Assembly (NCBI GenBank): GCA_024244705.1
Contig: JAAEOK010000050.1
Span: 1 to 64,000 of the forward strand
Direction of reading: 5' to 3'
Source of the DNA: Alphaproteobacteria bacterium
GTDB lineage: Bacteria; Pseudomonadota; Alphaproteobacteria; JAAEOK01
Length of the DNA stretch: 64,000 nt
The notes under the pieces were generated by a model. The model saw nothing but the letters and a program-made list of their open reading frames with translations. It was not told the origin of the DNA and did no database searches. Positions 1 through 64,000 of this stretch are shown here, piece by piece (within the stretch, counting starts at the first letter, position 1; every line of letters begins with the position of its first letter). The translations under genes and the position numbers were made by a program.

Positions 1-269
1 GAAATCTCACCTGGATGGGAAAACGAAACAACTCTATCTTCGTACATGGCGTATCCTTCCTTCTTGGAAATCGGCGACCTCAACATCGCCAGGATACGCC
101 GCCTCTACATCACGCCATCACCAAGATTCGGTTATAGCTCCCGCCTCACCCCCGAAACCGGACTCTCCGCGCGGCAGTGTGATGAGTCCGGGATTAGCCA
201 TGAGCCGACATTCAAAACGACCAGACTCCAACTTCTTTAACAGCCAGAGACAGTAGTTCGTATTATCAT

Positions 270-1994
270 TCAGTCTGAGGGAAACACCTTCCCCTCAAAC
301 ACCGTTCCCCAGACTGGGATTTCTGCTATTTCGTCCGGGGCAACGGAGTAGGGGTCGTCCTCTAGCACAACAAAGTCAGCGAATTTGCCGGCCCGAATCG
401 AGCCGATTCGGTCTTCCCAGCGCATAATCCAGGCAGCATCGATGGTGACCGCCCGAAGCGCTTGATGAACCGAAATCCGCTCCATCGCGGCGTTCTTTTG
501 CCCGTTGATGGTGGTCCGATTCACGGCTGTTTCGACCAGCTTTAGGGGACTCAACGGCGCCATCGGGTTGTCAGAATGGAGGGCGGCGACAATTCCATGT
601 CGAAGGGCCGCACCCAGGGGCACCATATATCGGGCAATGTCTTCGTTCAGCCAGTTTTCAGCATAGGCATCGGCCAGAATGTGTTGGTAATAGGGGTTGG
701 CCGAAACCGAAATTCCGAGCGCCGCCATTTGGCGCAATTGGTCTTCATGGGCGAAGGCGAAATGCTCCAGTGTCGTTCGGTGATCGAATCGCGGTTGATC
801 GGCCAGAAGTCGCCTAACCATTGTGATGAGGGCCGCTGCGGATTTGTCTCCGTTCGTGTGGGCGTGGATCTGGAATCCCCTATTCCAGAAAAAGCGTGCC
901 CACTCCTCCGTCACCTCAAGGGGGGCCATCCAAAGACCTTCATGGCCATCCTTGTAGCCGGGGAAGTCGTACTGGGCGAGCCCGGAAAAAATCGCGCCAT
1001 CCATCATCAATTTGAAATGGCTATCAAACATGACAAGGTCGTTGCTAGCGGTAGTCCAGCGCCTAATCTCATCTAATGCTTGGGCCGGCGTTTTGCCTCG
1101 TGCAAGAAAGTCGGTGATGATGGGCGTCAATACAAGCCTGGTCGAGGGTTTCAGGCGTTCTGCAGTGGCCTTGATGAGAGCGATTTCACCTTCGGGATCA
1201 CCGAAAATTCCGATGCCCATATCCATGGCCGATGTAACGCCGCCTTGTCTCAGCATCGCATAGAAGTTCTCCATGCCTTTGCCATAGCGGTCGGGGGCGA
1301 ATAGAAACGGCATTTTGGGTACTATAGTCTTTGCACCATTCTCCCAGAAATGCCCGTTTGGCCAGTTAGCCTCATGCGGATAGGTCTCAGCGTCCGCTTC
1401 GGTAATTCCCAAAAGTTCAAAAGCCGCGTCATTTCCAATAATCTCGTGAAAAGAGCGGTGCCATAACATAACCGGAGTATCGGGAAACAACGCGTTGAGA
1501 AGCGGTCGTTTAACTTCTCCATGCCAGAGGGGGTGATAGCCCCAAGCCACAAACGGAACTGAGGGATCGTGACCCCCTGCCACATGGGCTGCCACGAGGT
1601 CCGTCAGTCGCTCAATGTACGCGTCATGGGTTACGGCGCCAGGGAAATCGCCCGTCGGCAACTCCCAATCTTCGGGTGCCAGAAACGCGAACTGTGTCAG
1701 AACGGCGGGCAGACTTGGGTGAATGTGCGGATCGATAAAGCCCGGCATGAGGATTTTCGATTCGAACTGCCGGTCAACGGTCGCACCCTGCGTTTCGACG
1801 TAAGAATTCAAGGATTCGAGCGAGCCGACTGAAACAATTTTTCCTTTAGTGACAGCAACTGCCGTTGCCTCGGGCAGTGATTCCTCCATGGTGATGATCT
1901 TCTTCGCCGTGAAGATCGTGATCTCACTCGCTTGTGCCGCAAGCGAGCAAAGTGTCAGCGCGGAAGCAGTGACAACTCTAATGGCCCAGTTCAT
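270..1994 (-). CDS. Exported amidohydrolase family 3 (YtcJ-like) metal-dependent hydrolase
   Basis: A 574-residue amidohydrolase of the Amidohydro_3/YtcJ group. Residues 1-22 look like a Sec signal peptide (hydrophobic core VVTASALTLCSLAA, cleavage near AQA-S), so the enzyme is probably periplasmic. The metal-site signature PGFIDPHIHP gives His90 and His92. Further conserved blocks are IHAHTNGD, TLEHFAFA and AALHSDNPMAP, the last holding the Asp expected at the end of the TIM barrel. The C-terminal GSIRAGKFADFVVLEDDP is the usual composite beta-sandwich return. The start is supported by GGAG five bases upstream. It stands alone on its strand. The substrate cannot be read from sequence; family members hydrolyse amides, formamides or cyclic imides. 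Confidence 0.85.
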   Translation of the reverse strand: MNWAIRVVTASALTLCSLAAQASEITIFTAKKIITMEESLPEATAVAVTKGKIVSVGSLESLNSYVETQGATVDRQFESKILMPGFIDPHIHPSLPAVLTQFAFLAPEDWELPTGDFPGAVTHDAYIERLTDLVAAHVAGGHDPSVPFVAWGYHPLWHGEVKRPLLNALFPDTPVMLWHRSFHEIIGNDAAFELLGITEADAETYPHEANWPNGHFWENGAKTIVPKMPFLFAPDRYGKGMENFYAMLRQGGVTSAMDMGIGIFGDPEGEIALIKATAERLKPSTRLVLTPIITDFLARGKTPAQALDEIRRWTTASNDLVMFDSHFKLMMDGAIFSGLAQYDFPGYKDGHEGLWMAPLEVTEEWARFFWNRGFQIHAHTNGDKSAAALITMVRRLLADQPRFDHRTTLEHFAFAHEDQLRQMAALGISVSANPYYQHILADAYAENWLNEDIARYMVPLGAALRHGIVAALHSDNPMAPLSPLKLVETAVNRTTINGQKNAAMERISVHQALRAVTIDAAWIMRWEDRIGSIRAGKFADFVVLEDDPYSVAPDEIAEIPVWGTVFEGKVFPSD

Positions 1995-2350
1995 GGCGCT
2001 CCACCATTCGACAAGATTAATGCGCTACGTCCATCCGAACTAGAAGTCGGGATACGAGAATACGAATGAAATGTCTAGCTCAGACGCCGTGATGGAGGCT
2101 TCGGATCAACTTAGATCGACGCTCCTCGGCCGACCTTGAAGACCGTTTTGGGTCATACGAGGCTTGCCCGACACCTGCCGTCGGAACACGTGACGACGTC
2201 CGTCAACGACAGGTGTCCGACAACCCTTCACACATTTCCCCGTATTGAAGCCGGTTGCACGACTTCCGCTACGCTCCCAACATCGGAAATTCAGAGCAGC
2301 ATTGCCGCTGAAAGTGCAATTGTGATTCGAGCTCGCAGGAGCGTCGAATC
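1995..2350. other. Non-coding gap between amidohydrolase and IS5 remnant
   Basis: I find no convincing gene here. It holds an 8-bp inverted repeat, GACACCTG at 2170-2177 and CAGGTGTC at 2210-2217, of unknown role, and ends in the hairpin preceding the transposase remnant. The left part would carry the amidohydrolase promoter. Confidence 0.5.
2324..2350 (+). promoter_or_regulatory. Hairpin covering the ribosome site of the IS5 transposase remnant
   Basis: GATTCGAGCTC (2324-2334) pairs with GAGC-g-TCGAATC (2339-2350), one bulged G, with a four-base GCAG loop. The likely ribosome site AGGAG sits in the loop and right arm, and the transposase ATG follows immediately. Several insertion sequences use such a structure to limit translation from read-through transcripts. 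That role here is inference. Confidence 0.4.
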
Positions 2351-2506
2351 ATGCGCTATGAAATGACCGACCTTGAGTGGTCGATTATCCGAACCGTTTT
2401 GCCCGCCAACTCTCGCGGCATTCCCCGTGTTGATGACCGGCGGGTGTTGAATGGCACCTTTTGGATATTGCGATCAGGAGCACCGTGGCGCGATCTATCG
2501 GACCGG
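2351..2506 (+). pseudogene. IS5-family transposase, N-terminal remnant
   Basis: The first about 52 residues match the start of IS5-family (IS1031-like) transposases: MRYEMTDLEW, then RGIPRVDDRRVLNG and FWILRSGAPWRDL. After SDR the reading frame diverges, where YGP and the DDE catalytic core should begin, and it stops at 2566 inside the 3' end of the convergent HxlR gene. Only about one fifth of a transposase remains and no catalytic acidic residue is kept, so it is inactive. The break lies close to 2506, about 30 bases from the HxlR stop, suggesting a deletion or replacement at that point. No right terminal repeat was identified. Confidence 0.75.
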
Positions 2507-2536
2507 GACCGCATCGACTTCACGGCCGTGGCCGGG

Positions 2537-3238
2537 CTAAGGGACGGCGCCTTCCCTCCGTTTTGATCTGACTTGGACGAGCGGGCTCAGATTGAGCCAA
2601 GCACGCAACCGTTTCCGTACACGTGCCGGACCGATCGCCTCCAATCTTTCGGACGCTAGTGCCCGCGTCAGTGAAAGGTCGCCGCGCACGATTCGAATCA
2701 TGTCCGGCAGGGTACAGGTTAGGTACAAATCGACATCGAACCCGGGGTCCTCGAGGCAAAGCTCGCAGGCCTCATCGTGATTGACGAACCACCAGACGTC
2801 CTTCCCCGATGGCTGGTCGGTGAAGTGCAGGCGCACGACCGTGCGGCCACCACCGAATACTGTTGCCTTGACGCTCCTCTCCAGGGACCAGATCAACAGA
2901 CCGAGGTCGATTTCGTTTTCGGCGAGTTGCCGCCGCGACCAGCGCTGCCCCCATGTGCCCAATGCCACGATCATCGGGACAAAATCTTCGCCCATGGGAG
3001 TCAGATGATAGGTCCGGCCGCGTCCCCGCGGCGCCTGGCGCCGCTCGACGACGCCCTCGGCTTCGAGCTGCTTGAGGCGGCGCGAGAGGAGAGTCGGCGA
3101 CATCAAGGGGACACCACGACGAAGCTCTGAAAATCGGGTGGCGCCGGCGGCGAGGTCCCGAATGATCAGCGGCGTCCAACGTTCACAGAACAACTCGGCC
3201 GCCTTCGCTACCGGGCAGAACTGTCCATAGCTCTTCAT
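2537..3238 (-). CDS. HxlR-family winged-helix transcriptional regulator
   Basis: A 233-residue MarR/HxlR-type regulator. The N-terminal winged helix has the family pattern: CPVAKAAELFCERW, RFSELRRG, SPTLLSRRLKQLEAEGVVER and the wing RGRTYHLTP. About 120 extra residues follow, ending in a sterol-carrier-like domain seen in a subgroup of HxlR proteins, perhaps a ligand pocket. I chose the ATG at 3238 because AGGAGG stands seven bases upstream and the HxlR domain starts there; the longer frame to 3391 has no such support. It is divergent from a SAM methyltransferase across a 151-base gap, so it probably controls itself and that gene. Confidence 0.85.
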   Translation of the reverse strand: MKSYGQFCPVAKAAELFCERWTPLIIRDLAAGATRFSELRRGVPLMSPTLLSRRLKQLEAEGVVERRQAPRGRGRTYHLTPMGEDFVPMIVALGTWGQRWSRRQLAENEIDLGLLIWSLERSVKATVFGGGRTVVRLHFTDQPSGKDVWWFVNHDEACELCLEDPGFDVDLYLTCTLPDMIRIVRGDLSLTRALASERLEAIGPARVRKRLRAWLNLSPLVQVRSKRREGAVP

Positions 3239-3389
3239 GGCAACCTCCTGGCAGCGGCAATGGTAGAAGAGTGGCCTTTCCTTCGGAAGTACATTTTGTG
3301 GACTATCGGCCATCGGTTGGACCGCCGCAAGATCGGGCACAAATCGGCGGTAAATGCCGTCGGTGACACTAATGGAAACGGAGGCAATC

Positions 3390-4190
3390 ATGGAAGCCAG
3401 GCCTGCAGGACAAGTGACGCACGATGGGGCCGATATCTATCAAGAGTTCTTTGTGCCGGCGCTCTTCTCGGAATGGGCGGGGCCGGTATCCGACGCCGCT
3501 TTTCTTGAACCAAACGACCGCGTCCTCGACATTGCCTGCGGTACGGGCGTGCTCGCGCGCGAAGCCGCCACGCGGGTTGGGCCCGGTGGTACCGTTGTCG
3601 GCTTGGATCGCAACCCGGGCATGCTAACCGTGGCCGCTCGGGTATCGCCGCGGATCGAATGGCGGTTGGGCCGGGCCGAAGAGATGCCGTTCCCTGACTG
3701 TACGTTCGATGCCGTGATCAGCCAGTTCGGTCTCATGTTCTTCGAGGATCGCATTGCCGCGTTACGGGAAATGTGGCGCGTGTCGCGACCCGGAGGCAGG
3801 ATTGCTGTAGCGGTCTGGGATGCACTCGACCGTACCCCGGGTTATGCCGCGATGACGGAGCTGCTCCAGCGGCTGTTTGGCGATTCGATCGCGGATGAGC
3901 TGCGGGCCCCATACCAACTGGGCGACAGCGAATCGTTGCGACGCTTGTTCGCGGACGCCGGGATCACGGGGCCGACCGTCGGCGCCCGCGACGGCCGCGC
4001 AAGGTTCCCGTCGATAGATGCTTGGGTCCATACCGACATCCGAGGTTGGACCCTTGCCAATCTGATCGACGATCGACAGTACGCCGAATTGCTTTGCGCC
4101 GCCCGGCAAGAGCTACAGCCTTTCGTCCTGCCCGACGGCAGGGTGGAATTTGGTCACTCGGCATTGATCGTCGCGGCGACCAAATCATGA
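3390..4190 (+). CDS. Class I SAM-dependent methyltransferase
   Basis: A 266-residue UbiE/Methyltransf_11-type enzyme. Motif I is VLDIACGTGVLA, the acidic loop is VVGLDRNPGML, and the motif EEMPFPDCTFDAVISQFGLMFF followed by EMWRVSRPGGRIAVAVW is typical of the UbiE-like group acting on small molecules. The start at 3390 has GGAGG five bases upstream; in-frame ATGs at 3354 and 3372 lack one. It is divergently paired with the HxlR regulator, which probably controls it. The methyl acceptor is unknown. Confidence 0.85.
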   Translation: MEARPAGQVTHDGADIYQEFFVPALFSEWAGPVSDAAFLEPNDRVLDIACGTGVLAREAATRVGPGGTVVGLDRNPGMLTVAARVSPRIEWRLGRAEEMPFPDCTFDAVISQFGLMFFEDRIAALREMWRVSRPGGRIAVAVWDALDRTPGYAAMTELLQRLFGDSIADELRAPYQLGDSESLRRLFADAGITGPTVGARDGRARFPSIDAWVHTDIRGWTLANLIDDRQYAELLCAARQELQPFVLPDGRVEFGHSALIVAATKS

Positions 4191-4214
4191 CCGCAGGGCG
4201 GCGCTTGCAGCCCT

Positions 4215-7160
4215 CTATCGCGGCCGCGAGCAGAACTGGCGCCACATCGCCGTGTACGCCGCTTCGAGACCGCGGGTGAAACGCGCCGGATCGGATGCCG
4301 GGGCGGCCATGAAATCGCGGCGCAGCGTCTGGCGCCGCTGCGCCAACCGGTCAAGATTGCCGGCCAGCTCGATGGCGCGGGCAACATAATCATTCGTATC
4401 GCTCGCGATGGTGTCGGTGACGCCGCGGCTGGACAGCAAGCTGACGCCGACTCGGCCGACATGGGACCGCCCGGCGAGGGTGATGACCGGGACGCCCATG
4501 ACCAGGGCCTCGCAGGTCGTCGTCGTACCGTTATAGGGAAAGGTATCGAGCGCGATGTCGACCTCGTTGTAGAGGGCGAGATGCTCGAAGATGGTCGCAG
4601 TCGCACCGACCAAGGCGACGCGGTCCAGGCTTATCCCATGACCGGTGAATTGTTCGGAAAAATAGGTACGGATATCCAGGTTTTCGAAGGCGCGCGATTT
4701 GAGCAGCAACCGGCTTTCCGGCACGGCATCGAGAATTCTTGCCCACGCTTCGATGACCAATGGATGGGTCTTGGCGATGTTATTGAACGAGGCGAAGGTG
4801 ACATGGCCGACGGTACGCGCCGGCGGCGGGACCAGGTCGGGCAAATCGGCCGGCGGTTGGTAGCAGAGGAACCCGTCGGGCAGCCGGACCAAGGTCTCGG
4901 TCGCCAAGTCGTCGGCCTCGCCGGGCGGATCGGCCCAGCGGTCGGTCAGGCGGTAATCGACGGCCGGGATCCCGGTGGTATCGGGATAGCCAAGATAGGT
5001 GACCTGGACCGGCGCCGGACGCTGCGCCACCGCCGGCAGGCGATTGTTGGCGGTATGGCCGGACAGCTCGACCAGGATATCGATGCGGTCGCCGCGAATC
5101 AGGTCGACCAATTCGGCGTCGCCGAGCGGGCGAACGTCGCGCCACTCGGCAACCATGTTCTTGAGGCGCGCCGTCGTCTCGTCGGGTGACCCTGAATTGT
5201 GGTAGGCGAACGTCGTCACTCTCTTGGTGTCGTGATGGGCGAGTATCGGCTCGATGAAAAAGCCGACCGGGTGGGTACGGAAATCGGGCGACAGGTAGCC
5301 GACGCGCAACGGGCGGTCGACCGTCCGGTCGCACGCCGGCGCGGCCGGGACCTCGGCCCCGCCGGCGATGATCCGCCCGCGTTGGACATGCTCCTGGTAG
5401 AGGTCCAGCGGCTCGACGGCGGGCACGTAGTGGGAGGCGAAGAGCAGGTTGCTCTGGCCATGGCTAAAGGCCGGATCGATTTCGACCGCCCGCCGGTAGT
5501 GGGCGAGGCTTTCTTCGGCGCGGCCCATGCCCTTGTATATATTGCCGAGATTGCTGTGCACGGCGGCGAGGTCCGGTTTGACCTCGAGGGCGCGCTCGTA
5601 GATCTCGATCGACCGCTGCTGCTGCCCCTCCTGTGCGACCAAGTCGGCGAGATTGATCAGCGCCGGAATGTAGGCGGGCTCGCGCTCGAGGATGCGTTCG
5701 TACTCGGCGATCGAATCGTGCCGCCGCTTCGCCCGGCCGAGGGCGAGGGCGTAAGAAAAGCGAAGCTTGAGGTCATCGGGCCGCCGGTCGACGGCACGCC
5801 GCCACGCCTCGGCCGCATCGTCATGGCAACCCTGGCGGTCGAGGATTCGGGCGCGCTCCTCGTCGGTGGCCGGTTCGCCGTCCGCGCCGCCGACCGCTAT
5901 TGGCGCGCGCTCATTGAGGAATTCGAGCACGTAGCGCCCGCGGTCGCCTTGTCCGTAATTGCGGCTCAATCGGAAGCCCGGGAACAGGGTCTCGAGGAAA
6001 GCCGACATTTCCTCGACCGTACCGAATTGCCATTTCGACGTCGTATGCCATGCGTCGCCAATCGGCTTGGCGCCGGTTTCGACGAGGCGGCATTCGATAA
6101 TGAAACGGCGGCAGGCGGCGGCGAGCTTCTTGGCGTTGCCGGGCGGGTCCTGGGTGTGATGCAGGACCGAGAACAGCATAATGGTATCGAAGCTGCCGGG
6201 GATCGGCGACTTATCGAGATCGAGGGCACGAAATTCGATCGGCTTGTGCGCGATATTGCTGATGATGCGGGCGGCATTTACGGCGTGCGTATCCAATTCG
6301 ATACCGGTGACGCGGCATCCGCGGTCAAAGAGATAGCGCGACAACAGCCCCGTATTGCAGCCGACGTCGAGAACGCGCTCGCCATCACGAAAGGGAATCG
6401 TATCAAGCAGCGGGCGGCGGGCTTCGAGATCGCGTTCGCCGTCGGCGACAACGTCAGTTTCGGCAATGCGGTGATAAACACCGCTCTGCCCGAGAGTCGT
6501 TTGCTGACCTTGCAACAGCGAACTTCCACCGATGTCGAGGGCGCCGTCGCGGAACAAGGCCAGGGCGTGGTGATCAAGATCGATGCCGGGAAAATAATGA
6601 AACATTGAAGCGAGTTCATATTTGCGCCGGGCGTACTCGTTGCACCAGTGGAGGAAATCGAGGTTGTTCAGGGACCGCGTGTCTTCGTCGAGCAACTCGG
6701 CCTGATCGTAGTCTACCAGGTAGAGAATGTCGGTCGCCGGATCGAAGCGGCAATGTTCGGGCTTCGGGTCGCCGTGGTAAACGCCCAGGTTTTTTTGCTC
6801 GATGATCGCGAGCAGTAGGTCGACGAGCCGTACGGCCCGGGCCTCGGGAATGAATTGCAGGATGAGGAACGGGCAGGGGTCATTGATCGGCGTGCCGTCG
6901 GTGGCGCTGATCGATCCACCCATCATCTGGTGAATCTGCGACAATGGCATCGATCCGCGGTGGTGGAGGCGGGGGCAGGTCACCGCCCCAGTCTCGTTAA
7001 GATGCTCGAAGATTTTGGCTTCCTCGGCCATCGAGTTCGACTTGTTGGGATCTTGAAACAGCTGTGCCTTGAGAAAGAACCGTCCCTGCTGGTCCGACGT
7101 CACCAGCGAGCCGTTGTGGATGACGGGCTTTTCGAATCTGATGCTACCGACCTTGTCCAC
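4215..7160 (-). CDS. Kinase-like / methyltransferase / TPR / O-GlcNAc transferase (SPINDLY-type) fusion
   Basis: A 981-residue four-part protein. Residues about 20-200 resemble a small protein- or aminoglycoside-kinase fold, with VYHGDPKPEHC (HGD at 129-131) and YLVDYDQ (DYD at 150-152) where HxD and DFG would fall. Residues about 240-420 are a class I methyltransferase (VLDVGCNTG 263-271, GIELD, MLFSVLHHTQDP). Residues about 434-570 hold TPR repeats. Residues about 617-975 are a GT41 (OGT/SPINDLY) catalytic domain: SPDFRTHPVGFF 624-635, LSGHTANNRL 699-708, YLGYPDTTG 722-730, FASFNNIAKTHP 789-800 with Lys797 at the UDP-binding lysine position, and LDTFPYNGTTTTCEALVMGVPV 871-892. It probably glycosylates cytosolic proteins such as flagellin-like targets, or glycans. 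The divergent neighbour is a GT4 gene. Confidence 0.85.
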   Translation of the reverse strand: MDKVGSIRFEKPVIHNGSLVTSDQQGRFFLKAQLFQDPNKSNSMAEEAKIFEHLNETGAVTCPRLHHRGSMPLSQIHQMMGGSISATDGTPINDPCPFLILQFIPEARAVRLVDLLLAIIEQKNLGVYHGDPKPEHCRFDPATDILYLVDYDQAELLDEDTRSLNNLDFLHWCNEYARRKYELASMFHYFPGIDLDHHALALFRDGALDIGGSSLLQGQQTTLGQSGVYHRIAETDVVADGERDLEARRPLLDTIPFRDGERVLDVGCNTGLLSRYLFDRGCRVTGIELDTHAVNAARIISNIAHKPIEFRALDLDKSPIPGSFDTIMLFSVLHHTQDPPGNAKKLAAACRRFIIECRLVETGAKPIGDAWHTTSKWQFGTVEEMSAFLETLFPGFRLSRNYGQGDRGRYVLEFLNERAPIAVGGADGEPATDEERARILDRQGCHDDAAEAWRRAVDRRPDDLKLRFSYALALGRAKRRHDSIAEYERILEREPAYIPALINLADLVAQEGQQQRSIEIYERALEVKPDLAAVHSNLGNIYKGMGRAEESLAHYRRAVEIDPAFSHGQSNLLFASHYVPAVEPLDLYQEHVQRGRIIAGGAEVPAAPACDRTVDRPLRVGYLSPDFRTHPVGFFIEPILAHHDTKRVTTFAYHNSGSPDETTARLKNMVAEWRDVRPLGDAELVDLIRGDRIDILVELSGHTANNRLPAVAQRPAPVQVTYLGYPDTTGIPAVDYRLTDRWADPPGEADDLATETLVRLPDGFLCYQPPADLPDLVPPPARTVGHVTFASFNNIAKTHPLVIEAWARILDAVPESRLLLKSRAFENLDIRTYFSEQFTGHGISLDRVALVGATATIFEHLALYNEVDIALDTFPYNGTTTTCEALVMGVPVITLAGRSHVGRVGVSLLSSRGVTDTIASDTNDYVARAIELAGNLDRLAQRRQTLRRDFMAAPASDPARFTRGLEAAYTAMWRQFCSRPR

Positions 7161-7554
7161 CGCGTTCTCGTTCCCGATTATCCAATCTCAATGGCCTTGT
7201 GGGCCGTCTCGCCCAAACCGCAACGGAATTGATTCTACATGAACGCATGGCGCTCAAGAGCCCGAAAAAAGCAAGTCGGTGCGCGCTTCCCGACACGCCT
7301 CGACAGTATCGAAGTTGGCCACGCCATTCCGCTGAAAAGTTGACTCGAACTCGCACATTCCTTATCAGCGCTCGACAAGGTTGGATCCTTCACGGAACAT
7401 GAAGCCAAAGGCAGATCAACTGCCGGCCGACTGGGGGTCAGTGTCCATTGGTGTCGCGCACCATCTTTACCGGACTGCGTGCGAGCGTCCATTTCGGGGC
7501 TCGACCGTTGGTGCCCGGACGATGCCGGCGATCCTCCAGCGGAGGTCTTCATCG
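7161..7554. other. Divergent intergenic region between OGT fusion and GT4 gene
   Basis: I find no gene with coding support. It separates two divergent glycosyltransferase genes and should hold both promoters. A sigma-70-like box pair on the plus strand is listed separately. Confidence 0.45.
7340..7368 (+). promoter_or_regulatory. Candidate sigma-70 promoter for the GT4 gene
   Basis: TTGACT at 7340-7345 and TATCAG at 7363-7368 are separated by 17 bases, five and four of six consensus matches. It lies about 190 bases before the proposed GTG start at 7555. This is a consensus match only. Confidence 0.3.
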
Positions 7555-8718
7555 GTGAAGGTGGCGCTGTTGATACGCGAGCTCACCACCGGCGGCGCGC
7601 AACGTCAACTCGCGCTGCTGGCATGCGAACTTAATCGCCGCGGACATGATGTGACCGTGTTGACGATGTCGCGGCGGGCCGAAATGTAGGACGAGCTGCG
7701 CCAGTCCGGAATCACCACCGTTGATTTGGACAAGCGCGGCACCTTCGATATCGTCAGGCCGTTGCGCAAACTTTCCGCGCATATCGCCGAAACCGGACCG
7801 GACATCGTTTACAGCTTCCTGGGGTTTTCCAATTTCGCCGCTGCCCTCGCGATGCCGTCGCGGTCGCCGTCCCGGTTGCTGTGGGGCGCCCGCGTTTCAC
7901 AGCGGCCGGGCTTCTCCTACGGCCCCTACGGAGCGCTCATCGACTTCGCCGAAACGCGATTGATCCGTCATCCCGATCTCATCATCGCCAATTCTCGGGC
8001 TGCTCATGATTGGATGGCACGGCGCGGTGCGACGCCGGAGAAGTGCCGGGTGGTGCGAAATGGATTCGAGCCGTCGAGATTCGTCATCGATCCCGATCGG
8101 CGGGCCCGGCAGCGGTCGGACTGGGGCGTGCAAGGCGGTCAGCCGGTCATCGGAATCGTCGCGCGCTTCGATCCAATGAAGGATCACGGCACGTTCTTCA
8201 AAGCGGTGTCTCGTCTGACCGCCGAACGAGCCGACCTGCGCGTTGCAGTGGTTGGCCATGCTCCCGGAAAAGCCGGCGCCGAAGTCGCGCGGCTGGCCGA
8301 CCTCAATGGACTGAGCGAGGAAGTAATCTGGTGCACCAGCGGTCACGACCGGATTACCGACATCTATAATGCGCTCGACGCCCTGTGTCTGACGTCGGTT
8401 CATAGCGAGGGGTTTCCGAATGTGCTCGCCGAGGCCATGCGGTGCGGCCTTGGCTGCGTGGCGAGCGATGTCGGCGATGCCCGTTATATCGTTGGCGAGC
8501 TCGGTCATGTCGTGCCATCACGGGATCCGGAAGCCTGCGCGGGGGCCATCGATCGAGCCTTGACGCAGGGCTTCGATGCCGGTCTCTCTGCGGCGCGTCG
8601 ATCCCGGATCATTGAAATGTTCTCCGCCGAAGCGATGATCGATCAGACGGAGGCGTCGTTGATCGAGTTGGTCGGGGCTCAGGACATGGCGGACCGCGGG
8701 CTCATTCGAGCGCACTGA
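7555..8718 (+). pseudogene. GT4 family glycosyltransferase interrupted by an in-frame amber codon
   Basis: The frame encodes a retaining GT4 glycosyltransferase of about 387 codons. The N-terminus VKVALLIRELTTGGAQRQL is the acceptor-side GGA(Q/E) motif, and the C-terminal domain holds GIVARFDPMKDH and HSEGFPNVLAEAM, the donor-binding E-x7-E motif. Codon 45 is TAG (7687-7689), after RRAEM and before DELRQSG, with no frame change on either side, so a single substitution interrupts an otherwise intact gene. The proposed GTG start at 7555 has GGAGG nine bases upstream. Without readthrough only a 44-residue peptide is made; restart at ATG 7726 would lose the GGAQ loop. The 3' end overlaps the convergent dioxygenase-like gene by 17 bases. 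A sequencing error cannot be excluded. Confidence 0.8.
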
Positions 8719-9064
8719 TATCGATCTCCCGCTGGCGGCCGAGCCAGAGGGCGTGACGGGTGTGGTCGGCGATGTCGTCGCCGGTCTCGGGATGGATGAA
8801 GACCGTCAGCTCGCCATGATTGAGTGCCAGCCAGGGGACGATGTCGGCGAACAGATCGGCAGCGAAGGCGACTTGGTAGCTCCACATCGGGTGGGGGCCG
8901 ATGGGACGATCGTGCCATCGGCCCATACGCACATCGAACCGCGCCTCGATGGCGTTGCGTAATTCGGCGGCCGCTTCCCGCGTCGCCGCTTCGTAATAGA
9001 CATGGGCATGGTAGCCGGATATGTCGGCGCCGGATTCGATGGCCATTGATCCGTGCTCTGTCAT
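8702..9064 (-). CDS. DOPA 4,5-dioxygenase family protein
   Basis: A 120-residue protein of the small DOPA-dioxygenase family. It shows the expected blocks ISGYHAHVYYEAATREAA, GPHPMWSYQVAF and WLALNHGELTVFIHPETGDDIADHTRHALWLG, with several conserved histidines (HAHVYY, GPHP, NHG, IHPETGDD) that could bind metal. Members are known as extradiol-type ring cleavage enzymes in fungi and as uncharacterised proteins in bacteria. ATG at 9064 is used; an internal Met seven residues on is also possible. The last 17 bases overlap the convergent glycosyltransferase. Confidence 0.85.
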   Translation of the reverse strand: MTEHGSMAIESGADISGYHAHVYYEAATREAAAELRNAIEARFDVRMGRWHDRPIGPHPMWSYQVAFAADLFADIVPWLALNHGELTVFIHPETGDDIADHTRHALWLGRQREIDISALE

Positions 9065-9266
9065 TGGTTCGCGCCAGCTTATAATCTGCTCGACCGCGAT
9101 GGAAGATCGTCGTGTTCAGCCGGCGCCGGCTGCGTCTTCGCCGAAGGGTCCAAGGCGGGCGACGATGATTACAAGGGACTTCATCGCCGTTCTGCGCTAT
9201 ATGTGACGATTCTGAAAAGACTGTGGGGCCGTCGGCCCCGCGCTTGAAAGTCCCAGGGCCTGACCG

Positions 9267-10529
9267 ATGAACAAGACAACGAAAGCCCGCAAGCACATTG
9301 TGCTGACGTCGCATCCGTCGGGCAGCGCAACGAAATCGGCGCCGATCACATGGGCGGCGCCGAGCGCGGGCGAACGCGGCCCGATCATCGGCACGGTGAC
9401 TAATCCCGGCCGGCGCAACGTGATCGGAACCCATGCCGGCTCCTACGCCCTGTATCGGGCACTCGCCGTCGCCGCCGGCGATTTGAGCGCCGATCACATT
9501 TCCGACCTGACGAATACCGCGCCGGCGGCCACCATCGGACCGCACCCGCAATGGTTCGACCCCGAAAAGATCGTGTCTTTGGATCCCTACGGGCATGTCG
9601 TGACCGAGGCCTTCCCGGAGTTGCGGGCCGAGGGCTGGGACATTCGCCCGACCATCGCCGTCACCAAGGGGCGGCTGAACCTCCCTGAAATGCGCGAGAC
9701 GATCCGCGCCGGCCGGCTCAGCCCGGACGGCCGTATCCTGACCGAGTCGGGCGACGTCACCGCGACCAAGATCGCGGTCGAGCCGGTGTGGCATCTACCT
9801 GGGGTGGCGCGGCGATTCGGCATCGAGGAAACGGAGCTCAGGCGGACGCTGTTCGAGCAGACTGGCGGCATGTTCCCGGACCTGGTCACGCGGCCCGATC
9901 TGCACGTCTTCCTGCCGCCGATCGGCGGCATCACGGTCTATTGCTTCGGCGATATCGCGAACCTTTCGAGCGCAAGCAGCAAACTCGCCTGCCGCGTCCA
10001 CGACGAATGCAACGGGTCGGATGTCTTTGGCTCCGATATCTGCACCTGCCGGCCTTATCTGGTTCACGGCATGGAGGTGTGCGTCGAAACCGCGCAGGCC
10101 GGCGGGGTCGGGCTCGTCGTCTATAACCGCAAGGAAGGCCGGGCGCTTGGCGAGGTGACCAAGTTCCTGGTCTACAACGCGCGCAAGCGTCAGGTTCTGG
10201 GCGATCGGGCCGAGGCCTATTTCGAGCGCACCGAATGCGTGGCCGGCGTTCAGGATATGCGCTTCCAGCAACTCATGCCCGATGTCATGCACTGGCTGGG
10301 CATCGCGCGCATCGACCGCTTCGTCTCGATGAGCAACATGAAGTACGACGCAATCGTCGGCCAGGGCATCGAAATCGTCGAGCAGGTTCCGATTCCCGAG
10401 GATCGCATCCCGCCCGATGCGATCGTCGAGATGGACGCCAAGAAGGCGGCCGGGTACTACAGCGACGGCGGCGCGCCAGACGCCGGCGACCTCGCCGCCG
10501 TCAAGGGACGGGCGCTCAGCGATTACTAA
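9267..10529 (+). CDS. urc1: GTP cyclohydrolase II-like protein of the URC uracil catabolic pathway (URC1-like)
   Basis: A 420-residue GTP cyclohydrolase II homologue with the long N-terminal extension of the uracil-catabolism branch. The zinc-binding cysteines are Cys248, Cys259 and Cys261 (DECNGSDVFGSDICTC), matching the three ligands in RibA. The usual RQEGRGIGL motif is altered to YNRKEGRALGEVTKF, a branch-specific change. URC1 homologues in yeasts act on a uracil-derived nucleotide during ring opening, not in riboflavin synthesis. The neighbours strongly support this: the URC4 gene follows with a one-base gap and a uracil phosphoribosyltransferase comes next. No ribB/ribE-type genes are present. 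Confidence 0.88.
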   Translation: MNKTTKARKHIVLTSHPSGSATKSAPITWAAPSAGERGPIIGTVTNPGRRNVIGTHAGSYALYRALAVAAGDLSADHISDLTNTAPAATIGPHPQWFDPEKIVSLDPYGHVVTEAFPELRAEGWDIRPTIAVTKGRLNLPEMRETIRAGRLSPDGRILTESGDVTATKIAVEPVWHLPGVARRFGIEETELRRTLFEQTGGMFPDLVTRPDLHVFLPPIGGITVYCFGDIANLSSASSKLACRVHDECNGSDVFGSDICTCRPYLVHGMEVCVETAQAGGVGLVVYNRKEGRALGEVTKFLVYNARKRQVLGDRAEAYFERTECVAGVQDMRFQQLMPDVMHWLGIARIDRFVSMSNMKYDAIVGQGIEIVEQVPIPEDRIPPDAIVEMDAKKAAGYYSDGGAPDAGDLAAVKGRALSDY

Positions 10530-10530
10530 G

Positions 10531-11766
10531 GTGGTCGAGGGCAATCGGGACACCGTCGCGTGGCTGCGCTCAGCCGCCGCGGTTCGTCAGCGCTGTGACG
10601 CCATTCTTCGAACCGGGCTCAGGGGCGAGCTGGATTTCTTCGACATCGATCCGACGCGAATGGCGGCGACGGCGGCCTACGTCGCTGAAACCACGCGGCT
10701 GGCCTATCCCGATCTCGACGTGCCGCCGCACAGCCGGTGGCGCCACTTCACCGCCGGCGGTGTCGATCGATGGTCGCGTATCGCCGGCGAAATCGAATCG
10801 GCCAGTGCCGACGAGACCGCCCGCGTGAAATTCGACCTCGTCGTTACCAGCGTCCTCCTCGACGCCGGCGCCGGCGCCGAATGGCGCTATCGGGAGGCGG
10901 ACACGGGAGACAGCTATGCCCGTTCGGAGGGCCTGGCCGTGGCGAGCTTCGATCTCTTCGCCGCCGGCCGGTTATCGGCCGATCCGGGGAACCTCTACCG
11001 CGCCGACGCGGCGGCACTTGGGCACTTCGGTGCCGAAGACATCGCGCGCGGCTTCCAGGTCGATGCGGGCAATCCGCTTGTCGGTCTGGACGGCCGGGCC
11101 GGACTTCTGCGGCGGCTCGGCGCGGCGCTCGAGGCGCGGCCCGGCATGTTCGGTCGCGATCGGCCGCGGGTCGGCAATCTTTTCGACTATCTGGCGGCGC
11201 AGGCGCCCGACGGGACCCTGCCGGCGGAGGTGATCCTCGCCGCGATTTTGCAAGGTCTGGGTCCGATCTGGCCCGGTCGGATCGTCGTCGATGGAGAAAA
11301 CCTCGGCGATGTGTGGCGCCATCCGGCGGTTTCGGCGGCGGACCCGACCGGTGGCCTGGTGCCGTTCCATAAGCTGTCCCAGTGGTTGGCCTATTCGCTG
11401 ATCGAGCCGCTGCAGGCGGCGGGGATCGCGATCACCGGACAGGACGCGTTGACCGGCCTGCCGGAATATCGCAATGGCGGTCTGCTGATCGATATGGGCG
11501 TGCTCGTTCCCAAACAGCCGGAAGTTTTGGAAGAAGCCCACGATGTCGGTTCGGTCGTCGTCGTCGAATGGCGCGCCTTGACCGTCGCCCTCCTCGACCG
11601 GTTGGCCGACGAGGTCCGCGCGGTCCTCGGCTTGGCGCCCGCCGCGTTCCCCCTGGCCAAAGTACTGGAAGGCGGCACCTGGGCCGCCGGCCGGCGCATC
11701 GCCGCAGAGCGCCGGCCCGATGGGGGCTCTCCCCTCAAGGTGCGTTCCGATGGTACCGTTTTCTGA
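10531..11766 (+). CDS. urc4: URC4/urg3 family protein (DUF1688)
   Basis: A 411-residue member of DUF1688, the family of fungal URC4/Urg3. Recognisable blocks are WLRSAAAVRQRC, FDIDPTRM, YPDLDVPPHSRWRHF and, at the end, GGLLIDMGVLVPKQ plus VLEGGTWAAGRRIA. GTG at 10531 lies one base after the URC1 stop, indicating translational coupling, and gives the usual family length. The exact reaction is not settled in the literature I know; the gene is needed for uracil breakdown via ribosylurea in yeast. Placed between URC1 and upp, it is assigned to the same pathway. Confidence 0.88.
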   Translation: MVEGNRDTVAWLRSAAAVRQRCDAILRTGLRGELDFFDIDPTRMAATAAYVAETTRLAYPDLDVPPHSRWRHFTAGGVDRWSRIAGEIESASADETARVKFDLVVTSVLLDAGAGAEWRYREADTGDSYARSEGLAVASFDLFAAGRLSADPGNLYRADAAALGHFGAEDIARGFQVDAGNPLVGLDGRAGLLRRLGAALEARPGMFGRDRPRVGNLFDYLAAQAPDGTLPAEVILAAILQGLGPIWPGRIVVDGENLGDVWRHPAVSAADPTGGLVPFHKLSQWLAYSLIEPLQAAGIAITGQDALTGLPEYRNGGLLIDMGVLVPKQPEVLEEAHDVGSVVVVEWRALTVALLDRLADEVRAVLGLAPAAFPLAKVLEGGTWAAGRRIAAERRPDGGSPLKVRSDGTVF

Positions 11767-11802
11767 GCGGCAACCCCTTCACCCCGGCTAGCGAGGTAAG
11801 CC

Positions 11803-12435
11803 ATGCAGGACAATGTCACCGTCGTCGATCATCCCCTGGTCCAACACAAGCTGACGCTGATGCGAAGGGTCGAGACGTCGACGGCGGACTTTCGCCGGCT
11901 GGTGCGCGAGGTCAGTACGCTGCTCGCCTACGAGGTCATGCACGACCTGCCGTTGACCGAGATCGAAATCGAGACCCCATTGGAACCCATGAAAGCGCCG
12001 GTGATCGAGGGCAAGAAGCTGTGCCTGGTCTCGATCCTGCGCGCCGGCAACGGCATCCTCGACGGCATGCTCGACCTCGTGCCCTCGGCCCGCGTCGCCC
12101 ATGTCGGGCTCTATCGCGATCCCCAGACCCTGGTCGCCGTCGAATACTATTTCAAGGCGCCGGACAAGCTCGGCGAGCGCCTGCTGATCGTCGTCGACCC
12201 GATGCTGGCGACCGGCAACTCGGCCGCCGCCGCCGTTCAACGGCTGAAGGAGGCCGGCGCATCGGACATCAAGTTCGTCTGCATCCTGGCCGCGCCGGAA
12301 GGCGTCGCCGCGTTCCACGACGCCCATCCCGATGTGCCCATATTCACCGCCGCCATCGACCGTCAGCTCAACGATCACGGCTACATCCTGCCCGGCCTCG
12401 GCGATGCCGGAGACCGCATATTCGGCACCACGTGA
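11803..12435 (+). CDS. upp: Uracil phosphoribosyltransferase
   Basis: A 210-residue UPRTase, normal length. It makes UMP from uracil and PRPP. Diagnostic motifs are [22 protein letters not shown] and the PRPP loop [13 protein letters not shown] (132-144), with the uracil-binding [13 protein letters not shown] at the C-terminus. ATG at 11803 follows a GAGGT ribosome site. Its position 36 bases after URC4 matches the URC6 function, which feeds UMP into the URC pathway, although it can serve general salvage as well. Confidence 0.95.
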
Positions 12436-12713
12436 TCCAGGCATCCACGGGCGACCGGCAACAGGTCGGCGTCGCCGTTTACGTTAGTCTCGGAACAGAG
12501 TGGTTGCCGCCGCCGCGGGGAAGGGCCGCGCGGCCTCCACGTTGACCCAGGTCAACGCCGGATCGGCATGGCCCACCTAGGTTGCAGATGATCCAGTCCA
12601 GGGGTTTCGACTCTGCACGCCGTGCAACCGTGAATCGTTAAGCCCAGTGCTCGACGCCAGGAGCTCGTCCGATAGCGAAGAAACTCGACATCACACCGGC
12701 GCCCGCGCTTCAA

Positions 12714-13787
12714 ATGAGCTATGAACAGACCCTCGTGGCGAGCGGGCTGGTCGACGATGTCGCCGACATTATTATCCTGGACCCCAAACCCCATCGATAC
12801 TCGGAGGGCGACTATATTTGTCGTCGAGGCGAGGAAGCGGAATGTTTGTGGATCATAGTTTCCGGCTCGGTTTCGGTGCGTGAGAACGATCGAACGCTGT
12901 TCGTTCGTGGCCGCAACGAGGTTGTCGGAGAGCAGAACCTGCTGGGCAACGGATTTCGGCGCTTGTACGACCTTGTGGCGAGCGAAAGCCAGGTTGAGCT
13001 GCTCGAAATCGACAAGGCGAAAGTCGAAAGCCATCCCCAAGCGCACACATTATGGCGAAATATCGCCAAGATAATTTCTTTGAAACTGAAGGATTCGACA
13101 ATCAAGACATCGTCCTTAACCCGCCAGCTTCAAGACGATACCCGAATTCTAAAAGCTTACATGAACGAATATGCGCTCAGCAGATGCCTGCAGTCAGGAG
13201 CGGGACATATTACCGATTACAAGGTGGATCGAGCCATTGTCTGGTTTTCCGATGTCGTCGATTTCAGTCGCCATGTGCTCGAACTGGCGCCGTCCCGGAC
13301 GGCGGACATCGTTCAGAGGTTCTTTAACGCCCAATCCATTCCGATTACCGGTCATGGCGGACACATCGACAAATTCATCGGCGACGGCCTGATGGCATTC
13401 TGGGTTTTATCAGATAACAAGACCGTTGGCGTGAAGTGTCTGGAAGCGCTCCGGGCGGCCGAAGAGGCGGTTAAGTCGGTGTCGGAGATCCGGATCGGAA
13501 ATAGTCCGCTCCACCTTCGCATCGGACTGCATGTCGGTTTGGTGTTGAGTGGCGATTTCGGCTCAGTCGCCCGCCATCAATTCACATTGATCGGCCGCGA
13601 GGTCAACAAGGCGGCGCGGCTCGAGCAAGTCCATCCGGAAGACGTCATCGAGGGTGATCGCGACCTAGGGGCCATTCGATTGAGCGTCGCGTTCAAGAGT
13701 GAACTGACCGATACCGTCAAGCGGCGATATCGACGGTACAGCAAAGCCCAGGCAAAGAACATTGGCGAATTGGAGATCTATAGTTAG
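12714..13787 (+). CDS. Cyclic-nucleotide-binding domain fused to class III nucleotide cyclase
   Basis: A 357-residue soluble protein. Residues about 15-125 form a cNMP-binding fold (ICRRGEEAECLWIIVSGSVSV, VVGEQNLL), and residues about 170-345 form a class III cyclase domain. The two metal-binding aspartates are Asp180 in VWFSDVVDF and Asp224 in DKFIGDGLMAFW. Lys220 occupies the purine-selecting lysine position, and Asn298 and Arg302 in IGREVNKAARLEQ are the transition-state residues, so catalysis looks intact and adenylate cyclase activity is likely. The cNMP module at the N-terminus suggests feedback by its own product. The region upstream (12436-12713) shows no gene. Confidence 0.85.
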   Translation: MSYEQTLVASGLVDDVADIIILDPKPHRYSEGDYICRRGEEAECLWIIVSGSVSVRENDRTLFVRGRNEVVGEQNLLGNGFRRLYDLVASESQVELLEIDKAKVESHPQAHTLWRNIAKIISLKLKDSTIKTSSLTRQLQDDTRILKAYMNEYALSRCLQSGAGHITDYKVDRAIVWFSDVVDFSRHVLELAPSRTADIVQRFFNAQSIPITGHGGHIDKFIGDGLMAFWVLSDNKTVGVKCLEALRAAEEAVKSVSEIRIGNSPLHLRIGLHVGLVLSGDFGSVARHQFTLIGREVNKAARLEQVHPEDVIEGDRDLGAIRLSVAFKSELTDTVKRRYRRYSKAQAKNIGELEIYS

Positions 13788-14017
13788 TGCGGTGGCCATA
13801 TCGGGTGAATGGCAGCTCATGACTACCGCGCCCACGCCTCGCATAGCACCGTCGGAACTAGGTAGTCGGTAGTGGACGCGGTGGGCCTGCCAAATCTGCC
13901 AGGTAGAGTGGCGAGTCCGCTCTGGTCTGTCCCGCCAGCCGCCTGGCAGCGGTTGACGGCGCCGGATAGCCTAGCGAAACTCGGCCGTGACAGGAAACCC
14001 AATAGGGGGCGCTCCTC

Positions 14018-14296
14018 ATGAAGTTCATCCTGACCTGGAAGATTCCGCCCGGGCGTTACGAGGCCGCGGCGGAGGCCTTTCTCGCCTCCGGCGCTCCGGT
14101 ACCGGAAGGCCTCGCCCTGTTGGGCCGCTGGCACGTCCCGGGATCGGCACAGGGCTGGGCCCTCGTCGAGGGCGACGACGGCGCGGCGGTGGCCGAGCAT
14201 GTCGCCGAATGGGCGACCTCGTTGGAGCTACAGGTCCACCCGGTCATCGAGGATGAGGCGACCGCAGGGGCCTTGTCCAAGGTGTTCGGAAGCTAG
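14018..14296 (+). CDS. DUF3303 domain-containing protein
   Basis: A 92-residue protein of the DUF3303 family, recognised by MKFILTWKIPPGRYEAAAEAFLASG, the GLALLGRWHVPGSAQGWALVEGDD core and the VAEWATSLELQVHPVIEDEA segment. It resembles the dimeric alpha-beta barrel fold. No function is known. The upstream gap 13788-14017 shows no convincing gene. Confidence 0.85.
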   Translation: MKFILTWKIPPGRYEAAAEAFLASGAPVPEGLALLGRWHVPGSAQGWALVEGDDGAAVAEHVAEWATSLELQVHPVIEDEATAGALSKVFGS

Positions 14297-14478
14297 CGGC
14301 ACGCCGATCGCGGACAGGCTCTTCCACGTCCATTCGGAGCATCCGTCAAATCGCGGACCGGGACGGCTCGGAGCGGCTCCCGCGGCCGCGTGTCCGGTCC
14401 GCTTGGGCCCAGGATGGCGAGAATTGATGTTGATGCCCGAGCGCCGTTTACAAGCGTCCGCTCCCGTCGCAAATCGCC

Positions 14479-15339
14479 TTACTCCCGCATCAGCCTGTAC
14501 ATCACCACCCGGTCGTTGCCCGAATCGGAGATCCACAGGGTATCGCCCCTGGTCTCGATTCCCTCTGGCGTGGTGAATTCGCCCCGCCCCGTTCCCCGCC
14601 GGCCGTTGCCGAGCACCAGAAGGAGCGCGCCGTCGGGTCCGATGACCTTGACCTGGTGGTTGTTCTTGTCGGCGGCGATCACGGTGCCGTCGGCGAGCAC
14701 GTCCTGATAGCGGACGCCGTCGAAATCGTAGGGCGCACCCTTCAGTTCGCGCTTGATCTCGAGGTCGGGCGACAACAGCAGCATGCGATCGTTGCCCGCA
14801 TCGGCGAGCCAGATATCGCCACCGGGCGCGCGTTCGAGGTCGTGGGGCGAGGACAGCCCGGCCAGTTCCGCGACGACCGCTTCGTCTTCGTAGGCGACGA
14901 CATTGCCCGACCAGGCGCCGGCGACATAGATGCGGCCGTTGGGATGGGCGAGCACGCCTTCGGGTCCGCGCACGCGTTCGCTCAATTCGCCGACCAGCGC
15001 GGCGTTCGTGCCATCCATCTGGTAGATCGTAACCCGGTTGTTGTGGGTATCGGCGACGTAAGCGCGGCCGTCGGCGTCGAAGTCGATGTCATGGGTGCCC
15101 GATTGATGGTTGGATCCGAAATCCGAGACCAGCGCCAGCGTTTCGGGATCGAGCACGGCGATGCGGTCGTTGTCGACGTCGGACACGAAGAGATACTTGC
15201 CGTCCGGGGACAGCTTAAGGTCGTGCGGGTTGCCGAGCTCGACCGTGCTGCCGGCGACGAATGTGGCCGTCCACTCGGCGGCGACCGCGCCCTGGATCCA
15301 CAGACCGAGAATCAGCGCCGAAGCGAGGCTCCGGATCAT
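14479..15339 (-). CDS. Secreted NHL-repeat beta-propeller protein
   Basis: A 286-residue protein with a signal peptide (MIRSLASALILGLWIQGAVAA) and about five to six NHL/SMP-30-like propeller blades, each with a DGxxxVADxxNxRV pattern (for example GRAYVADTHNNRVTIY, DIWLADAGNDRMLLL and TLWISDSGNDRVVMY). The start at 15339 has GGAGACAGC upstream; the frame continues further 5' but lacks a signal peptide there. It is 28 bases downstream of the thioesterase and may be cotranscribed with it. Probably a periplasmic binding scaffold or lactonase-like fold; no catalytic residues are evident. Confidence 0.8.
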   Translation of the reverse strand: MIRSLASALILGLWIQGAVAAEWTATFVAGSTVELGNPHDLKLSPDGKYLFVSDVDNDRIAVLDPETLALVSDFGSNHQSGTHDIDFDADGRAYVADTHNNRVTIYQMDGTNAALVGELSERVRGPEGVLAHPNGRIYVAGAWSGNVVAYEDEAVVAELAGLSSPHDLERAPGGDIWLADAGNDRMLLLSPDLEIKRELKGAPYDFDGVRYQDVLADGTVIAADKNNHQVKVIGPDGALLLVLGNGRRGTGRGEFTTPEGIETRGDTLWISDSGNDRVVMYRLMRE

Positions 15340-15367
15340 GTGCTGTCTCCTCTGGTTCGCCGCGGGC

Positions 15368-15775
15368 TCACGTCTTGGCCGGCAGCACCAATTGCGTCTG
15401 CGTAACGAGCGCAGCCAGTCGTCCCTGTTCGGTCGTGACCCGTGTCTGCCACACCATCGTCGTCCGCCCGCGATGCACCGGCGTCGCTTCACCCACGATG
15501 CGCGAGCCGGCCGGCGCGGCGGCGAGAAAATTGGTCTTGCTTTCGATGGTCGTGGTGGTGGCGCCCTCGGGCAGGTTCAAGATCGTGCCCGCTGCGCCGA
15601 GTGTGTCGGCGAAGGCCATCAACACGCCGCCATGGGCGACGGCGGGCCGGGTGCACAGTTCGTCGGTGATCGTCAATTCGGCGACCACCCGATCCAACTC
15701 GGCGGATAGGAATCGAATGCCGAGATACTTTGCGAACGGCAGCATGTCGTCATTGAGTTGGGCCAGCATATCCAT
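15368..15775 (-). CDS. PaaI-like hotdog-fold thioesterase
   Basis: A 135-residue single hotdog domain of the PaaI/4HBT type. Conserved parts are LGIRF near the start, the active-site loop AVAHGGVLMAFADTLGAAG and TIESKTNFLAAAPAGSRIVGEATPVHRGRTT. Members hydrolyse acyl- or aryl-CoA thioesters. ATG at 15775 gives the usual length; the longer frame to 15892 adds residues outside the family. It follows the cytosine deaminase-like gene by about 135 bases on the same strand. Confidence 0.85.
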   Translation of the reverse strand: MDMLAQLNDDMLPFAKYLGIRFLSAELDRVVAELTITDELCTRPAVAHGGVLMAFADTLGAAGTILNLPEGATTTTIESKTNFLAAAPAGSRIVGEATPVHRGRTTMVWQTRVTTEQGRLAALVTQTQLVLPAKT

Positions 15776-15909
15776 GGAAGACCGATCCCCCGCGTCCGGT
15801 GTCCGTCTTGGAACGAGATTAATGATGTTTCCGCGGGCTGTGAATGGCCGTCGTGGGTTGTGGCGCGGCCATCCATGCAGCGCGCCGGCCATGTGCGTTC
15901 AGTCCAATT

Positions 15910-17184
15910 TCACCCGCGCCCGGTAAAATCGACCTCCGCCGGTCGCCCCGGCAGGTCGAGGCGGGCGGTCTGCGCCGGGCTCTCGGCGACGACGCGCCCG
16001 CGCCGCACCACGGCCAGGCGGGGCGCGCGCAGGCGGATGGCATCGATCGGATCGGCCGCTTCGAGAATGACGAGATCGCCGAAGCATCCCGGCTCCAGGC
16101 CGTATCCCTCGAGCCCGACGATGGCGGCGGCGTTGTCGGTGATGGTGTCGAAGCAGGCGCGCATCTGCGCCCGTCCGGTCATGTGGGTGAGGTGCATGCC
16201 CATATGGGCGACCTCGAGCATGTCGGCCGAACCGAGCCCGTACCACGGGTCCATGACGCAGTCGTTGCCCATGGCGACGGTGATGCCGGCGGCCATCAGC
16301 TCGGGCACGCGGGTCATGCCGCGGCGCTTGGGGTAGGTGTCGTGACGGCCTTGCAGGGTGACGTTGATCAGCGGGTTGGCGATGACGGTCAAGCGCGCCT
16401 CGGCGATCAACGCGATCAACTTGCTGACATAGTAATTGTCCATCGAGTGCATCGAGGTCAGGTGCGAGCCGGTGACCCGGCCGTGGAGGCCGAGGCGTTC
16501 GGTCTCGAAGGCCAGGTTCTCGACGAAACGGGAATGGGGATCGTCGGATTCGTCGCAATGCATGTCGACCGGCAGGCCGCGCTCGGCGGCGATCTCGCAC
16601 AGGATGCGAATCGATTCGACGCCATCGCCATGGGTGCGCTCGAAATGCGGTATGCCGCCGACGACATCGACGCCGCGATCGAGGGCGGCGACGAGCTGTT
16701 CCCGCGCGCCGCGTCGCCGCAGCAAGCCGTCCTGGGGAAAGGCGACCAACTGCAGATCGAGGTACGGTTTGACCCGGTCGCGCACCTCGAGCAGGGCATC
16801 GACGACGAGCAGGCGCGGATCGCTGGTATCGACGTGGCTGCGGATCGCCAACAGGCCGCGCGCCACCGCCATGTCGCAATAGCGCAGCGCGCGTTCGACG
16901 ATCGCCTCGTGCTCGAGCTCCGGCTTCAACTCGCCCCAGATCTTGATGCCTTCGAGCAGGGTGCCCGATTCGTTGTGCCGCGGCTGCCCGACGGTCAGCG
17001 TCGAATCCATATGGAAGTGCGCATCGACGAAGGGCGCGATGACGAGATGGCCGGTGGCGTCGATCTCGGTTGTCGCGCTCGCCGCCAGATTCGGCTCGAC
17101 GGCGACGATGCGCCCGTCCTCGATGCCGATGTCGAGCCCGGTGCGGCCGTCTTTCAGGGTCGCGTTGCGTACGATCAGATCCAT
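15910..17184 (-). CDS. codA: Cytosine deaminase-like amidohydrolase
   Basis: A 424-residue CodA-type amidohydrolase that should convert cytosine, or a related ring, to uracil and ammonia. The metal ligands are seen in FVDAHFHMD (His56, His58), VDMHCDESDDPHSRFVE, SHLTSMHS and GNDCVMDPWYGLG. Similarity to E. coli CodA is strong along the whole chain, including HDTYPKRRGMTRV. One notable change: where E. coli has the adjacent pair Asp313-Asp314, this protein has Asp-Cys; position 314 is known to tune substrate preference. It sits 37 bases downstream of a nucleobase/nucleoside ABC permease, and its product would feed upp and the URC genes. Confidence 0.85.
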   Translation of the reverse strand: MDLIVRNATLKDGRTGLDIGIEDGRIVAVEPNLAASATTEIDATGHLVIAPFVDAHFHMDSTLTVGQPRHNESGTLLEGIKIWGELKPELEHEAIVERALRYCDMAVARGLLAIRSHVDTSDPRLLVVDALLEVRDRVKPYLDLQLVAFPQDGLLRRRGAREQLVAALDRGVDVVGGIPHFERTHGDGVESIRILCEIAAERGLPVDMHCDESDDPHSRFVENLAFETERLGLHGRVTGSHLTSMHSMDNYYVSKLIALIAEARLTVIANPLINVTLQGRHDTYPKRRGMTRVPELMAAGITVAMGNDCVMDPWYGLGSADMLEVAHMGMHLTHMTGRAQMRACFDTITDNAAAIVGLEGYGLEPGCFGDLVILEAADPIDAIRLRAPRLAVVRRGRVVAESPAQTARLDLPGRPAEVDFTGRG

Positions 17185-17221
17185 GGTCCAACTCCCATCG
17201 CCGCGCCAGGGGCGCGGCCGG

Positions 17222-18163
17222 TCAGCGTTCTTCCTTGCGGAACGGAATCAGCAACGCCGCCGGCGCCCGTGCCGACCGCGAGAACACGGCCATCGCGACG
17301 ATCGTGATCACGAACGGCATCATTAGGAATATCTGGTAGGGGACGTCAATCGCTCCGGCCGATTGGAGGCGCAATTGCAGCGCATCGACGGCGCCGAACA
17401 GCAGCGCGGCCAGGCCGCAGCGCCAGGGGTCCCACTGGCCCAGAACGACCAGCGCGATGCACACCCAGCCGCGCCCGGAAATGACGCCGAAGGTGAAGGC
17501 ATTGAACTGCGCCGTCGACAGGTAGACGCCGGCGATGCCCATCAGCATGCCCGAAATCATCAAGCCTTGGTAGCGGGTGAGGGTGACGCTGACGCCGGCG
17601 GAAATCGCCGCGTGCGGGTTCTCGCCGACGGTGCGGAGACTGAGCCCCCACGGCGTTTGATAGAGCACGTACGCGGCCACCGGCACCAGCAGGAAGGCGA
17701 GGTAGACCAGCGTGACATGGTCGAACAGGACCGGGCCGAAGAAGGGTATATCGGAAAGCCAGGGAATCGGCGCCGGCTGAAACGCCTCGACGTTGGGCGG
17801 CTGCGACGGCTGGCCGAAGATGAGCCGGTAGAAGAAAAAGGTCAGACCGCCGCAAAGCAGGGTGACGCCGAGACCGGAAACGTGCTGGCTGAGGCCGAAG
17901 GTCACGGTGAGCAGCCCCATCAGGGCGCCGAACAGGATTCCGGTTAACGCCGCGGCCGCCACTCCGATCCACAGATTGCCGGTAAAATAGGCGGCGCTGA
18001 ACCCGGTCATCGCGCCGATCAGCATGATCCCCTCGATGCCCAGATTGAGCACGCCGCCGCGTTCGGTGAACAGCTCGCCCATGGTCGCCAGCAGGAGCGG
18101 CGTGGCGATGCGGATCATCGCCGCAAAGAACCCGACCGAAAGCACCTGATCGAGGATTTCCAT
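17222..18163 (-). CDS. ABC transporter permease, BMP/nucleoside type (NupQ-like)
   Basis: A 313-residue multi-spanning permease of the BPD_transp_2 class found in BMP-dependent nucleoside importers. It opens with ILDQVLSVGFFAAMIRIATPLLLATMGELFTERGGVLNLGIEGIMLIGAM, whose GELFTERGGVLNLGIEG element is the family hallmark, and later shows LRTVGENPHAAISAGV. About nine to ten hydrophobic segments are visible. It follows the first permease by 17 bases and is the last transporter gene before the cytosine deaminase-like gene. Confidence 0.9.
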   Translation of the reverse strand: MEILDQVLSVGFFAAMIRIATPLLLATMGELFTERGGVLNLGIEGIMLIGAMTGFSAAYFTGNLWIGVAAAALTGILFGALMGLLTVTFGLSQHVSGLGVTLLCGGLTFFFYRLIFGQPSQPPNVEAFQPAPIPWLSDIPFFGPVLFDHVTLVYLAFLLVPVAAYVLYQTPWGLSLRTVGENPHAAISAGVSVTLTRYQGLMISGMLMGIAGVYLSTAQFNAFTFGVISGRGWVCIALVVLGQWDPWRCGLAALLFGAVDALQLRLQSAGAIDVPYQIFLMMPFVITIVAMAVFSRSARAPAALLIPFRKEER

Positions 18164-18180
18164 GGTCGCGGTCCTCGGCG

Positions 18181-19248
18181 TCAGCCGGTGCCGGCGCGTT
18201 GGACGCGCAGGCGATAGTTAGTGAACAGCAGGGCGACCAACATGCACACCAGGGCCATCCCCTGGATGACCTCGGCGAGGAACACCGGGACGCCGGTCTG
18301 GCGCGACATGGTTTCGGCGCCGGTGATGACGGCGGCAAAGAACAGGCTGGCCGGAATGACGCCGAGCGGGTTGAGCCGCGCCAGCATGGCGATGACGATT
18401 CCCGTATAGCCGTAGCCGGGCGAAATCGTCGCCATCACCTGGAAATGGAGACCGGCGACCTCACCAACGCCGGCGAGCCCGGCGAGGGCCCCGGATATCA
18501 GCGCCGAAAGCACGATCACGCGGCCGATGGAAATTCCGCTGAATGCGGCGGCGCGGGGGTTTTCGCCGACCGCCCGGATGGCGTAGCCGAGCGTCGTGTG
18601 CGCCATCACGAACCAAACCGCGACGCAGGAGACAATCGCGATGATGACGCCGAGATGGATACGCGTGCGTTCGATCAAGATCGGGAACTCGGCCGCGAGG
18701 CGGATATCCGGCGAATCCGGGTAGCCGCTCAAGGTGTCCTTCCACGGCCCGTCGAGCAGCGCCAGCATGCCATAGAGGATGACGAAATTGAGCATCAGCG
18801 AGGCGACCACGTCATCGACCTTGAACCGCGTCCTGAGGATTGCGGGGACCAGTGCCCAGGCACCGCCGGCGGCGGCGCCGGCGACGATCATCGATGGCAC
18901 GATGCTCCATTCCGGAAGGAACTCCCGTGCTCCGATGAAGGCGGCGGCCATGGCGCCGGCGAGCAATTGCCCCTCGCCGCCGATGTTCCAGAACTTGGCC
19001 CGGAAGGCGACGACGACGGCGAGGCCGGTCAGCGTGATCGGGGTCGCCTTGACGATCGTCTCGGCGATATTGAAGCTGCTGCCCAGCGCGCCTCGGAACA
19101 GCGCCGCGTAGGCGCCGATGACGTCGGTGCCGGCGAGGACGATCAAACCGCTGCACAGAATCAACGCGGCCAGGATCGCCGCGACCGGCAGCACGACGTT
19201 GAGCCACGCCGGGGTCCGCGCCCGCGGCTCGATGCGGAAGCGGATCAT
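18181..19248 (-). CDS. ABC transporter permease, BMP/nucleoside type (NupP-like)
   Basis: A 355-residue inner-membrane permease of the same class. Family segments include FNIAETIVKATPITLTGLAVVVAFRAKFWNIGGEGQLLAGA and YAIRAVGENPRAAAFSGI. ATG at 19248 overlaps the stop of the upstream ATPase gene as ATGA, indicating translational coupling. The two permeases are expected to form the heterodimeric channel. Confidence 0.9.
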   Translation of the reverse strand: MIRFRIEPRARTPAWLNVVLPVAAILAALILCSGLIVLAGTDVIGAYAALFRGALGSSFNIAETIVKATPITLTGLAVVVAFRAKFWNIGGEGQLLAGAMAAAFIGAREFLPEWSIVPSMIVAGAAAGGAWALVPAILRTRFKVDDVVASLMLNFVILYGMLALLDGPWKDTLSGYPDSPDIRLAAEFPILIERTRIHLGVIIAIVSCVAVWFVMAHTTLGYAIRAVGENPRAAAFSGISIGRVIVLSALISGALAGLAGVGEVAGLHFQVMATISPGYGYTGIVIAMLARLNPLGVIPASLFFAAVITGAETMSRQTGVPVFLAEVIQGMALVCMLVALLFTNYRLRVQRAGTG

Positions 19249-20771
19249 GCCGCCACCGCGGCGCCGGCCATCAGCAATCCGATTTCGCCGACATTGGTCT
19301 CGGCGGCACGGCGTATGCCGACGATGCGGCCTTCGTACATGACGGCGATGCGGTCCGATATTTCGAATATCTCCTCGAGGTCCTCGCTGATCACGATCAC
19401 GCACTTGCCGCGATTGCGCTGGTCGACGAACTTGCGATGGACGAACTCCTTGGCCGAGACGTCGAGGCCGCGGGTCGGCTGCGCCGCCACCAGGACCAAC
19501 GGATCCCAGGCCAGCTCCCGCGCCAGCAGCGCCTTCTGCAAATTGCCGCCGGAGAGCGCACCGGTCCTGATCTCAGGGTCGGGGGCCTTGATCGCGTAGG
19601 CGTCGATCTGGGCGGCGACGAATTCGCGGATCGCGGCGCGCCGAACGATACCCCAGCGGCTGAACGGCATCTCGGTGAAGCGCGGCAGCACCATGCTGTC
19701 GGCGAGGGGGAGGGTGGAAATCAGCCCCGAACCGATGCGGTCCTCGGGGATCATCGATACGCCGAGCGCCTGCATCGCCCGTGGCCCGCCGCCGCGTGCC
19801 GCCGTGCCGTCGACCGCGACGGACCCGGACGCCACGTCGACGATTCCGGCGATCACTTCGGCCAACTCCCGTTGTCCGTTGCCCGAGACGCCGGCGACAC
19901 CGAGAATTTCGCCGCCGCAGACGTCGAGCGAGACGCGATCGAGGACCGGCCGCTCGCTGCCGGGGCGGAGAACGGTGACCTCGGTCAGGCGCAGCAGGGT
20001 CCGGTCCGGCGCGCGTGTGGCCTTGTCCGGCGGCTTGAGGTCGTGGCCGCACATCAATTCCGCCAGACCGCGGTTGGAGACCGTGTCGTCATTGGCGATG
20101 TCGGCGGTAATCCGACCATGGCGCATGACCGCGATGCGGTCGGTGATTTCGCGTACCTCGTTGAGCTTGTGCGAGATGAAAATGATGCCGACGTCGTCGG
20201 CGACCATGGCGCGGATGGCCCCGAACAGTCCGTCCGTCTCTTGCGGGGTGAGGACCGAGGTCGGTTCGTCGAGGACCAGGATGCGGGCGCCGCGGAACAG
20301 CGCCTTGACGATCTCGAGGCGTTGCTGCTCGCCGACGGTGAGCGAACGCACCAGGCGGTCGGGGTCGAGGTCGAGGCCATAGCGCGCGACCAGTTCGGCC
20401 AGCCGCGATCGCGCCGATTCGCGGTCGAGACGCCCGTTCCGCCCGGGCCGCCCGACCATGAGGTTCTCCAGGACGGTGTGGCGCGGCACGAGGTGGAAGT
20501 GCTGGTGCACCATGCCGACACCGTGGGCCAGGGCGTCGGCCGGAGTCCGGACCGACACCCGCGCGCCGTTGATTTCGATGGTGCCCGCATCGGCTTCGTA
20601 GATGCCGAACAAGACGTTCATCAGCGTCGTCTTGCCGGCCCCGTTCTCACCGAGCAGGCCGAGGACCTCGCCATGGGCGAGGGTCAGGTCGACGCCGTCG
20701 TTGGCCCGAACCGAGCCGAATTGTTTGGTGATTCCGCTCAGGACCAGGAGCGGCGGGGGGCTCTCAGTCAT
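19245..20771 (-). CDS. ABC transporter ATP-binding protein, tandem domains (NupO/RbsA-like)
   Basis: A 508-residue ATPase with two ABC halves. The first has an intact Walker A, GENGAGKT at 41-48, the signature LTVGEQQRLEIVKAL and Walker B ILVLDEPTSVLTPQE. In the second, the Walker A region reads GVSGNGQRELAEVI, lacking the GK(S/T), and LSGGNLQKALLARELA is followed by LVLVAAQPTRGLDV. A degenerate second site is usual in this group. It powers import with the two downstream permeases and the BMP receptor encoded 91 bases upstream. Confidence 0.92.
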   Translation of the reverse strand: MTESPPPLLVLSGITKQFGSVRANDGVDLTLAHGEVLGLLGENGAGKTTLMNVLFGIYEADAGTIEINGARVSVRTPADALAHGVGMVHQHFHLVPRHTVLENLMVGRPGRNGRLDRESARSRLAELVARYGLDLDPDRLVRSLTVGEQQRLEIVKALFRGARILVLDEPTSVLTPQETDGLFGAIRAMVADDVGIIFISHKLNEVREITDRIAVMRHGRITADIANDDTVSNRGLAELMCGHDLKPPDKATRAPDRTLLRLTEVTVLRPGSERPVLDRVSLDVCGGEILGVAGVSGNGQRELAEVIAGIVDVASGSVAVDGTAARGGGPRAMQALGVSMIPEDRIGSGLISTLPLADSMVLPRFTEMPFSRWGIVRRAAIREFVAAQIDAYAIKAPDPEIRTGALSGGNLQKALLARELAWDPLVLVAAQPTRGLDVSAKEFVHRKFVDQRNRGKCVIVISEDLEEIFEISDRIAVMYEGRIVGIRRAAETNVGEIGLLMAGAAVAA

Positions 20772-20862
20772 TCACCGGCCGTCACCGATGCCGGCCGGTT
20801 TGGCGCTGTCTCGTGGTGCCATTCCGGCCGGCCTTCGATGCCGCTGTTCGGGCCGGCGTCGG

Positions 20863-21876
20863 TCAGTCGGACGACGGCGTGCCTTCGTCGATATCGACGC
20901 GGAAGTTACCGTCCAGAATCTCGGCGCGGCGATCCTCCACCATCTGCTTGACGTCTGCCGGCAACTTGTCCGCCCAGCCATGATAAGGGGCGAGGTAGGA
21001 GCCACCCTTGGTCATGTAGGAATACTGGCCAAAATCCTGGGCGTCGTAGGCGTCCGCGGAGACTAAATTGATCGCCTGTTTGACCGTCGGCCACATGTCC
21101 CAGACCACGCTCGTGATCACCGTATCAGGGCCGAGCCCGTTCTGATCCGACATATTGCCGATCGCCATGGCGCCCTTTTCCGCCGCCGCTTCGATGACCC
21201 CGAAACGTTCGGCGTAGAGCACGTCGGCGCCGGCTTCGAGTTGTGCCAGCGCCGCTTCCTTGGCCTTCGGCGGGTCGAAGAACGAGCCGATGAACGAGAA
21301 CTTGCACTTGACTTGGTCGTTGACCTCCTTGGCGCCGGCGCAGAAGGCATTGCTCAGCCGGTTGACCTCCGGGATCGGCATCGCGGCGACGACACCGACG
21401 ACGTTCGACTTGGTCATCTTGCCGGCGATCATGCCGGCGAGATAGGCGGGCTGGTGAATCCAGTTGTCGAAGACGCTGAAATTCGGATCCGCCGGCCCGA
21501 TGCCCGAGCCGAAGACGAAGGCGACATCCTCATAATCGCCGGCGACGCGGCGGGTGATGCGTTCGGTGCCGAACGAATCGCCCATGATCAGGTCGTTGCC
21601 GCCTTCGGCGTATTCCCGCAGCACGCGCGCGAAATCCGCCGCCGTGACGCTTTCCGACCAGACGTACTCGATGCCGAACTCGTCCTTGGCCTTGAGCAGC
21701 GCGACGTGGATCTGGTTGACCCAGGGCTCCTCGATCGGCGTCTCGAAGACCGCCGCTACCTTGAGCTTGCCATCCTGTGCATCGGCGTCCTGGGCCGCCG
21801 CGATAGCCGCCGCCAACGGCAGCGCGAAAAGCGCGACGGCGCCACGCCATCGCTTGGCGTTTCCGAGTCCAAACAT
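20863..21876 (-). CDS. BMP-family ABC transporter substrate-binding protein
   Basis: A 337-residue periplasmic receptor of the BMP (basic membrane protein) group, with a signal peptide ending near AAAIAAAQDADAQ. Typical segments are KVAAVFETPIEEPWVNQIHVALLKAKDEFG, FGTERITRRVAGDYEDVAFVFGSG, IHQPAYLAGMIAGKMTKSNVVGVVAAMPIPEVNRLSNAFCAGAKEV and GADVLYAERFGVIEAAAEKG. BMP receptors bind purine or pyrimidine nucleosides. The setting next to cytosine deaminase and the URC genes favours a pyrimidine or nucleoside ligand. ATG at 21876 has GGGAGG six bases upstream. Confidence 0.9.
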   Translation of the reverse strand: MFGLGNAKRWRGAVALFALPLAAAIAAAQDADAQDGKLKVAAVFETPIEEPWVNQIHVALLKAKDEFGIEYVWSESVTAADFARVLREYAEGGNDLIMGDSFGTERITRRVAGDYEDVAFVFGSGIGPADPNFSVFDNWIHQPAYLAGMIAGKMTKSNVVGVVAAMPIPEVNRLSNAFCAGAKEVNDQVKCKFSFIGSFFDPPKAKEAALAQLEAGADVLYAERFGVIEAAAEKGAMAIGNMSDQNGLGPDTVITSVVWDMWPTVKQAINLVSADAYDAQDFGQYSYMTKGGSYLAPYHGWADKLPADVKQMVEDRRAEILDGNFRVDIDEGTPSSD

Positions 21877-21925
21877 CTGATCCTCCCCGAAGAATTGTGT
21901 AAACGATTGACCCCGTGACCGGGCC

Positions 21926-21965
21926 GGCCCGTCCGTTCCCGCCAACGGCGGACGGGCCCAGTATA
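21926..21965 (-). promoter_or_regulatory. Palindrome and -10-like box upstream of the BMP transporter operon
   Basis: Perfect 10-base arms, GGCCCGTCCG at 21926-21935 and CGGACGGGCC at 21949-21958, flank a 13-base centre. Directly upstream on the minus strand is TATACT (21965 to 21960), a good -10 box that would start transcription inside the palindrome; a -35 box is weak (CTGGAA at 17 bases). This geometry fits a repressor operator, or a leader hairpin 50-75 bases before the start codon. No regulator gene is adjacent. Confidence 0.35.
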
Positions 21966-22100
21966 GGTGAACGCGAGACGAGTTCCAGATTCTTTGCCAT
22001 CTCACGGCGGCAAATCGGCCGGCGCCGCCCGCCGATTGGATTGCCTCACTATTTCAATGGCTTGCCGGCGTGCGAATCGGGTGGCAGACTCTCCACCGCG

Positions 22101-23003
22101 ATGCCCGAGTACCCCGATGTCACGGTCTATATCGAGGCCCTCCGCCGCCGGATCGACGGCGCGGCGCTCGAAGAAATCCGGCTGGCCAGTCCGTTCCTGC
22201 TGCGTACCTTTAGCCCCGCACCCTGGGATGTGGCCGGCCGCCGCGTCGTCGCTATCAGGCGTATCGGCAAACGCATCGCCATCGGGCTCGAGAACGATGC
22301 CTGGCTGGTCATCCATTTGATGATCGCCGGCCGCCTCCACTGGAAGCCGGCCGGAGCCGCGATCCCCGGCAAACGCGGTCTCGCCGCCTTCGACTTCGCC
22401 AGCGGCACGCTGATCCTGACCGAGGCCGGATCGAAGAAGCGGGCGTCGCTCCATATCGTCGCTGGCGGCGCGGCGCTGGCGGCCTTCGATCCCGGCGGGT
22501 TGGAGGCGTTCGAGATCGATCGCGACGCCTTCGCCGCGGCGCTCGGACGCGAAAACCACACACTCAAGCGGACGCTGACCGACCCGCGCCTGCTGAGCGG
22601 TATCGGCAATGCCTATTCCGACGAGATCCTCCATGCGGCCAGGCTGTCGCCGGTTGCCATGAGCCAGAGCCTGACGCCGGACGAGGCGGCGCGACTGTTC
22701 GCCGCGACCAAGGATACGCTGACGCGATGGACAGAGACTTTGCGTGCCGAAGCCGGCGACGGCTTTCCCGACAAGGTCACCGCGTTTCGCGATGCCATGG
22801 CGGTTCACGGCCGCTACGGCAAGCCGTGCCCGGACTGCGGCACCGCCGTGCAACGCATTCGCTATGCCAGCAACGAGACCAACTACTGCCCGCGCTGCCA
22901 GACCGGCGGCAAGGTGTTGGCCGACCGCGCCTTGTCACGGCTGTTGAAAAAGGATTGGCCGCGGACCATCGACGAATTGGAAAAGCTCAAGCCGGCGCGG
23001 TAG
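22101..23003 (+). CDS. Fpg/Nei-family DNA glycosylase
   Basis: A 300-residue base-excision-repair glycosylase/AP lyase. After Met removal the catalytic Pro2 and Glu3 are exposed ([10 protein letters not shown]); Lys57 lies in RRIGKR. The helix-two-turn-helix is [21 protein letters not shown], and the C-terminal zinc finger is [25 protein letters not shown]. It departs from classical MutM (MPELPEVE), so it belongs to a related clade whose substrate range is less certain. The start is set by the mandatory Pro2. Divergent from the BMP operon. Confidence 0.85.
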
Positions 23004-23206
23004 GTCCCGGGATTGGGTAAGGTGCCAATGCCACGGCTGGCGCCCAGGACCCGGCGATAGGATTCCGCTCGCGACCGCGCGACGCCGATGGGCCCGATCG
23101 TCCCGCCGGCCGACACATTGTGATAGGCTGATCGTCGGGCGGAGGATGGTCCGGTCGGCTCCGGGGTCTTGCGTTCGGGTGCGTCTGTGGCAAGAGAGCG
23201 GAAGCG

Positions 23207-24775
23207 ATGGTGGACGAGCGTGACGCAGAATCGCAGTCCGAGGCCGCCGCCCTGGAACACCTCACCGGCCCGTCCCGCGGTAAGGTGACGTGGCTAAGCG
23301 GTTCCGCCCTGGACATCACCTTGAGCCCCAATCGGTATATCCGTGTCTCCGAGGCCCACCCCGGCGAACCGCAAGACAATCTGGTCGCCCGGCTTCACCG
23401 TGCCGAAGACAGCTATGAGATCGAGGCCATCGAGAGCCGGCCGCTGTGGGTCAACGGCGTTCGCGCCACCGCCCGAAAGCTCACCCATGGCGACATGATC
23501 GAGTTCGACGAGACCGGGCCGGTGTCGCGGTTCTGCCTGTTCCGCGAGAACAGATCGGTCCGGACGACCGTCGCCGAAATCATGAGCGACGCGCTGGATT
23601 ACATACGGGTCAGCCGCAAGCCGCCGACGGCGCGAATTTTCACGGGCCTTTGCCAGGTTCTGAGACGGCTGACCCGGAACACCACGATCCTGTTTCGGGT
23701 CGGCATCGTCCTTGCGGTCGTCGCCCTGGCGATCGTGACCTACCAGCAGAGCCGCTTGGACACCTTGCTCGAGGAACGAATCGACAGCGGCGCCGCCCGT
23801 CTCGAAGGTTTCGCCGCGGCCTTGTCCCGCGCCCGCCAGGAAGCGCTGACGCCGAACGACCTGCAGGCGCTGCGCGCCGAGTTGGGGCGCCAGCTGTCGA
23901 CCAGCTCGGAACGCCTGGAAACGCTCGAGCAGCGCTCGCTCGCCAGCAGCCGGGTGATTGCCAACGCGATGCCGTCGATCGCGTTCCTTCAGGGCGCCTA
24001 TGGCTTCCGCGAACAATCGAGCGGCCGCATGCTTCGCCATACCGTCGATGACGATGGCCGGCCGCTGATTTCGCCCCGCGGCCAGTCGCTGCTGACGCTC
24101 GATGGCGACGGCCCGGTGGCCGAGCGCCAATTCACCGGAACCGGGTTCGTAGTCGGAGACGGCGGCGCGCTCGTCACCAATCGCCATGTGGCTTTACCGT
24201 GGGAAGACGATGCCAATGTGGAGACGCTCGCAGGCCAGGACCTGGAGCCGGTGATGATCAAGTTCATCGCCTACCTGCCCGGCCAACCGGGGGCCGAACC
24301 GGTCGAACTGTTGCGCGCCAGCGAGGAGGCCGATCTGGCCGTGCTGGTCCGCGGAGGCGGGGTCCGGACGGGACCCGGTCTAACCCTCGCCGACGGCGCG
24401 CGGCGGCCCGGCGACGAGGTGATCGTCATGGGCTACCCGACCGGTCTTCGCTCGATGCTCGCACAATCGGGCGACAAGTTCATCGAGCGGCTGCAGGAAG
24501 ACAACGATACCGGGTTCTGGAGCGTTGCCGCCCGCTTGGCCGAGGAAGGGTATATCGCCCCGCTCGCCAGCCGCGGCATTGTCGGCCAGATCTCGCCGGC
24601 GACGATCGTCTACGACGCCGAAACGACGCTCGGCGGTAGCGGTGGCCCGGTTCTCGACATCGACGGCGCGGTGATCGCGGTTAACACCGCCATCCTGCCC
24701 GAATTCGGCGGTTCCAATCTCGGCGTACCGGTGGCGATGGTGCGGGCGCTGCTGGCAGAGGCGGGACTGCGCTGA
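23207..24775 (+). CDS. Membrane-anchored trypsin-like serine protease with FHA-like N-terminal domain
   Basis: A 522-residue protein in three parts. Residues about 35-112 look like an FHA beta-sandwich (VNGVRATARKLTHGDMIEF is the typical return) but lack the GR and SxxH phosphothreonine signatures. A single membrane helix spans about 160-178, followed by a coiled-coil-prone stretch 182-245. Residues about 300-518 are an HtrA/trypsin-like domain with the triad His327 (TNRHVAL), Asp376 (EEADLAVL) and Ser478 (TLGGSGGPVLD). The FHA-like part would face the cytoplasm and the protease the periplasm, so it may couple a cytosolic signal to envelope proteolysis. No PDZ domain is present. Confidence 0.8.
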   Translation: MVDERDAESQSEAAALEHLTGPSRGKVTWLSGSALDITLSPNRYIRVSEAHPGEPQDNLVARLHRAEDSYEIEAIESRPLWVNGVRATARKLTHGDMIEFDETGPVSRFCLFRENRSVRTTVAEIMSDALDYIRVSRKPPTARIFTGLCQVLRRLTRNTTILFRVGIVLAVVALAIVTYQQSRLDTLLEERIDSGAARLEGFAAALSRARQEALTPNDLQALRAELGRQLSTSSERLETLEQRSLASSRVIANAMPSIAFLQGAYGFREQSSGRMLRHTVDDDGRPLISPRGQSLLTLDGDGPVAERQFTGTGFVVGDGGALVTNRHVALPWEDDANVETLAGQDLEPVMIKFIAYLPGQPGAEPVELLRASEEADLAVLVRGGGVRTGPGLTLADGARRPGDEVIVMGYPTGLRSMLAQSGDKFIERLQEDNDTGFWSVAARLAEEGYIAPLASRGIVGQISPATIVYDAETTLGGSGGPVLDIDGAVIAVNTAILPEFGGSNLGVPVAMVRALLAEAGLR

Positions 24776-24811
24776 GCCCGGATGATGCGATTATTGAACC
24801 GGTAAGCGCCT

Positions 24812-26374
24812 TCACTCCGGATGATCTGCGGCGAGCCGGTCGGCGGCCCGTTTCTTCAAGAAAACCCGATCGACCTTGCCGGTCGCGTTGAGCGGCATCT
24901 CGTCGAGCACGACGATGGTCTCGGGCGCCTTGTAGCCGACCCTTTCCCGGGCGAAGCGGATGACCTCCGAGGGAGACGGCGGCGCGACCCCCTCCTTCAC
25001 GGCAATATAGGCCCAGACGTTCTCGCCATGGACCAGATTGTGGACGCCGACGACGCCGGCGTTCTCGACCGCGTCGTGGGCGAGCAGCGCTTCCTCGACC
25101 TCTTGCGGGCAGATGTTGGAGCCGTCGTGGATGATGATCTGTTTCTTGCGGCCGCCGAACCATAAGAAGCCGTCATCGTCGATGCGGACGATGTCGCCGG
25201 TATTGAGCCAGCCGTCCTGGATCGTCTCGGCGGTCGCCTCCGGGTTGTCCCAATAACCGATCATGTTGCAGCGGGCCTTGATCCACAGCGACCCCGTCGC
25301 GCCGGCTGCCACCTCGGCACCGGTTTCGTCGCGGATCGAGGCTTCATAGCCGGGCATCAGGCATCCGATCGAGCCCAGCTTTTCGATGCCCGGCGGCGGG
25401 TTGAATGTCGCCATGCCGATCTCGGTCATGCCGTATTCCTCCTCGACCGTCGCCCCGGCGAGATCGATAAATCTATGCTCGAGCGCGTCCGACACCTTGT
25501 CGCCGCCAGCAAAACAGATCCGGATCGAGGCGAAATCGTCGTGCGTCGCGTCGTGGTCGCGGATCAGGCCGAACAATGCCGCCGGCAGCATCCACAACAG
25601 CGTCGGCCGGTATTCCCGGAACAGCGGCAGCAGCTCATGGCCGTCGAAGGTCTTGGCGATGATGGTCGGCGCCCCCACGGCCAACGCTATGAAGGAGAAC
25701 AGGAATCCGCCGATATGGGAGATCGAGGCGCCGGGCAGCATGACGTCGTCGGAGTTCATCTCCAAGGCCTCGACGCTGGTGGCGAACATCCAACCCAGGG
25801 TCTCGAACGTATGGGTGACGCCCTTGGGCTTGCCAGTGCTGCCCGAGGTGAAGAAGATCGCCGTCGCCGCCGCGGGATCGGGCAAGGGCAATTCGACGCC
25901 GGGAGAGTCGGCCTGGCACAAGGCCTCGAAATCGAGCGCCCCGGTGCCGCGCCCGCCGTAGGTGACGATGCCGAGCGGCAAATCGCCGGCGCGTTGGCTG
26001 GCCGCCAGATCGGCCGCCCGTTCGGCATGGGCGAGCAGGATGCGGGCGCCGCTGACCTCGAGCGCATGGTCGATTTCGGGCGCCATGTAGCGGTAGTTGA
26101 GGGGCGTGACGACGAGCCCTGCCTTCATGCAAGCGATGTAATGGACGATCAGCTCGCAGCGATTCGGCATCAGCGAGGCGACGCGGTCCCCGGGCGTGAG
26201 GCCGAGGGCGAGCAGGCTGCGGGCCAGGCGATTACCGGTCTCGTCGAGGGCGCGCCAGGTCCAGCGACTCTCCGCAGAAGCCAACGCCAGTCCATCCGGA
26301 TTGGATTCGAGCGCACGGTCGAGAATCGTCGGCAGATTGACCGGCGTCGTCAAAGGCGGTCCCGATAGCGGCAT
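24812..26374 (-). CDS. AMP-dependent acyl-CoA synthetase/ligase
   Basis: A 520-residue ANL-superfamily enzyme that adenylates a carboxylate and transfers it to CoA. The P-loop is FFTSGSTGKPKGVTH; other motifs are EEYGMTEIG, GWLNTGDIVRIDDDGFLWFGGRKKQIIIHDGSNICPQEVEE and the catalytic lysine in LNATGKVDRVFLKK. ATG at 26374 is preceded by AGGGG. The acid substrate (fatty, aryl or amino acid) cannot be deduced. Confidence 0.9.
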   Translation of the reverse strand: MPLSGPPLTTPVNLPTILDRALESNPDGLALASAESRWTWRALDETGNRLARSLLALGLTPGDRVASLMPNRCELIVHYIACMKAGLVVTPLNYRYMAPEIDHALEVSGARILLAHAERAADLAASQRAGDLPLGIVTYGGRGTGALDFEALCQADSPGVELPLPDPAAATAIFFTSGSTGKPKGVTHTFETLGWMFATSVEALEMNSDDVMLPGASISHIGGFLFSFIALAVGAPTIIAKTFDGHELLPLFREYRPTLLWMLPAALFGLIRDHDATHDDFASIRICFAGGDKVSDALEHRFIDLAGATVEEEYGMTEIGMATFNPPPGIEKLGSIGCLMPGYEASIRDETGAEVAAGATGSLWIKARCNMIGYWDNPEATAETIQDGWLNTGDIVRIDDDGFLWFGGRKKQIIIHDGSNICPQEVEEALLAHDAVENAGVVGVHNLVHGENVWAYIAVKEGVAPPSPSEVIRFARERVGYKAPETIVVLDEMPLNATGKVDRVFLKKRAADRLAADHPE

Positions 26375-26531
26375 CGTGCGTCCCCTCGATCGTCTGTGCC
26401 TGGCCGTCTCAGCCGCCATGGCCCATTTGGCTTGGCTCCGGTGAGGGTACGGTCACGGAATGCGACCTACCAAGCAATATCTGCCTCTGGTTGTCGTGGG
26501 ATGCTGTATGCCGGCCGCGAACCACCCGGCG

Positions 26532-27230
26532 CTAGCACCAGCTCGCTTCGTCCTCCGAGGGGTTGCGCAGAAGTTCCTGGACGTTCGCTTCGAGCAGCCG
26601 GTAGCCGACATTGCCGAACAGCTTTTGCCGGCCGTTATTCATGATGTAGGTCGGGCTGCCCTCGACCCCGTGATTGAGGCTCAGATTATAGTCGCCGGCG
26701 AGCGCGGCGATCGCTTCCGAGGATCGTATCTTTTGCTCCACCCGGCCATAGTCGATGCCGAGGCTGTCGGCGATTTCGGTGTGGGTCCCCCAATCGGAGA
26801 TATCCTCGGCCGCGGCGAAGAAGGCGCGGCGCAACTCCCACGCCGCGCGCGTCGACACCCGGTCGAGATAGGGTTGCGGCGCGGCGTCGGGTCCAGCGTC
26901 GTCGCGCTCGATGAGTTCGACCGCCTTGAGGAAAAGATGGGCGCTCGCCGAAGTGCGCGGCCGAATTTCGAGCCACAGGCGCTCGTGTACATCGATGTGC
27001 GGAAACTTGCCGGCGACTTTGTTGATGTGACGGTTGAAGCCGTCGAAGCCGCCGCGCGTTTTCCAATTCTCTTCGATCTTGCTCCAAGCGTCCGGAAAGA
27101 CCGAACAGAAGTGCCCGTCGATCGCGATTTCATCGCCGAATGTCTGCACCAGCTCCTCGAGGCGGCGTTGGGCGGCGTAGGCCCAGATGCACAGCACATC
27201 GGAATAATATGAAATCCGAATGGGAGACAT
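26532..27230 (-). CDS. DsbA/FrnE-family thioredoxin-fold protein lacking the second active-site Cys
   Basis: A 232-residue protein of the DsbA/2-hydroxychromene-2-carboxylate isomerase superfamily. The N-terminal motif reads YYSDVLCIWAYAAQRRLEEL where FrnE-type enzymes have a CxxC, so only one cysteine is left. The cis-proline loop is GSPTYIMNNGRQKLFG. No signal peptide is present, so it is cytosolic, with isomerase- or transferase-type chemistry more likely than disulfide formation. ATG at 27230 (MSPIRISYYSD) is chosen as the domain start. A 47-base copy of its 5' part recurs at 29464-29510. Confidence 0.8.
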   Translation of the reverse strand: MSPIRISYYSDVLCIWAYAAQRRLEELVQTFGDEIAIDGHFCSVFPDAWSKIEENWKTRGGFDGFNRHINKVAGKFPHIDVHERLWLEIRPRTSASAHLFLKAVELIERDDAGPDAAPQPYLDRVSTRAAWELRRAFFAAAEDISDWGTHTEIADSLGIDYGRVEQKIRSSEAIAALAGDYNLSLNHGVEGSPTYIMNNGRQKLFGNVGYRLLEANVQELLRNPSEDEASWC

Positions 27231-27395
27231 GCGGCAGCGCCTCGGGTGATCGGTCCGATAATGCCACACCGTCGCCCTGTTGTCCGCCGGTATTGAGATG
27301 ATCCACGTCGATCACGGTTTGCGAACGGGCCGGCACCGAGTGGCCCTGGTTTGGCGCGGTCTGCCATCGCATGGCAATAGGACGTGACGCCGCCT

Positions 27396-28139
27396 CTAGC
27401 CGCTTTCTTTTACCTTTGGAAAGAAGCCCAGTGTATAGAGGATCGCTTGCAATTCGGTAGCCAGAATCGATTTGAATCCGGATTCGATCAGACGCTGGGT
27501 CGAGTCGTCCATTTCGCGTAGGTAGGGTTGCCATTCGATGTCTGTCTCGATACAGGAAGACCTGTTGCCGACGGCATACCCACCAGCCTCGCCAACTTTG
27601 CGTACGACGATCTTGATCATGCTGTAGAAGCAGGATTGCTGCAACCAGATGCGGTCGTTCTTATAGAATCCGAGGCCACCAACCAATCGCGGTGCGCTTG
27701 GAGGCCCATCAAAGGGTTCGATGGTCAGATATGTGTCGGCGCCGACGTCGCGGGCGGCCTTCTCGATTGTTGCGGCAACTGCGTCATAGTCGAATCTCTC
27801 GCCAAACAGCCCAGGACTCGGGTCGAAGTAGCGGGCCAGAATTTGCGGGCGGGCGAATTCCAGTGACACAGTTTCCGCCGTGCCATATTGGTTGAGCATT
27901 TCGACAGCGATCGATTGGGTGTAACCACCGAGGTGCCAATCGGATATCGCATTCACATTTCTCGTCTCGCCGAGGAAGGCCTGATATTTGACCGTGTAGA
28001 AAAAGTCGCCAAACAGCGAAACGACGCCAACCTTGCCAACATTTTCAAACGTTTTGCGCGGTGTCGTTTCGCACCCGACCAGCGCAATTGCAACCGCCAG
28101 GATGGTCAGAAATCGGGCGGGTCCCGAAAGCAAGATCAT
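27396..28139 (-). CDS. Putative lipoprotein of unknown function
   Basis: A 247-residue protein with a lipobox, AIALVGC, placing the lipidated Cys at residue 23 after a hydrophobic signal sequence. The rest is a mixed alpha/beta protein with no domain I recognise. It lies 12 bases after the TraB/GumN gene on the same strand, so the two are probably one operon of envelope proteins. Confidence 0.75.
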   Translation of the reverse strand: MILLSGPARFLTILAVAIALVGCETTPRKTFENVGKVGVVSLFGDFFYTVKYQAFLGETRNVNAISDWHLGGYTQSIAVEMLNQYGTAETVSLEFARPQILARYFDPSPGLFGERFDYDAVAATIEKAARDVGADTYLTIEPFDGPPSAPRLVGGLGFYKNDRIWLQQSCFYSMIKIVVRKVGEAGGYAVGNRSSCIETDIEWQPYLREMDDSTQRLIESGFKSILATELQAILYTLGFFPKVKESG

Positions 28140-28151
28140 CGTCCCCTCGAC

Positions 28152-29177
28152 TCAGTAAACGCGGGTTACTTCGTAACCGCGCGCCTGGAGCCGGGCAATC
28201 ACGCCTTGCTCGCCGGGAAGATGACCTGAGCCGACGGCGACAAAAGCGCCGCCCTTGTCGATCCATGGCAACATGCGCTCGGCGAAGCGATTGCTACGTT
28301 CGTTTAAGAGGTGATCGCGAAATCGGCGCGTCGTGGTGTCTTCGCCTGAATCGTCAAGGTTCCACCGCGCGGCAAGCCAACCGGTTTCGCGCGCCAAATA
28401 AGCGCGAATTTCTGCTTCTCGCGCGGCATAGGCTGCATCTGTCGGCAAGTAGATATCGATCAGCGTTGCCCTCAAGAGGTCAATCTGATGCATCTCGGGG
28501 AGTCGGTCGAAGGCCTCCATGACCTCGAACGCGGTCTCGAGCCCGAACAGTGTCTTTCCATTCTTGCGCGCTAAACTCTCCAACCTATCGTCTAGAACCA
28601 GGGCACCGGTGGGGTCACGCCCAACCTTCTCTATCAGCATTGCAACGGCCCAAGGTTTAAGGGTCCGGACCTCGGATTTGAGCTCATCCTGGTTTTCACC
28701 AAGCGTGTAGATCGCCTCAAACATGTCCGGACCGATGATCTGCTCAAGATCGCGCCCGTCCGGTAGCCGCATAATCGCCTCGACCTCAGGGTTCTCCGTG
28801 TCGGGGCTGATATTCTCAAGCCCGACCGCGACCGATGAGCGAAACGCGTCGTCGACCGGAGGCGGTAGCACGACGATACGCGGATCCGAAAGGTGCATAG
28901 TGCCGAAAACATAGCTTGGCGGGCTGTTTTCGATATCAATCCGCCACAGCAGGCCGACACCATTGACGAGAGCACCGCTTTGTTGCGAGTCGTGCGCCTC
29001 GGAGGTTTGGGTGGCACCCGGGGGCCGATCGCCATCGGTAACGCAGGCCGCGGACAGGGCAAGGACGAGCAGCGCGGCAAAAAAAGCGCCTATCCGAGGT
29101 CCGCCGCACACGCGAACAGAGACAAAGTCGAACAGCGTTGCCCGCCGACGCGCCGGCGGCTCTATCTGAGAACTCAC
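28152..29177 (-). CDS. TraB/GumN family protein, probable lipoprotein
   Basis: A 341-residue member of the TraB/GumN (Tiki-like) family. Diagnostic pieces are YVFGTMHLSDPRI near the start, VGLENIS, LFGLETAFEVMEAFDRLP, RNFAERM-like RSNRFAERMLPWI and the C-terminal GGAFVAVGSGHLPGEQGVIARLQARGYEVTRVY. In Tiki relatives the GxxH and E residues form a metalloprotease site. GTG at 29177 is chosen because GGAGG lies eight bases upstream; it gives a short cytoplasmic N-terminus and a hydrophobic stretch ending in LSAAC, a plausible lipobox. Confidence 0.8.
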   Translation of the reverse strand: MSSQIEPPARRRATLFDFVSVRVCGGPRIGAFFAALLVLALSAACVTDGDRPPGATQTSEAHDSQQSGALVNGVGLLWRIDIENSPPSYVFGTMHLSDPRIVVLPPPVDDAFRSSVAVGLENISPDTENPEVEAIMRLPDGRDLEQIIGPDMFEAIYTLGENQDELKSEVRTLKPWAVAMLIEKVGRDPTGALVLDDRLESLARKNGKTLFGLETAFEVMEAFDRLPEMHQIDLLRATLIDIYLPTDAAYAAREAEIRAYLARETGWLAARWNLDDSGEDTTTRRFRDHLLNERSNRFAERMLPWIDKGGAFVAVGSGHLPGEQGVIARLQARGYEVTRVY

Positions 29178-29463
29178 TCCTGAAACCTCCAGGCGATTCA
29201 ATCCGCGCCAGGATTTCTTACCTTTGTGGATTTCCAACCAACAACGACGCCAACTCACTTCTACATTCCTCCCGCACACACCGCAAGGTTGAGAACAGCC
29301 AACAAGACTCCCCACCTCGATTGGAAGTATCATTCGGCTGCGGCCGAACAGAATCGGACCAGGTATAGCCTTCGGTCGAACGGGTACAGTTGGTAGAAAT
29401 CGGGTTGTGGCGAGCGGAGTTTCATACGCCGATTGGGCGTCCAGAGGAGACATTTCTAGTCGA

Positions 29464-29510
29464 GGTTTCGTCGCCGAATGTCTGCACTAGTTGATCGAGG
29501 CGGCGCTGGG
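29464..29510 (-). pseudogene. 47-base remnant of a DsbA-like gene
   Basis: On the minus strand this stretch encodes QRRLDQLVQTFGDET, nearly identical to QRRLEELVQTFGDEI of the DsbA-like gene at 27126-27172. I count 40 of 47 matching bases. No other part of that gene is present on either side, so this is a fragment left by duplication and deletion, located just upstream of the methyltransferase. Confidence 0.6.
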
Positions 29511-29594
29511 TGCATGGTTGCCAGAACGCGCGATTCGGGAGACGATCGTCAGGTTCTTTTCGATTCCATCGGAAACAGCGATGGCGGCCAAGGC

Positions 29595-30245
29595 ATGACC
29601 GATCCCCAGAATCTCGATAGCAAGCTCGACGCGGTCTACCAATCGGGCGGCGACCGGGCCAAGCTCGACCACATCTATGACGACTGGGCGCGTAACTATG
29701 ACCGCGATGTATGGGCATCGGGCGACCCTTACATCGCGCTGCTGGCCGGCATGGCCGGGCGATACATTCGCGACTGCGGCGCCAGAATTCTGGACGGCGG
29801 CTGTGGCACCGGCAACATGGCCCAGATCTTACGCCTGATCGGATACAACAACATCGTCGGCATCGATCCATCTGACGGCATGCTCGCCGCGGCTCGGGCC
29901 AAAGGATGCTATGCCGAGTTGCACAAGATGGTGCTCGGGGCCGAAATCGACCTGCCGGCCAACAGTTTCGATGCCGTCACGGCGGCCGGTGTCTTGTCGC
30001 ACGGTCATGCGCCGCCGGAATCCCTCATCGGCCTGCTCGCGGTGGCCAAGCCCGGCGCGCCGATCTTGTTCTCGATCTCACGAATCGCCGTCGAGGAAGG
30101 CGGATTCGATGCGATGTTCGCCGATCTCGAGCAATCGGCCGCCTGGGCGCTCGAAGAACGGACCGAGCTTTTTCAGACCTATCCATTTTCGTCGCGGCAC
30201 GACGACCTGCGTCACTGGGTCTATGTGTACCGCAAGGCGAGGTAG
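29595..30245 (+). CDS. SAM-dependent methyltransferase (WBSCR27-like)
   Basis: A 216-residue class I methyltransferase. Features: LDHIYDDWARNYDRDVW near the start (typical of the WBSCR27/Williams-Beuren and predicted TPR-methyltransferase group), motif I ILDGGCGTGNMAQIL, GIDPSDGML, and SFDAVTAAGVLSHGHAPPESL. ATG at 29595 starts just before the conserved region; the frame is open further upstream into the DsbA remnant. Substrate unknown. Confidence 0.8.
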   Translation: MTDPQNLDSKLDAVYQSGGDRAKLDHIYDDWARNYDRDVWASGDPYIALLAGMAGRYIRDCGARILDGGCGTGNMAQILRLIGYNNIVGIDPSDGMLAAARAKGCYAELHKMVLGAEIDLPANSFDAVTAAGVLSHGHAPPESLIGLLAVAKPGAPILFSISRIAVEEGGFDAMFADLEQSAAWALEERTELFQTYPFSSRHDDLRHWVYVYRKAR

Positions 30246-30310
30246 GGTTTCGTCGAGCAAGCCGCCGACCATCCTCAGCTGCCCGTCACCGACGCCCGAC
30301 TATCCGGCCG

Positions 30311-31162
30311 TCAATCGGATCGTCCGTCCCGGGGTGCGTCGATGAACGCGGCGGTGATGGCGTTGAATTTCGCCGGGTTCTCGAGAAACATGAAATGGCC
30401 TCCACCCTCGGCCTCCTCGAAGATTTCCAGATGCGAGCCCGCGACCTGTTCGTGAATCCACACTTGTGACTGCCAGGGCACCGGGCTCGCCCGCCCGGAG
30501 ACGACGAGGGTGGGCACCGAGAGCCGGGGAATGGTGTCGCGCCAGTCGTGGGTTGCGACGTCATGAATCATGCGGGCGGCGAGCGGGCGCGGCAGCTGGA
30601 GGTTGATCTCGAGCAGCCAGCTTCTTTCCGCGCGCGGCATGGCGGCGGTGACCATTCCGGCGAGCAGTGTTTCGGTTACTGCTTCACCGTCGGGACCGCG
30701 AAGATCGTGGACCAGTTTCTGCAGGTCAGCGCATTCGAGAATCGCCCCGGCGCTTTGCCGTTCGACGGCCGTCCATTCCGGATCGGCGACCAAAACGGGA
30801 TGTTGGTCGACGAGGACAAGCCTGGCAACCCGCTCGGCGCCGAACAGATCCCAATAGCACCAAATCACCGAACAGCCCATGGAATGACCGAACAGGGTGA
30901 TCTCGCGAAGGTCCAGCGCCTCGAGGAATTCGTGCAGATCCTTGGCCAGTCGCGACAGTCGGTAGCCATGGGTCGGTTTCTCCGACAGCCCATGGCCGCG
31001 CATGTCGAGGGCGAACGCGTGGTGGGTTGGGCCGAGGCCCACGAGCTGGTGCTTGAACAGGTCGGCCGACTGCGACCAGCCGTGAAGCAGCACGAGCGGT
31101 GCGCCACTTCCGGATTCCAGATAGTGCAGCCTTACGCCGTCGGTCGTTTCGAACGATTTCAT
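30311..31162 (-). CDS. Alpha/beta hydrolase with altered acid position
   Basis: A 283-residue alpha/beta-hydrolase. Oxyanion segment LLHGWSQS, the motif DMRGHGLSEKP, nucleophile elbow GHSMG and catalytic histidine in GGGHFMFLENP are intact. The loop after strand six reads PTLVVSGRASPVPW, where most relatives have GxxD, so the usual acid of the triad is not at its normal place. The acid could be moved to the end of strand five. ATG at 31162 (MKSFETTDGVRLHY) has GGAG upstream. Substrate unknown. Confidence 0.8.
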   Translation of the reverse strand: MKSFETTDGVRLHYLESGSGAPLVLLHGWSQSADLFKHQLVGLGPTHHAFALDMRGHGLSEKPTHGYRLSRLAKDLHEFLEALDLREITLFGHSMGCSVIWCYWDLFGAERVARLVLVDQHPVLVADPEWTAVERQSAGAILECADLQKLVHDLRGPDGEAVTETLLAGMVTAAMPRAERSWLLEINLQLPRPLAARMIHDVATHDWRDTIPRLSVPTLVVSGRASPVPWQSQVWIHEQVAGSHLEIFEEAEGGGHFMFLENPAKFNAITAAFIDAPRDGRSD

Positions 31163-31313
31163 GAAACGCTCCGTCGTCATGCTGGGCGCAGGCTAGCCGG
31201 TCCGAAATCCCACGTATAGCCGCTCGAGTTGGCGGGCGAGACACGGCGGCCTATTCTGGATCTCGCTTGTCAATCCGGATGCGCCGCGCCGCATGCCACA
31301 GGGAGAACCAGCG

Positions 31314-31670
31314 ATGAAACATGTACCCGAATCGGCGGGAGAGTGGCTGCAATGCCCGGGCTATGCCAAGAAAGTCTTGTTGACCGCGGACGATTTGAAC
31401 TGCGACGGCGGGTTGGTCCAGCTCATCGAAATCGCACCCCGCACGTCGGTCGCCGACCATTACCACGACCGTTGCACCGAGGCCTTCCACGTCGTGGCGG
31501 GTGGCGGCACGTTCGTCATCGACGGCATTGAGATCCCTCTGCGGCCCGGCGACACGCTGAGCTGTCAGCCCGGCGAAGTGCACAGCACGCGGAACGACGG
31601 CGCCGAACCCTTCGTCTATGTGGTCTTCAAGACCAATGCGGTCGACGGCGATATCCATTGGGTCGATTGA
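31314..31670 (+). CDS. Cupin domain protein
   Basis: A 118-residue single cupin. Motif 1 appears as ADHYHDRCTEAFHVVAGGGTF and motif 2 as LRPGDTLSCQPGEVHSTRN, giving His-His-Glu-His metal ligands. GGGAG precedes the start. Function unknown; small cupins include dioxygenases and sugar isomerases. Confidence 0.85.
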   Translation: MKHVPESAGEWLQCPGYAKKVLLTADDLNCDGGLVQLIEIAPRTSVADHYHDRCTEAFHVVAGGGTFVIDGIEIPLRPGDTLSCQPGEVHSTRNDGAEPFVYVVFKTNAVDGDIHWVD

Positions 31671-31785
31671 GTCATATTGGTCCCGCGCGGTCCGTGCGTT
31701 CGTCATCGGTCTCCTTGCCATGAACTCTGAGCGCTTTAGACTGGGACCGGTTCCGGTGACATCCAACAACGGGAGGCCCCATATC

Positions 31786-32154
31786 ATGCATAGAAATATA
31801 TGTGCGGCGCTCTTCGCCGCGGCCGCCGCGACCGGCCTGGCGACGACGCCCGCGGTCGCGGCAACCGCCTGGCAACCGCCAACGGTCCAGGAGTGCGCGC
31901 AGGCGCCGTCGGGCGATTGCAACGTCGAGGTCGCCTGTCCCGAGGCAATGCCTTTCGTCGTCCAGGGCGCCGGCGGCATGCCGGCGGCGGAGCCGCCCAA
32001 TCACGCCGTCGCGATGACCATGAACCTGCCGATTTCCCAGAACGCGTGGCGCATCCGCTGGCGCAACATGTCGATGCTGGGCGGGGCGACGGTCAAGGTC
32101 GCGGTGCGGGTCAAGTGCAGCGACGATGCCGGCGAAGCCGGCTGGCCGGGCTGA
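31786..32154 (+). CDS. Small secreted protein of unknown function
   Basis: A 122-residue protein with a clear signal peptide (cleavage near TPAVAATA). The mature part has four cysteines (QECAQ, GDCNV, VACPE, VKCSD), consistent with disulfides in the periplasm. GGGAGG lies upstream. Its stop overlaps the ATG of the next cupin gene (TGATG), so the two are coupled. No family recognised. Confidence 0.7.
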   Translation: MHRNICAALFAAAAATGLATTPAVAATAWQPPTVQECAQAPSGDCNVEVACPEAMPFVVQGAGGMPAAEPPNHAVAMTMNLPISQNAWRIRWRNMSMLGGATVKVAVRVKCSDDAGEAGWPG

Positions 32155-32543
32155 TGCCGTTCGCGACCGTGCGCCTGGCCGACGACCCGGACGTGATCGC
32201 GCCGGACGGCTCCGAGGTCAGAATCCTGTGCGCGACGGCGGCCGGCAGCATGGCGCACTTCACGTTGCCGCCGGGCGGCATCTCGATCGCCGTCGCCCAC
32301 CGTACCATCGACGAAGTCTGGTATTTCATCTCCGGCCAGGGGCGCATGTGGCGGCAGGACGATGACGGCGAGGACATCGTGGAGGTCGAGCCGGGGATTG
32401 CGATCACCATTCCGCTTGGCGCCCGGTTCCAGTTCCGCTGCGACGGCGATGAACCGCTGACCGCGGTCGCCATCGCCATGCCGCCGTGGCCCGGCGCCGA
32501 TGAGGCCTTTGCGGTCGAAGGACCGTGGCAGCCGAACGTATGA
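32154..32543 (+). CDS. Cupin domain protein
   Basis: A 129-residue cupin with RTIDEVWYFISGQGRMW as motif 1 and VEPGIAITIPLGARFQFRCDGDEPL as motif 2. The His/Glu ligands are partly missing in motif 2 (Phe where His is usual), so metal binding is uncertain. It begins on the last base of the preceding secreted-protein gene. Confidence 0.8.
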   Translation: MPFATVRLADDPDVIAPDGSEVRILCATAAGSMAHFTLPPGGISIAVAHRTIDEVWYFISGQGRMWRQDDDGEDIVEVEPGIAITIPLGARFQFRCDGDEPLTAVAIAMPPWPGADEAFAVEGPWQPNV

Positions 32544-32574
32544 CCCGACCCGGCGGTCGGAGGGAATAGCCGGA

Positions 32575-33924
32575 TTGGGCGCAATCGAAGACCGGTTGCA
32601 GAGCCTCGGCATCGTCATCCCCGAGCCGCCGGCGGCGATCGGCAATTTCGTGCCGGGCGTCGTCCACGGCGACGTCCTTTATGTGTCGGGCACCTACGGC
32701 ACGGTCAAGGACGGTCAAGGCAACGACGTCATTCCCAAGCCGGGCAAGGTCGGCGACGAACTGAGTGTCGAAGACGGCTACCGATCGGCACGCCAGATGG
32801 CGCTCAATCACCTTGCCCTCGCCGAATCCGTCATCGGCAATCTTGACCGGCTGCTGCGGCCCCTGCGGCTGGTCGGCTACGTCAATGCGGCGCCCGGGTT
32901 CAAGGACGCGCCGTCGGTGCTGAACGGCGCCTCCGACCTGCTGATCGAAATCTTCGGCGCCGAGCTGGGCCCGCACGCCCGCATGGCGCTCTATCAGCAC
33001 GAACTCGCCCGCGATGCGCCGATCGCGGGGGAGGTCATGTTCGCGTTACGGACCCAAGCCAATGGTGGCGAACGGGGCAACCCGGGAAGGGACCTATGCC
33101 CGCTTCCAGCTCTCGGGGAAGGGCCGTTCGACCGCGCGCTCGACCATTTCGAGACGGTCCTGGCCATAGAACATGTCGCCGTCGACGAAATAGGTCGGCG
33201 AGCCGAACACCGAACGGCGGATCGCCTCGTCCGTGTTCTCTTCATGGATGGCCTGGATTTCCGGCGACGGCGCCGCGTCGAGCAGCGGCCCCGGGTCGAT
33301 GCCCGCGTCTTTTCCGAGCCGCGCCAGCGTGGCAGGGTCCGACAGATCGGCGTCGTCGCGCCAATGGGCCTCGAGCAGGCTATGGGCCAGCCGGTCGATG
33401 TCGAAGCCTCGAATGTCGGCCGCGATCAGCATGCCGTTGGGCAGGGCAAGGTCCTTGTCGTGGTGGGTCGGGCGTCGATTCATGATCGCGACCTCACGCA
33501 GTTCCGCCCAGCGTTCGATCTCGCGTCCGAAGAAGTAGGCGCGTCGTGTCGGGGACATTCCCGCGAACGGCGCCAGGCCGGTGGCGGCGATCACCCGGTT
33601 GAGGTCGATCGGGCGGTGGACGATGCGCCGCTTCGCCGCCCGCGCGATTTCCATGAGCCGAGCCGAGCCGATATAGGCGAAGGCCGAATGAGCGGCATAG
33701 AAATATTCGATCGTTGTCATGGTGCCCTTATAATGCTGAATGGCGCGGCGCTTCGACGCGGCCATCGCGCCTTTGTCTACGGCGATCGAACGCCATGTTC
33801 AAGCGGGGTATCCCGCGTCAATCATTGGAGACCGGGCACGGTTCCCGAGTTGCTCCGCACGGATTATGATCGGACTCTGCCGCTTCAGCGGCCGGCGAGG
33901 CGGGTCGAGGCGGCACGGGATTGA
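32575..33924 (+). CDS. RidA-family protein with lost stop and long antisense extension
   Basis: The first about 158 residues form a RidA/YjgF-type domain (IEDRLQSLGIVIPEPPAAIGNFVPGVVHGDVLYVSGTYG, RLVGYVNAAPGFKDAPSVLNGASDLLIEIFG, HARMALYQHELARDAPIAGEVMFALR). Normal proteins end there, near base 33050. Here no stop occurs and the frame stays open to 33924, running antisense through the whole HCCA-isomerase-like gene on the other strand; those extra about 290 residues have no protein-like character. Stop-codon loss or a nearby indel is likely. TTG at 32575 is preceded by GGAGGG ten bases upstream. RidA proteins deaminate reactive enamines/imines. Confidence 0.6.
   Translation: MGAIEDRLQSLGIVIPEPPAAIGNFVPGVVHGDVLYVSGTYGTVKDGQGNDVIPKPGKVGDELSVEDGYRSARQMALNHLALAESVIGNLDRLLRPLRLVGYVNAAPGFKDAPSVLNGASDLLIEIFGAELGPHARMALYQHELARDAPIAGEVMFALRTQANGGERGNPGRDLCPLPALGEGPFDRALDHFETVLAIEHVAVDEIGRRAEHRTADRLVRVLFMDGLDFRRRRRVEQRPRVDARVFSEPRQRGRVRQIGVVAPMGLEQAMGQPVDVEASNVGRDQHAVGQGKVLVVVGRASIHDRDLTQFRPAFDLASEEVGASCRGHSRERRQAGGGDHPVEVDRAVDDAPLRRPRDFHEPSRADIGEGRMSGIEIFDRCHGALIMLNGAALRRGHRAFVYGDRTPCSSGVSRVNHWRPGTVPELLRTDYDRTLPLQRPARRVEAARD
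33094..33720 (-). CDS. 2-hydroxychromene-2-carboxylate isomerase-like (DsbA fold)
   Basis: A 208-residue GST-kappa/DsbA-fold protein. The N-terminal IEYFYAAHSAFAYIGSARL has serine at the position used by HCCA isomerases, not CxxC; the C-terminal FGSPTYFVDGDMFYGQDRLEMVE closely matches the (V/S)PTF..E.F.GQDRL block of NahD-type isomerases. It probably catalyses a glutathione-dependent cis/trans isomerisation in aromatic or other catabolism. ATG at 33720 has AAGGG upstream. The RidA frame runs antisense through it. Confidence 0.85.
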   Translation of the reverse strand: MTTIEYFYAAHSAFAYIGSARLMEIARAAKRRIVHRPIDLNRVIAATGLAPFAGMSPTRRAYFFGREIERWAELREVAIMNRRPTHHDKDLALPNGMLIAADIRGFDIDRLAHSLLEAHWRDDADLSDPATLARLGKDAGIDPGPLLDAAPSPEIQAIHEENTDEAIRRSVFGSPTYFVDGDMFYGQDRLEMVERAVERPFPESWKRA

Positions 33925-34027
33925 TTGCGGGTAGGATGGAGCATTTCCTGATCGTTACTGCTTGCTTGAACGCCGCCGGCGGATCGAGGTCGAGGAAGCC
34001 CCGCGCCCGGCCAACCCGAGTCGGCCG

Positions 34028-35398
34028 ATGAAGGTTCGTGCCGTCAATGGTGATCTCGGCGCGTTGGCGGCTCTGTGTTTCCAGCGGGGTAACCTGGCGC
34101 AGGCCGATCTCCTGTGCCGGGCGGCGATCGCCGAGGACGGCGATAGTTCGGAACTCCACTTCATGCTGGGCCAGATCGGCGAACGCGCGGGGCTGCTGGA
34201 CGGCGCCCGGCGCCACTACGCCCATGCCAAGGACGATCCCGCTTTCGCCGCCCGCGCCAGCGAGCGGATTTCCGACCTTGCCGAAATTGCCCGCACCCGG
34301 GACGCTCGCACCGGTGAGTCCTATCTGCTGATCAAGGCGTGGGGCCAAGGCTTCTGGTCGGACGTCACCCAGGTGCTCGGCCATTTGCTGGTGGCCGAAA
34401 TCACCGGCCGCACCCCGGTCGTGCATTGGGGTCGGAACTCGCGCTACAGCGACCACCCCGAGGCGGATGCCTTCCGGTCGTTTTTCGATCCGGTCTCGGC
34501 GCTTTCGCTCGATGACCTTCTCGGGCGCGGCTATTCCTACTTTCCGCCGAAGTGGCACGACGGCAATTTGGCGGACGAGCAACTCGACCTGTGGCAGGGT
34601 CCGCATTCCCGATTCTGGAGCCTGTCGGCGGCGGCCCGCCCAGAGGACGTCGTCGTCGCAGATTTCGCCATGCCGGTTTTCCAAGTCGTTCCCTGGCTGC
34701 CCGACGCCCATCCGCTCAGCGGCCGCAGCGTCGATGAGGTGTACCGGGCCCTGATCGACAACTACCTGCGTCCGCGCCGCGCCGTCGCCGAGGAAATCTC
34801 AAACTTTGTCAGTGCCCGGATACGGCCAGCCGGGCCGCTCCTCGCGGTGCATGTCCGCGAAACCGACAAAGGCGCCGAGGCCGGTCCGATGGACCAGTTC
34901 CGGCGCTTTTATCACGCCCGGGCAGTCCAGTTTCTGCGAGAATTTCCGGAGGGCAGCCTCTTCCTGATGACCGACAGCGCCGATATCGCCGCCGAATTTT
35001 CGGCCCGTTACGGATCGCGGGTCTTGGCCCAGGAGTGCCGGCGCAGCCGAGACGGCGCGGCGCTTCACTTCTCCGATCTTCCCAACCGCCACCGCCTCGG
35101 CGTCGAGATCATGACCGATACCTATGCCGCCGCCGCCTGCGACGCGTTCATCGGATTCGGGTCGTCGAACGTCGGCGCGATGGTGGACTACCTAAAGATA
35201 TGGCCCGTCGGATCGTGCCTCCTCCTCACCGGCAATGGACTCGCGCGGCCGAACCTGGTCTTGCATGACGAAGAAGGCCTGCTCAAGGACAAGCGTATTG
35301 CGTTATTCCTCGAAGTGTCCGTCCCGCCGGATTTGGCGGCGCTCGCCGACAGGATCGACGCGGGCGGGAGCGCCCGTGGGCGCTCGCCCGCCTCTTAG
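34028..35398 (+). CDS. TPR plus NodZ/fucosyltransferase-like glycosyltransferase
   Basis: About 456 residues. The first 75 are helical repeats of TPR type (QRGNLAQADLLCRAAIAEDG, LGQIGERAGLLDGARRHYAHA). The rest resembles the alpha-1,6-fucosyltransferase/NodZ/O-FucT fold: YLLIKAWGQGFWSDVTQVLGHLLVAEITGRTPVVHWG at the N side, LLAVHVRETDKGAE (nucleotide-binding HxRxxDK near residue 274), LFLMTDSADIAAEF and YAAAACDAFIGFGSSNVGAM. It probably transfers fucose from GDP-fucose to a surface glycan. ATG at 34028 is used; a TTG at 33962 would add 22 residues and neither has a strong ribosome site. Its end overlaps the convergent ankyrin gene by four bases. Confidence 0.75.
   Translation: MKVRAVNGDLGALAALCFQRGNLAQADLLCRAAIAEDGDSSELHFMLGQIGERAGLLDGARRHYAHAKDDPAFAARASERISDLAEIARTRDARTGESYLLIKAWGQGFWSDVTQVLGHLLVAEITGRTPVVHWGRNSRYSDHPEADAFRSFFDPVSALSLDDLLGRGYSYFPPKWHDGNLADEQLDLWQGPHSRFWSLSAAARPEDVVVADFAMPVFQVVPWLPDAHPLSGRSVDEVYRALIDNYLRPRRAVAEEISNFVSARIRPAGPLLAVHVRETDKGAEAGPMDQFRRFYHARAVQFLREFPEGSLFLMTDSADIAAEFSARYGSRVLAQECRRSRDGAALHFSDLPNRHRLGVEIMTDTYAAAACDAFIGFGSSNVGAMVDYLKIWPVGSCLLLTGNGLARPNLVLHDEEGLLKDKRIALFLEVSVPPDLAALADRIDAGGSARGRSPAS
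35361..35391. terminator. GC-rich hairpin between convergent genes
   Basis: Arms GCGGGCGGGAGCGCCC and GGGCGCTCGCCCGC pair with one bulge around a short loop, inside the last codons of the fucosyltransferase-like gene and just past the ankyrin stop. The position suits a shared terminator, but no T-tract follows on either strand. Confidence 0.3.
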
Positions 35399-35796
35399 TC
35401 TCGGTCCGCTCCATCGGCCGCGGCGATGTGGGCGGCGAGGTCCGCCAGCCCGCCATGTTCGGCCAACTGGCGCGCCGTCTTGTCGGCGAAGCCCGGCGCA
35501 CCGCTGCCGCGCAATCGGGTGTCGGCGCCGGCATCGACGAGATACTCGGCAACCCCGGAATGGCGGTTTAGTACCGCCAGCATGAGGGCGCTGAGCCCGT
35601 ATTTGGCGGTGACGTCCTTGTCGGCGCCGCGGTCCGCCAGAAGGCACAGCACCTTCTCCCGGCCATGGAGAGCCGCCAACATCAGCGCCGTTTGGCCGTA
35701 GCGGTCGCGGCAATCGATGTCGGTGCCCTCGGCGAGCAGACGCTCGATGACCTCGCCATCGCCGTCGATGGCGGCCTTGCGCCAATCGTCCCGCAT
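35395..35796 (-). CDS. Ankyrin-repeat protein
   Basis: A 133-residue protein built from about three to four ankyrin repeats: DWRKAAIDGDGEVIERLLAEGTDIDCRD, YGQTALMLAALHGREKVLCLLADRGADKD, YGLSALMLAVLNRHSGVAEYLVDAGADTR and DKTARQLAEHGGLADLAAHI. No signal peptide, so probably a cytosolic protein-binding scaffold. Confidence 0.85.
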   Translation of the reverse strand: MRDDWRKAAIDGDGEVIERLLAEGTDIDCRDRYGQTALMLAALHGREKVLCLLADRGADKDVTAKYGLSALMLAVLNRHSGVAEYLVDAGADTRLRGSGAPGFADKTARQLAEHGGLADLAAHIAAADGADRD

Positions 35797-36009
35797 TATC
35801 CGTCCCGGCCGTACATGGTTTACCCGTCATCAAGAGGCTGGGCGAAACTATACGATCTTTCGATTGGCTTCGCGAATCCGGCCGGCCGGCGAACGAGGCG
35901 TCGATTGCTGCAAGGATGAACCTCCTGCCTATATTCCAGAACGATTGGGAAGTCGCCCAAGACATGCGGGCTTAATCCACTATCGGTATGCTGGTATGGT
36001 GGTTCGGCT

Positions 36010-36543
36010 ATGTCCGAACCAGGAATAAACCTCGCCCTCTTCGGTCTGTTAGGAGCGTTTGTTGGCGCCGTTCCGGGAATACTCGGCGTTCTATATACCT
36101 GGTTCAAGAACCGGGATGCCGTTTCGAGGTCCTTGAGAAGAATAGAACTCGCGAAATCCGAAGTAGAATTCATTTCAACCTGGTTGGAGGTGGCGTCCTC
36201 TTTAGACGACGACGAAGCATTGGAGCGTCGGCGGCAGGCGGCGCGCACGCGCTTGGACAGGCTCATCGACCTGACCGAAGAGGAAATCGAGCGGAGAGCC
36301 GTTGAATCGAAGGAGGACGACGTCGCGCCCAAGAAGGCGCGGGGCAATATTTGGTTCTATGTCTACTCCGGGTTCTTTTTTTTCATGATGCTCGGCGCGA
36401 GCATTGATGACCAAAATAATTTTTCGATCCCGTACCTAATTAAGGAAATTTCGGGTGAAGGCGGGGTCGTCTTATTGGTATTCGGAATCCCGTGGGCCGT
36501 ATTGTTCGTTCGATTCCTTCTATCAAAGCGCCGGAGCGCATGA
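36010..36543 (+). CDS. Hypothetical membrane protein
   Basis: A 177-residue protein with a membrane helix near residues 7-30, a charged helical middle (about 33-110, coiled-coil-like) and two hydrophobic segments near 113-130 and 150-170. No family recognised. Local base composition is more AT-rich than its neighbours (runs such as aataattttt), which may mark later acquisition. The 210-base gap upstream (35797-36009) shows no gene. Confidence 0.65.
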   Translation: MSEPGINLALFGLLGAFVGAVPGILGVLYTWFKNRDAVSRSLRRIELAKSEVEFISTWLEVASSLDDDEALERRRQAARTRLDRLIDLTEEEIERRAVESKEDDVAPKKARGNIWFYVYSGFFFFMMLGASIDDQNNFSIPYLIKEISGEGGVVLLVFGIPWAVLFVRFLLSKRRSA

Positions 36544-36564
36544 CAAAGCATCGCATGAGGCGGA

Positions 36565-38241
36565 TCATCGATTGGTTGCAGGCGATGCCCGGTCGATGAT
36601 GGCGGCGAAATCGACGCCGGCAGGCAATGCGCCGTAGGCACCGGTCCAGCGCGTTCCAAGACGCGAGGCACAGAAGGCGTCCGCCGTCGCCGCCGGCGCA
36701 TGTCGCACCAACAGCGCGCCCTGAAGCGCGATCGCCATCATTTCGGTGACGCCCCGAGCGCGCACTTCCAAGTCTTCGGGCCGGGCGAGTTCATCCTTGA
36801 GCGTGTCGGCGGCGGCGTCCAAGGCGGCATTGGCCCCGCGCGCGGCATCGAGTTCGGCGAGGAAGGCGGGGAGGGCGGCATCCTCGCGCTGCATCGCGCG
36901 CAGCACGTCCAAGCACATGATGTTGCCCGATCCTTCCCAGATGCTGTTGACCGGCGCCTCGCGATAGAGGCGGGGCATGATCGAGTCTTCGATGTAGCCG
37001 GGGCCGCCGTGACATTCCATCGCCTCGAAGACGTGGCCCGGCGCGCGTTTGCAGTTCCAATACTTGGCCACCGCGGTCCCGATGCGGGCCAAGGCGGCGG
37101 CGGCTTCGTCCTCGGCCGCTTCGTCGAGCGCGCGGGCGATACGCAGGGCCAGGGCGAGCGCCGCCTCGGCCTCGACGGCCAGATCGGCCAGCACGTTGCG
37201 CATCAAAGGTTGCTGGACGAGTTTTTTCTGGAACGCGGTCCGGTGCGCTGTGTGGTGCAGCGCCTGGACCAGGCCCTGGCGCATCAAGGCGGCGGAACTG
37301 ACGCAGCAATATATGCGGTTGCCCTGAACCATATCGATGATCGTGCGCACGCCCCGGCCGTCCTCGCCGACCATGACGCCCCAGGTGTCCTGAAGCTCGA
37401 TTTCGGAGGACGCATTGGAGCGATTGCCGAGCTTGTCCTTGAGGCGTTGGATGAAGAGGTTGTTGCGCTCGCCATTCGGCATCCAACGCGGGACCAGGAA
37501 ACATGATAGCCCGACATCGGTGTAAGCCAGCGTCAGGAAGGCGTCCGACATCGGCGCCGAGCAAAAGAACTTGTGGCCGGTGAGCCGGTATTCGGCACCC
37601 GGGCCCGTGGACTCACCCACCGCCTCGGCGCGTGTCGAATTGGTCCTTACGTCCGAACCGCCCTGCTTCTCGGTCATGAACATGCCCATGGTCGCCCCGG
37701 TTTTTTCGCTCACCGGGATATCGCGCGGGTCGTAGGAGGTCGAAAGCAATCTCGGGATCCAGTCGTCTCCGACAGATGGAGTGGTGCGCAGCGACGGCAC
37801 CACGGCGTAGGTCATCGCCATCGGGCACAGCACGCCGCCCTCGGCCTGATTGAACATGTATGTGAGCGCCGCGTGCACCACTTGAGACCCGGATTCGGCA
37901 TGCCGCCAAGCGAAGTTGGGTACTTCGTTTTCGATCGCGACCTTCATCAGGTCGTGATAGGCGGGATGAAACTCGACCTGGTTGATGCGCATGCCGTAAC
38001 GGTCGAAGGGCTTGACCTCCGGGATGTGCCGATTGGCGAAATCGGCCTTTTCAAAGATCTCGGCGGCGCCGGTGATTTTGCCGAAAGCCGCCAGCTTTTC
38101 CTCGGCCCAGCCGCCGCCCTCTCGCGCGACGCCGTCGCGCAGCGCCCTATCGCTGCCCCACAAATCCTGATCGCCGAGATGCGGCGGCATGTTCGTTACT
38201 TCGTGGGTCGGCAGAATAGCCAGCGGTCTTACCGGTATCAT
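36565..38241 (-). CDS. aidB: AidB-like acyl-CoA dehydrogenase
   Basis: A 558-residue flavoprotein of the AidB branch of acyl-CoA dehydrogenases. AidB marks are THEVTNMPPHLGDQDLW at the start, GMFMTEKQGGSDVRTN (FAD contact), GHKFFCSAPMSDAFL, and ECHGGPGYIEDSIMPRLYREAPVNSIWEGSGNIMCLDVLRA, where the catalytic glutamate region lies. E. coli AidB binds DNA in the alkylation response; many homologues act only as dehydrogenases. It is followed closely by no partner genes. Confidence 0.88.
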   Translation of the reverse strand: MIPVRPLAILPTHEVTNMPPHLGDQDLWGSDRALRDGVAREGGGWAEEKLAAFGKITGAAEIFEKADFANRHIPEVKPFDRYGMRINQVEFHPAYHDLMKVAIENEVPNFAWRHAESGSQVVHAALTYMFNQAEGGVLCPMAMTYAVVPSLRTTPSVGDDWIPRLLSTSYDPRDIPVSEKTGATMGMFMTEKQGGSDVRTNSTRAEAVGESTGPGAEYRLTGHKFFCSAPMSDAFLTLAYTDVGLSCFLVPRWMPNGERNNLFIQRLKDKLGNRSNASSEIELQDTWGVMVGEDGRGVRTIIDMVQGNRIYCCVSSAALMRQGLVQALHHTAHRTAFQKKLVQQPLMRNVLADLAVEAEAALALALRIARALDEAAEDEAAAALARIGTAVAKYWNCKRAPGHVFEAMECHGGPGYIEDSIMPRLYREAPVNSIWEGSGNIMCLDVLRAMQREDAALPAFLAELDAARGANAALDAAADTLKDELARPEDLEVRARGVTEMMAIALQGALLVRHAPAATADAFCASRLGTRWTGAYGALPAGVDFAAIIDRASPATNR

Positions 38242-38393
38242 CGTGTCATATCCTCACAACAGCGGCACGCCGGCGGCGTCCTTCGAGCAAGCGAATTAGA
38301 TCGAATGTTAGTGTAACACCGCGCGACCGCTTGGCGACCCGCCCTTACGACCCCACGGGACCGGGCGTTATCGCAACACTTCAGGCCATCAAA

Positions 38394-39722
38394 TCAGGTA
38401 TTCGGCGCGCAGGCTTTCAGAAAGCGCGGTAGGAGCGGCCTGGAATCGCCTTTGAAATGCAGGAGGAAAACCTCCGACAACCGGTCTGGGTCGAGGTCGA
38501 CCTCGCCGAGCGGTGTAAAATTGTGGCTGCGGCAGGGGAAGAAGCCGACCGTGGCCCCATTTACCGAGATCGCATTGGGCCCATTGGCGGCAAAGAACCG
38601 CCAGTCGATGAGCGCGCCGAGGGCCAGTTGGTCGCCCCACCATTCGCGCAGGTCGCCGTGCTCCCGATTCCTACCGCGACGCGGGCGGATGATCGAACGG
38701 TAGCAGGCGAGCGCGGCCTCGAAGAATGCCGCGGCCTGGGCGCCACGACGGGCGAAGATCACCCCGGCATTGAAGGGGTGTTGCGGATAGGGCCAGCGCC
38801 GGTAGGTGAGCGCGATGTCGAATTCGTTCTCGAAGATCGGCCGCAGGTCGCGATTGAGGACCACATCCAGATCCAGGAACGCGGTGTCGGCGTCGCGCGC
38901 CGATGAGCAGAGATAGTCATGTTGCGCCCGCATGCGCTCGTAGATGCCGAAACGCAAGTCCAGGGGCTGGCGGATGATCCTGTCGATCGGGAGGTCGCCC
39001 GAGAGTTCCGTCGTTTCATCCGTTAGCAGGATGATCCGGGCGCCGGGGCAATGCCGGCGCGCAAGATCGAAAACCGGACCCATCAACGTCCGAAGATCGA
39101 GACCATGCGATGGCGCGCGCCACGGGCCGGCAAAGAAGAACACCAGATTGAGCCGTTCATCCGCCACGCGCCGCGCCCGCCGCAACGGCCCGATCGCGTG
39201 GCGCTCCGCCGGAAAGCTGAATTTCATCGCCTCCATGGCCCGTAGGCCAGCCCGGCCCTGTTTTCCCCGAGGGTCCAAATGTTGCGCGCGGCGGAACGCC
39301 TTGCCCGCCGCGGGACGCATTTCCTGGAACAGATGAAGATAACCGTAGGTGTTGTGGATCCAGGCCTCATTGGGCGCCATCCGGCGCGCCTTACCGAGGG
39401 CCCGCACGGCATCCGACCAGCAGCCTTGTTCCATCTTGACGCGGGCGTAGCCCGTCAAGAATTGCGCCGACCGCGGGTCTCCGACATCCACATTCTTGAG
39501 TGCGTCGGACCTACCGCTAGGCACTCCTTGCCACCCAGGACCGAGCTCCAGGCCGCGAATCGTATCCGCCGGATCCTTCCGGTCGCCGCCTTCCGCCAAC
39601 GCCGCCACCGCACCGGCCAGATTGTCGGCGAGATGGGGCAGCGGAACCGAACGCAGATACAAATCACTGAACCGCTGCGCGGGTGCCGACAGGTTTTGCG
39701 CGGGCCAAATCAATCCCTCCAA
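38394..39722 (-). CDS. TPR-containing glycosyltransferase-like protein with DxD motif
   Basis: A 442-residue protein. Residues about 85-165 carry two TPR-like units (FLTGYARVKMEQGCWSDAVRALGKARRMAPNEAWIHNTYGYLHLFQEM). Residues about 190-435 form a GT-A-type nucleotide-sugar transferase: LNLVFFFAGPWR, ARIILLTDETTEL, and FLDLDVVLNRDLRPIF with Asp284-Leu-Asp286 as the metal-binding DxD, followed by FNAGVIFARRG. The TTG start lies within the last 13 bases of the sulfotransferase gene and has GGAGG nine bases upstream, so the genes are coupled and probably modify the same glycan. Confidence 0.7.
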   Translation of the reverse strand: MEGLIWPAQNLSAPAQRFSDLYLRSVPLPHLADNLAGAVAALAEGGDRKDPADTIRGLELGPGWQGVPSGRSDALKNVDVGDPRSAQFLTGYARVKMEQGCWSDAVRALGKARRMAPNEAWIHNTYGYLHLFQEMRPAAGKAFRRAQHLDPRGKQGRAGLRAMEAMKFSFPAERHAIGPLRRARRVADERLNLVFFFAGPWRAPSHGLDLRTLMGPVFDLARRHCPGARIILLTDETTELSGDLPIDRIIRQPLDLRFGIYERMRAQHDYLCSSARDADTAFLDLDVVLNRDLRPIFENEFDIALTYRRWPYPQHPFNAGVIFARRGAQAAAFFEAALACYRSIIRPRRGRNREHGDLREWWGDQLALGALIDWRFFAANGPNAISVNGATVGFFPCRSHNFTPLGEVDLDPDRLSEVFLLHFKGDSRPLLPRFLKACAPNT

Positions 39723-40624
39723 AGGTCGACCCTCCTTTCGATAAGTCGTTCGAATTCCGGCACATAATCGGCAAAGTAGGTGTCGAACAGGCGTTTGCGG
39801 TCGCCCTCGTCGAGCTCCAAGGGCGGGGCGATTTCGGCATGCCGGCGAAGGGCGGACCGGGTCGCTTCCGAGGGCGCCTTCAGCACCTTCAAGCCGATCC
39901 GGGGCTGCTCGATGACGATATCGCCGTGGTCGACGGAAAATTCGCCAAAGGCTATTTGGTTTTGCCGATCGACGTAATTTCCGCGCACCGAGCCGGCTCG
40001 TTCGGCGACGTGAATCTTGGGCAAGTATCGAGTCATTTCGTGAGTTGGCTCGATGTCCGCCGCCGCGACGCCGAGAAATTCGAGCACCGACCCAAAATGG
40101 CGGTTTCGATCGGCGCCGAAGAGCTCCTCGAAGATGAGGAGCAAACAGTTCTCCCGGGGAAAGACGTTGAGGAACCGTTCCAGGTCGCGCGCATAATTGC
40201 TGGTCCAGCGATATCGGAACGCTGGGAGGGTTCGCGTGTCATCGTGCTGCAGCGCCTGCTCGAAGCTGTCGAATTCGTCGAGGCGGGCGAAATTGTGTAG
40301 GTAGTGGGAATAAGCGCGCTCCACCGGGTGGCGGAAACTGAAGATCAATTTGACCTCGTGGCCGAGCACGGAGCGGATACGTTCGGGGGCATCCGCGGCG
40401 TCGATGATCTCGGGATCGATCTCGCCAACCGCCATTTCGCCGCGCCAGAGGTCGAAATAGCGCGCCTCGTAAAAGGTGGGGCCGCGCATGTACTCGCGCA
40501 TTGAGACAAAGAACTTGGTTTCCTTCTTGTTCGACACAAACACATCGGGATGGCGATCCAAGGCCTGATAGAACGAAGTCGAACCGCATTTTCGCGCCCC
40601 GACGAAGAGAAAATTGGGCAACAT
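39710..40624 (-). CDS. PAPS-dependent sulfotransferase
   Basis: A 304-residue sulfotransferase of the NodH/heparan-sulfate type. The 5'-phosphosulfate loop is FVGARKCGSTSFYQAL (residues 8-22) and the 3'-phosphate motif is FSFRHPVERAYSHYLHNF (from residue 95). It transfers sulfate from PAPS to a carbohydrate or similar acceptor. ATG at 40624 has GAGG upstream and starts directly at the P-loop strand. It overlaps the downstream TPR-glycosyltransferase start. Confidence 0.88.
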   Translation of the reverse strand: MLPNFLFVGARKCGSTSFYQALDRHPDVFVSNKKETKFFVSMREYMRGPTFYEARYFDLWRGEMAVGEIDPEIIDAADAPERIRSVLGHEVKLIFSFRHPVERAYSHYLHNFARLDEFDSFEQALQHDDTRTLPAFRYRWTSNYARDLERFLNVFPRENCLLLIFEELFGADRNRHFGSVLEFLGVAAADIEPTHEMTRYLPKIHVAERAGSVRGNYVDRQNQIAFGEFSVDHGDIVIEQPRIGLKVLKAPSEATRSALRRHAEIAPPLELDEGDRKRLFDTYFADYVPEFERLIERRVDLWRD

Positions 40625-40733
40625 TTCGCACTGTCCTCTTTGAATCGGTGCCATCGGGAAACAGTCAGATTCCCAAACGCGGAGTTGCTCTTCGACGCAT
40701 GACAAGAGGTCAGCGCCGGTTTCCGCGCCCGCC

Positions 40734-41363
40734 CTAGGCGACCACCCCGGGGCGGGCGGCGACGCGGTCGTGCCATTCCTTCAGGTGGCCGGCGTCGGCA
40801 GGAATCCCCTCCTTGATCCAAGCGGCGAATTCGACGGCGACGATCGCGGTGATGTCGGCGATCGTATAACGCGGCCCGGCGACATAGGGGCTGGCGGCGA
40901 GGCGGCGGTCGAGTTCCGCAAGGAAGTGTTTGACCCGCCGCCGTCCCCGTTCGGCGAGCTCGGGGATCTGCGGGTGATTGACGGTCCCGGTCAAGGCGCG
41001 GTCGACGAACCCCTTAGCGCTGTTGCGCAGGACATCCGCCACCGGCCCGAAGCCGTCCCATTCCATTGCCCGGTTCCACGATGCGATCACGCCCTTCTCC
41101 CGCGCGTCCTGCCCCATAAGATTGGGCACCGGAAAGGCGTCCTCGAGATAGACGCAGATCGAATTCGAATCCCACAACGTGGTGCCGTCGTCGAGTTCGA
41201 GCGTCGGGACCGTGCAGTGCGGATTGACGGCGCGGAAGGCGTCGCCGAGATGTTCGCCGGCGCGCAAATCGACCTCGACGGTTTCGATCTCGATGCCCTT
41301 CTCGGCGATGAAGATTCGAACGCGCCGCGGACTCGGCGCGGTACTGCAATCATAGAATTTCAT
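40734..41363 (-). CDS. Glutathione S-transferase family protein
   Basis: A 209-residue cytosolic GST. The thioredoxin-like half holds MKFYDCSTAPSPRRVRIFIAEKGI with a Ser/Cys near the catalytic position, the cis-proline TVPTLELDDGTTLWDSNSIC and the all-helical half begins after YLEDAFP. The C-terminal motif RYTIADITAIVAV is the N-capping box. Substrate unknown. Confidence 0.9.
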   Translation of the reverse strand: MKFYDCSTAPSPRRVRIFIAEKGIEIETVEVDLRAGEHLGDAFRAVNPHCTVPTLELDDGTTLWDSNSICVYLEDAFPVPNLMGQDAREKGVIASWNRAMEWDGFGPVADVLRNSAKGFVDRALTGTVNHPQIPELAERGRRRVKHFLAELDRRLAASPYVAGPRYTIADITAIVAVEFAAWIKEGIPADAGHLKEWHDRVAARPGVVA

Positions 41364-41426
41364 CGCCGCCCCAATTGCAGGTTCCCGTTCGATAACAGGG
41401 AGTGGTCAGGGCGAATTCGCGGCCGC

Positions 41427-41762
41427 TCACGAGCGAACCGCATTGAGCCGATAGCCCCTGGAATGCATGCAGAACCGGGTCAGATCCTCCTCCTGCTCGA
41501 AGGCGTCCGGCCCGCCGTGCCAGAAGGGTACCGCGCCGACACCGTAGTAGGGCGGCATATAGCTTGAATCGTAAAAGGGCGGCGGCCAGTTGTCGATCCA
41601 TTGATCGCGCCACGCCTCGTTGTTCGCATGCTGGCTGCATTCATCGATGGCAGCCTGCGTCTGGGCCTGCGAGACGCCCGGCTTCTCCCAAACCAAATCG
41701 GCGCAGCCACCGACAAGAGACATGACGGCCAAACTTAGGATAACACCTGTCAATCGTGGCAT
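41427..41762 (-). CDS. Small putative lipoprotein
   Basis: A 111-residue protein with signal sequence and lipobox LVGGC (Cys20). The mature region is rich in Tyr, Trp and Pro (PPPFYDSSYMPPYYGVG) and has two further cysteines. No family recognised; probably an envelope lipoprotein. Confidence 0.7.
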   Translation of the reverse strand: MPRLTGVILSLAVMSLVGGCADLVWEKPGVSQAQTQAAIDECSQHANNEAWRDQWIDNWPPPFYDSSYMPPYYGVGAVPFWHGGPDAFEQEEDLTRFCMHSRGYRLNAVRS

Positions 41763-42152
41763 TTCGATCTCCGCGTCGCGTTGGTCTATTCGGCGCCGGC
41801 ACCACCGGCGTCAGTTTAGGAGACGGGCGCCGGTTTATCGAGCCCGATCATGGGTGCCGGTCCGCGGCCGTCCATGCGGTGCGGCACCCGCGGTATATAT
41901 CGTTAATTTTCAGATAGTTAAATGATCGGCGTCACTTTTTTGTTGGCCCGGTCCCGCGGCCTCCCTAGATATAGGCGCAAGCGGTCCGGTGTGGGGCGGG
42001 ACCGCAAGTCTGTCTGCGTGACCGCGGTCGGTGCTTCCGCGGGGCCGACTCACAAAAGAAGGTGTGAGCAAACAGGGGTCAAGCCCGGTTTCCCGGTTCG
42101 AATACATCGGGTAACATTGGGCTGGAACCCGCGGCTGAAGGCAGGTAGAGGC
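41763..42152. other. Intergenic region upstream of the VWA/FHA operon
   Basis: I see no gene. The middle (about 41890-41945) is markedly AT-rich against its surroundings and is the likeliest place for promoters of the divergent lipoprotein gene and the 42153-48552 operon, but no box pair is convincing. Confidence 0.45.
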
Positions 42153-42734
42153 ATGACCGCGATTCGGGCCACAACCATCATTTTAGCTGTTGCCGTCGTT
42201 GCGCGTGTCGTGCCGGCGTCGGCGACCGACGATTTCAACGATGTGCCGTTTCTGTTCGCCAAGGTTTCCGATGCTCTCGAGACCGAGCCCACGGGTTCGC
42301 CGATAGCCTGGACCAATCCGGGGACCGGAAATTCGGGAACGATCGTGGTGACGCGGACATTCTTCCTCGGCGACGGGTCGCCGTGCCGCGATTATACGCG
42401 GACGACGGATCGATCGGGCCAGGAGCCATTAAGCGAAACGGGGACCGGCTGCCGAGAGGCGGACGGGCGCTGGATGCTGAAGGAAACGGCACCGCCGAGC
42501 AGCGGTCCGACGCCTCTGGTCGCCACGCCATCCGAGTCCGAGGTGCGGGTGACGCCCCTGCCGTCGCCGCCGCTTACGCCGCCCGCGGAAACGGCGCCCT
42601 CCGTGGTGGCGCGCTCGGAGCCCGCCGCAACGTCACCACCACCCTTGCCAAACCCGGCCAAATCGACGACACAATCGACGGCGAAGAAGATTCCAAAGAT
42701 CTCCTCGACCACGATGCCGAGCAGATCCGATTAG
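42153..42734 (+). CDS. Secreted protein with RT0821/17-kDa surface antigen-like domain and Pro-rich tail
   Basis: A 193-residue exported protein with a signal peptide (cleavage near VPASATDD). Residues about 45-105 match the RT0821/Lpp0805 surface-antigen domain: SPIAWTNPGTGNSGTIVVTRTFFL, CRDYTRT and GCREADGRWML, with the two conserved cysteines. The remaining 85 residues are a flexible Pro/Thr/Ser-rich tail ending in Lys-rich KSTTQSTAKKIPK, possibly wall- or membrane-associated. It lies 19 bases before the pseudokinase gene and looks like the first gene of that operon. Confidence 0.75.
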   Translation: MTAIRATTIILAVAVVARVVPASATDDFNDVPFLFAKVSDALETEPTGSPIAWTNPGTGNSGTIVVTRTFFLGDGSPCRDYTRTTDRSGQEPLSETGTGCREADGRWMLKETAPPSSGPTPLVATPSESEVRVTPLPSPPLTPPAETAPSVVARSEPAATSPPPLPNPAKSTTQSTAKKIPKISSTTMPSRSD

Positions 42735-42753
42735 GCCTGTTTGGATCTGGTAA

Positions 42754-44925
42754 ATGTCGGTGGAAAAATCGATCTCCTCCTCATCCGCCCCGAGCGGCCT
42801 GCCGCCCCGGCACGTCGTATTGTCGCCGGGCCAACAGCTGAACGGCTATCTCGTTCACGCGCAGATCAGCCAGGCACCGCACGCCTTCACCTATTCCGGC
42901 ATCGAGAGCCATAACAATCATCCCGTTGTGATCCGGCTTTCGCGTCCGGATCCGGACAGCCAGGAAGCGGTTCGTCGCGAAGCGCAGACCCTGGGCCGCA
43001 TCCGCCACCCCGGCTTGGTGCGCATGGTGGGGACGTCGACGGTGGCCGGATTGCCTTACATCGTACTCGACCGCGAGGACGGAATTACCCTGGACCGGAT
43101 CATCCCGGTTCTCGGCGGCGCCATCGCGCAAAGCACGGTCCGGGATCTCATGCTGCGCATCCTCGACGCGCTCGAGGTCGTACACGCGGCCGGATTGGTT
43201 CATTGCGATCTGTCGCCGTCGAACGTCCTCGTTCGTCCCGACGGCTCGCCGGTGCTGCTCGACTTCGAAGCGGCCCAGGTGCCGGCGGAAATGGATGTCG
43301 TGCGATCCTTCGTCGATGTCACGCCGGGTTATGCCGCGCCGGAACTGTACTCGCTCGATGCGCAGATTGGTCCGTGGACCGATTTCTACAGCGTTGCCGC
43401 CATTGCCTATAGCCTGCTGACCGGGAAAGCGGCACCCGACGCCACTGAGCGTACCGAATCGAGACTGCTCGAGGGCCTCGACGCCGAGCAATGCTCGCCG
43501 TCTTTCGCCGCCGTGATCGATAGTGCCTTGGCGTTGGCACCGGATAGCCGGCCGGTCGCTGTCAAGGTTTGGCGCGACGCGATTTCGACCGTGGACGCGC
43601 CGTCCGATAACGGTAAGGTGACGACGCTTTCGAACGTCGTGCGCCGGGCGCAGGAGGAGACTGTCGAACTCCCCGCCAGCGACGATTTTCCGTCGACGAT
43701 TCGTGTCGAGATTGCGGACGAGCCCGAGGCCGCCGAGGTCCGCGTCCCCGCGCTCACCGCCACCCCGGGGGACCGGTCGAGCCGTGCACCGCTTCCGGAG
43801 ATCACGCGGCATCATCGGTCCGGCGGCGGCGGTCGCGTTTTTCTCACCTTGGTCGTCGTTGCCGCGATCGCCGCCGGCGGGTGGTTCGGCTGGGAATATT
43901 ACCGCTGGTGGTCGAAGACGGAGTGGACGGTCGATGCGATCGGCAGCGCCGACGCGGCGACCATCGCCGAGGCGATCGAAAATGCCCGGCCCGGATCGGT
44001 TATCCGCGTGCGCTCGGGCATCTACCGCGAAAGCCTGACCATCGACAAGCCGATCAGCCTGATCGGCGAGTCGATAGAAGGCCAGCCGGTCATGATCATT
44101 CCGCCGGCCGGCCGGTGTCTCCTGGTGTCCGCCGGCAGCGGGATCATCGACGGGCTGACTTTCGAAGGCGGTGATGGCACGAGTCCCTGCATCGATCTCG
44201 CCTTCGGCGATGTTGAGGTCGCGAACAATGTGATCGCCAACTGGAAAGGCACCGGCATGCGCCTGCGCGACGGCGGAGCCGCCGCCATACGCGGCAACCA
44301 AATGCGCGACGTCGACGGCGTCGGCATCTTGATCGAGACCGGGTCCGGCGGCGCCATCGAAGGAAACCGTATCGAGCGCAGCGGCAAGGCCGGGATCAAG
44401 GTTCGCGGCGGTTCGGCGCCGACCGTATCGGGAAACCATATCGAGGGCAGCGGACAAGGCGGTTTGGTGATCGAGGGCGGCAGCAGCGGCGGCTATGCCG
44501 ACAACGTGATCGTCGCCGGCAAGGCCTCGGGCATCGAAGTCCGCGGCGGCGCCAACCCGATCGTCGTCGAAAACCGCGTCGGCTCGGCCGGGGAGGCGGG
44601 TATCTTCGTCTACGAAGGCGCTCGCGGCCGGTTCGCCGGGAACCAGATCGTCAGCAGCCGCCTGTCGGGGGTGATTATCGCCACCGGCGCGACGCCGGCC
44701 TTCGAAGGCAACGAGATCCGCGACAACAGGGAGCATGGCATCGCCGTGCTCGGCGGTGCCGGAGGCGAGCTGAGCCAGAACGTCATCAAGCAGAACCGGG
44801 GCCATGGCGTCGCCCTGGGCATCGGCAGCACCGCCACGCTCAAGGACAACGTGATTGAAGGCAACCGCGAGCCGCAGGTTCAAGAGGGCGAAATGGAAAC
44901 CACGGAATCCGACGCGGCACGGTGA
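42754..44925 (+). CDS. Pseudokinase / transmembrane / parallel beta-helix protein
   Basis: A 723-residue protein. Residues about 28-280 are a Ser/Thr-kinase-like domain: HCDLSPSNVL (150-159) has the catalytic Asp and Asn, and PGYAAPELY is the P+1/APE region. Three changes suggest weak or no phosphotransfer: the Gly-rich loop lacks its glycines, Arg61 replaces the ATP lysine (HPVVIRLSR), and DFG is DFE (170-172). Residues 286-355 are a linker, 362-381 a single membrane helix, and 392-705 a right-handed beta-helix with about ten rungs of the GN.I..S...GI.V pattern seen in NosD/pectate-lyase folds. The helix would be extracytoplasmic, perhaps sensing a glycan. It is second in a seven-gene operon with FHA, MotA-like and VWA proteins. 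Confidence 0.85.
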   Translation: MSVEKSISSSSAPSGLPPRHVVLSPGQQLNGYLVHAQISQAPHAFTYSGIESHNNHPVVIRLSRPDPDSQEAVRREAQTLGRIRHPGLVRMVGTSTVAGLPYIVLDREDGITLDRIIPVLGGAIAQSTVRDLMLRILDALEVVHAAGLVHCDLSPSNVLVRPDGSPVLLDFEAAQVPAEMDVVRSFVDVTPGYAAPELYSLDAQIGPWTDFYSVAAIAYSLLTGKAAPDATERTESRLLEGLDAEQCSPSFAAVIDSALALAPDSRPVAVKVWRDAISTVDAPSDNGKVTTLSNVVRRAQEETVELPASDDFPSTIRVEIADEPEAAEVRVPALTATPGDRSSRAPLPEITRHHRSGGGGRVFLTLVVVAAIAAGGWFGWEYYRWWSKTEWTVDAIGSADAATIAEAIENARPGSVIRVRSGIYRESLTIDKPISLIGESIEGQPVMIIPPAGRCLLVSAGSGIIDGLTFEGGDGTSPCIDLAFGDVEVANNVIANWKGTGMRLRDGGAAAIRGNQMRDVDGVGILIETGSGGAIEGNRIERSGKAGIKVRGGSAPTVSGNHIEGSGQGGLVIEGGSSGGYADNVIVAGKASGIEVRGGANPIVVENRVGSAGEAGIFVYEGARGRFAGNQIVSSRLSGVIIATGATPAFEGNEIRDNREHGIAVLGGAGGELSQNVIKQNRGHGVALGIGSTATLKDNVIEGNREPQVQEGEMETTESDAAR

Positions 44926-44957
44926 GATTGCGAAATGACGAACGAAGGATACGCGGA

Positions 44958-45359
44958 TTGAAGACACTGATCGTTGGCCGCAGTTCCCATGCGGATATCG
45001 TCGTCGCCGATGGTTCGGTGGCGCGCCGGCATATGGAGATCGTGGTGACCCGCGACGGACGCTACTACGTCACCGATTGCGGTACCGAAACCGGAACCTG
45101 GCGCGTCGTCGGCATGCAGGACGACAAGGAGGTGTGGGAGGAAACCCGCCAAAGCTTCGTGCATCCCGACCAGCCTTTGCGGCTCGGTTCGTTTCAATGC
45201 ACGCTGAATTCGCTGTTTGCCAAGCTCAGCCCGATCACCGTCGAGGAAGGCGGTGGCAGCGGGGGGTATCGCGACGAGGCCGGGAAGGCGACGCCGCGGC
45301 CCCGCGGCCCGGTCGCGCGCGATCCGCGCACCGGTGAAATCGTGCGCCGGAGGCTCTAG
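44958..45359 (+). CDS. FHA domain protein
   Basis: A 133-residue cytosolic protein. The N-terminal FHA fold shows LIVGRSSHADIVVADGSVARRHMEIVV, keeping the GR and the RRH signature though the usual Ser is Ala (VARRH), then DCGTETGTW. A basic, flexible tail follows (RPRGPVARDPRTGEIVRRRL). TTG at 44958 begins right at the first strand and has GAAGGA upstream; a GTG at 44922 overlapping the previous stop is the alternative. Probably binds a phosphothreonine partner of the operon. Confidence 0.75.
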   Translation: MKTLIVGRSSHADIVVADGSVARRHMEIVVTRDGRYYVTDCGTETGTWRVVGMQDDKEVWEETRQSFVHPDQPLRLGSFQCTLNSLFAKLSPITVEEGGGSGGYRDEAGKATPRPRGPVARDPRTGEIVRRRL

Positions 45360-45361
45360 GC

Positions 45362-46180
45362 TTGGCCGCGGAAAACGGATCGGTTACGGCCACCGCGGCG
45401 CGTGCCCGGCCGCGTGTGCGGCGGGTTTTTTCCTATCCGGTCGTGTTGATATTGTGCGTGCTGCTGGCGGTCGCCGCGATCTGGGGCATGCAGACGGTGC
45501 TGTCGCCGACCTGGGCCGCGATCTTGCTCGACCTCGGTCGCGAAACCTATCCGTTGACGGTTCAAAACATCATGTGGGTGGTGTTCGCGGTCGGCTTCGG
45601 CGAGTTGTTCGTGCGTTGGCGCGAGGCGCGCGACGAGCGTCGCCAACTCGCCGCCGGCTACCTGCCCGAGGACGAAAGCACCGTGTTGCAGGCGCCGGAT
45701 TTGCGCCAGATCTATGCCCGCGCGCGGGCCACGTCGATGTCCGACGGTCCGGCGTCGGGGCGCTTCCTGCCGCGGCTCATCCAACGGGTCGTCTTGCAGT
45801 TCCAGGCCAGCGGCTCGGTCGAGCAATCGAGCACGTTGCTCAACTCCAGCCTCGAACTGTTCCTGCACGAGATCGACCTGCGTTACAGCATGATCCGCTA
45901 TATCGTCTGGGTGATCCCGAGCCTGGGCTTCATCGGCACGGTGATCGGCATTTCGCTGGCCCTCGGTTTCGCCGGCCAGGTCGACCTTCAGGATCCGACC
46001 CTGCTCGCCGAACTGACCAAGCGGCTCGCCGTCGCCTTCAACACGACGCTGTTGGCCCTGGTCATGTCGTCGATAATCGTGCTGGTCCAGCATGTCGTCC
46101 AGGCGCGCGAAGAGGGCGCACTCAACGAGGTCGGTCAATACTGCCTCGATAACCTCATCAACCGGCTCTATTCGGGATAA
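45362..46180 (+). CDS. MotA/TolQ/ExbB-family proton channel-like protein
   Basis: A 272-residue membrane protein with four helices (about 24-44, 68-84, 181-204, 225-246). The last pair carries the family signature: IPSLGFIGTVIGISLALGF and LAVAFNTTLLALVMSSIIVLVQ, matching the GxxGTxxG and T-x-L elements of TolQ/ExbB/MotA. The loop 85-180 would be cytoplasmic. It should form the pentameric ion channel around a TolR/ExbD/MotB-like partner; the VWA proteins encoded next provide candidates. TTG is two bases after the FHA stop, with GGAGG upstream. Confidence 0.82.
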   Translation: MAAENGSVTATAARARPRVRRVFSYPVVLILCVLLAVAAIWGMQTVLSPTWAAILLDLGRETYPLTVQNIMWVVFAVGFGELFVRWREARDERRQLAAGYLPEDESTVLQAPDLRQIYARARATSMSDGPASGRFLPRLIQRVVLQFQASGSVEQSSTLLNSSLELFLHEIDLRYSMIRYIVWVIPSLGFIGTVIGISLALGFAGQVDLQDPTLLAELTKRLAVAFNTTLLALVMSSIIVLVQHVVQAREEGALNEVGQYCLDNLINRLYSG

Positions 46181-46185
46181 CCGTC

Positions 46186-47154
46186 ATGCTGGCGCCGCCG
46201 CGGCGAACCCTCGAAGCATTGAGCATATCCGCGCTCGACCTGTTTGCCTCGGCGCTCGGCGTCTTCATATTGATGGCGATTCTGTTGTTTCCCTACTACC
46301 TCAAGCAGCCGTCCCAGGACATCGAGATGGAGGGCGCGGTCGCCGAGTTGAGCTCGGCCAAGGCAGAAATGGAAGACATGCGGCTGTATTCGGATCAATC
46401 GGCCGACGCCATGGCCGAGGCACGCGCCGCCATGCAGGAGGCGGAACACGCATTGGAATTGGCCCAGTCGGGAATGAGCGCGGCGGCGCAGGCGCGGGAT
46501 ATTGCCCTCGAACGGGCGCGCGCGGAGGCTCAGAAAGTGGCGCCACCGCAGCCGCGACAGGGCAACTTCGTCATTCCCGACCTCGACCTCGTCTTCGTCA
46601 TGGACACCACCGGGAGCATGGGCGAGGAGCTGCGCGACATCCAAGTCAATCTGTTCGGGATCATTCGTGTCCTGCACAAGCTGGCGCCGTCGTTGAACGC
46701 GGGCTTCGTGGCGTTCAAGGATTATGGCGACGAATATTTCACCCAGGCCTTCGCGCTGACGCCGATGAACGGTTCGAACATTCGTGCGATCCAGGGTTTC
46801 GTCGAGAAACTGGGCGCCGGCGGCGGCGGCGACAAACCCGAGCCGGTGACCGCGGCGATGAAGGTCGGCCTCGGCATGAACTGGCGGCCGAAGGCGGAAG
46901 CGCGGCTCATCGTCATCGGCGACGCGCCGAGCCACCGCGTCGATTGGCAGGAGGCCTTCGAGCTGGCCGCCGATTTCAGCGCCCAGCGCAGCGCCGACGG
47001 CAAGTCGCGCAGCATCTCGACGATCTATACGGGCAATCGGAACGCTCCCGGCGCGGCGTTCTTCAAGCGCTTGGCGGAAGCCGGCCGGGGCGACTTCGTG
47101 GTCCACCGCGGCCAGATGATCGAAAGCGTCCTGCTGTCGGTCCTCGAATCGTAG
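46186..47154 (+). CDS. Membrane-anchored VWA-domain protein, MotB/ExbD-like N-terminus (first copy)
   Basis: A 322-residue protein. One N-terminal helix (about 18-38, SALDLFASALGVFILMAILLFPYY) has an Asp18 at its start, resembling the proton-carrying Asp helix of MotB/ExbD/TolR. A coiled-coil stretch spans about 44-117. Residues about 132-320 are a von Willebrand A domain with the metal site DTTGSM (Asp140 to Ser144) and later AFKDYGDE and IVIGDAPSHR. The C-terminus QMIESVLLSVLES is shared with the second copy. The gene follows the channel gene by five bases. Confidence 0.82.
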   Translation: MLAPPRRTLEALSISALDLFASALGVFILMAILLFPYYLKQPSQDIEMEGAVAELSSAKAEMEDMRLYSDQSADAMAEARAAMQEAEHALELAQSGMSAAAQARDIALERARAEAQKVAPPQPRQGNFVIPDLDLVFVMDTTGSMGEELRDIQVNLFGIIRVLHKLAPSLNAGFVAFKDYGDEYFTQAFALTPMNGSNIRAIQGFVEKLGAGGGGDKPEPVTAAMKVGLGMNWRPKAEARLIVIGDAPSHRVDWQEAFELAADFSAQRSADGKSRSISTIYTGNRNAPGAAFFKRLAEAGRGDFVVHRGQMIESVLLSVLES

Positions 47155-47181
47155 CAGGCGCAAGGCGGGAAAGGAGAAGAC

Positions 47182-47556
47182 ATGGTAGCGACGGATTTCG
47201 ATTCCGGTCACGAGCTCGAATGGGGCTGGTGCCTGTCGGGCGAAAGCGCGGATGGGCAAGCAATAGAAATTACCATCGGCGAAACCGAGCTGTCCCGTGC
47301 CGAGGCCGGTGTCGCCATCGGCCGCCATCCAATGTTGTGCGAATACGTCATCGACGATCCCGGCGTGTCGCGCCGCCACTTCCGTCTCAGCCGCAGCGCC
47401 GACGGCCTGCTCGTCGAGGACGTCAATTCGCTGAACGGGACGCGGCTCGACGGCCGCGCGCTGTCGCCGTTCGAGCCGGTCGTCGTCGAGGACGGCCAGC
47501 ATCTGACCGCCGGCCGCGTCCGCCTGGCCGTCAGCCGCTTGGCCGATACGCGGTAG
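47182..47556 (+). CDS. FHA domain protein, canonical phosphothreonine site
   Basis: A 124-residue protein almost filled by one FHA domain. GVAIGRHPMLCEYVIDDPGVSRRHFRLSR gives the conserved Gly-Arg and Ser-x-x-His residues, and VEDVNSLNGTRLDGRAL the conserved Asn-Gly-Thr. It should bind phosphothreonine. It lies between two VWA genes, 27 and 18 bases from its neighbours. Confidence 0.85.
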   Translation: MVATDFDSGHELEWGWCLSGESADGQAIEITIGETELSRAEAGVAIGRHPMLCEYVIDDPGVSRRHFRLSRSADGLLVEDVNSLNGTRLDGRALSPFEPVVVEDGQHLTAGRVRLAVSRLADTR

Positions 47557-47574
47557 GCGGCGGCCGAGGGCCTT

Positions 47575-48552
47575 ATGAGACGGCGCAATCGAAGCTTGGT
47601 CGTATTCAACCTGTCGGCGATGGACCTGCTGGCCATGGCGACCGGGGTGTTCGTCCTGCTGGTCGTCATGCTGATGCCCTATTACCAACGCAGCTTCGAC
47701 GCCAACGCGGATATCGCCGACGTTCGCGCCGACATCGAGCGCGCCGAATCGGAAACCGAAGCGCTGCGCAAGGGCGCCGCGGCCGACGGCCGCTCGGCCG
47801 ATCAGTTGCTGGCCGCCGCCGCTGCGCTCCGCGCCCAGGCCGCCAGCCAGCAGGATGCGGTCGCCGCGCTCCGCGCCCAGGCCAAGGCGGCCGAGGCACG
47901 GGCGGCGCGCGCAACTAAACGCGCCGACGACCAGGAGGTAACCTCCAACCGCAAGATCGTCGGCCAGTTCGACCTTGTCTTCGTCGTCGATACCACGGCG
48001 AGCATGAAGCCGGTGCTCCGGGATCTCAGCCTATCGATCGGCGGGATCGTCCGAATCCTCGAGCGGCTGGTCGATTCGCTGCGGGTCGGTGTGGTGGCGT
48101 ACCGCGATTACGATTTCAGGCCGGGATGGGTGGTCCGCGACCTGTCGCCGACGCCGACGGCGACCCGGGCCGGGGTGATCTACGATTTCATTTCGGGCCT
48201 GAAACCGCCCATCCGGGGCGGCTACACGCCGCGCGAGGCGGTCTATTCCGGGCTCCAGCAGGCGCTGTCGATGGCGCTCCGCTCCGGCGCCAAGCAGGCC
48301 ATCATCGTCATCGGCGACGCCGCGCCCCATCGCGAAGAGGAGGCGGCGACGCTCAATCTGGCGCGCAATTTCGCGCGCAGCGGGCCGCGGCGGACGCTGT
48401 CGGTGCTATTCGTGTCGACCCCGTCCTACCGTCATTTCGGCGACGGCGACGACCGCTTCTTCGCCGAATTGGCGCGTGCCGGCGGCGGCAAGTTCAGCAC
48501 CCATGGCGGGCAGATGATCGAGAGCGTCCTGCTGTCGGTGCTCGAAGGCTAA
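47575..48552 (+). CDS. Membrane-anchored VWA-domain protein, MotB/ExbD-like N-terminus (second copy)
   Basis: A 325-residue paralogue of the 46186-47154 product. The N-terminal helix (about 16-37, SAMDLLAMATGVFVLLVVMLMPYY) again has Asp17 at the entry. A long Ala-rich coiled coil follows (43-120). The VWA metal site is DTTASM (Asp139 to Ser143), followed by AYRDYDF and IVIGDAAPHREEE. The final QMIESVLLSVLEG matches the first copy. It ends the operon; the next gene is convergent. Confidence 0.82.
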   Translation: MRRRNRSLVVFNLSAMDLLAMATGVFVLLVVMLMPYYQRSFDANADIADVRADIERAESETEALRKGAAADGRSADQLLAAAAALRAQAASQQDAVAALRAQAKAAEARAARATKRADDQEVTSNRKIVGQFDLVFVVDTTASMKPVLRDLSLSIGGIVRILERLVDSLRVGVVAYRDYDFRPGWVVRDLSPTPTATRAGVIYDFISGLKPPIRGGYTPREAVYSGLQQALSMALRSGAKQAIIVIGDAAPHREEEAATLNLARNFARSGPRRTLSVLFVSTPSYRHFGDGDDRFFAELARAGGGKFSTHGGQMIESVLLSVLEG

Positions 48553-48596
48553 AGGGCGCCGGGCGCCGACAACGCGGCGCGGTGGAGATGCCGAAG

Positions 48597-48986
48597 TCAC
48601 GGCTTCGCGGCCCAGGCCTCGATTTCGACCAGATAGTCCGGCGCCGCCAGGCCGTCGACGATGGCCAAGGTCGAGGCCGGTAGCGCGCCGTCGCCCAGCA
48701 CTTTTTGACGCGCCGCGCGATAATCCGCGATAAAGCGCGAATCGGTGAGATAGACGTTGAGCTTGACCAGGTGCGCCTTGGCCATCTTGTTGGCCTTGAG
48801 GCAGGCCAAGATGTTGCGAAACGCCTGCTCGGCCTGCCGCTTGGCGCCGCCGGCGAGCCGGCCCTTCGCGTCCACGCCGAGTTGTCCGGAAATCGCCAGC
48901 CACTCGGCATTGGGCGGCACCCTTACGGTGTGGGTGTAGGGGGCCAAAGGCGGGTGGATCGTTTTCGGGTTCATCGCTTCGTTCAT
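48597..48986 (-). CDS. RidA family protein
   Basis: A 129-residue YjgF/YER057c/UK114-type protein. ISGQLGVDAKGRLAGGAKRQAEQAFRNILACLKANKM and VKLNVYLTDSRFIADYRAARQKVL are typical, and LVEIEAWAAKP closes the domain. The arginine needed for imine deaminase activity in the RidA subgroup is not obvious at its usual place, so it may be another Rid subfamily. Unlike the gene at 32575 it ends normally. Confidence 0.88.
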   Translation of the reverse strand: MNEAMNPKTIHPPLAPYTHTVRVPPNAEWLAISGQLGVDAKGRLAGGAKRQAEQAFRNILACLKANKMAKAHLVKLNVYLTDSRFIADYRAARQKVLGDGALPASTLAIVDGLAAPDYLVEIEAWAAKP

Positions 48987-49055
48987 GGTCTGGGTTCCCT
49001 GTGATTGGCCGTAATGGCGAAGGCCGGTCGCGATCTCGATTTGGCCGCGAAAAAT

Positions 49056-49481
49056 TCAGTCCAAAAAGAAGGCTCGAATATCGTCCCAATCGCTCGACAG
49101 TTTGGCGGTGATGTGATCGCCGAACTTGGCCAGCGTGTTGGCTTCCCAGTCGGAATGCCAGCTCACGTCCCGGCCGGTCTGCGGCAGCCGCGGAATCAGG
49201 ACGAATTTCCGCAGCCGGGAATCGGATATGGCGGTACTGAATTCGTCGCCGCTGACCCACTCCTGATCCTTGTCGGACAGCCCGCGCGGCGATGTCGATA
49301 CATCGGCCAGCCAATTCTCGACATGGCGCGCGCGCACATAGGCGAGCGCGGCGTGGACGGCGTCTCTTACCCGCGTTCCTTCATCGTTTTCGCTGAACCA
49401 TTTCAGATAAACGGCCCCGAGATCCGGACGATATGAAACCTCAACAAGATCGGCGGCCGTATGAATTGTCTCTTTGTTCAT
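49056..49481 (-). CDS. Hypothetical protein, SpoIIAA-like fold suspected
   Basis: A 141-residue soluble protein of unknown function. The pattern (VYLKWFSENDEGTRVRDAVHAALAYVRARHVENWLADVS, then an alpha segment and WHSDWEANTLAKFG) recalls STAS/SpoIIAA-like proteins of about this length. ATG at 49481 is chosen because GGAGGG lies seven bases upstream. Confidence 0.6.
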   Translation of the reverse strand: MNKETIHTAADLVEVSYRPDLGAVYLKWFSENDEGTRVRDAVHAALAYVRARHVENWLADVSTSPRGLSDKDQEWVSGDEFSTAISDSRLRKFVLIPRLPQTGRDVSWHSDWEANTLAKFGDHITAKLSSDWDDIRAFFLD

Positions 49482-49674
49482 TCGGAACTCCCTCCGCGGA
49501 CCCGCAGTCGAGCCCATTCCACGCTCGATCGCAAGCGCGAGCCGATTTCGTGGAATGAACAAAATCGGATCAGCGGGTCATAGCTGTCATGCCCGGCCAC
49601 GACTTGCCGTTGCAGGGGGCGGTCTGATACTCTTGTTCGGGCGAGGCAGATCTCGCGGCTTCGGGAGGCTTCGG

Positions 49675-50118
49675 ATGGCACGTTGGGCAAAGGTCGCCCG
49701 CGGTTTAGGTGTCGCGCTGACGGCGTCGGCAGCGGAAGCGACCGGCACCGCTGCCGCGGATTCGAAGCTCGAGGGGACATGGCTCGCCCATGGCGCGACG
49801 ATCGCGGGCGAGGCCGTTCCGAAAATCGTCGGCCAACGACTGAGCCTCACGGGCGGCCGGTTTCGAATCACCAAGGAAGGCGAATTGCTCTACGGGGGAA
49901 GCTTCAGCGTAGACGCCAGCGCCGAGCCGCCGACCATCCGGTTTGACCAGAACGAGACCGAGACGCTCGCCGGAATCTGGCTCGGCATCTACGAACGGGT
50001 CGGGGACACGCTGACCGTTTGCGACAATGCCCCCGACATGGCGAAGCCGCGCCCGAAGAGCTTCGGCGACTGCGACGCGGCCGGTTACGTCTTGATACAC
50101 TTCACGCGCCACAGCTGA
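49675..50118 (+). CDS. TIGR03067 domain protein
   Basis: A 147-residue protein. After an Ala-rich, possibly exported N-terminus, residues 30-147 fit the TIGR03067 pattern: LEGTWLAHGATIAGEAVP, LSLTGGRFRITKEGELLYGGSFSVDASAEPPTIRF, GIWLGIYERVGDTLTVCDN and a C-terminal aromatic/His strand. A lipocalin-like barrel of unknown ligand. GGAGG lies upstream of ATG 49675. The following 260 bases (50119-50381) show no gene. Confidence 0.7.
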   Translation: MARWAKVARGLGVALTASAAEATGTAAADSKLEGTWLAHGATIAGEAVPKIVGQRLSLTGGRFRITKEGELLYGGSFSVDASAEPPTIRFDQNETETLAGIWLGIYERVGDTLTVCDNAPDMAKPRPKSFGDCDAAGYVLIHFTRHS

Positions 50119-50381
50119 TCGCGACGTTCCAGCGCCTGCGAGGCGAGGAACGCGAGCTTTGCGGCCCGTGGATTTTCTTACCGCGCCATCGATCGTTGAA
50201 TACCGCTGCCGCTGCCGCTAGGGTCTCGAATGGCACCTAGATATCGACGGTCGGCATTGGCATCTTCCGGATACGGTTCGCCGAAATCCGACTTTTCCGG
50301 ACGCAGTCGATCAGTTCCAACGGACCGTGGCGCCCAACCGTTTCATGATCGGCGCGATGTCTACACGACCATGAGGGCGTG

Positions 50382-51821
50382 ATGACCGACGACCGGCCCG
50401 ACGCGACAATAGACAGCGACAAACTCGGCAAAGAGACGTTCCTCGGGCTTTTCGCCATGGCGATCGCGATCTTCGTCGTCGCCAATGACTTCACCGCATT
50501 CTCGGTGGCGATCCCGGCGATCGAGAAAGAGCTGAACGTTGATGTTTCCACCGCGCAGTGGGTCATAAACGGATATACGCTGGTGTTCGGTGTCTTGATC
50601 GTCACCGGCGGCCGGCTCGCGGACATGTTCGGCCAACGCCTGGTGTTCACCATTGGCGCCGCGACCTTCGCCGTCTTCTCCCTCATCGGGGGAATCGCCC
50701 CCAACGTCGGCACGCTGCTTGCGGCGCGTTTCTGCATGGGTATCGGTGGCGCACTGATGTGGCCTTCGGTCCTCGGCATGACCTACGGGCTCTTGCCGAA
50801 GAGCAAGGCCGGTCTGGCGGGCGGCGTCATCATCGGTGCGGCCGGTTTCGGCAACGCGGTCGGTCCGCTGATCGGCGGTACGCTTACCGATCTCGCGAGC
50901 TGGCGATGGATCTTTTTCCTCAACCTGCCGATCGCCCTCTTCGGCGTGTTGGCCACTTGGTGGGTCATTCGCAAGGCGGCGACATCCGCGGATGAACGCA
51001 AGATCGACTACGGCGGCATCGCCGTGCTGTCCGTCGGGCTCCTGGCATTGCTGTTGGCGCTGGACAAGGGTGCCGATTATGGCTGGCTCGATCCACGCAT
51101 CATCGGCTTTTTCGTGGTCGCCGCGCTTGCCTTGTCCGGTTTTTTGTTTGTCGAGCGGCGCGTCGGCAGTCGCGCGCTGGTTCCCCGCGACGTCATGGCG
51201 AACCGCGGCTTCATCGCGGCGACCGCCGCAACGCTGTTCATGGCCGCACTGATCTTCGCCACCTTCCTGTACCTGCCGCAATTCATGATGAAGCAGCTCG
51301 GCTATTCGGCCATCGAAGCCGGCGTAGGGCTGCTGCCGCTGATGGGCCTGTTCGCGCTGACCTCCTTCATCGCGGGCCCGCTCTATAACCGGCTCGGGCC
51401 CAAGGTCGTCGTCTCCGCCGGTGCCGCCGCCCTCGCTGGGGGCATGTTTCTGCTCACCACGATTTCCGAAGACACGCCATACACCGCGCTGGTCCCAGGT
51501 ATGGTGGTGGTGGGCATCGGGATCGGGCTGTTCTACTCCTCGATCACGACCGCGGGGATCACCGCCGTCGACGACTCGCGGTCGAGTCTCGCCGGGGCGA
51601 TCATCTACATGGCACAGGTTGCGGGTGGATCGATCGGCCTCGGCCTCAACACCGCGATCGCGGTGACGGCGTCCACGCTGCCGACGGGCATTTCGCGGGC
51701 CTTCTTCGTCGACGGCTGCCTGGCCACGGTCGGCCTGTTGGTGGTCGTGTTTTTCGTCGGCGGCACGGTCGACAGGGCGCGGCTCGAGGCGATCATCCAC
51801 CGCCACCGCGCCCACGGCTGA
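50382..51821 (+). CDS. MFS multidrug exporter, DHA2 (14-TMS) type
   Basis: A 479-residue transporter with about 14 membrane helices. Motif A is NGYTLVFGVLIVTGGRLADMFGQR and motif C is in GLLPKSKAGLAGGVIIGAAGFGNAVGPLIGGTL; WRWIFFLNLPIAL is a strong DHA2/EmrB marker. It probably exports drugs or metabolites by proton antiport. Its stop region is part of a direct repeat also found at 60018-60071. Confidence 0.9.
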   Translation: MTDDRPDATIDSDKLGKETFLGLFAMAIAIFVVANDFTAFSVAIPAIEKELNVDVSTAQWVINGYTLVFGVLIVTGGRLADMFGQRLVFTIGAATFAVFSLIGGIAPNVGTLLAARFCMGIGGALMWPSVLGMTYGLLPKSKAGLAGGVIIGAAGFGNAVGPLIGGTLTDLASWRWIFFLNLPIALFGVLATWWVIRKAATSADERKIDYGGIAVLSVGLLALLLALDKGADYGWLDPRIIGFFVVAALALSGFLFVERRVGSRALVPRDVMANRGFIAATAATLFMAALIFATFLYLPQFMMKQLGYSAIEAGVGLLPLMGLFALTSFIAGPLYNRLGPKVVVSAGAAALAGGMFLLTTISEDTPYTALVPGMVVVGIGIGLFYSSITTAGITAVDDSRSSLAGAIIYMAQVAGGSIGLGLNTAIAVTASTLPTGISRAFFVDGCLATVGLLVVVFFVGGTVDRARLEAIIHRHRAHG

Positions 51822-51860
51822 CGATTTCACCGCAGAAATCTCGCGATTCAATTACCGATA
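51807..51860 (+). repeat. Direct repeat, left copy (end of MFS gene)
   Basis: 54 bases matching 60018-60071 at about 41 positions: CGCGCCCACGGCTGACG is identical, then 11 variable bases, then GAAATCTCG identical with the same spacing, then a diverged tail. It spans the last codons and stop of the MFS gene. The pair flanks the PepSY-RND-adaptor-RND block. Confidence 0.65.
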
Positions 51861-52090
51861 CTCGCTAACCCTGCGTAATCCGGGATCCGCGTTGTGATCG
51901 AAAAACACCCGGGTAACGGGAATCCACCGCGAATTGATGAAAGGCTGCCTGGACTTGGAGGAAGGCCATCCTGTATAGTTTTTTCGCCGATGGCCGAACG
52001 GCACCATCGGCAGTCAAGATGCCAACACCACGATACCACGCCAATGGCAAACGGCCATTCATACAGTTAAGGACAAAACTGGAGGTTGAA

Positions 52091-52558
52091 ATGCGCGTCA
52101 TTGCGATTATTGCGGCAGCGTCAATGGTTGGTTTTGCGGCACAGGCCGCGGAAAAGGAAATGTCGCTTTCGGACGTACCTGAGACGGTCATGGATGCGGC
52201 TCATGACGCCTCCGAAGGTGTTACCTTCGACAGCGTTCTTGTTGAGGACATCGGTGACGGGCTGAAATACGGTTTGAGCGGCACGCGCGCCGATGGCAGC
52301 AAGGTCGGTATCGATGTCGATGACGAAGGCGAAGTGATCGAGTTCGAGGAGCATTTGACGATGGATGCTGTGCCCGCGGTGGTCAAAGCGACGCTCGACA
52401 AGTATCTCCCGGGAATGAATGTGACTGAAATCGAACGGGCTGTGAAAGACGACAGTTCGGTCATCTACGAGTTTGAAGGAACCGATGCCGATGGTGTCGA
52501 GGTCGATGTCGATGTCACCTGGGACGGGTCGGAGATAACAATCGAAACGGGGGCCTGA
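52091..52558 (+). CDS. Periplasmic PepSY-like double-domain protein
   Basis: A 155-residue protein with a signal peptide (cleavage after AAQA). The mature part has two PepSY-like repeats (each about 60 residues: VPETVMDAAHDASEG...VGIDVDDEGEVIEFE and VPAVVKATLDKYLPG...VEVDVDVTWDGSEI). It is strongly acidic (runs of Asp/Glu), so cation binding is plausible. GGAGG lies upstream. It precedes the RND pump genes by about 260 bases. Confidence 0.7.
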   Translation: MRVIAIIAAASMVGFAAQAAEKEMSLSDVPETVMDAAHDASEGVTFDSVLVEDIGDGLKYGLSGTRADGSKVGIDVDDEGEVIEFEEHLTMDAVPAVVKATLDKYLPGMNVTEIERAVKDDSSVIYEFEGTDADGVEVDVDVTWDGSEITIETGA

Positions 52559-52815
52559 CCCCCGGCAGGTTTGAAGCTGACTTTATCGCCTGCAAGTGGC
52601 GCCACATTTCGGTGGGCCCGCCGGCCACGTCCTTAGGCGTTGGATCGGAAGTATCGTTCTTGCCGAGAGGGCAATCGTACCGTGAGGCCAAGCCGAGGCA
52701 GCTGAGATCCATGCAATCTGCATGGCAGTGCTTTTCGGCCCCTGGACGTACGGCCCGACCATTGGTCCTGTCGAGGGTGCGATTCTGCCCTTCGTGACGA
52801 CGCTTGAGGATAACA

Positions 52816-55800
52816 ATGCATTGGATTGCCGTTTCCAGCCTGCAATCGCGGTTTCTCGTTCTCGCGTTGGCCGTCATGGCGATGGCATTCGGCGCCTATC
52901 AATTTCGGCATATGCCGGTCGATGCCGTGCCCGAATTCCGCGCCGTTCAGATCGAGGTCCAGACCGAGGCGCTCGGGCTCTCCGCCGCCGAAGTCGAGGA
53001 CTTGGTGACGTTGAATCTCGAGGATTTGATCGCCGGCACATCGTGGCTCGAGCGTATCGAATCGACGTCGGTCCCCGGTCTCTCATCGATTGTCCTGACC
53101 TTTGAGCCCGGAACCGACCTCTACCGGGCAAGGCAAATGGTGCAAGAGCGTCTCACCGTCGCCTATGCGCTGCCGCAGGTTGCCAAGCCGCCGGTGATGC
53201 TGCAGCCGCTTTCGGTGGCCAACCGCGCGATGCTGGTCGGGTTGTCTTCCGACGAAGTTTCTCCGATCGATATGTCGGTGCTGGCACAGTGGACCATTCG
53301 TCCCAAGCTCATGGGCGTAAGCGGTGTGGCGAATGTCTCGATTTGGGGTCAGCGCCGGCGTCAGCTTCACGTGTTGGTCGACCCGGAGCAACTGCGAGAC
53401 GAAGGTGTCACCCTGGAGCAGGTGATCAAGACGGCGGGCGACGCCTTGTGGGTATCGCCACTGACCTTCCTCGAGGCATCGTTTCCCGGCAGCGGCGGTT
53501 GGATCGACGGCCCCAACCAAAGGCTCGAGATCAGGCACGTGCTGCCGATTTCGACGCCGGACGATTTGGCCGCGGTCAAAGTGGACCGGTCGGAGCTCAC
53601 GCTTGGCGAAGTCGCCGATGTCGTCGAAGCCCATCCGCCCCTTATCGGAGACGCGATCGTCAATGACGGCCCGGGCCTTTTGCTTGTCGTCGAAAAGCTG
53701 CCCAATGCCAGCGCCCGGGAAGTGGTTCGGGGCATCGAGGCCGCGCTGGCAGAATTAAGCCTCGGCCTACCCGGAATCGAGATCGATACCGGTATCTATA
53801 GATCTTCGGATTTCGTCGATGAGTCGTTCGCAAATGTCGAGCGGGCGCTGATCGTCGGTGCGATACTCGTCGTTCTCGTATTCCTGATCGGTTCGTTCAG
53901 TTGGCGGACGACCCTGGTCGCCGCGATTGTGATTCCGCTGTCGTTGGCAATATCGGTCGTTGTCCTGAGTCTCTGGGGTACGGCGCTGAACGCGATGGTT
54001 TTGACAGGGTTGTCGGCCGCGCTCGTCCTGCTCATTGACGATGCCTGCGCCGATACGGAGAGTATTGTCCGACGCATCCGCGAATACCGCCGCGCGGCGA
54101 GCCGAAAGGCGACCGCAAGTATCATTGTCGAGGCGTCGCTGCGTGCCCGCCGCGGCCTCTTTTTTGGATTGCTCGTCGTCGTGCTTGCAATATTGCCGGT
54201 TCTCTTCCTAAGCGGGATGACCGGTCGCTTTGTTGCGCCCTTAGCCGTCTCTTATCTGCTCGCGCTGCTTGCGTCGACGGTGGTCGCGTTGACGGTTACA
54301 CCGGTACTTGCCCTGACGCTGTTCCGCAATGCCTCGCCCGCGCACCTCGAATCGCCACTCCTTCGGCCGCTTGCGCGCGGTTACGCGGCGGCGTTGGCCG
54401 GGTCCATTCGCGCGCCGGTTTCAACCGCCGTTGTTGCCGCGACCATCGCCGTCGCCGGCTTCGTATCATGGCCGTTGCTCAATTTGTCTTTGGTCCCAGA
54501 GTTCAAGCAGCGAGACCTCTTGATTTCGACAGGCGCGGCGACCGGAACCTCCCATCCCGAAATGATCCGTATCATGACGCTGCTGAGCTCTGATTTGAGG
54601 TCGATTCCGGGCGTCGCCAATCTCGGCGCCCATGTCGGCCGGGCGGTGACCGGAGATCAGATCGTCAATGTCGACGAAAGCCAGCTTTGGCTGCGGATCG
54701 ATCCGAACGCCGACTATGCCAGGACACGGGCTGCTGTCGTCGACACCGTGGCGGGCTACCCCGGTATCGACGGGCAGGTGAAAACCTATTTGGGCGAAAT
54801 CGTCGAGCAGGTTCTGGCCGGTCCCGGCGATGTCATCACCGTGCGCGTTTACGGACCGGAAGATGAAAAGCTCGTGCTTGAGGCCGAGAGAGTTCGTCAG
54901 GCACTCGCCGAGATCGATGGGGTCGCCGCGGCCGATCTGGAAATCGAAAGGACCGGCCCGCAGTTGGAGATTCAGGTCGATCTCGACGCCGCCGGGCGTG
55001 TCGGCCTGAAACCTGGCGACATTCGCCGGGCGGCGGGAACGATGTTGGCCGGCCTCCAAGTCGGCGCCCTTTTCGAGCAGCAAAAGGTGTTCGATGTGGT
55101 CGTCTGGGGCGATCGCAACACACGCGATAGCCTGACGGAAATCCGTGACCTGCTGATCGACACGCCAAACGGCGGCCACGTCCGCCTTGCCGACGTAGCC
55201 AGTGTCGACATCGCCGGCGGCAAGAGCACCATCCTTCGCGACGGTGTATCGCGCCGTATCGATGTCGCAGCCGTGGTCGCCGGCCGAGATATGGATTCCG
55301 TTGTCCGCGGCGTCGGCGACGCCTTGGCGCGGATCGACTTCCCGTTGGAGTATCATCCGGTCCTTTTGGGGGCGCACGCGGAGCGTCACGATATGGGATC
55401 GCGCCTCGTCAGCATCGCGGTGGCGGCGGCGATTGGCATTGTCCTGTTGTTGCAGGCTTGTTTCGGTAGTTGGCGAATGGCGATTGCGGCCACGCTAACC
55501 ATGGTTGGCGCGGCGGCCGGAGGTTTGTTTGCAGTGATTGCAACCGGCGGCACGCTCTATCTCGGATCCTTGGTCGGTCTTATTGCGGTCCTAGCGGTCT
55601 CCGCCCGGCAAAGCATTCTCCTGGTTTCCCATTGCCGCCATTTGCAACGGGATGAAAATTGGCCCGACGGTCGTGCGCTTGCCGAACGCGGCGCACAAGA
55701 TCGGTTGAGCCCAATGTTGATCAGCGCGGTTGCCGGCAGCCTGCTCATGGTTCCGCTCATTCTTTATGGCGACTCCGCCGGCCTGGAAGTCCTATCGCCA

Positions 55801-55950
55801 ATGGCTGTTGCGATTGTCGGCGGCGTTTTCTGGTCGACCGTGCTCAGCCTGTTCCTAACCCCGGCCCTCTTTGCCGCCTTTGGCGCGCGCGGGTCACCCG
55901 ACATCGATGAGGAGAGCACTTTGGTCGTGGGGAGTAAGGCAAATGCGTAG
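52816..55950 (+). CDS. RND-family efflux permease (CusA/CzcA/AcrB superfamily), first copy
   Basis: A 1044-residue RND transporter with one N-terminal helix, two large periplasmic halves and two six-helix bundles. MPVDAVPEFRAVQIEVQTEALGLSAAEVEDLVT at the start is the heavy-metal-type N-terminal signature. Helix 4 keeps the proton-relay Asp pair, Asp408-Asp409 in LIDDACADTESIVRR. ATG at 52816 has GAGG six bases before it. Its stop overlaps the start of the adaptor gene. Confidence 0.88.
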   Translation: MHWIAVSSLQSRFLVLALAVMAMAFGAYQFRHMPVDAVPEFRAVQIEVQTEALGLSAAEVEDLVTLNLEDLIAGTSWLERIESTSVPGLSSIVLTFEPGTDLYRARQMVQERLTVAYALPQVAKPPVMLQPLSVANRAMLVGLSSDEVSPIDMSVLAQWTIRPKLMGVSGVANVSIWGQRRRQLHVLVDPEQLRDEGVTLEQVIKTAGDALWVSPLTFLEASFPGSGGWIDGPNQRLEIRHVLPISTPDDLAAVKVDRSELTLGEVADVVEAHPPLIGDAIVNDGPGLLLVVEKLPNASAREVVRGIEAALAELSLGLPGIEIDTGIYRSSDFVDESFANVERALIVGAILVVLVFLIGSFSWRTTLVAAIVIPLSLAISVVVLSLWGTALNAMVLTGLSAALVLLIDDACADTESIVRRIREYRRAASRKATASIIVEASLRARRGLFFGLLVVVLAILPVLFLSGMTGRFVAPLAVSYLLALLASTVVALTVTPVLALTLFRNASPAHLESPLLRPLARGYAAALAGSIRAPVSTAVVAATIAVAGFVSWPLLNLSLVPEFKQRDLLISTGAATGTSHPEMIRIMTLLSSDLRSIPGVANLGAHVGRAVTGDQIVNVDESQLWLRIDPNADYARTRAAVVDTVAGYPGIDGQVKTYLGEIVEQVLAGPGDVITVRVYGPEDEKLVLEAERVRQALAEIDGVAAADLEIERTGPQLEIQVDLDAAGRVGLKPGDIRRAAGTMLAGLQVGALFEQQKVFDVVVWGDRNTRDSLTEIRDLLIDTPNGGHVRLADVASVDIAGGKSTILRDGVSRRIDVAAVVAGRDMDSVVRGVGDALARIDFPLEYHPVLLGAHAERHDMGSRLVSIAVAAAIGIVLLLQACFGSWRMAIAATLTMVGAAAGGLFAVIATGGTLYLGSLVGLIAVLAVSARQSILLVSHCRHLQRDENWPDGRALAERGAQDRLSPMLISAVAGSLLMVPLILYGDSAGLEVLSPMAVAIVGGVFWSTVLSLFLTPALFAAFGARGSPDIDEESTLVVGSKANA

Positions 55951-56803
55951 CGGCGCCTGGAAGGTGTGGGCGGCCTGTGCCGTCGTCTTGATCGTCATCG
56001 CTGTTGGACTGGCCGTTATCACGCCAACGCGCGAAAAAAGGGACGGACCGTTCAAGCATCCGGCCACCGTGGAAGCCATCGACGGGTCGAATCTAAACCG
56101 CATAACGTTGACCGAGAAGGCCGCTCAGCGGCTGCGCATCGAAACGGCGCCAGTGCGTGAAGATACGGTCGTGCGTTGGCGTGTTATTCGAGGCGAAGTT
56201 GTGTCGATTGGCGACGATGTCTTCGAGTCGGTAGCCGACGACTCAAGCGATGCCGACGACGTAACCGATCCAGCTCTACCGATCGGTGAGGTGCAGGTCG
56301 CGATGAGCGGCCCGATAGAGATTCGCGTTCCCCGCCACCGCGACCTGAATTCGCTCGGCGCCGAACAGCTCGCAGAGGTCCTGATCGAGCTTGACGATGA
56401 TGATGACGACGATGACGAGGCCACGGAAATCGAGGCGGAACTGGTGGATGATGAGGATGACAGCGACGTCGACGAAGACGCTGAATGGCTGACCTACCTG
56501 ATTACATCGCGGCAAAAAGCCGACCGGCTCTCGCTCGGCCAGGAAATCCGCGTCCGGGTGCCGTTGGTGTCCCGCGACGCCCGGCAGAAGGTCGTGCCTT
56601 ACGGTGCGGTAATTTACGATCCTCACGGCAACACCTGGGTATACACCAACCCCGAGCCGTTCGTTTTTGTCCGCGACAAGGTTGTCGTCGATTTCATCGA
56701 AGGCGATGTGGCGGTCTTGAAAGAGGGCCCGGACATCGGTACCGAGGTACTCACCGTCGGGACGGTCGAGGTTTACGGAACCGAGTTCAAGGTCGGTCAC
56801 TAG
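55943..56803 (+). CDS. Periplasmic adaptor-like protein with an Asp-rich insertion
   Basis: A 286-residue protein with an N-terminal membrane helix (about 9-27). The position between two RND genes, NRITLTEKAAQRLRIETAPVRE and the C-terminal beta strands VPYGAVIYDPHGNTWVYTNPEPFVFVRDKV plus VEVYGTEFKVGH are those of RND membrane-fusion proteins, but the hairpin and lipoyl parts are not evident; it is shorter than normal adaptors. Residues 151-181 form an extremely acidic run (eight Asp, then Glu/Asp repeats), possibly metal-binding. ATG at 55943 overlaps the RND stop by eight bases and has GGAG upstream. Confidence 0.75.
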   Translation: MRSGAWKVWAACAVVLIVIAVGLAVITPTREKRDGPFKHPATVEAIDGSNLNRITLTEKAAQRLRIETAPVREDTVVRWRVIRGEVVSIGDDVFESVADDSSDADDVTDPALPIGEVQVAMSGPIEIRVPRHRDLNSLGAEQLAEVLIELDDDDDDDDEATEIEAELVDDEDDSDVDEDAEWLTYLITSRQKADRLSLGQEIRVRVPLVSRDARQKVVPYGAVIYDPHGNTWVYTNPEPFVFVRDKVVVDFIEGDVAVLKEGPDIGTEVLTVGTVEVYGTEFKVGH

Positions 56804-56842
56804 GGCGCATCGTGCTCTAGGACCGCAGCGAGGCCTCCGAGA

Positions 56843-59800
56843 ATGTACCGTTGGATAATCGGTTCCAGTCTCCGGTTCCGATTCATCGTCGTCGCCGTGG
56901 CCGCCGCTTTGATATACTTCGGCGCCGGCCGGCTACGGGACATGCCGGTGGATGTCTTCCCAGAATTCGCTCCGCCCTTGGTCGAAATCCAGACCGAGGG
57001 ACCCGGCATGTCGACTGTCGAGGTGGAGGAATTGATTACCGTTCCACTCGAACAGATCCTGCGCGGGACGCCGGAGCTTGATTCCATGCGTTCCAAGTCG
57101 GTGGTCGGTTTGTCTTCGATCCAAATGTTGTTCGAGCGTGGCACCGACATCCTCCATGCGCGCCAGCTGGTCAACGAGCGGCTGCAATTGGCGGCCGCCG
57201 ACCTGCCCCCGTCGGCCAGTTTGCCGCGCATGCTCCAGCCGCTTTCGGCGACCAGCCGGGTCATGAAGATCGGCCTGACATCTCCGGACATGTCGCTCAT
57301 GGACCTGTCGATGATCGCATATTGGAAGATGCGATTTCGCCTCCTGCAAGTCCCCGGTGTCGCCAATGTCGCGCTCTACGGCGAGCGGCTGAAGGCGTTG
57401 CAACTGCAACTCGACCCTGACCTCATGCGCATTCATGAGGTCAATCTGCCCGACGTGTTGAAGGAAACGTCGGAAGCCCTGGATGTTGGGTTGCTTCCAT
57501 ACTCGAGCTCCAAGACGACGCAGGTCGAAGGATTTGTCGATTCGGCAAACCAGCGCTTCGACATAGAATTCAGGACCCCGGTCTTCACGCCCGAACATTT
57601 CGGCCGATTGCCCGTCGGCACCAAAAATCGCGCTGCCCGCGGCAACGACGGCGACGATATTCTTCGGTTGAGCGATATCGGCGACGTACTTTGGGCGCCC
57701 CCGCAATTGATCGGTGACGCAGTGATCAACGACGGTCCGGGCCTGATGGTCATCGTCGAAAAATTCTCCTGGTCCAACACGCTCGATGTGACTCTCGGCG
57801 TCGAGGCGGCCCTCGAAGAGTTGGCGCCCGCCTTGGCCGGTCTGGAAATCGATACCGAGATCTTCCGTCCGGCGACCTTTATCGAGCTGTCGATCGAGAA
57901 CCTCACCGTGGCGCTCATGATTGGTGCCGCACTTGTCGTTCTTGTGCTTGGCGCCTTTCTCTACGAATGGCGTGTCGCCTTGATCAGCACCCTGGCTATA
58001 CCGTTGTCGCTGGTCGCTGCCGGGATCGTTCTCTACCTCAGTGGTGCAACGCTCAACACGATGGTTCTCGCCGGTTTCGTCGTCGCGCTTGGCGCGGTGG
58101 TCGACGATGCGATTGTCGATATCGAGAACATCGTGCGCCGCCTGCGCCAGCACAGGCGTGCCGGGAGTCCGGTATCGACCGCGCGGGTCGTTCTGGAGGC
58201 GTCGCTCGAAGTGCGCAGCGCCATCGTTTTCGCGACACTGATCATCGTGTTCGCAGTCATCCCGGTGTTTTTCATGGGCGGATTGTCGGGGTCGTTTTTC
58301 GGCCCGCTGGCGACATCCTATGTGCTGGCCTTGCTGGCCTCGATGGTGGTGGCGATGACGGTAACGCCGGCATTGGCGCTTATTCTGCTCGACGGTGTTC
58401 CGCTCGAGCGGCGGGAGTCACCGCTGATCGTCTTCCTGCAGCGAAGGTATGAGCGTGCACTGCGCCGCATGCTCCAGGTGCCACGTCGTGTCTTCGCGGC
58501 CGCCAGTGTCATCGTGATAGCGGGAATCGCGATCTGGCCGATGCTCGGTCAGTCGCTCCTGCCGTCGTTCATGGAACGCGATTTTCTGATGCACTGGCTA
58601 ACCAAACCCGGCACCTCGCATCCGGAGATGTACCGGATCACGGTCCCGCCCAGCATCGAACTGCGGGCGATACCCGGCGTCCGTAATTTTGGCGCCCACA
58701 TTGGCCGCGCGATCGCCGCCGATGAAGTCGTCGGCATCTATTTCACGGAAAACTGGATCAGCGTCGACCCGTCCGCTGACTACGATGAGACCTTGGCCAG
58801 GATACAGCAAACGGTGGACGGCTATCCGGGGATCTATCGAGATGTTCAGACCTACCTGAAGGAGCGGATCCGAGAGGTTTTGACCGGGTCAGGAGAGGCC
58901 ATCGTGGTGCGCATCTATGGTGAGGATATCCGGCAGTTGCGGGCCGAGGGACGGAAAGTCGCCGAAGCTCTGCGGGACATCGAGGGCCTCGTCGACCTGC
59001 ATGTCGAATTGCAGGATGACGTGCCCTTGATTCAGGTCACCGCGGACCAAGGTGCGACGGCCGAGGCAGGATTGGTTCCCGGCGACATCCAACGGACGGC
59101 GTCACTCATCTTCGCTGGCAAGGAAGTCAGCGACATGCATTTCGATAATCAAGTTTATGACGTTATCGTCTGGTCGAAACCGGAATTCCGGGACAGCCTC
59201 ACGGATGTCGAAGACGCCTTGATCCATACCCCCGACGGCGACTACGTGCGCATGAGCGATGTCGCCGATGTCAAGATCGTTCCGTCGCCAAATGTCATCA
59301 GGCGGGACGATAGCTCACGACGCATCGACGTTCAGGCCAACGTAAACGACCGCGATCTTGGCGCCGTCGCGCAAGAAGTCCTGTCCCGGCTCGACGGAAT
59401 GACATTCCCGCTCGGCTATCACGTCGAGCTGCTTGGTGAATATACCGAACGCCAAGCCGCGCAGAGCCGGCTCCTGTTCGCCAGCATAATCGCCGCGGTC
59501 GGGATCCTTCTTATTCTGCAGGCGTCGCTGCGGAGCTGGCGGTTGACTATCCTCGCTTACATTACCCTTCCCGCCGCTTTGGTCGGCGGCAGTATTGCGG
59601 CATTCGTCACCGGTGGTGTCATTTCGCTCGGCTCCCTGGTCGGATTCCTGGCGGTGCTTGGTATTGTGGCTCGAAATGGCATACTCCTGCTCGATCACTA
59701 CCAGCATCTCCAACGGGAGGAGGGCCAAACCTTTGGCCCGGAGTTGGTGATTCGCGGAGCCCGTGAGCGCTTGGCGCCGATTCTTATGACCGCCACGACA

Positions 59801-60016
59801 ACCGCCTTGGCGCTCTTGCCTGTGGCGATCAGCGGCGAGGTTCCCGGTCATGAGATTGAACATCCGATGGCCGTTGTCATTCTCGGCGGACTGATCACAT
59901 CGACGTTGCTCAATTTGACTGTCGTGCCATTGCTATATGCCCGGTACGGGACGCCGGCGATGCCACTCGACGATCTGTTCCGCGATCGGCCCGACGAAGC
60001 CAAACACCTTGTCTAA
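56843..60016 (+). CDS. RND-family efflux permease (CusA/CzcA/AcrB superfamily), second copy
   Basis: A 1057-residue RND transporter paralogous to the first. RDMPVDVFPEFAPPLVEIQTEGPGMSTVEVEELITVPLE is the CusA/CzcA-like start. The proton-relay pair is Asp421-Asp422 in VVDDAIVDIENIVRRLRQH. Two different permeases with a single adaptor gene suggest a mixed pump like MdtBC, or two pumps sharing one adaptor. No outer-membrane factor gene is in the window. It starts 39 bases after the adaptor stop. Confidence 0.9.
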   Translation: MYRWIIGSSLRFRFIVVAVAAALIYFGAGRLRDMPVDVFPEFAPPLVEIQTEGPGMSTVEVEELITVPLEQILRGTPELDSMRSKSVVGLSSIQMLFERGTDILHARQLVNERLQLAAADLPPSASLPRMLQPLSATSRVMKIGLTSPDMSLMDLSMIAYWKMRFRLLQVPGVANVALYGERLKALQLQLDPDLMRIHEVNLPDVLKETSEALDVGLLPYSSSKTTQVEGFVDSANQRFDIEFRTPVFTPEHFGRLPVGTKNRAARGNDGDDILRLSDIGDVLWAPPQLIGDAVINDGPGLMVIVEKFSWSNTLDVTLGVEAALEELAPALAGLEIDTEIFRPATFIELSIENLTVALMIGAALVVLVLGAFLYEWRVALISTLAIPLSLVAAGIVLYLSGATLNTMVLAGFVVALGAVVDDAIVDIENIVRRLRQHRRAGSPVSTARVVLEASLEVRSAIVFATLIIVFAVIPVFFMGGLSGSFFGPLATSYVLALLASMVVAMTVTPALALILLDGVPLERRESPLIVFLQRRYERALRRMLQVPRRVFAAASVIVIAGIAIWPMLGQSLLPSFMERDFLMHWLTKPGTSHPEMYRITVPPSIELRAIPGVRNFGAHIGRAIAADEVVGIYFTENWISVDPSADYDETLARIQQTVDGYPGIYRDVQTYLKERIREVLTGSGEAIVVRIYGEDIRQLRAEGRKVAEALRDIEGLVDLHVELQDDVPLIQVTADQGATAEAGLVPGDIQRTASLIFAGKEVSDMHFDNQVYDVIVWSKPEFRDSLTDVEDALIHTPDGDYVRMSDVADVKIVPSPNVIRRDDSSRRIDVQANVNDRDLGAVAQEVLSRLDGMTFPLGYHVELLGEYTERQAAQSRLLFASIIAAVGILLILQASLRSWRLTILAYITLPAALVGGSIAAFVTGGVISLGSLVGFLAVLGIVARNGILLLDHYQHLQREEGQTFGPELVIRGARERLAPILMTATTTALALLPVAISGEVPGHEIEHPMAVVILGGLITSTLLNLTVVPLLYARYGTPAMPLDDLFRDRPDEAKHLV

Positions 60017-60017
60017 G

Positions 60018-60071
60018 CGCGCCCACGGCTGACGCCGCCGCCGGCGAAATCTCGTAATTTCATGACCGGTA
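60018..60071 (+). repeat. Direct repeat, right copy (after second RND gene)
   Basis: 54 bases matching 51807-51860 (about 41 identical, including the block CGCGCCCACGGCTGACG and GAAATCTCG at the same spacing). It begins one base after the second RND stop and looks like a relic of an MFS gene end here, without its gene. Confidence 0.65.
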
Positions 60072-60151
60072 CGACCGCCGTTGGCGGGGTGGCGAAACAG
60101 ACATCCTCCCGCCCCATCGGCGGCGGCGTCCCCGCTGACTCAAATGCATCC

Positions 60152-60179
60152 TTGACAATGCTCGAACGCGCGTTATTAT
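60152..60179 (+). promoter_or_regulatory. Sigma-70 promoter of the MarR gene
   Basis: TTGACA (60152-60157), a perfect -35, and TATTAT (60174-60179), five of six matches, are separated by 16 bases. The -10 lies inside the long palindrome, so a bound repressor would block polymerase. The MarR ATG is 39 bases downstream. Confidence 0.6.
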
Positions 60180-60202
60180 CTGTATATACATATAATAACG
60201 CG
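60169..60202 (+). promoter_or_regulatory. 34-base palindromic operator overlapping the MarR gene promoter
   Basis: Arms CGCGTTATTAT (60169-60179) and ATAATAACGCG (60192-60202) are exact inverse complements. The centre is itself a perfect palindrome, TGTATATACA (60181-60190); only the pair 60180/60191 does not match. The shared core recurs before the downstream NmrA gene, which marks both as sites for the MarR protein encoded between them. Confidence 0.65.
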
Positions 60203-60218
60203 AATCAAGAGAGGGGCG

Positions 60219-60668
60219 ATGAGTATCGAGACCCGCACATCCGACAGCGAACTGCAGACAGTGGACTGTTTGTGCTACCGGCTTCGCCGCGCCGCGCGAT
60301 TGGCTGCCAAGACCTATGACGGTGCGTTGAAGCCGACCGGTCTACGCAATACGCAGTTTGCATTGCTGGGAACGCTCAACAAGCTTGGCGAGTCGAGCAT
60401 CGGCGAGTTGTCCGAGAAGCTGGCCACCGATGCAACGACATTGACGCGCAATCTGAAGGTCCTGGTTGGTAGGGGCTTGATCGAGAGTGTTGCGGCTGAC
60501 GACGCCCGCGTCCATGTCATCCGGGTCACCGAGCTGGGCAAAAAGACGTACCTTGCGGCGCTGCCCCTGTGGCGCGGGGCACAAAAGCACATGCTCGATG
60601 CCATTGGATCGAAACGCTGGGCTGAAATGCGGGCCGAACTCGATAAGATTGAGCAGGCTTGCGCCTGA
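60219..60668 (+). CDS. MarR-family transcriptional regulator
   Basis: A 149-residue winged-helix repressor. The domain runs LRRAARLAAKTYDGALKPTGLRNTQFALLGTL, SSIGELSEKLATDATTLTRNLKVLVGRGLIE (recognition helix) and SVAADDARVHVIRVTELGKKTYLAAL (wing). GAGGGG precedes the start. Two palindromes with the core TGTATATACA flank its coding region, so autoregulation and control of the NmrA gene are likely. An aromatic or electrophilic ligand is typical of the family. Confidence 0.9.
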   Translation: MSIETRTSDSELQTVDCLCYRLRRAARLAAKTYDGALKPTGLRNTQFALLGTLNKLGESSIGELSEKLATDATTLTRNLKVLVGRGLIESVAADDARVHVIRVTELGKKTYLAALPLWRGAQKHMLDAIGSKRWAEMRAELDKIEQACA

Positions 60669-60688
60669 CCGCACAAAAAATTCGCAAT

Positions 60689-60710
60689 GATAACTGTATA
60701 TACAGATATC
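60689..60710 (+). promoter_or_regulatory. Second MarR-type operator, upstream of the NmrA gene
   Basis: The core CTGTATATACAG (60694-60705) is a perfect 12-base palindrome, and with flanks GATAA/ATATC (one mismatched pair) it spans 22 bases. It lies 29 bases before the NmrA ATG and contains the same TGTATATACA core as the site at 60169-60202. Confidence 0.6.
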
Positions 60711-60738
60711 GATATTAACCGATCTAAGGAGAACGATC

Positions 60739-61857
60739 ATGAATAGGCCGAAGATCCTCGTCACCGCGGCCGCAGGCCATACCGGAACCGCTGCCGTTCA
60801 CCAGTTACTCCAAATGGGTTTTCCCGTGCGCGCCTTCGTCCGGCGCAGGGACGACCGAGCAACCGCACTCGAACAAGCGGGCGCTGAGTTATTCATCGGC
60901 GATGTTTTCGATTATCGAGATCTCAGGGCGTCGATGGTTGGCGTCCAACGCGCCTATCATTGTCCGCCCTTCGGCCTCAATCTCCTGCACAACACAATGC
61001 TGTTCGCCGTCGCGGCAGAAGAGGCCAGGCTCGAAGTCGTCGCACTGATGAGTCAATGGACCCCGCAGCCTTCCCATTCCTCGGTCATCACCCGCGAGCA
61101 CTGGCTTTCGAACCAAGTCTATCGCTGGATGCCGTCGGTCGACGTTGTCCATATCAATCCGGGTATCTTCGCGTTCATGTATTTGCTCGGCCTGCCGGCG
61201 GCCGCACATTTCGGCATGTTGATGGCGCCGTTCGGAGACGGCCTCAATGCGCCGCCATCGAACGACGACATTGCCCGTGTCGCCACCGGCGTGCTCGCCG
61301 ATCCCGCCAACCATATTGGCAAGAGCTACCGGCCGACCGGCCCCGAGCTGGTATCGCCGCAAGATATCGCCGGCATCCTCGGCAAGGTCCTGGGCCGCAA
61401 AGTCGGCTACAAGGATGTCCCGTTCAAGACCTTCAGCAAGGCAGCCGTCGCCCAGGGTTTCTCGCTGACGGAAATCGCCCATATGCGCCACTACGCCGAA
61501 GACATAAAGAACGGCGCCTTCGCCGTCGGCGGGCCAACCGACCACGTCCTGGCGGTCAGCGGCCAGGAGCCGGAGGATTTCGAAACCATCGCGCGCAGGT
61601 ACATCAACGATCCGTCTCTTATTCATCCCGCCGTCAAGATCGGATCAAAAACGGAGGCGGTTGGCTTTCTCGTGAGAATGCTGGCGACCAAGGCGCCGGA
61701 CCTGGATAGCTGGGAACGAGACCGCGGCTACCCGCTGTTGAGCAACCCGGTTCTGTCCCAGGACAGCGCCGAATGGCGCGCGACCGCCGAACGGCAACAG
61801 CTCAACCTTCGGCCCGTAGCGCCATCCGCGACACCGAAACTGGAATTGGCCGTCTAA
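60739..61857 (+). CDS. NmrA-like NAD(P)-binding protein
   Basis: A 372-residue atypical short-chain dehydrogenase of the NmrA/QOR2 group. The Rossmann start is ILVTAAAGHTGTAAVHQLLQMGFPVRAFVRR, with the TGxxG-type GHTGTA loop and a basic VRR suiting NADPH. The catalytic YxxxK is absent, as in NmrA-type redox sensors. MarR plus NmrA pairs often form redox- or xenobiotic-response units. Ribosome site AAGGAG is near the start. It lies 70 bases after the MarR stop. Confidence 0.88.
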   Translation: MNRPKILVTAAAGHTGTAAVHQLLQMGFPVRAFVRRRDDRATALEQAGAELFIGDVFDYRDLRASMVGVQRAYHCPPFGLNLLHNTMLFAVAAEEARLEVVALMSQWTPQPSHSSVITREHWLSNQVYRWMPSVDVVHINPGIFAFMYLLGLPAAAHFGMLMAPFGDGLNAPPSNDDIARVATGVLADPANHIGKSYRPTGPELVSPQDIAGILGKVLGRKVGYKDVPFKTFSKAAVAQGFSLTEIAHMRHYAEDIKNGAFAVGGPTDHVLAVSGQEPEDFETIARRYINDPSLIHPAVKIGSKTEAVGFLVRMLATKAPDLDSWERDRGYPLLSNPVLSQDSAEWRATAERQQLNLRPVAPSATPKLELAV

Positions 61858-61883
61858 GTGAGAGCGCGCGCCGACGGTCAACT

Positions 61884-62324
61884 TCATTTGACCTCGGTCA
61901 TCGCCGCCTTGGTGAATAACCGCTGGCCGTCCAGAAGCACCGCGTTGGCGTGCAGGGTCATGGTCTGTAGGTCGAAGATATCGATGACGCTGGTGCCATC
62001 GTCTTCGGTCCACGACAGGAGCACGATCCCATAGTGAATGTCGCGCCGGTCGAGCGCCTCTTCGGCGGTCTTGCCCTGCTGGCCGTCGGGCGCCTCGAGA
62101 TAGGTCCAGCGCAGCTTGTCTTCGGCGAGGAATTCGACCCTGATCCTGTAGCCCGCCACTTCGTAGTCGAATGTCCGCCCGTCCAGGGCGTTCATCGCCT
62201 TCATTTTGGCCTGTTGAGCCTCAGTCACGGCGTGAACCGGGGACAACAAGGCGGGCGCCGACACGGCGAGTAGGGTCAGCACGAACGCCAAAGCGGTCAG
62301 CTTGGTGGGGTTGCCAAGGGTCAT
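61884..62324 (-). CDS. Secreted MoaF-like protein
   Basis: A 146-residue exported protein with a signal peptide (cleavage near SPVHAVTE). The mature part resembles the MoaF/calycin-like fold: LDGRTFDYEVAGYRIRVEFLAEDKLRWTYLEAPDG and IHYGIVLLSWTEDDGTSVIDIFDLQTMTLHANAV. ATG at 62324 is chosen because AAGGAG lies six bases upstream; an ATG five codons earlier overlaps that ribosome site. Function unknown. Confidence 0.65.
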   Translation of the reverse strand: MTLGNPTKLTALAFVLTLLAVSAPALLSPVHAVTEAQQAKMKAMNALDGRTFDYEVAGYRIRVEFLAEDKLRWTYLEAPDGQQGKTAEEALDRRDIHYGIVLLSWTEDDGTSVIDIFDLQTMTLHANAVLLDGQRLFTKAAMTEVK

Positions 62325-62441
62325 CTTGATCTCCTTCATATGGCTTCATTGCAGGTTCGGGTGCGTAACCGACCGGGGCCGCGGGGACTAAGAGCCGCGC
62401 GCCCGGATGATGACTACACCGATCCCGCCGACCCGACGCCG

Positions 62442-63224
62442 TCAGTTCGTGATCGTGGCGGTGAAGTGATAGGGCGAACTCTCGCCGCCGGCGACGATTT
62501 CGTTGTCGCCGGGATTGAGGGCGAGGCTTTCGACCGGGAAGTCCCGGCCCAGACTGCGGCCGTTGACGATCGTACCGAGCTCGGTGTTGCAGTCCCTGAC
62601 CATCACATTGCCGTGCTCGCGCTCGATGACGAAGTGAATCGGCGACAGCCGGTAGGGCTGGGGGTCGTCGATCAGCAGATCGGGCTCGGGATGGGCGAGC
62701 CCTTCGTTCAGGTCGCGAAACCGGCCCACCGAATAAGGAAATCGCGATATGACGATCGGCTCGGCGCCGATATAGAATTGCAGCGCGTAGGTCGCGCCGC
62801 GCAGGGTGATCTCGAGCTCGGCGTCGTCCGCGACGGTGGCGGGCTGTACCGTTCCCGCCGCCGCCGAATGACCACTCGCCGATGCCAGCAGGTTGTTCAT
62901 GTCGCGCAGCCGCGCGCTCAAGCGGCGCAGCAGGTTCAGCGCCAGCGCGCTGTCGCCGGCGACGAGCTCGAGAAACTCGTTCTTTTCGTAAATCTCCGCA
63001 TCGACCGCGAGGACCGCGATGGCGGTCGCGCTGCGATCGAGGTCTTCCAGGACGCCCATTTCGCCGAGGAACTCGCCGGCCTCGAGGCGGCCAAGAACGA
63101 TCTGCTCGCCATTCAGCTCCTTGATGACCGAAACCGCGCCCGACTTGATTTGGAACACGCAGTCGCTGGCATCGCCCTGATGGAACAGGACCGATCCCTC
63201 TTCAAAGCGCTGCTGCTTGGCCAT
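62442..63224 (-). CDS. cNMP-binding domain plus FHA domain protein
   Basis: A 260-residue cytosolic protein. Residues about 5-115 are a cyclic-nucleotide-binding domain with the phosphate-binding cassette FLGEMGVLEDLDRSATA (Glu and Arg positions kept). Residues about 160-255 are an FHA domain (PYSVGRFRDLN, YRLSPIHFVIERE, VRDCNTELGTIVNGRSL). No DNA-binding helix-turn-helix is present, so it is not a CRP-type regulator. The fusion would join cyclic-nucleotide sensing to phosphothreonine recognition, and the cyclase-like protein at 12714 is a possible source of ligand. Confidence 0.85.
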   Translation of the reverse strand: MAKQQRFEEGSVLFHQGDASDCVFQIKSGAVSVIKELNGEQIVLGRLEAGEFLGEMGVLEDLDRSATAIAVLAVDAEIYEKNEFLELVAGDSALALNLLRRLSARLRDMNNLLASASGHSAAAGTVQPATVADDAELEITLRGATYALQFYIGAEPIVISRFPYSVGRFRDLNEGLAHPEPDLLIDDPQPYRLSPIHFVIEREHGNVMVRDCNTELGTIVNGRSLGRDFPVESLALNPGDNEIVAGGESSPYHFTATITN

Positions 63225-63414
63225 TGTCCAAGGTCCGTGTACCGTTGCCGGTGGCGGTCATGGTAGACCTTTCGGCACCGATCGAAAAGCGAACCGCAAG
63301 TTCGGACGCGGAAATCTTCGGCGACCGATTTAGAATGTCGGCGTTGGCGGTATCTCGAATTCGCGCCGGCCGGGTTGGGGCGCGGTGCGGCGCCGAGCGA
63401 GCGGGAGGGTGCAT

Positions 63415-64000
63415 ATGTGTGAATTGTTCGCGATGTCGAGCGAGCACCGGTCGACGGTGAACTATTCGCTGCCGGAGTTCGCCAAGCACGGCGGCTTGAC
63501 CCACAACAACAAATCGGGCTGGGGCATCGCCTATTTCCAGGACCGCGACGCGTTGTTGATCCGGGAACCGTCGCCCGCCGCCGACAGCCCGTGGGTGAAA
63601 TTCATCGCCGAGCAGTATCTGGCAAGCTTCTGCGTCATCGCCCATGTCCGCATGGCGTCGGTGGGCAAGCCCACGCTCCACAACACGCATCCCTTTCGGC
63701 GGGCCTTGGGCGGCCGCTATCATGTCTTCGCCCACAACGGGACCTTGAACGGAATTCACGACGAATACGATGCGGAAGACCTCGATGACCGTCCCGTCGG
63801 CGAGACCGATTCCGAGCTCGCGTTCTGTATCCTGCTGCAGCGCCTGCGGCCGGGATGGCGGCATATCGGCGACGCACCGACGGTGGAAAGCCGGTTCGAG
63901 ATCTTCGCCGAATTCGCCGCCGAGATGCGCCGCATGGGATCGTCGAATTTTCTCTATTCCGACGGCGAAGTCCTGTTCGTCCATGCCGACAAGCGCGTCT
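63415..64000 (+). CDS. Class II glutamine amidotransferase (YafJ-like), cut by window end
   Basis: The first 195 codons of a glutamine amidotransferase. Cys2 (MCELFAMSS) is the N-terminal nucleophile exposed by Met removal. HNNKSGWGIAYFQD, IAHVRMASVGKPTLHNTHPF, FAHNGTLNG and GETDSELAFCILL are the class II glutaminase blocks (Arg, Asn-Gly and Asp). It has no obvious synthase domain so far, like YafJ. GGAGG lies upstream of ATG 63415. It is divergent from the cNMP-FHA gene and continues past 64000. Confidence 0.9.
   Translation, partial: MCELFAMSSEHRSTVNYSLPEFAKHGGLTHNNKSGWGIAYFQDRDALLIREPSPAADSPWVKFIAEQYLASFCVIAHVRMASVGKPTLHNTHPFRRALGGRYHVFAHNGTLNGIHDEYDAEDLDDRPVGETDSELAFCILLQRLRPGWRHIGDAPTVESRFEIFAEFAAEMRRMGSSNFLYSDGEVLFVHADKRV

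Follow-up and report, generated by a model that had tools for sequence, protein, structure and literature searches.

A seven-gene operon in the analysed 64,000-nucleotide stretch of alphaproteobacterial DNA (hereafter the window) probably encodes an inner-membrane motor of the TolQ/ExbB/MotA class that would be powered by protons (or sodium) and controlled by its own Ser/Thr kinase and FHA proteins. The seven genes lie on the + strand in the order 17-kDa-antigen-like secreted protein, kinase-TM-beta-helix protein, FHA1, TolQ/MotA-type channel, VWA1, FHA2, and VWA2, with intergenic gaps of 19, 32, 2, 5, 27, and 18 bases. These gaps take FHA1 to start at the TTG at 44958, probably the correct start with relatives that begin MKAFRIGRS as a guide. 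The original prediction described such an operon, and all of its domains were recovered at or near the predicted positions, with gaps of 2–32 bases. In a Pfam scan, none of the seven products contains a TolR/ExbD or OmpA domain. A promoter/terminator scan returned no promoters above chance. The features are as follows:

42153..42734, + strand: secreted protein with a signal peptide, a 17kDa_Anti_2 domain and a Pro-rich tail, 193 aa (Pfam PF16998, 4.6e-9)
42754..44925, + strand: kinase-TM-beta-helix protein, 723 aa (Pfam Pkinase 4.8e-25, Beta_helix 6.6e-33)
42892–43569, ∼43838–43905 and ∼43927–44870, + strand: kinase domain, TM segment and beta-helix, respectively, within gene 42754..44925
44958..45359 (open frame from 44922), + strand: FHA1, small cytoplasmic FHA protein (Pfam FHA 2.2e-10)
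45318..45341, + strand: FHA1 C-terminal tail motif RDPRTGEI, from a tail pattern common to FHA1 relatives
45362..46180, + strand: TolQ/MotA/ExbB-type channel subunit, 272 aa, TTG start (Pfam MotA_ExbB 7.1e-11)
45938..45940, + strand: channel Thr193, pore threonine
46046..46048, + strand: channel Thr229, pore threonine
46186..47154, + strand: VWA1, with an N-terminal trans-pore-type helix carrying Asp18, a long helix and a VWA domain (Pfam VWA_4 1.3e-9)
46237..46239, + strand: VWA1 Asp18, candidate proton-binding residue in the Asp column of VWA N-termini
47182..47556, + strand: FHA2, small cytoplasmic FHA protein (Pfam FHA 1.2e-14)
47575..48552, + strand: VWA2, second TM-VWA protein and VWA1 paralogue, helix Asp17 (Pfam VWA 2.6e-5)
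47623..47625, + strand: VWA2 Asp17, candidate proton-binding residue in the same alignment column as VWA1 Asp18

The channel subunit resembles those of the Tol-Pal (TolQR) and Ton (ExbBD) systems in its fold, its pore Thr, and its pairing with a partner that has an Asp in the pore helix. The AF2 model of the channel (single chain, pLDDT 90.7) contains helices at residues 20–46, 67–97, 153–206, and 213–269. Its best Foldseek matches are TolQ/ExbB, with TMt up to 0.69 and E-values of only ∼1e-3, and the Zorya ZorAB structure (8vvn) is also among the structural matches. A PDB sequence search gave weak matches only, and ZorA profiles likewise match weakly (6e-6). Four membrane helices are predicted for the channel, against three in TolQ; flagellar MotAB also has four. 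The system further departs from TolQR and ExbBD in that the operon partner bears a VWA domain rather than a TolR/ExbD domain and is accompanied by FHA and kinase genes. Both Thr193 and Thr229 are conserved without exception across 101 related channels.

The single-chain AF2 model of VWA1 (pLDDT 88) consists of one 105-residue helix, which reaches residue 115, and a VWA fold (domain residues 133–322) of integrin/ANTXR-like form, in which a MIDAS-type Asp is invariant. A PDB sequence search with VWA1 returned no match. VWA1 and VWA2 form a heterologous pair (32% identity). The pore helix of VWA1 reads LSISALDLFAS and lacks an SHLS motif; its Asp18 is invariant in alignment A2, and a residue-neutral pattern finds the helix Asp in 134 of 134 readable VWA N-termini. 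The DLFxSxxGxF helix of the operon VWA proteins resembles the pore helix of MotB.

In the proposed mechanism, the channel protein would form a pentameric ring. VWA1 and VWA2 would each contribute an N-terminal helix as an axle in its pore, with Asp18 and Asp17 facing channel Thr193 and Thr229. Each pore helix would be followed by a long periplasmic helix (∼78 residues, or ∼12 nm, in VWA1) with a metal-type VWA domain, which would extend toward the peptidoglycan or outer membrane, bind a partner, and pass on rotation or pull. FHA1 and FHA2, in the cytoplasm, would tie the ring to phospho-threonine signals; these would come from the membrane-spanning kinase, with its periplasmic beta-helix as the putative envelope sensor. 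Because the Asp is retained in all 134 VWA helices and the pore Thr in all 101 channels, the likely architecture is a proton-driven 5:2 motor in which VWA proteins are the axle. From the observed domains, linkage, invariant residues, and single-chain predicted folds, we infer a 5:2 assembly, proton use, kinase–FHA wiring, and a role in envelope maintenance.

Relatives of the channel share much of this gene neighbourhood. Class, phylum, and genome-contig scans yielded 184 channel relatives. Within the best 80 of these 184 loci, 79 have an FHA gene close by, 70 a TM-VWA gene, 58 a Ser/Thr kinase gene, and 36 a PP2C phosphatase gene, all counts being conditional on the channel gene through which the relatives were collected. 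At least six phyla contain channel loci linked to FHA, VWA, and kinase genes. The window gene order belongs to a single alphaproteobacterial clade of 13 loci, and in window-type loci a 17kDa_Anti_2-family gene stands 5′ of the kinase gene. Eleven loci (ten plus the window) combine the channel with the beta-helix gene and a pair of VWA genes, and two further truncated contigs retain channel-VWA-FHA-VWA, so the grouping is not due to chance. Lack of conserved gene order in other genomes would have counted against the original prediction; this comparison did not refute it. A channel tree, built without distant outgroups because their long branches had made it unstable, mirrors the operon types (support 99 for the 13 window-type rows, and 100 for both the 24 type II rows and the 14 PEGA-type rows). 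The close group is patchy, occurring in 7 of 385 alphaproteobacterial genomes, the window genome included; a search of the window's family and order returned only the window genome itself. The predicted ion-driven envelope machine under FHA control is supported by the linkage, the Asp and Thr residues, and the kinase, phosphatase, and FHA genes in relatives, although its suggested role in defence is not (see below).

TolQ-VWA motors without TolR were first proposed by Williams-Jones et al. (2025, Mol Biol Evol msaf138; PMC12204202, Fig. 4c–d), who present AF3 complex models for TolQ-VWA pairs of like design and suggest gliding for a related family. The view that VWA is not a partner of the channel in known systems is therefore outdated. 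The second family in that paper, the TPH-vWA/TolQ motors, is characterised by a TolQ-like gene, no tolR/exbD, usually two differing TM-VWA genes, an Asp in the trans-pore helix, and a Thr ring in the channel. The same traits are found here: TM-VWA/tolQ linkage (70 of the 80 best loci, plus the window), no tolR/exbD, the Asp without SHLS, the Thr ring, and a heterologous VWA pair. FHA, kinase, PP2C, and beta-helix genes are nowhere mentioned in PMC12204202, and the absence of FHA, kinases, and phosphatases from its account makes the operon a kinase-wired variant. This paper alone joined VWA with TolQ in the literature searched, where we found no description of a gene set combining FHA and TolQ/ExbB with VWA or PP2C. 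The channel-VWA pairing is already known, and it is the kinase-wired version, found in many bacterial phyla, for which no description was found; 'undescribed', as the operon was first called, holds for the FHA/kinase-linked version and not for the TolQ-VWA motor itself. In a plain type (L040–L048, L160, L161), PEGA-SUMF1 genes take the place of the FHA, kinase, PP2C, and beta-helix genes, and the channels fall into a clade of their own at ∼35% identity. We infer that the plain type is the Idiomarina family of PMC12204202, matched by the paper's description only.

The VWA proteins might instead constitute a separate, TerY-like membrane adaptor complex for the FHA/kinase pathway, beside a structural or leak channel without a VWA axle. 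Signalling trios of VWA, kinase, and PP2C are known, and the TerY-P-type triads (eLife 2020, PMC7159879) likewise link VWA, kinase, and phosphatase genes; a recognised TM-VWA gene is also absent from 10 of the 80 loci. However, the triad VWAs stand alone, whereas the operon VWAs are membrane-anchored and tied to the putative proton channel. The VWA helix has an invariant Asp where MotB/TolR have theirs, and this residue and the invariant pore Thr further argue for an axle. Moreover, two relatives (L039 and L171) carry another domain in place of VWA yet keep the Asp helix, which suggests that the channel needs the helix and makes a separate adaptor unlikely. An equally unlikely alternative is a surface adhesion or gliding motor, with VWA adhesion heads moved as in GldLM or the Myxococcus CglB adhesin. 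While the integrin/ANTXR-like model with its MIDAS-type Asp and the gliding suggested for a related family (PMC12204202) are consistent with such heads, the pore helix appears to anchor both VWAs to the inner membrane, leaving a helix of only ∼12 nm, and the operon showed no recognisable genes for gliding or outer-membrane adhesins.

The original prediction also raised a possible role in defence. In a Zorya-like phage defence, the envelope would sense phage and ion flow through the channel would signal a cytoplasmic response. The weak ZorA profile match, the 8vvn structural match, and the patchy spread of the close group favour this reading, as do distant channel relatives in cyanobacterial defence islands, but the gene set of the latter differs and includes neither FHA nor VWA. 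Unlike ZorAB, the channel lacks a long cytoplasmic tail, and the ZorB OmpA/peptidoglycan domain and ZorC/D/E are absent from all seven genes (Pfam and PADLOC), as are effector genes such as a nuclease or helicase. No copy turned up in viral contigs or among 50,697 phage records, a single close copy lies on a plasmid, the flanking genes are housekeeping genes of metabolism and transport, and the operon types are phylogenetically coherent. We therefore regard defence as improbable. T6SS employs PpkA, PppA, and an FHA protein, and so places a Ser/Thr kinase, a PP2C, and FHA beside an envelope machine. Flagellar genes adjoin two relatives of the operon (L035 and L036). Nevertheless, a stator-like flagellar or type III/VI secretion accessory, or a T6SS threonine-phosphorylation module, is highly improbable: the operon, unlike MotAB, has no OmpA peptidoglycan domain, and the window genome (96.7% complete) has no match to FlhA/SctV (controls positive) or the T6SS sheath protein VipB (E. 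coli control positive), with no flagellum, T3SS, or T6SS sheath found.

Returning to the kinase-controlled motor, the window kinase retains the catalytic Asp and Asn and the DFG-Asp, and has beta-3 Lys→Arg, HRD→HCD, and DFG→DFE substitutions. The beta-3 Lys is kept in nine of ten window-type kinases, the sole exception being the window copy. The term 'pseudokinase', applied to this protein initially, thus fits at most the window copy and not the family; judged by its residues, the window kinase may be weak or dead. A PADLOC match to PD-T4-6 (1.1e-31) was dismissed as a kinase-domain match only, common to many other kinase profiles. FHA2 carries the canonical GR..SRRH..NGT, whereas FHA1 reads VARRH and lacks the usual phosphate-contacting Ser. 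The whole 4.5-Mb genome contains two clear kinase domains, one of them in the operon, and only three FHA domains, two of them in the operon; a PP2C_2 phosphatase was not found in it. A working phospho-switch in the window organism is doubtful because the kinase lacks the beta-3 Lys, FHA1 lacks the Ser, and the genome lacks PP2C_2. FHA1 and FHA2 may act there as scaffolds or answer to another kinase.

The FHA1 tail adds a new detail. The pattern R[DNKSH]xx[TS]Gx[ILV] (core R[DN]xxTGxI) occurs in 64 of 73 FHA1 tails, with 0.1 expected from shuffles, and in none of 357 other operon proteins. The conserved RDPxTGEI may serve as a phospho-site or a docking peptide. Few jobs are known for proton-driven 5:2 motors: flagella, Tol, Ton, gliding, and Zorya. 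We tentatively conjecture, as a possibility well short of the motor assignment itself, that Ser/Thr phosphorylation switches a proton-driven rotary motor, with the FHA adaptor and its RDPxTGEI tail as a clutch on the ring that is set by the transmembrane kinase and, outside the window clade, by PP2C. This module would occur in at least six phyla, and window-type alphaproteobacteria would have added the beta-helix sensor. If true, this would be a widespread direct link from Ser/Thr phospho-signalling to mechanical work at the envelope. The partners to examine can be read from the linked genes, and cultured carriers, namely Rhizobium leguminosarum BT01, Pseudomonas sp. WN033, and Arenibaculum pallidiluteum, make the question testable now.

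The seven-gene operon is real and conserved. All seven genes are present, their Pfam domains agree with the original prediction, and the intergenic gaps are 19, 32, 2, 5, 27 and 18 bases given a TTG start at 44958 for the first FHA gene (FHA1), which the N-termini of its relatives favour (MKAFRIGRS, MKAWTIGRN). The relevant features of the window are:

40734–41363, opposite strand to the operon: GST-like gene, flanking one side
42153–48552, + strand: the operon
48596–48986, opposite strand to the operon: RidA-like gene, flanking the other side
62442–63224, − strand: cNMP-binding and FHA protein, the sole FHA domain of the genome outside the operon

More distant flanks carry AidB-type acyl-CoA dehydrogenase, sulfotransferase, and MFS and RND transporter genes; as far as they were examined, the flanks contain no mobile or defence genes. 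The same genome encodes a second motor-like pair (locus L003, G000:C36), by reading a MotA-like protein and an OmpA-type partner.

A class search of 385 genomes returned six close relatives of the channel subunit (46–60% identity) and a further nine, more distant, at about 35%, and alignment A1 of the channel, scanned against GTDB genomes, picked up 184 stretches encoding a relative. The best 80 of these 184 loci were taken further, with profiles from the window and related loci run against all their open frames. An FHA gene lies within 6.5 kb of the channel at 79 of these 80 loci, a TM-VWA gene at 70, a kinase at 58, a trypsin-FHA gene at 47 and a PP2C gene at 36. These counts are conditional on channel similarity, and they include several short contigs and mostly metagenome-assembled genomes. 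The predicted linkage of channel, VWA and FHA genes is thus borne out. Carriers belong to the Alpha- and Gammaproteobacteria, Latescibacterota, Gemmatimonadota, Binatota, Acidobacteriota, Desulfobacterota and Rhodothermota, and the operons take several forms:

Window type: antigen, kinase-beta-helix, FHA, channel, VWA, FHA, VWA
Type II: VWA, VWA, FHA, channel, trypsin-FHA, kinase
Type III: FHA, channel, FHA, PP2C, trypsin-FHA, VWA, kinase, in varying order
Plain PEGA type: PEGA-SUMF1, channel, VWA, VWA, without FHA or kinase

In a quick channel tree with SH-aLRT as its one support measure, three operon types each form a single clade: window (13 rows, SH-aLRT 99), type II (24 rows, SH-aLRT 100) and PEGA (14 rows, SH-aLRT 100). 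Type III does not. The type II kinase of locus L081 ends in a SUMF1-like domain. At 19 loci the type II operon adjoins an opposite-strand gene for a large CHAT-TPR protein (e.g., L090 4139–7264 (−)), and a PP2C–thermolysin-type protease–FHA fusion adjoins the operon of Pseudomonas sp. WN033 (L110 6243–9350 (−)). Flagellar genes (flgB/flgC, fliP/fliO by reading) adjoin the operon in two alphaproteobacterial genomes (L035, L036); FlhA is absent from the window genome.

The channel model (pLDDT 90.7; helices 20–46, 67–97, 153–206 and 213–269) matches TolQ, ExbB and ZorA structures, with a TM-score by target length of up to 0.69 and E of about 1e-3. Thr193 and Thr229 are threonine in 101/101 related channels, including those of the PEGA type, and match by sequence motif the published TolQ/ExbB pore threonines. 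Aspartate occupies one position in all 134 VWA N-termini readable by a residue-neutral pattern. It lies in a helix, FSxSALDLFASAxGAFIL, similar to the pore helices of MotB and TolR; positive residues before it and mostly acidic ones after it fit an N-in, C-out orientation. The VWA1 model (pLDDT 88) is one helix (11–115) followed by the VWA fold, and residues 38–115 are predicted to form a helix of about 12 nm, enough for much of the periplasm. The constant channel partner is the Asp helix rather than the VWA domain, since proteins at L039 (8557–9474) and L171 (9754–10500, Rhizobium) keep this helix with a periplasmic domain not recognisable as VWA, which suggests swappable heads on one motor. 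At L049 (8773–11119), a channel of about 294 aa, in an open frame of 391 aa, precedes two unlike TM proteins, both with FLDI-type Asp helices and without VWA; two dissimilar axle proteins per channel may be a recurring arrangement. From the residues and the gene linkage, we lean towards a proton-driven motor in which the VWA proteins would serve as the axle.

The core of this idea is known. Williams-Jones et al. 2025 (PMC12204202) describe a second family, reported without function, in which TM-VWA proteins tightly co-occur with tolQ homologues while tolR/exbD is missing. Most of these proteins come as heterologous pairs, their trans-pore helix carries an Asp, and the complex was modelled with AF3. 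The statement that known channels are not paired with VWA proteins is therefore out of date, and the description of the operon as undescribed holds only in part. Their text has no mention of FHA domains, kinases or phosphatases with this family (its lone 'fha' match is FhaC), and a literature search that covered few subscription journals returned no other paper combining FHA, TolQ/ExbB, VWA and PP2C themes. The kinase-wired form of the TolQ-VWA motor therefore appears to be new.

The window genome encodes three FHA domains: two in the operon, and a third in the cNMP-FHA protein, 14 kb away, which could be part of the operon's circuit. Of its two clear kinase domains, one is in the operon, and there is no PP2C_2 match (SpoIIE-type phosphatases lay outside this search). 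The FHA genes therefore look dedicated to the operon's machine. FHA2 retains the canonical FHA motif; in window-type FHA1, VARRH stands in place of the VSRxH seen in most relatives. The operon's kinase was originally predicted to be a pseudokinase, but the family consists of ordinary kinases, because nine of the ten window-type members keep the beta-3 Lys, and the catalytic Asp and Asn and the DFG Asp are present in all ten. That label suits at most the window copy, in which Arg replaces this Lys and which alone may be impaired.

After a variable linker, FHA1 ends in a short motif (RDPRTGEI in the window; other forms are RNPLTGDI, RNVDTGEI and RDPGTGEI). Of 73 FHA1 tails, 64 match the pattern R[DNKSH]xx[TS]Gx[ILV], against a mean of 0.1 (maximum 2) over 1000 shuffles, a figure that, the pattern having been picked after the tails were seen, speaks for real conservation and not for the tail's role. 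The pattern occurs in 0/357 tails of other operon proteins. Its fifth residue is Thr in 62 tails and Ser in two, and a similar RGPDGKIIEEKT stands at the N-terminus of many type III FHA2 proteins. We read the tail as a candidate phospho-acceptor or docking peptide.

The suggestion that the operon serves in defence is weak: its patchy distribution is in favour, but neither phage records nor viral contigs contain a relative, and two distant relatives in cyanobacterial defence islands are accompanied by two other small TM proteins, without FHA or VWA. One close plasmid copy, carried by a conjugative R. leguminosarum BT01 megaplasmid, is surrounded by PP2C, FHA, channel, TM protein, kinase and VWA-FHA genes. 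The cyanobacterial trios are plasmid-borne (L172 6650–9229, L173 6803–9403) and adjoin Cmr/viperin or helicase/methylase genes. Each has a ZorA-like channel with a long coiled tail and two differing TM proteins, one with an FLDI-type Asp helix and the other with Ser at that place; the trio is possibly an undescribed Zorya-like motor.
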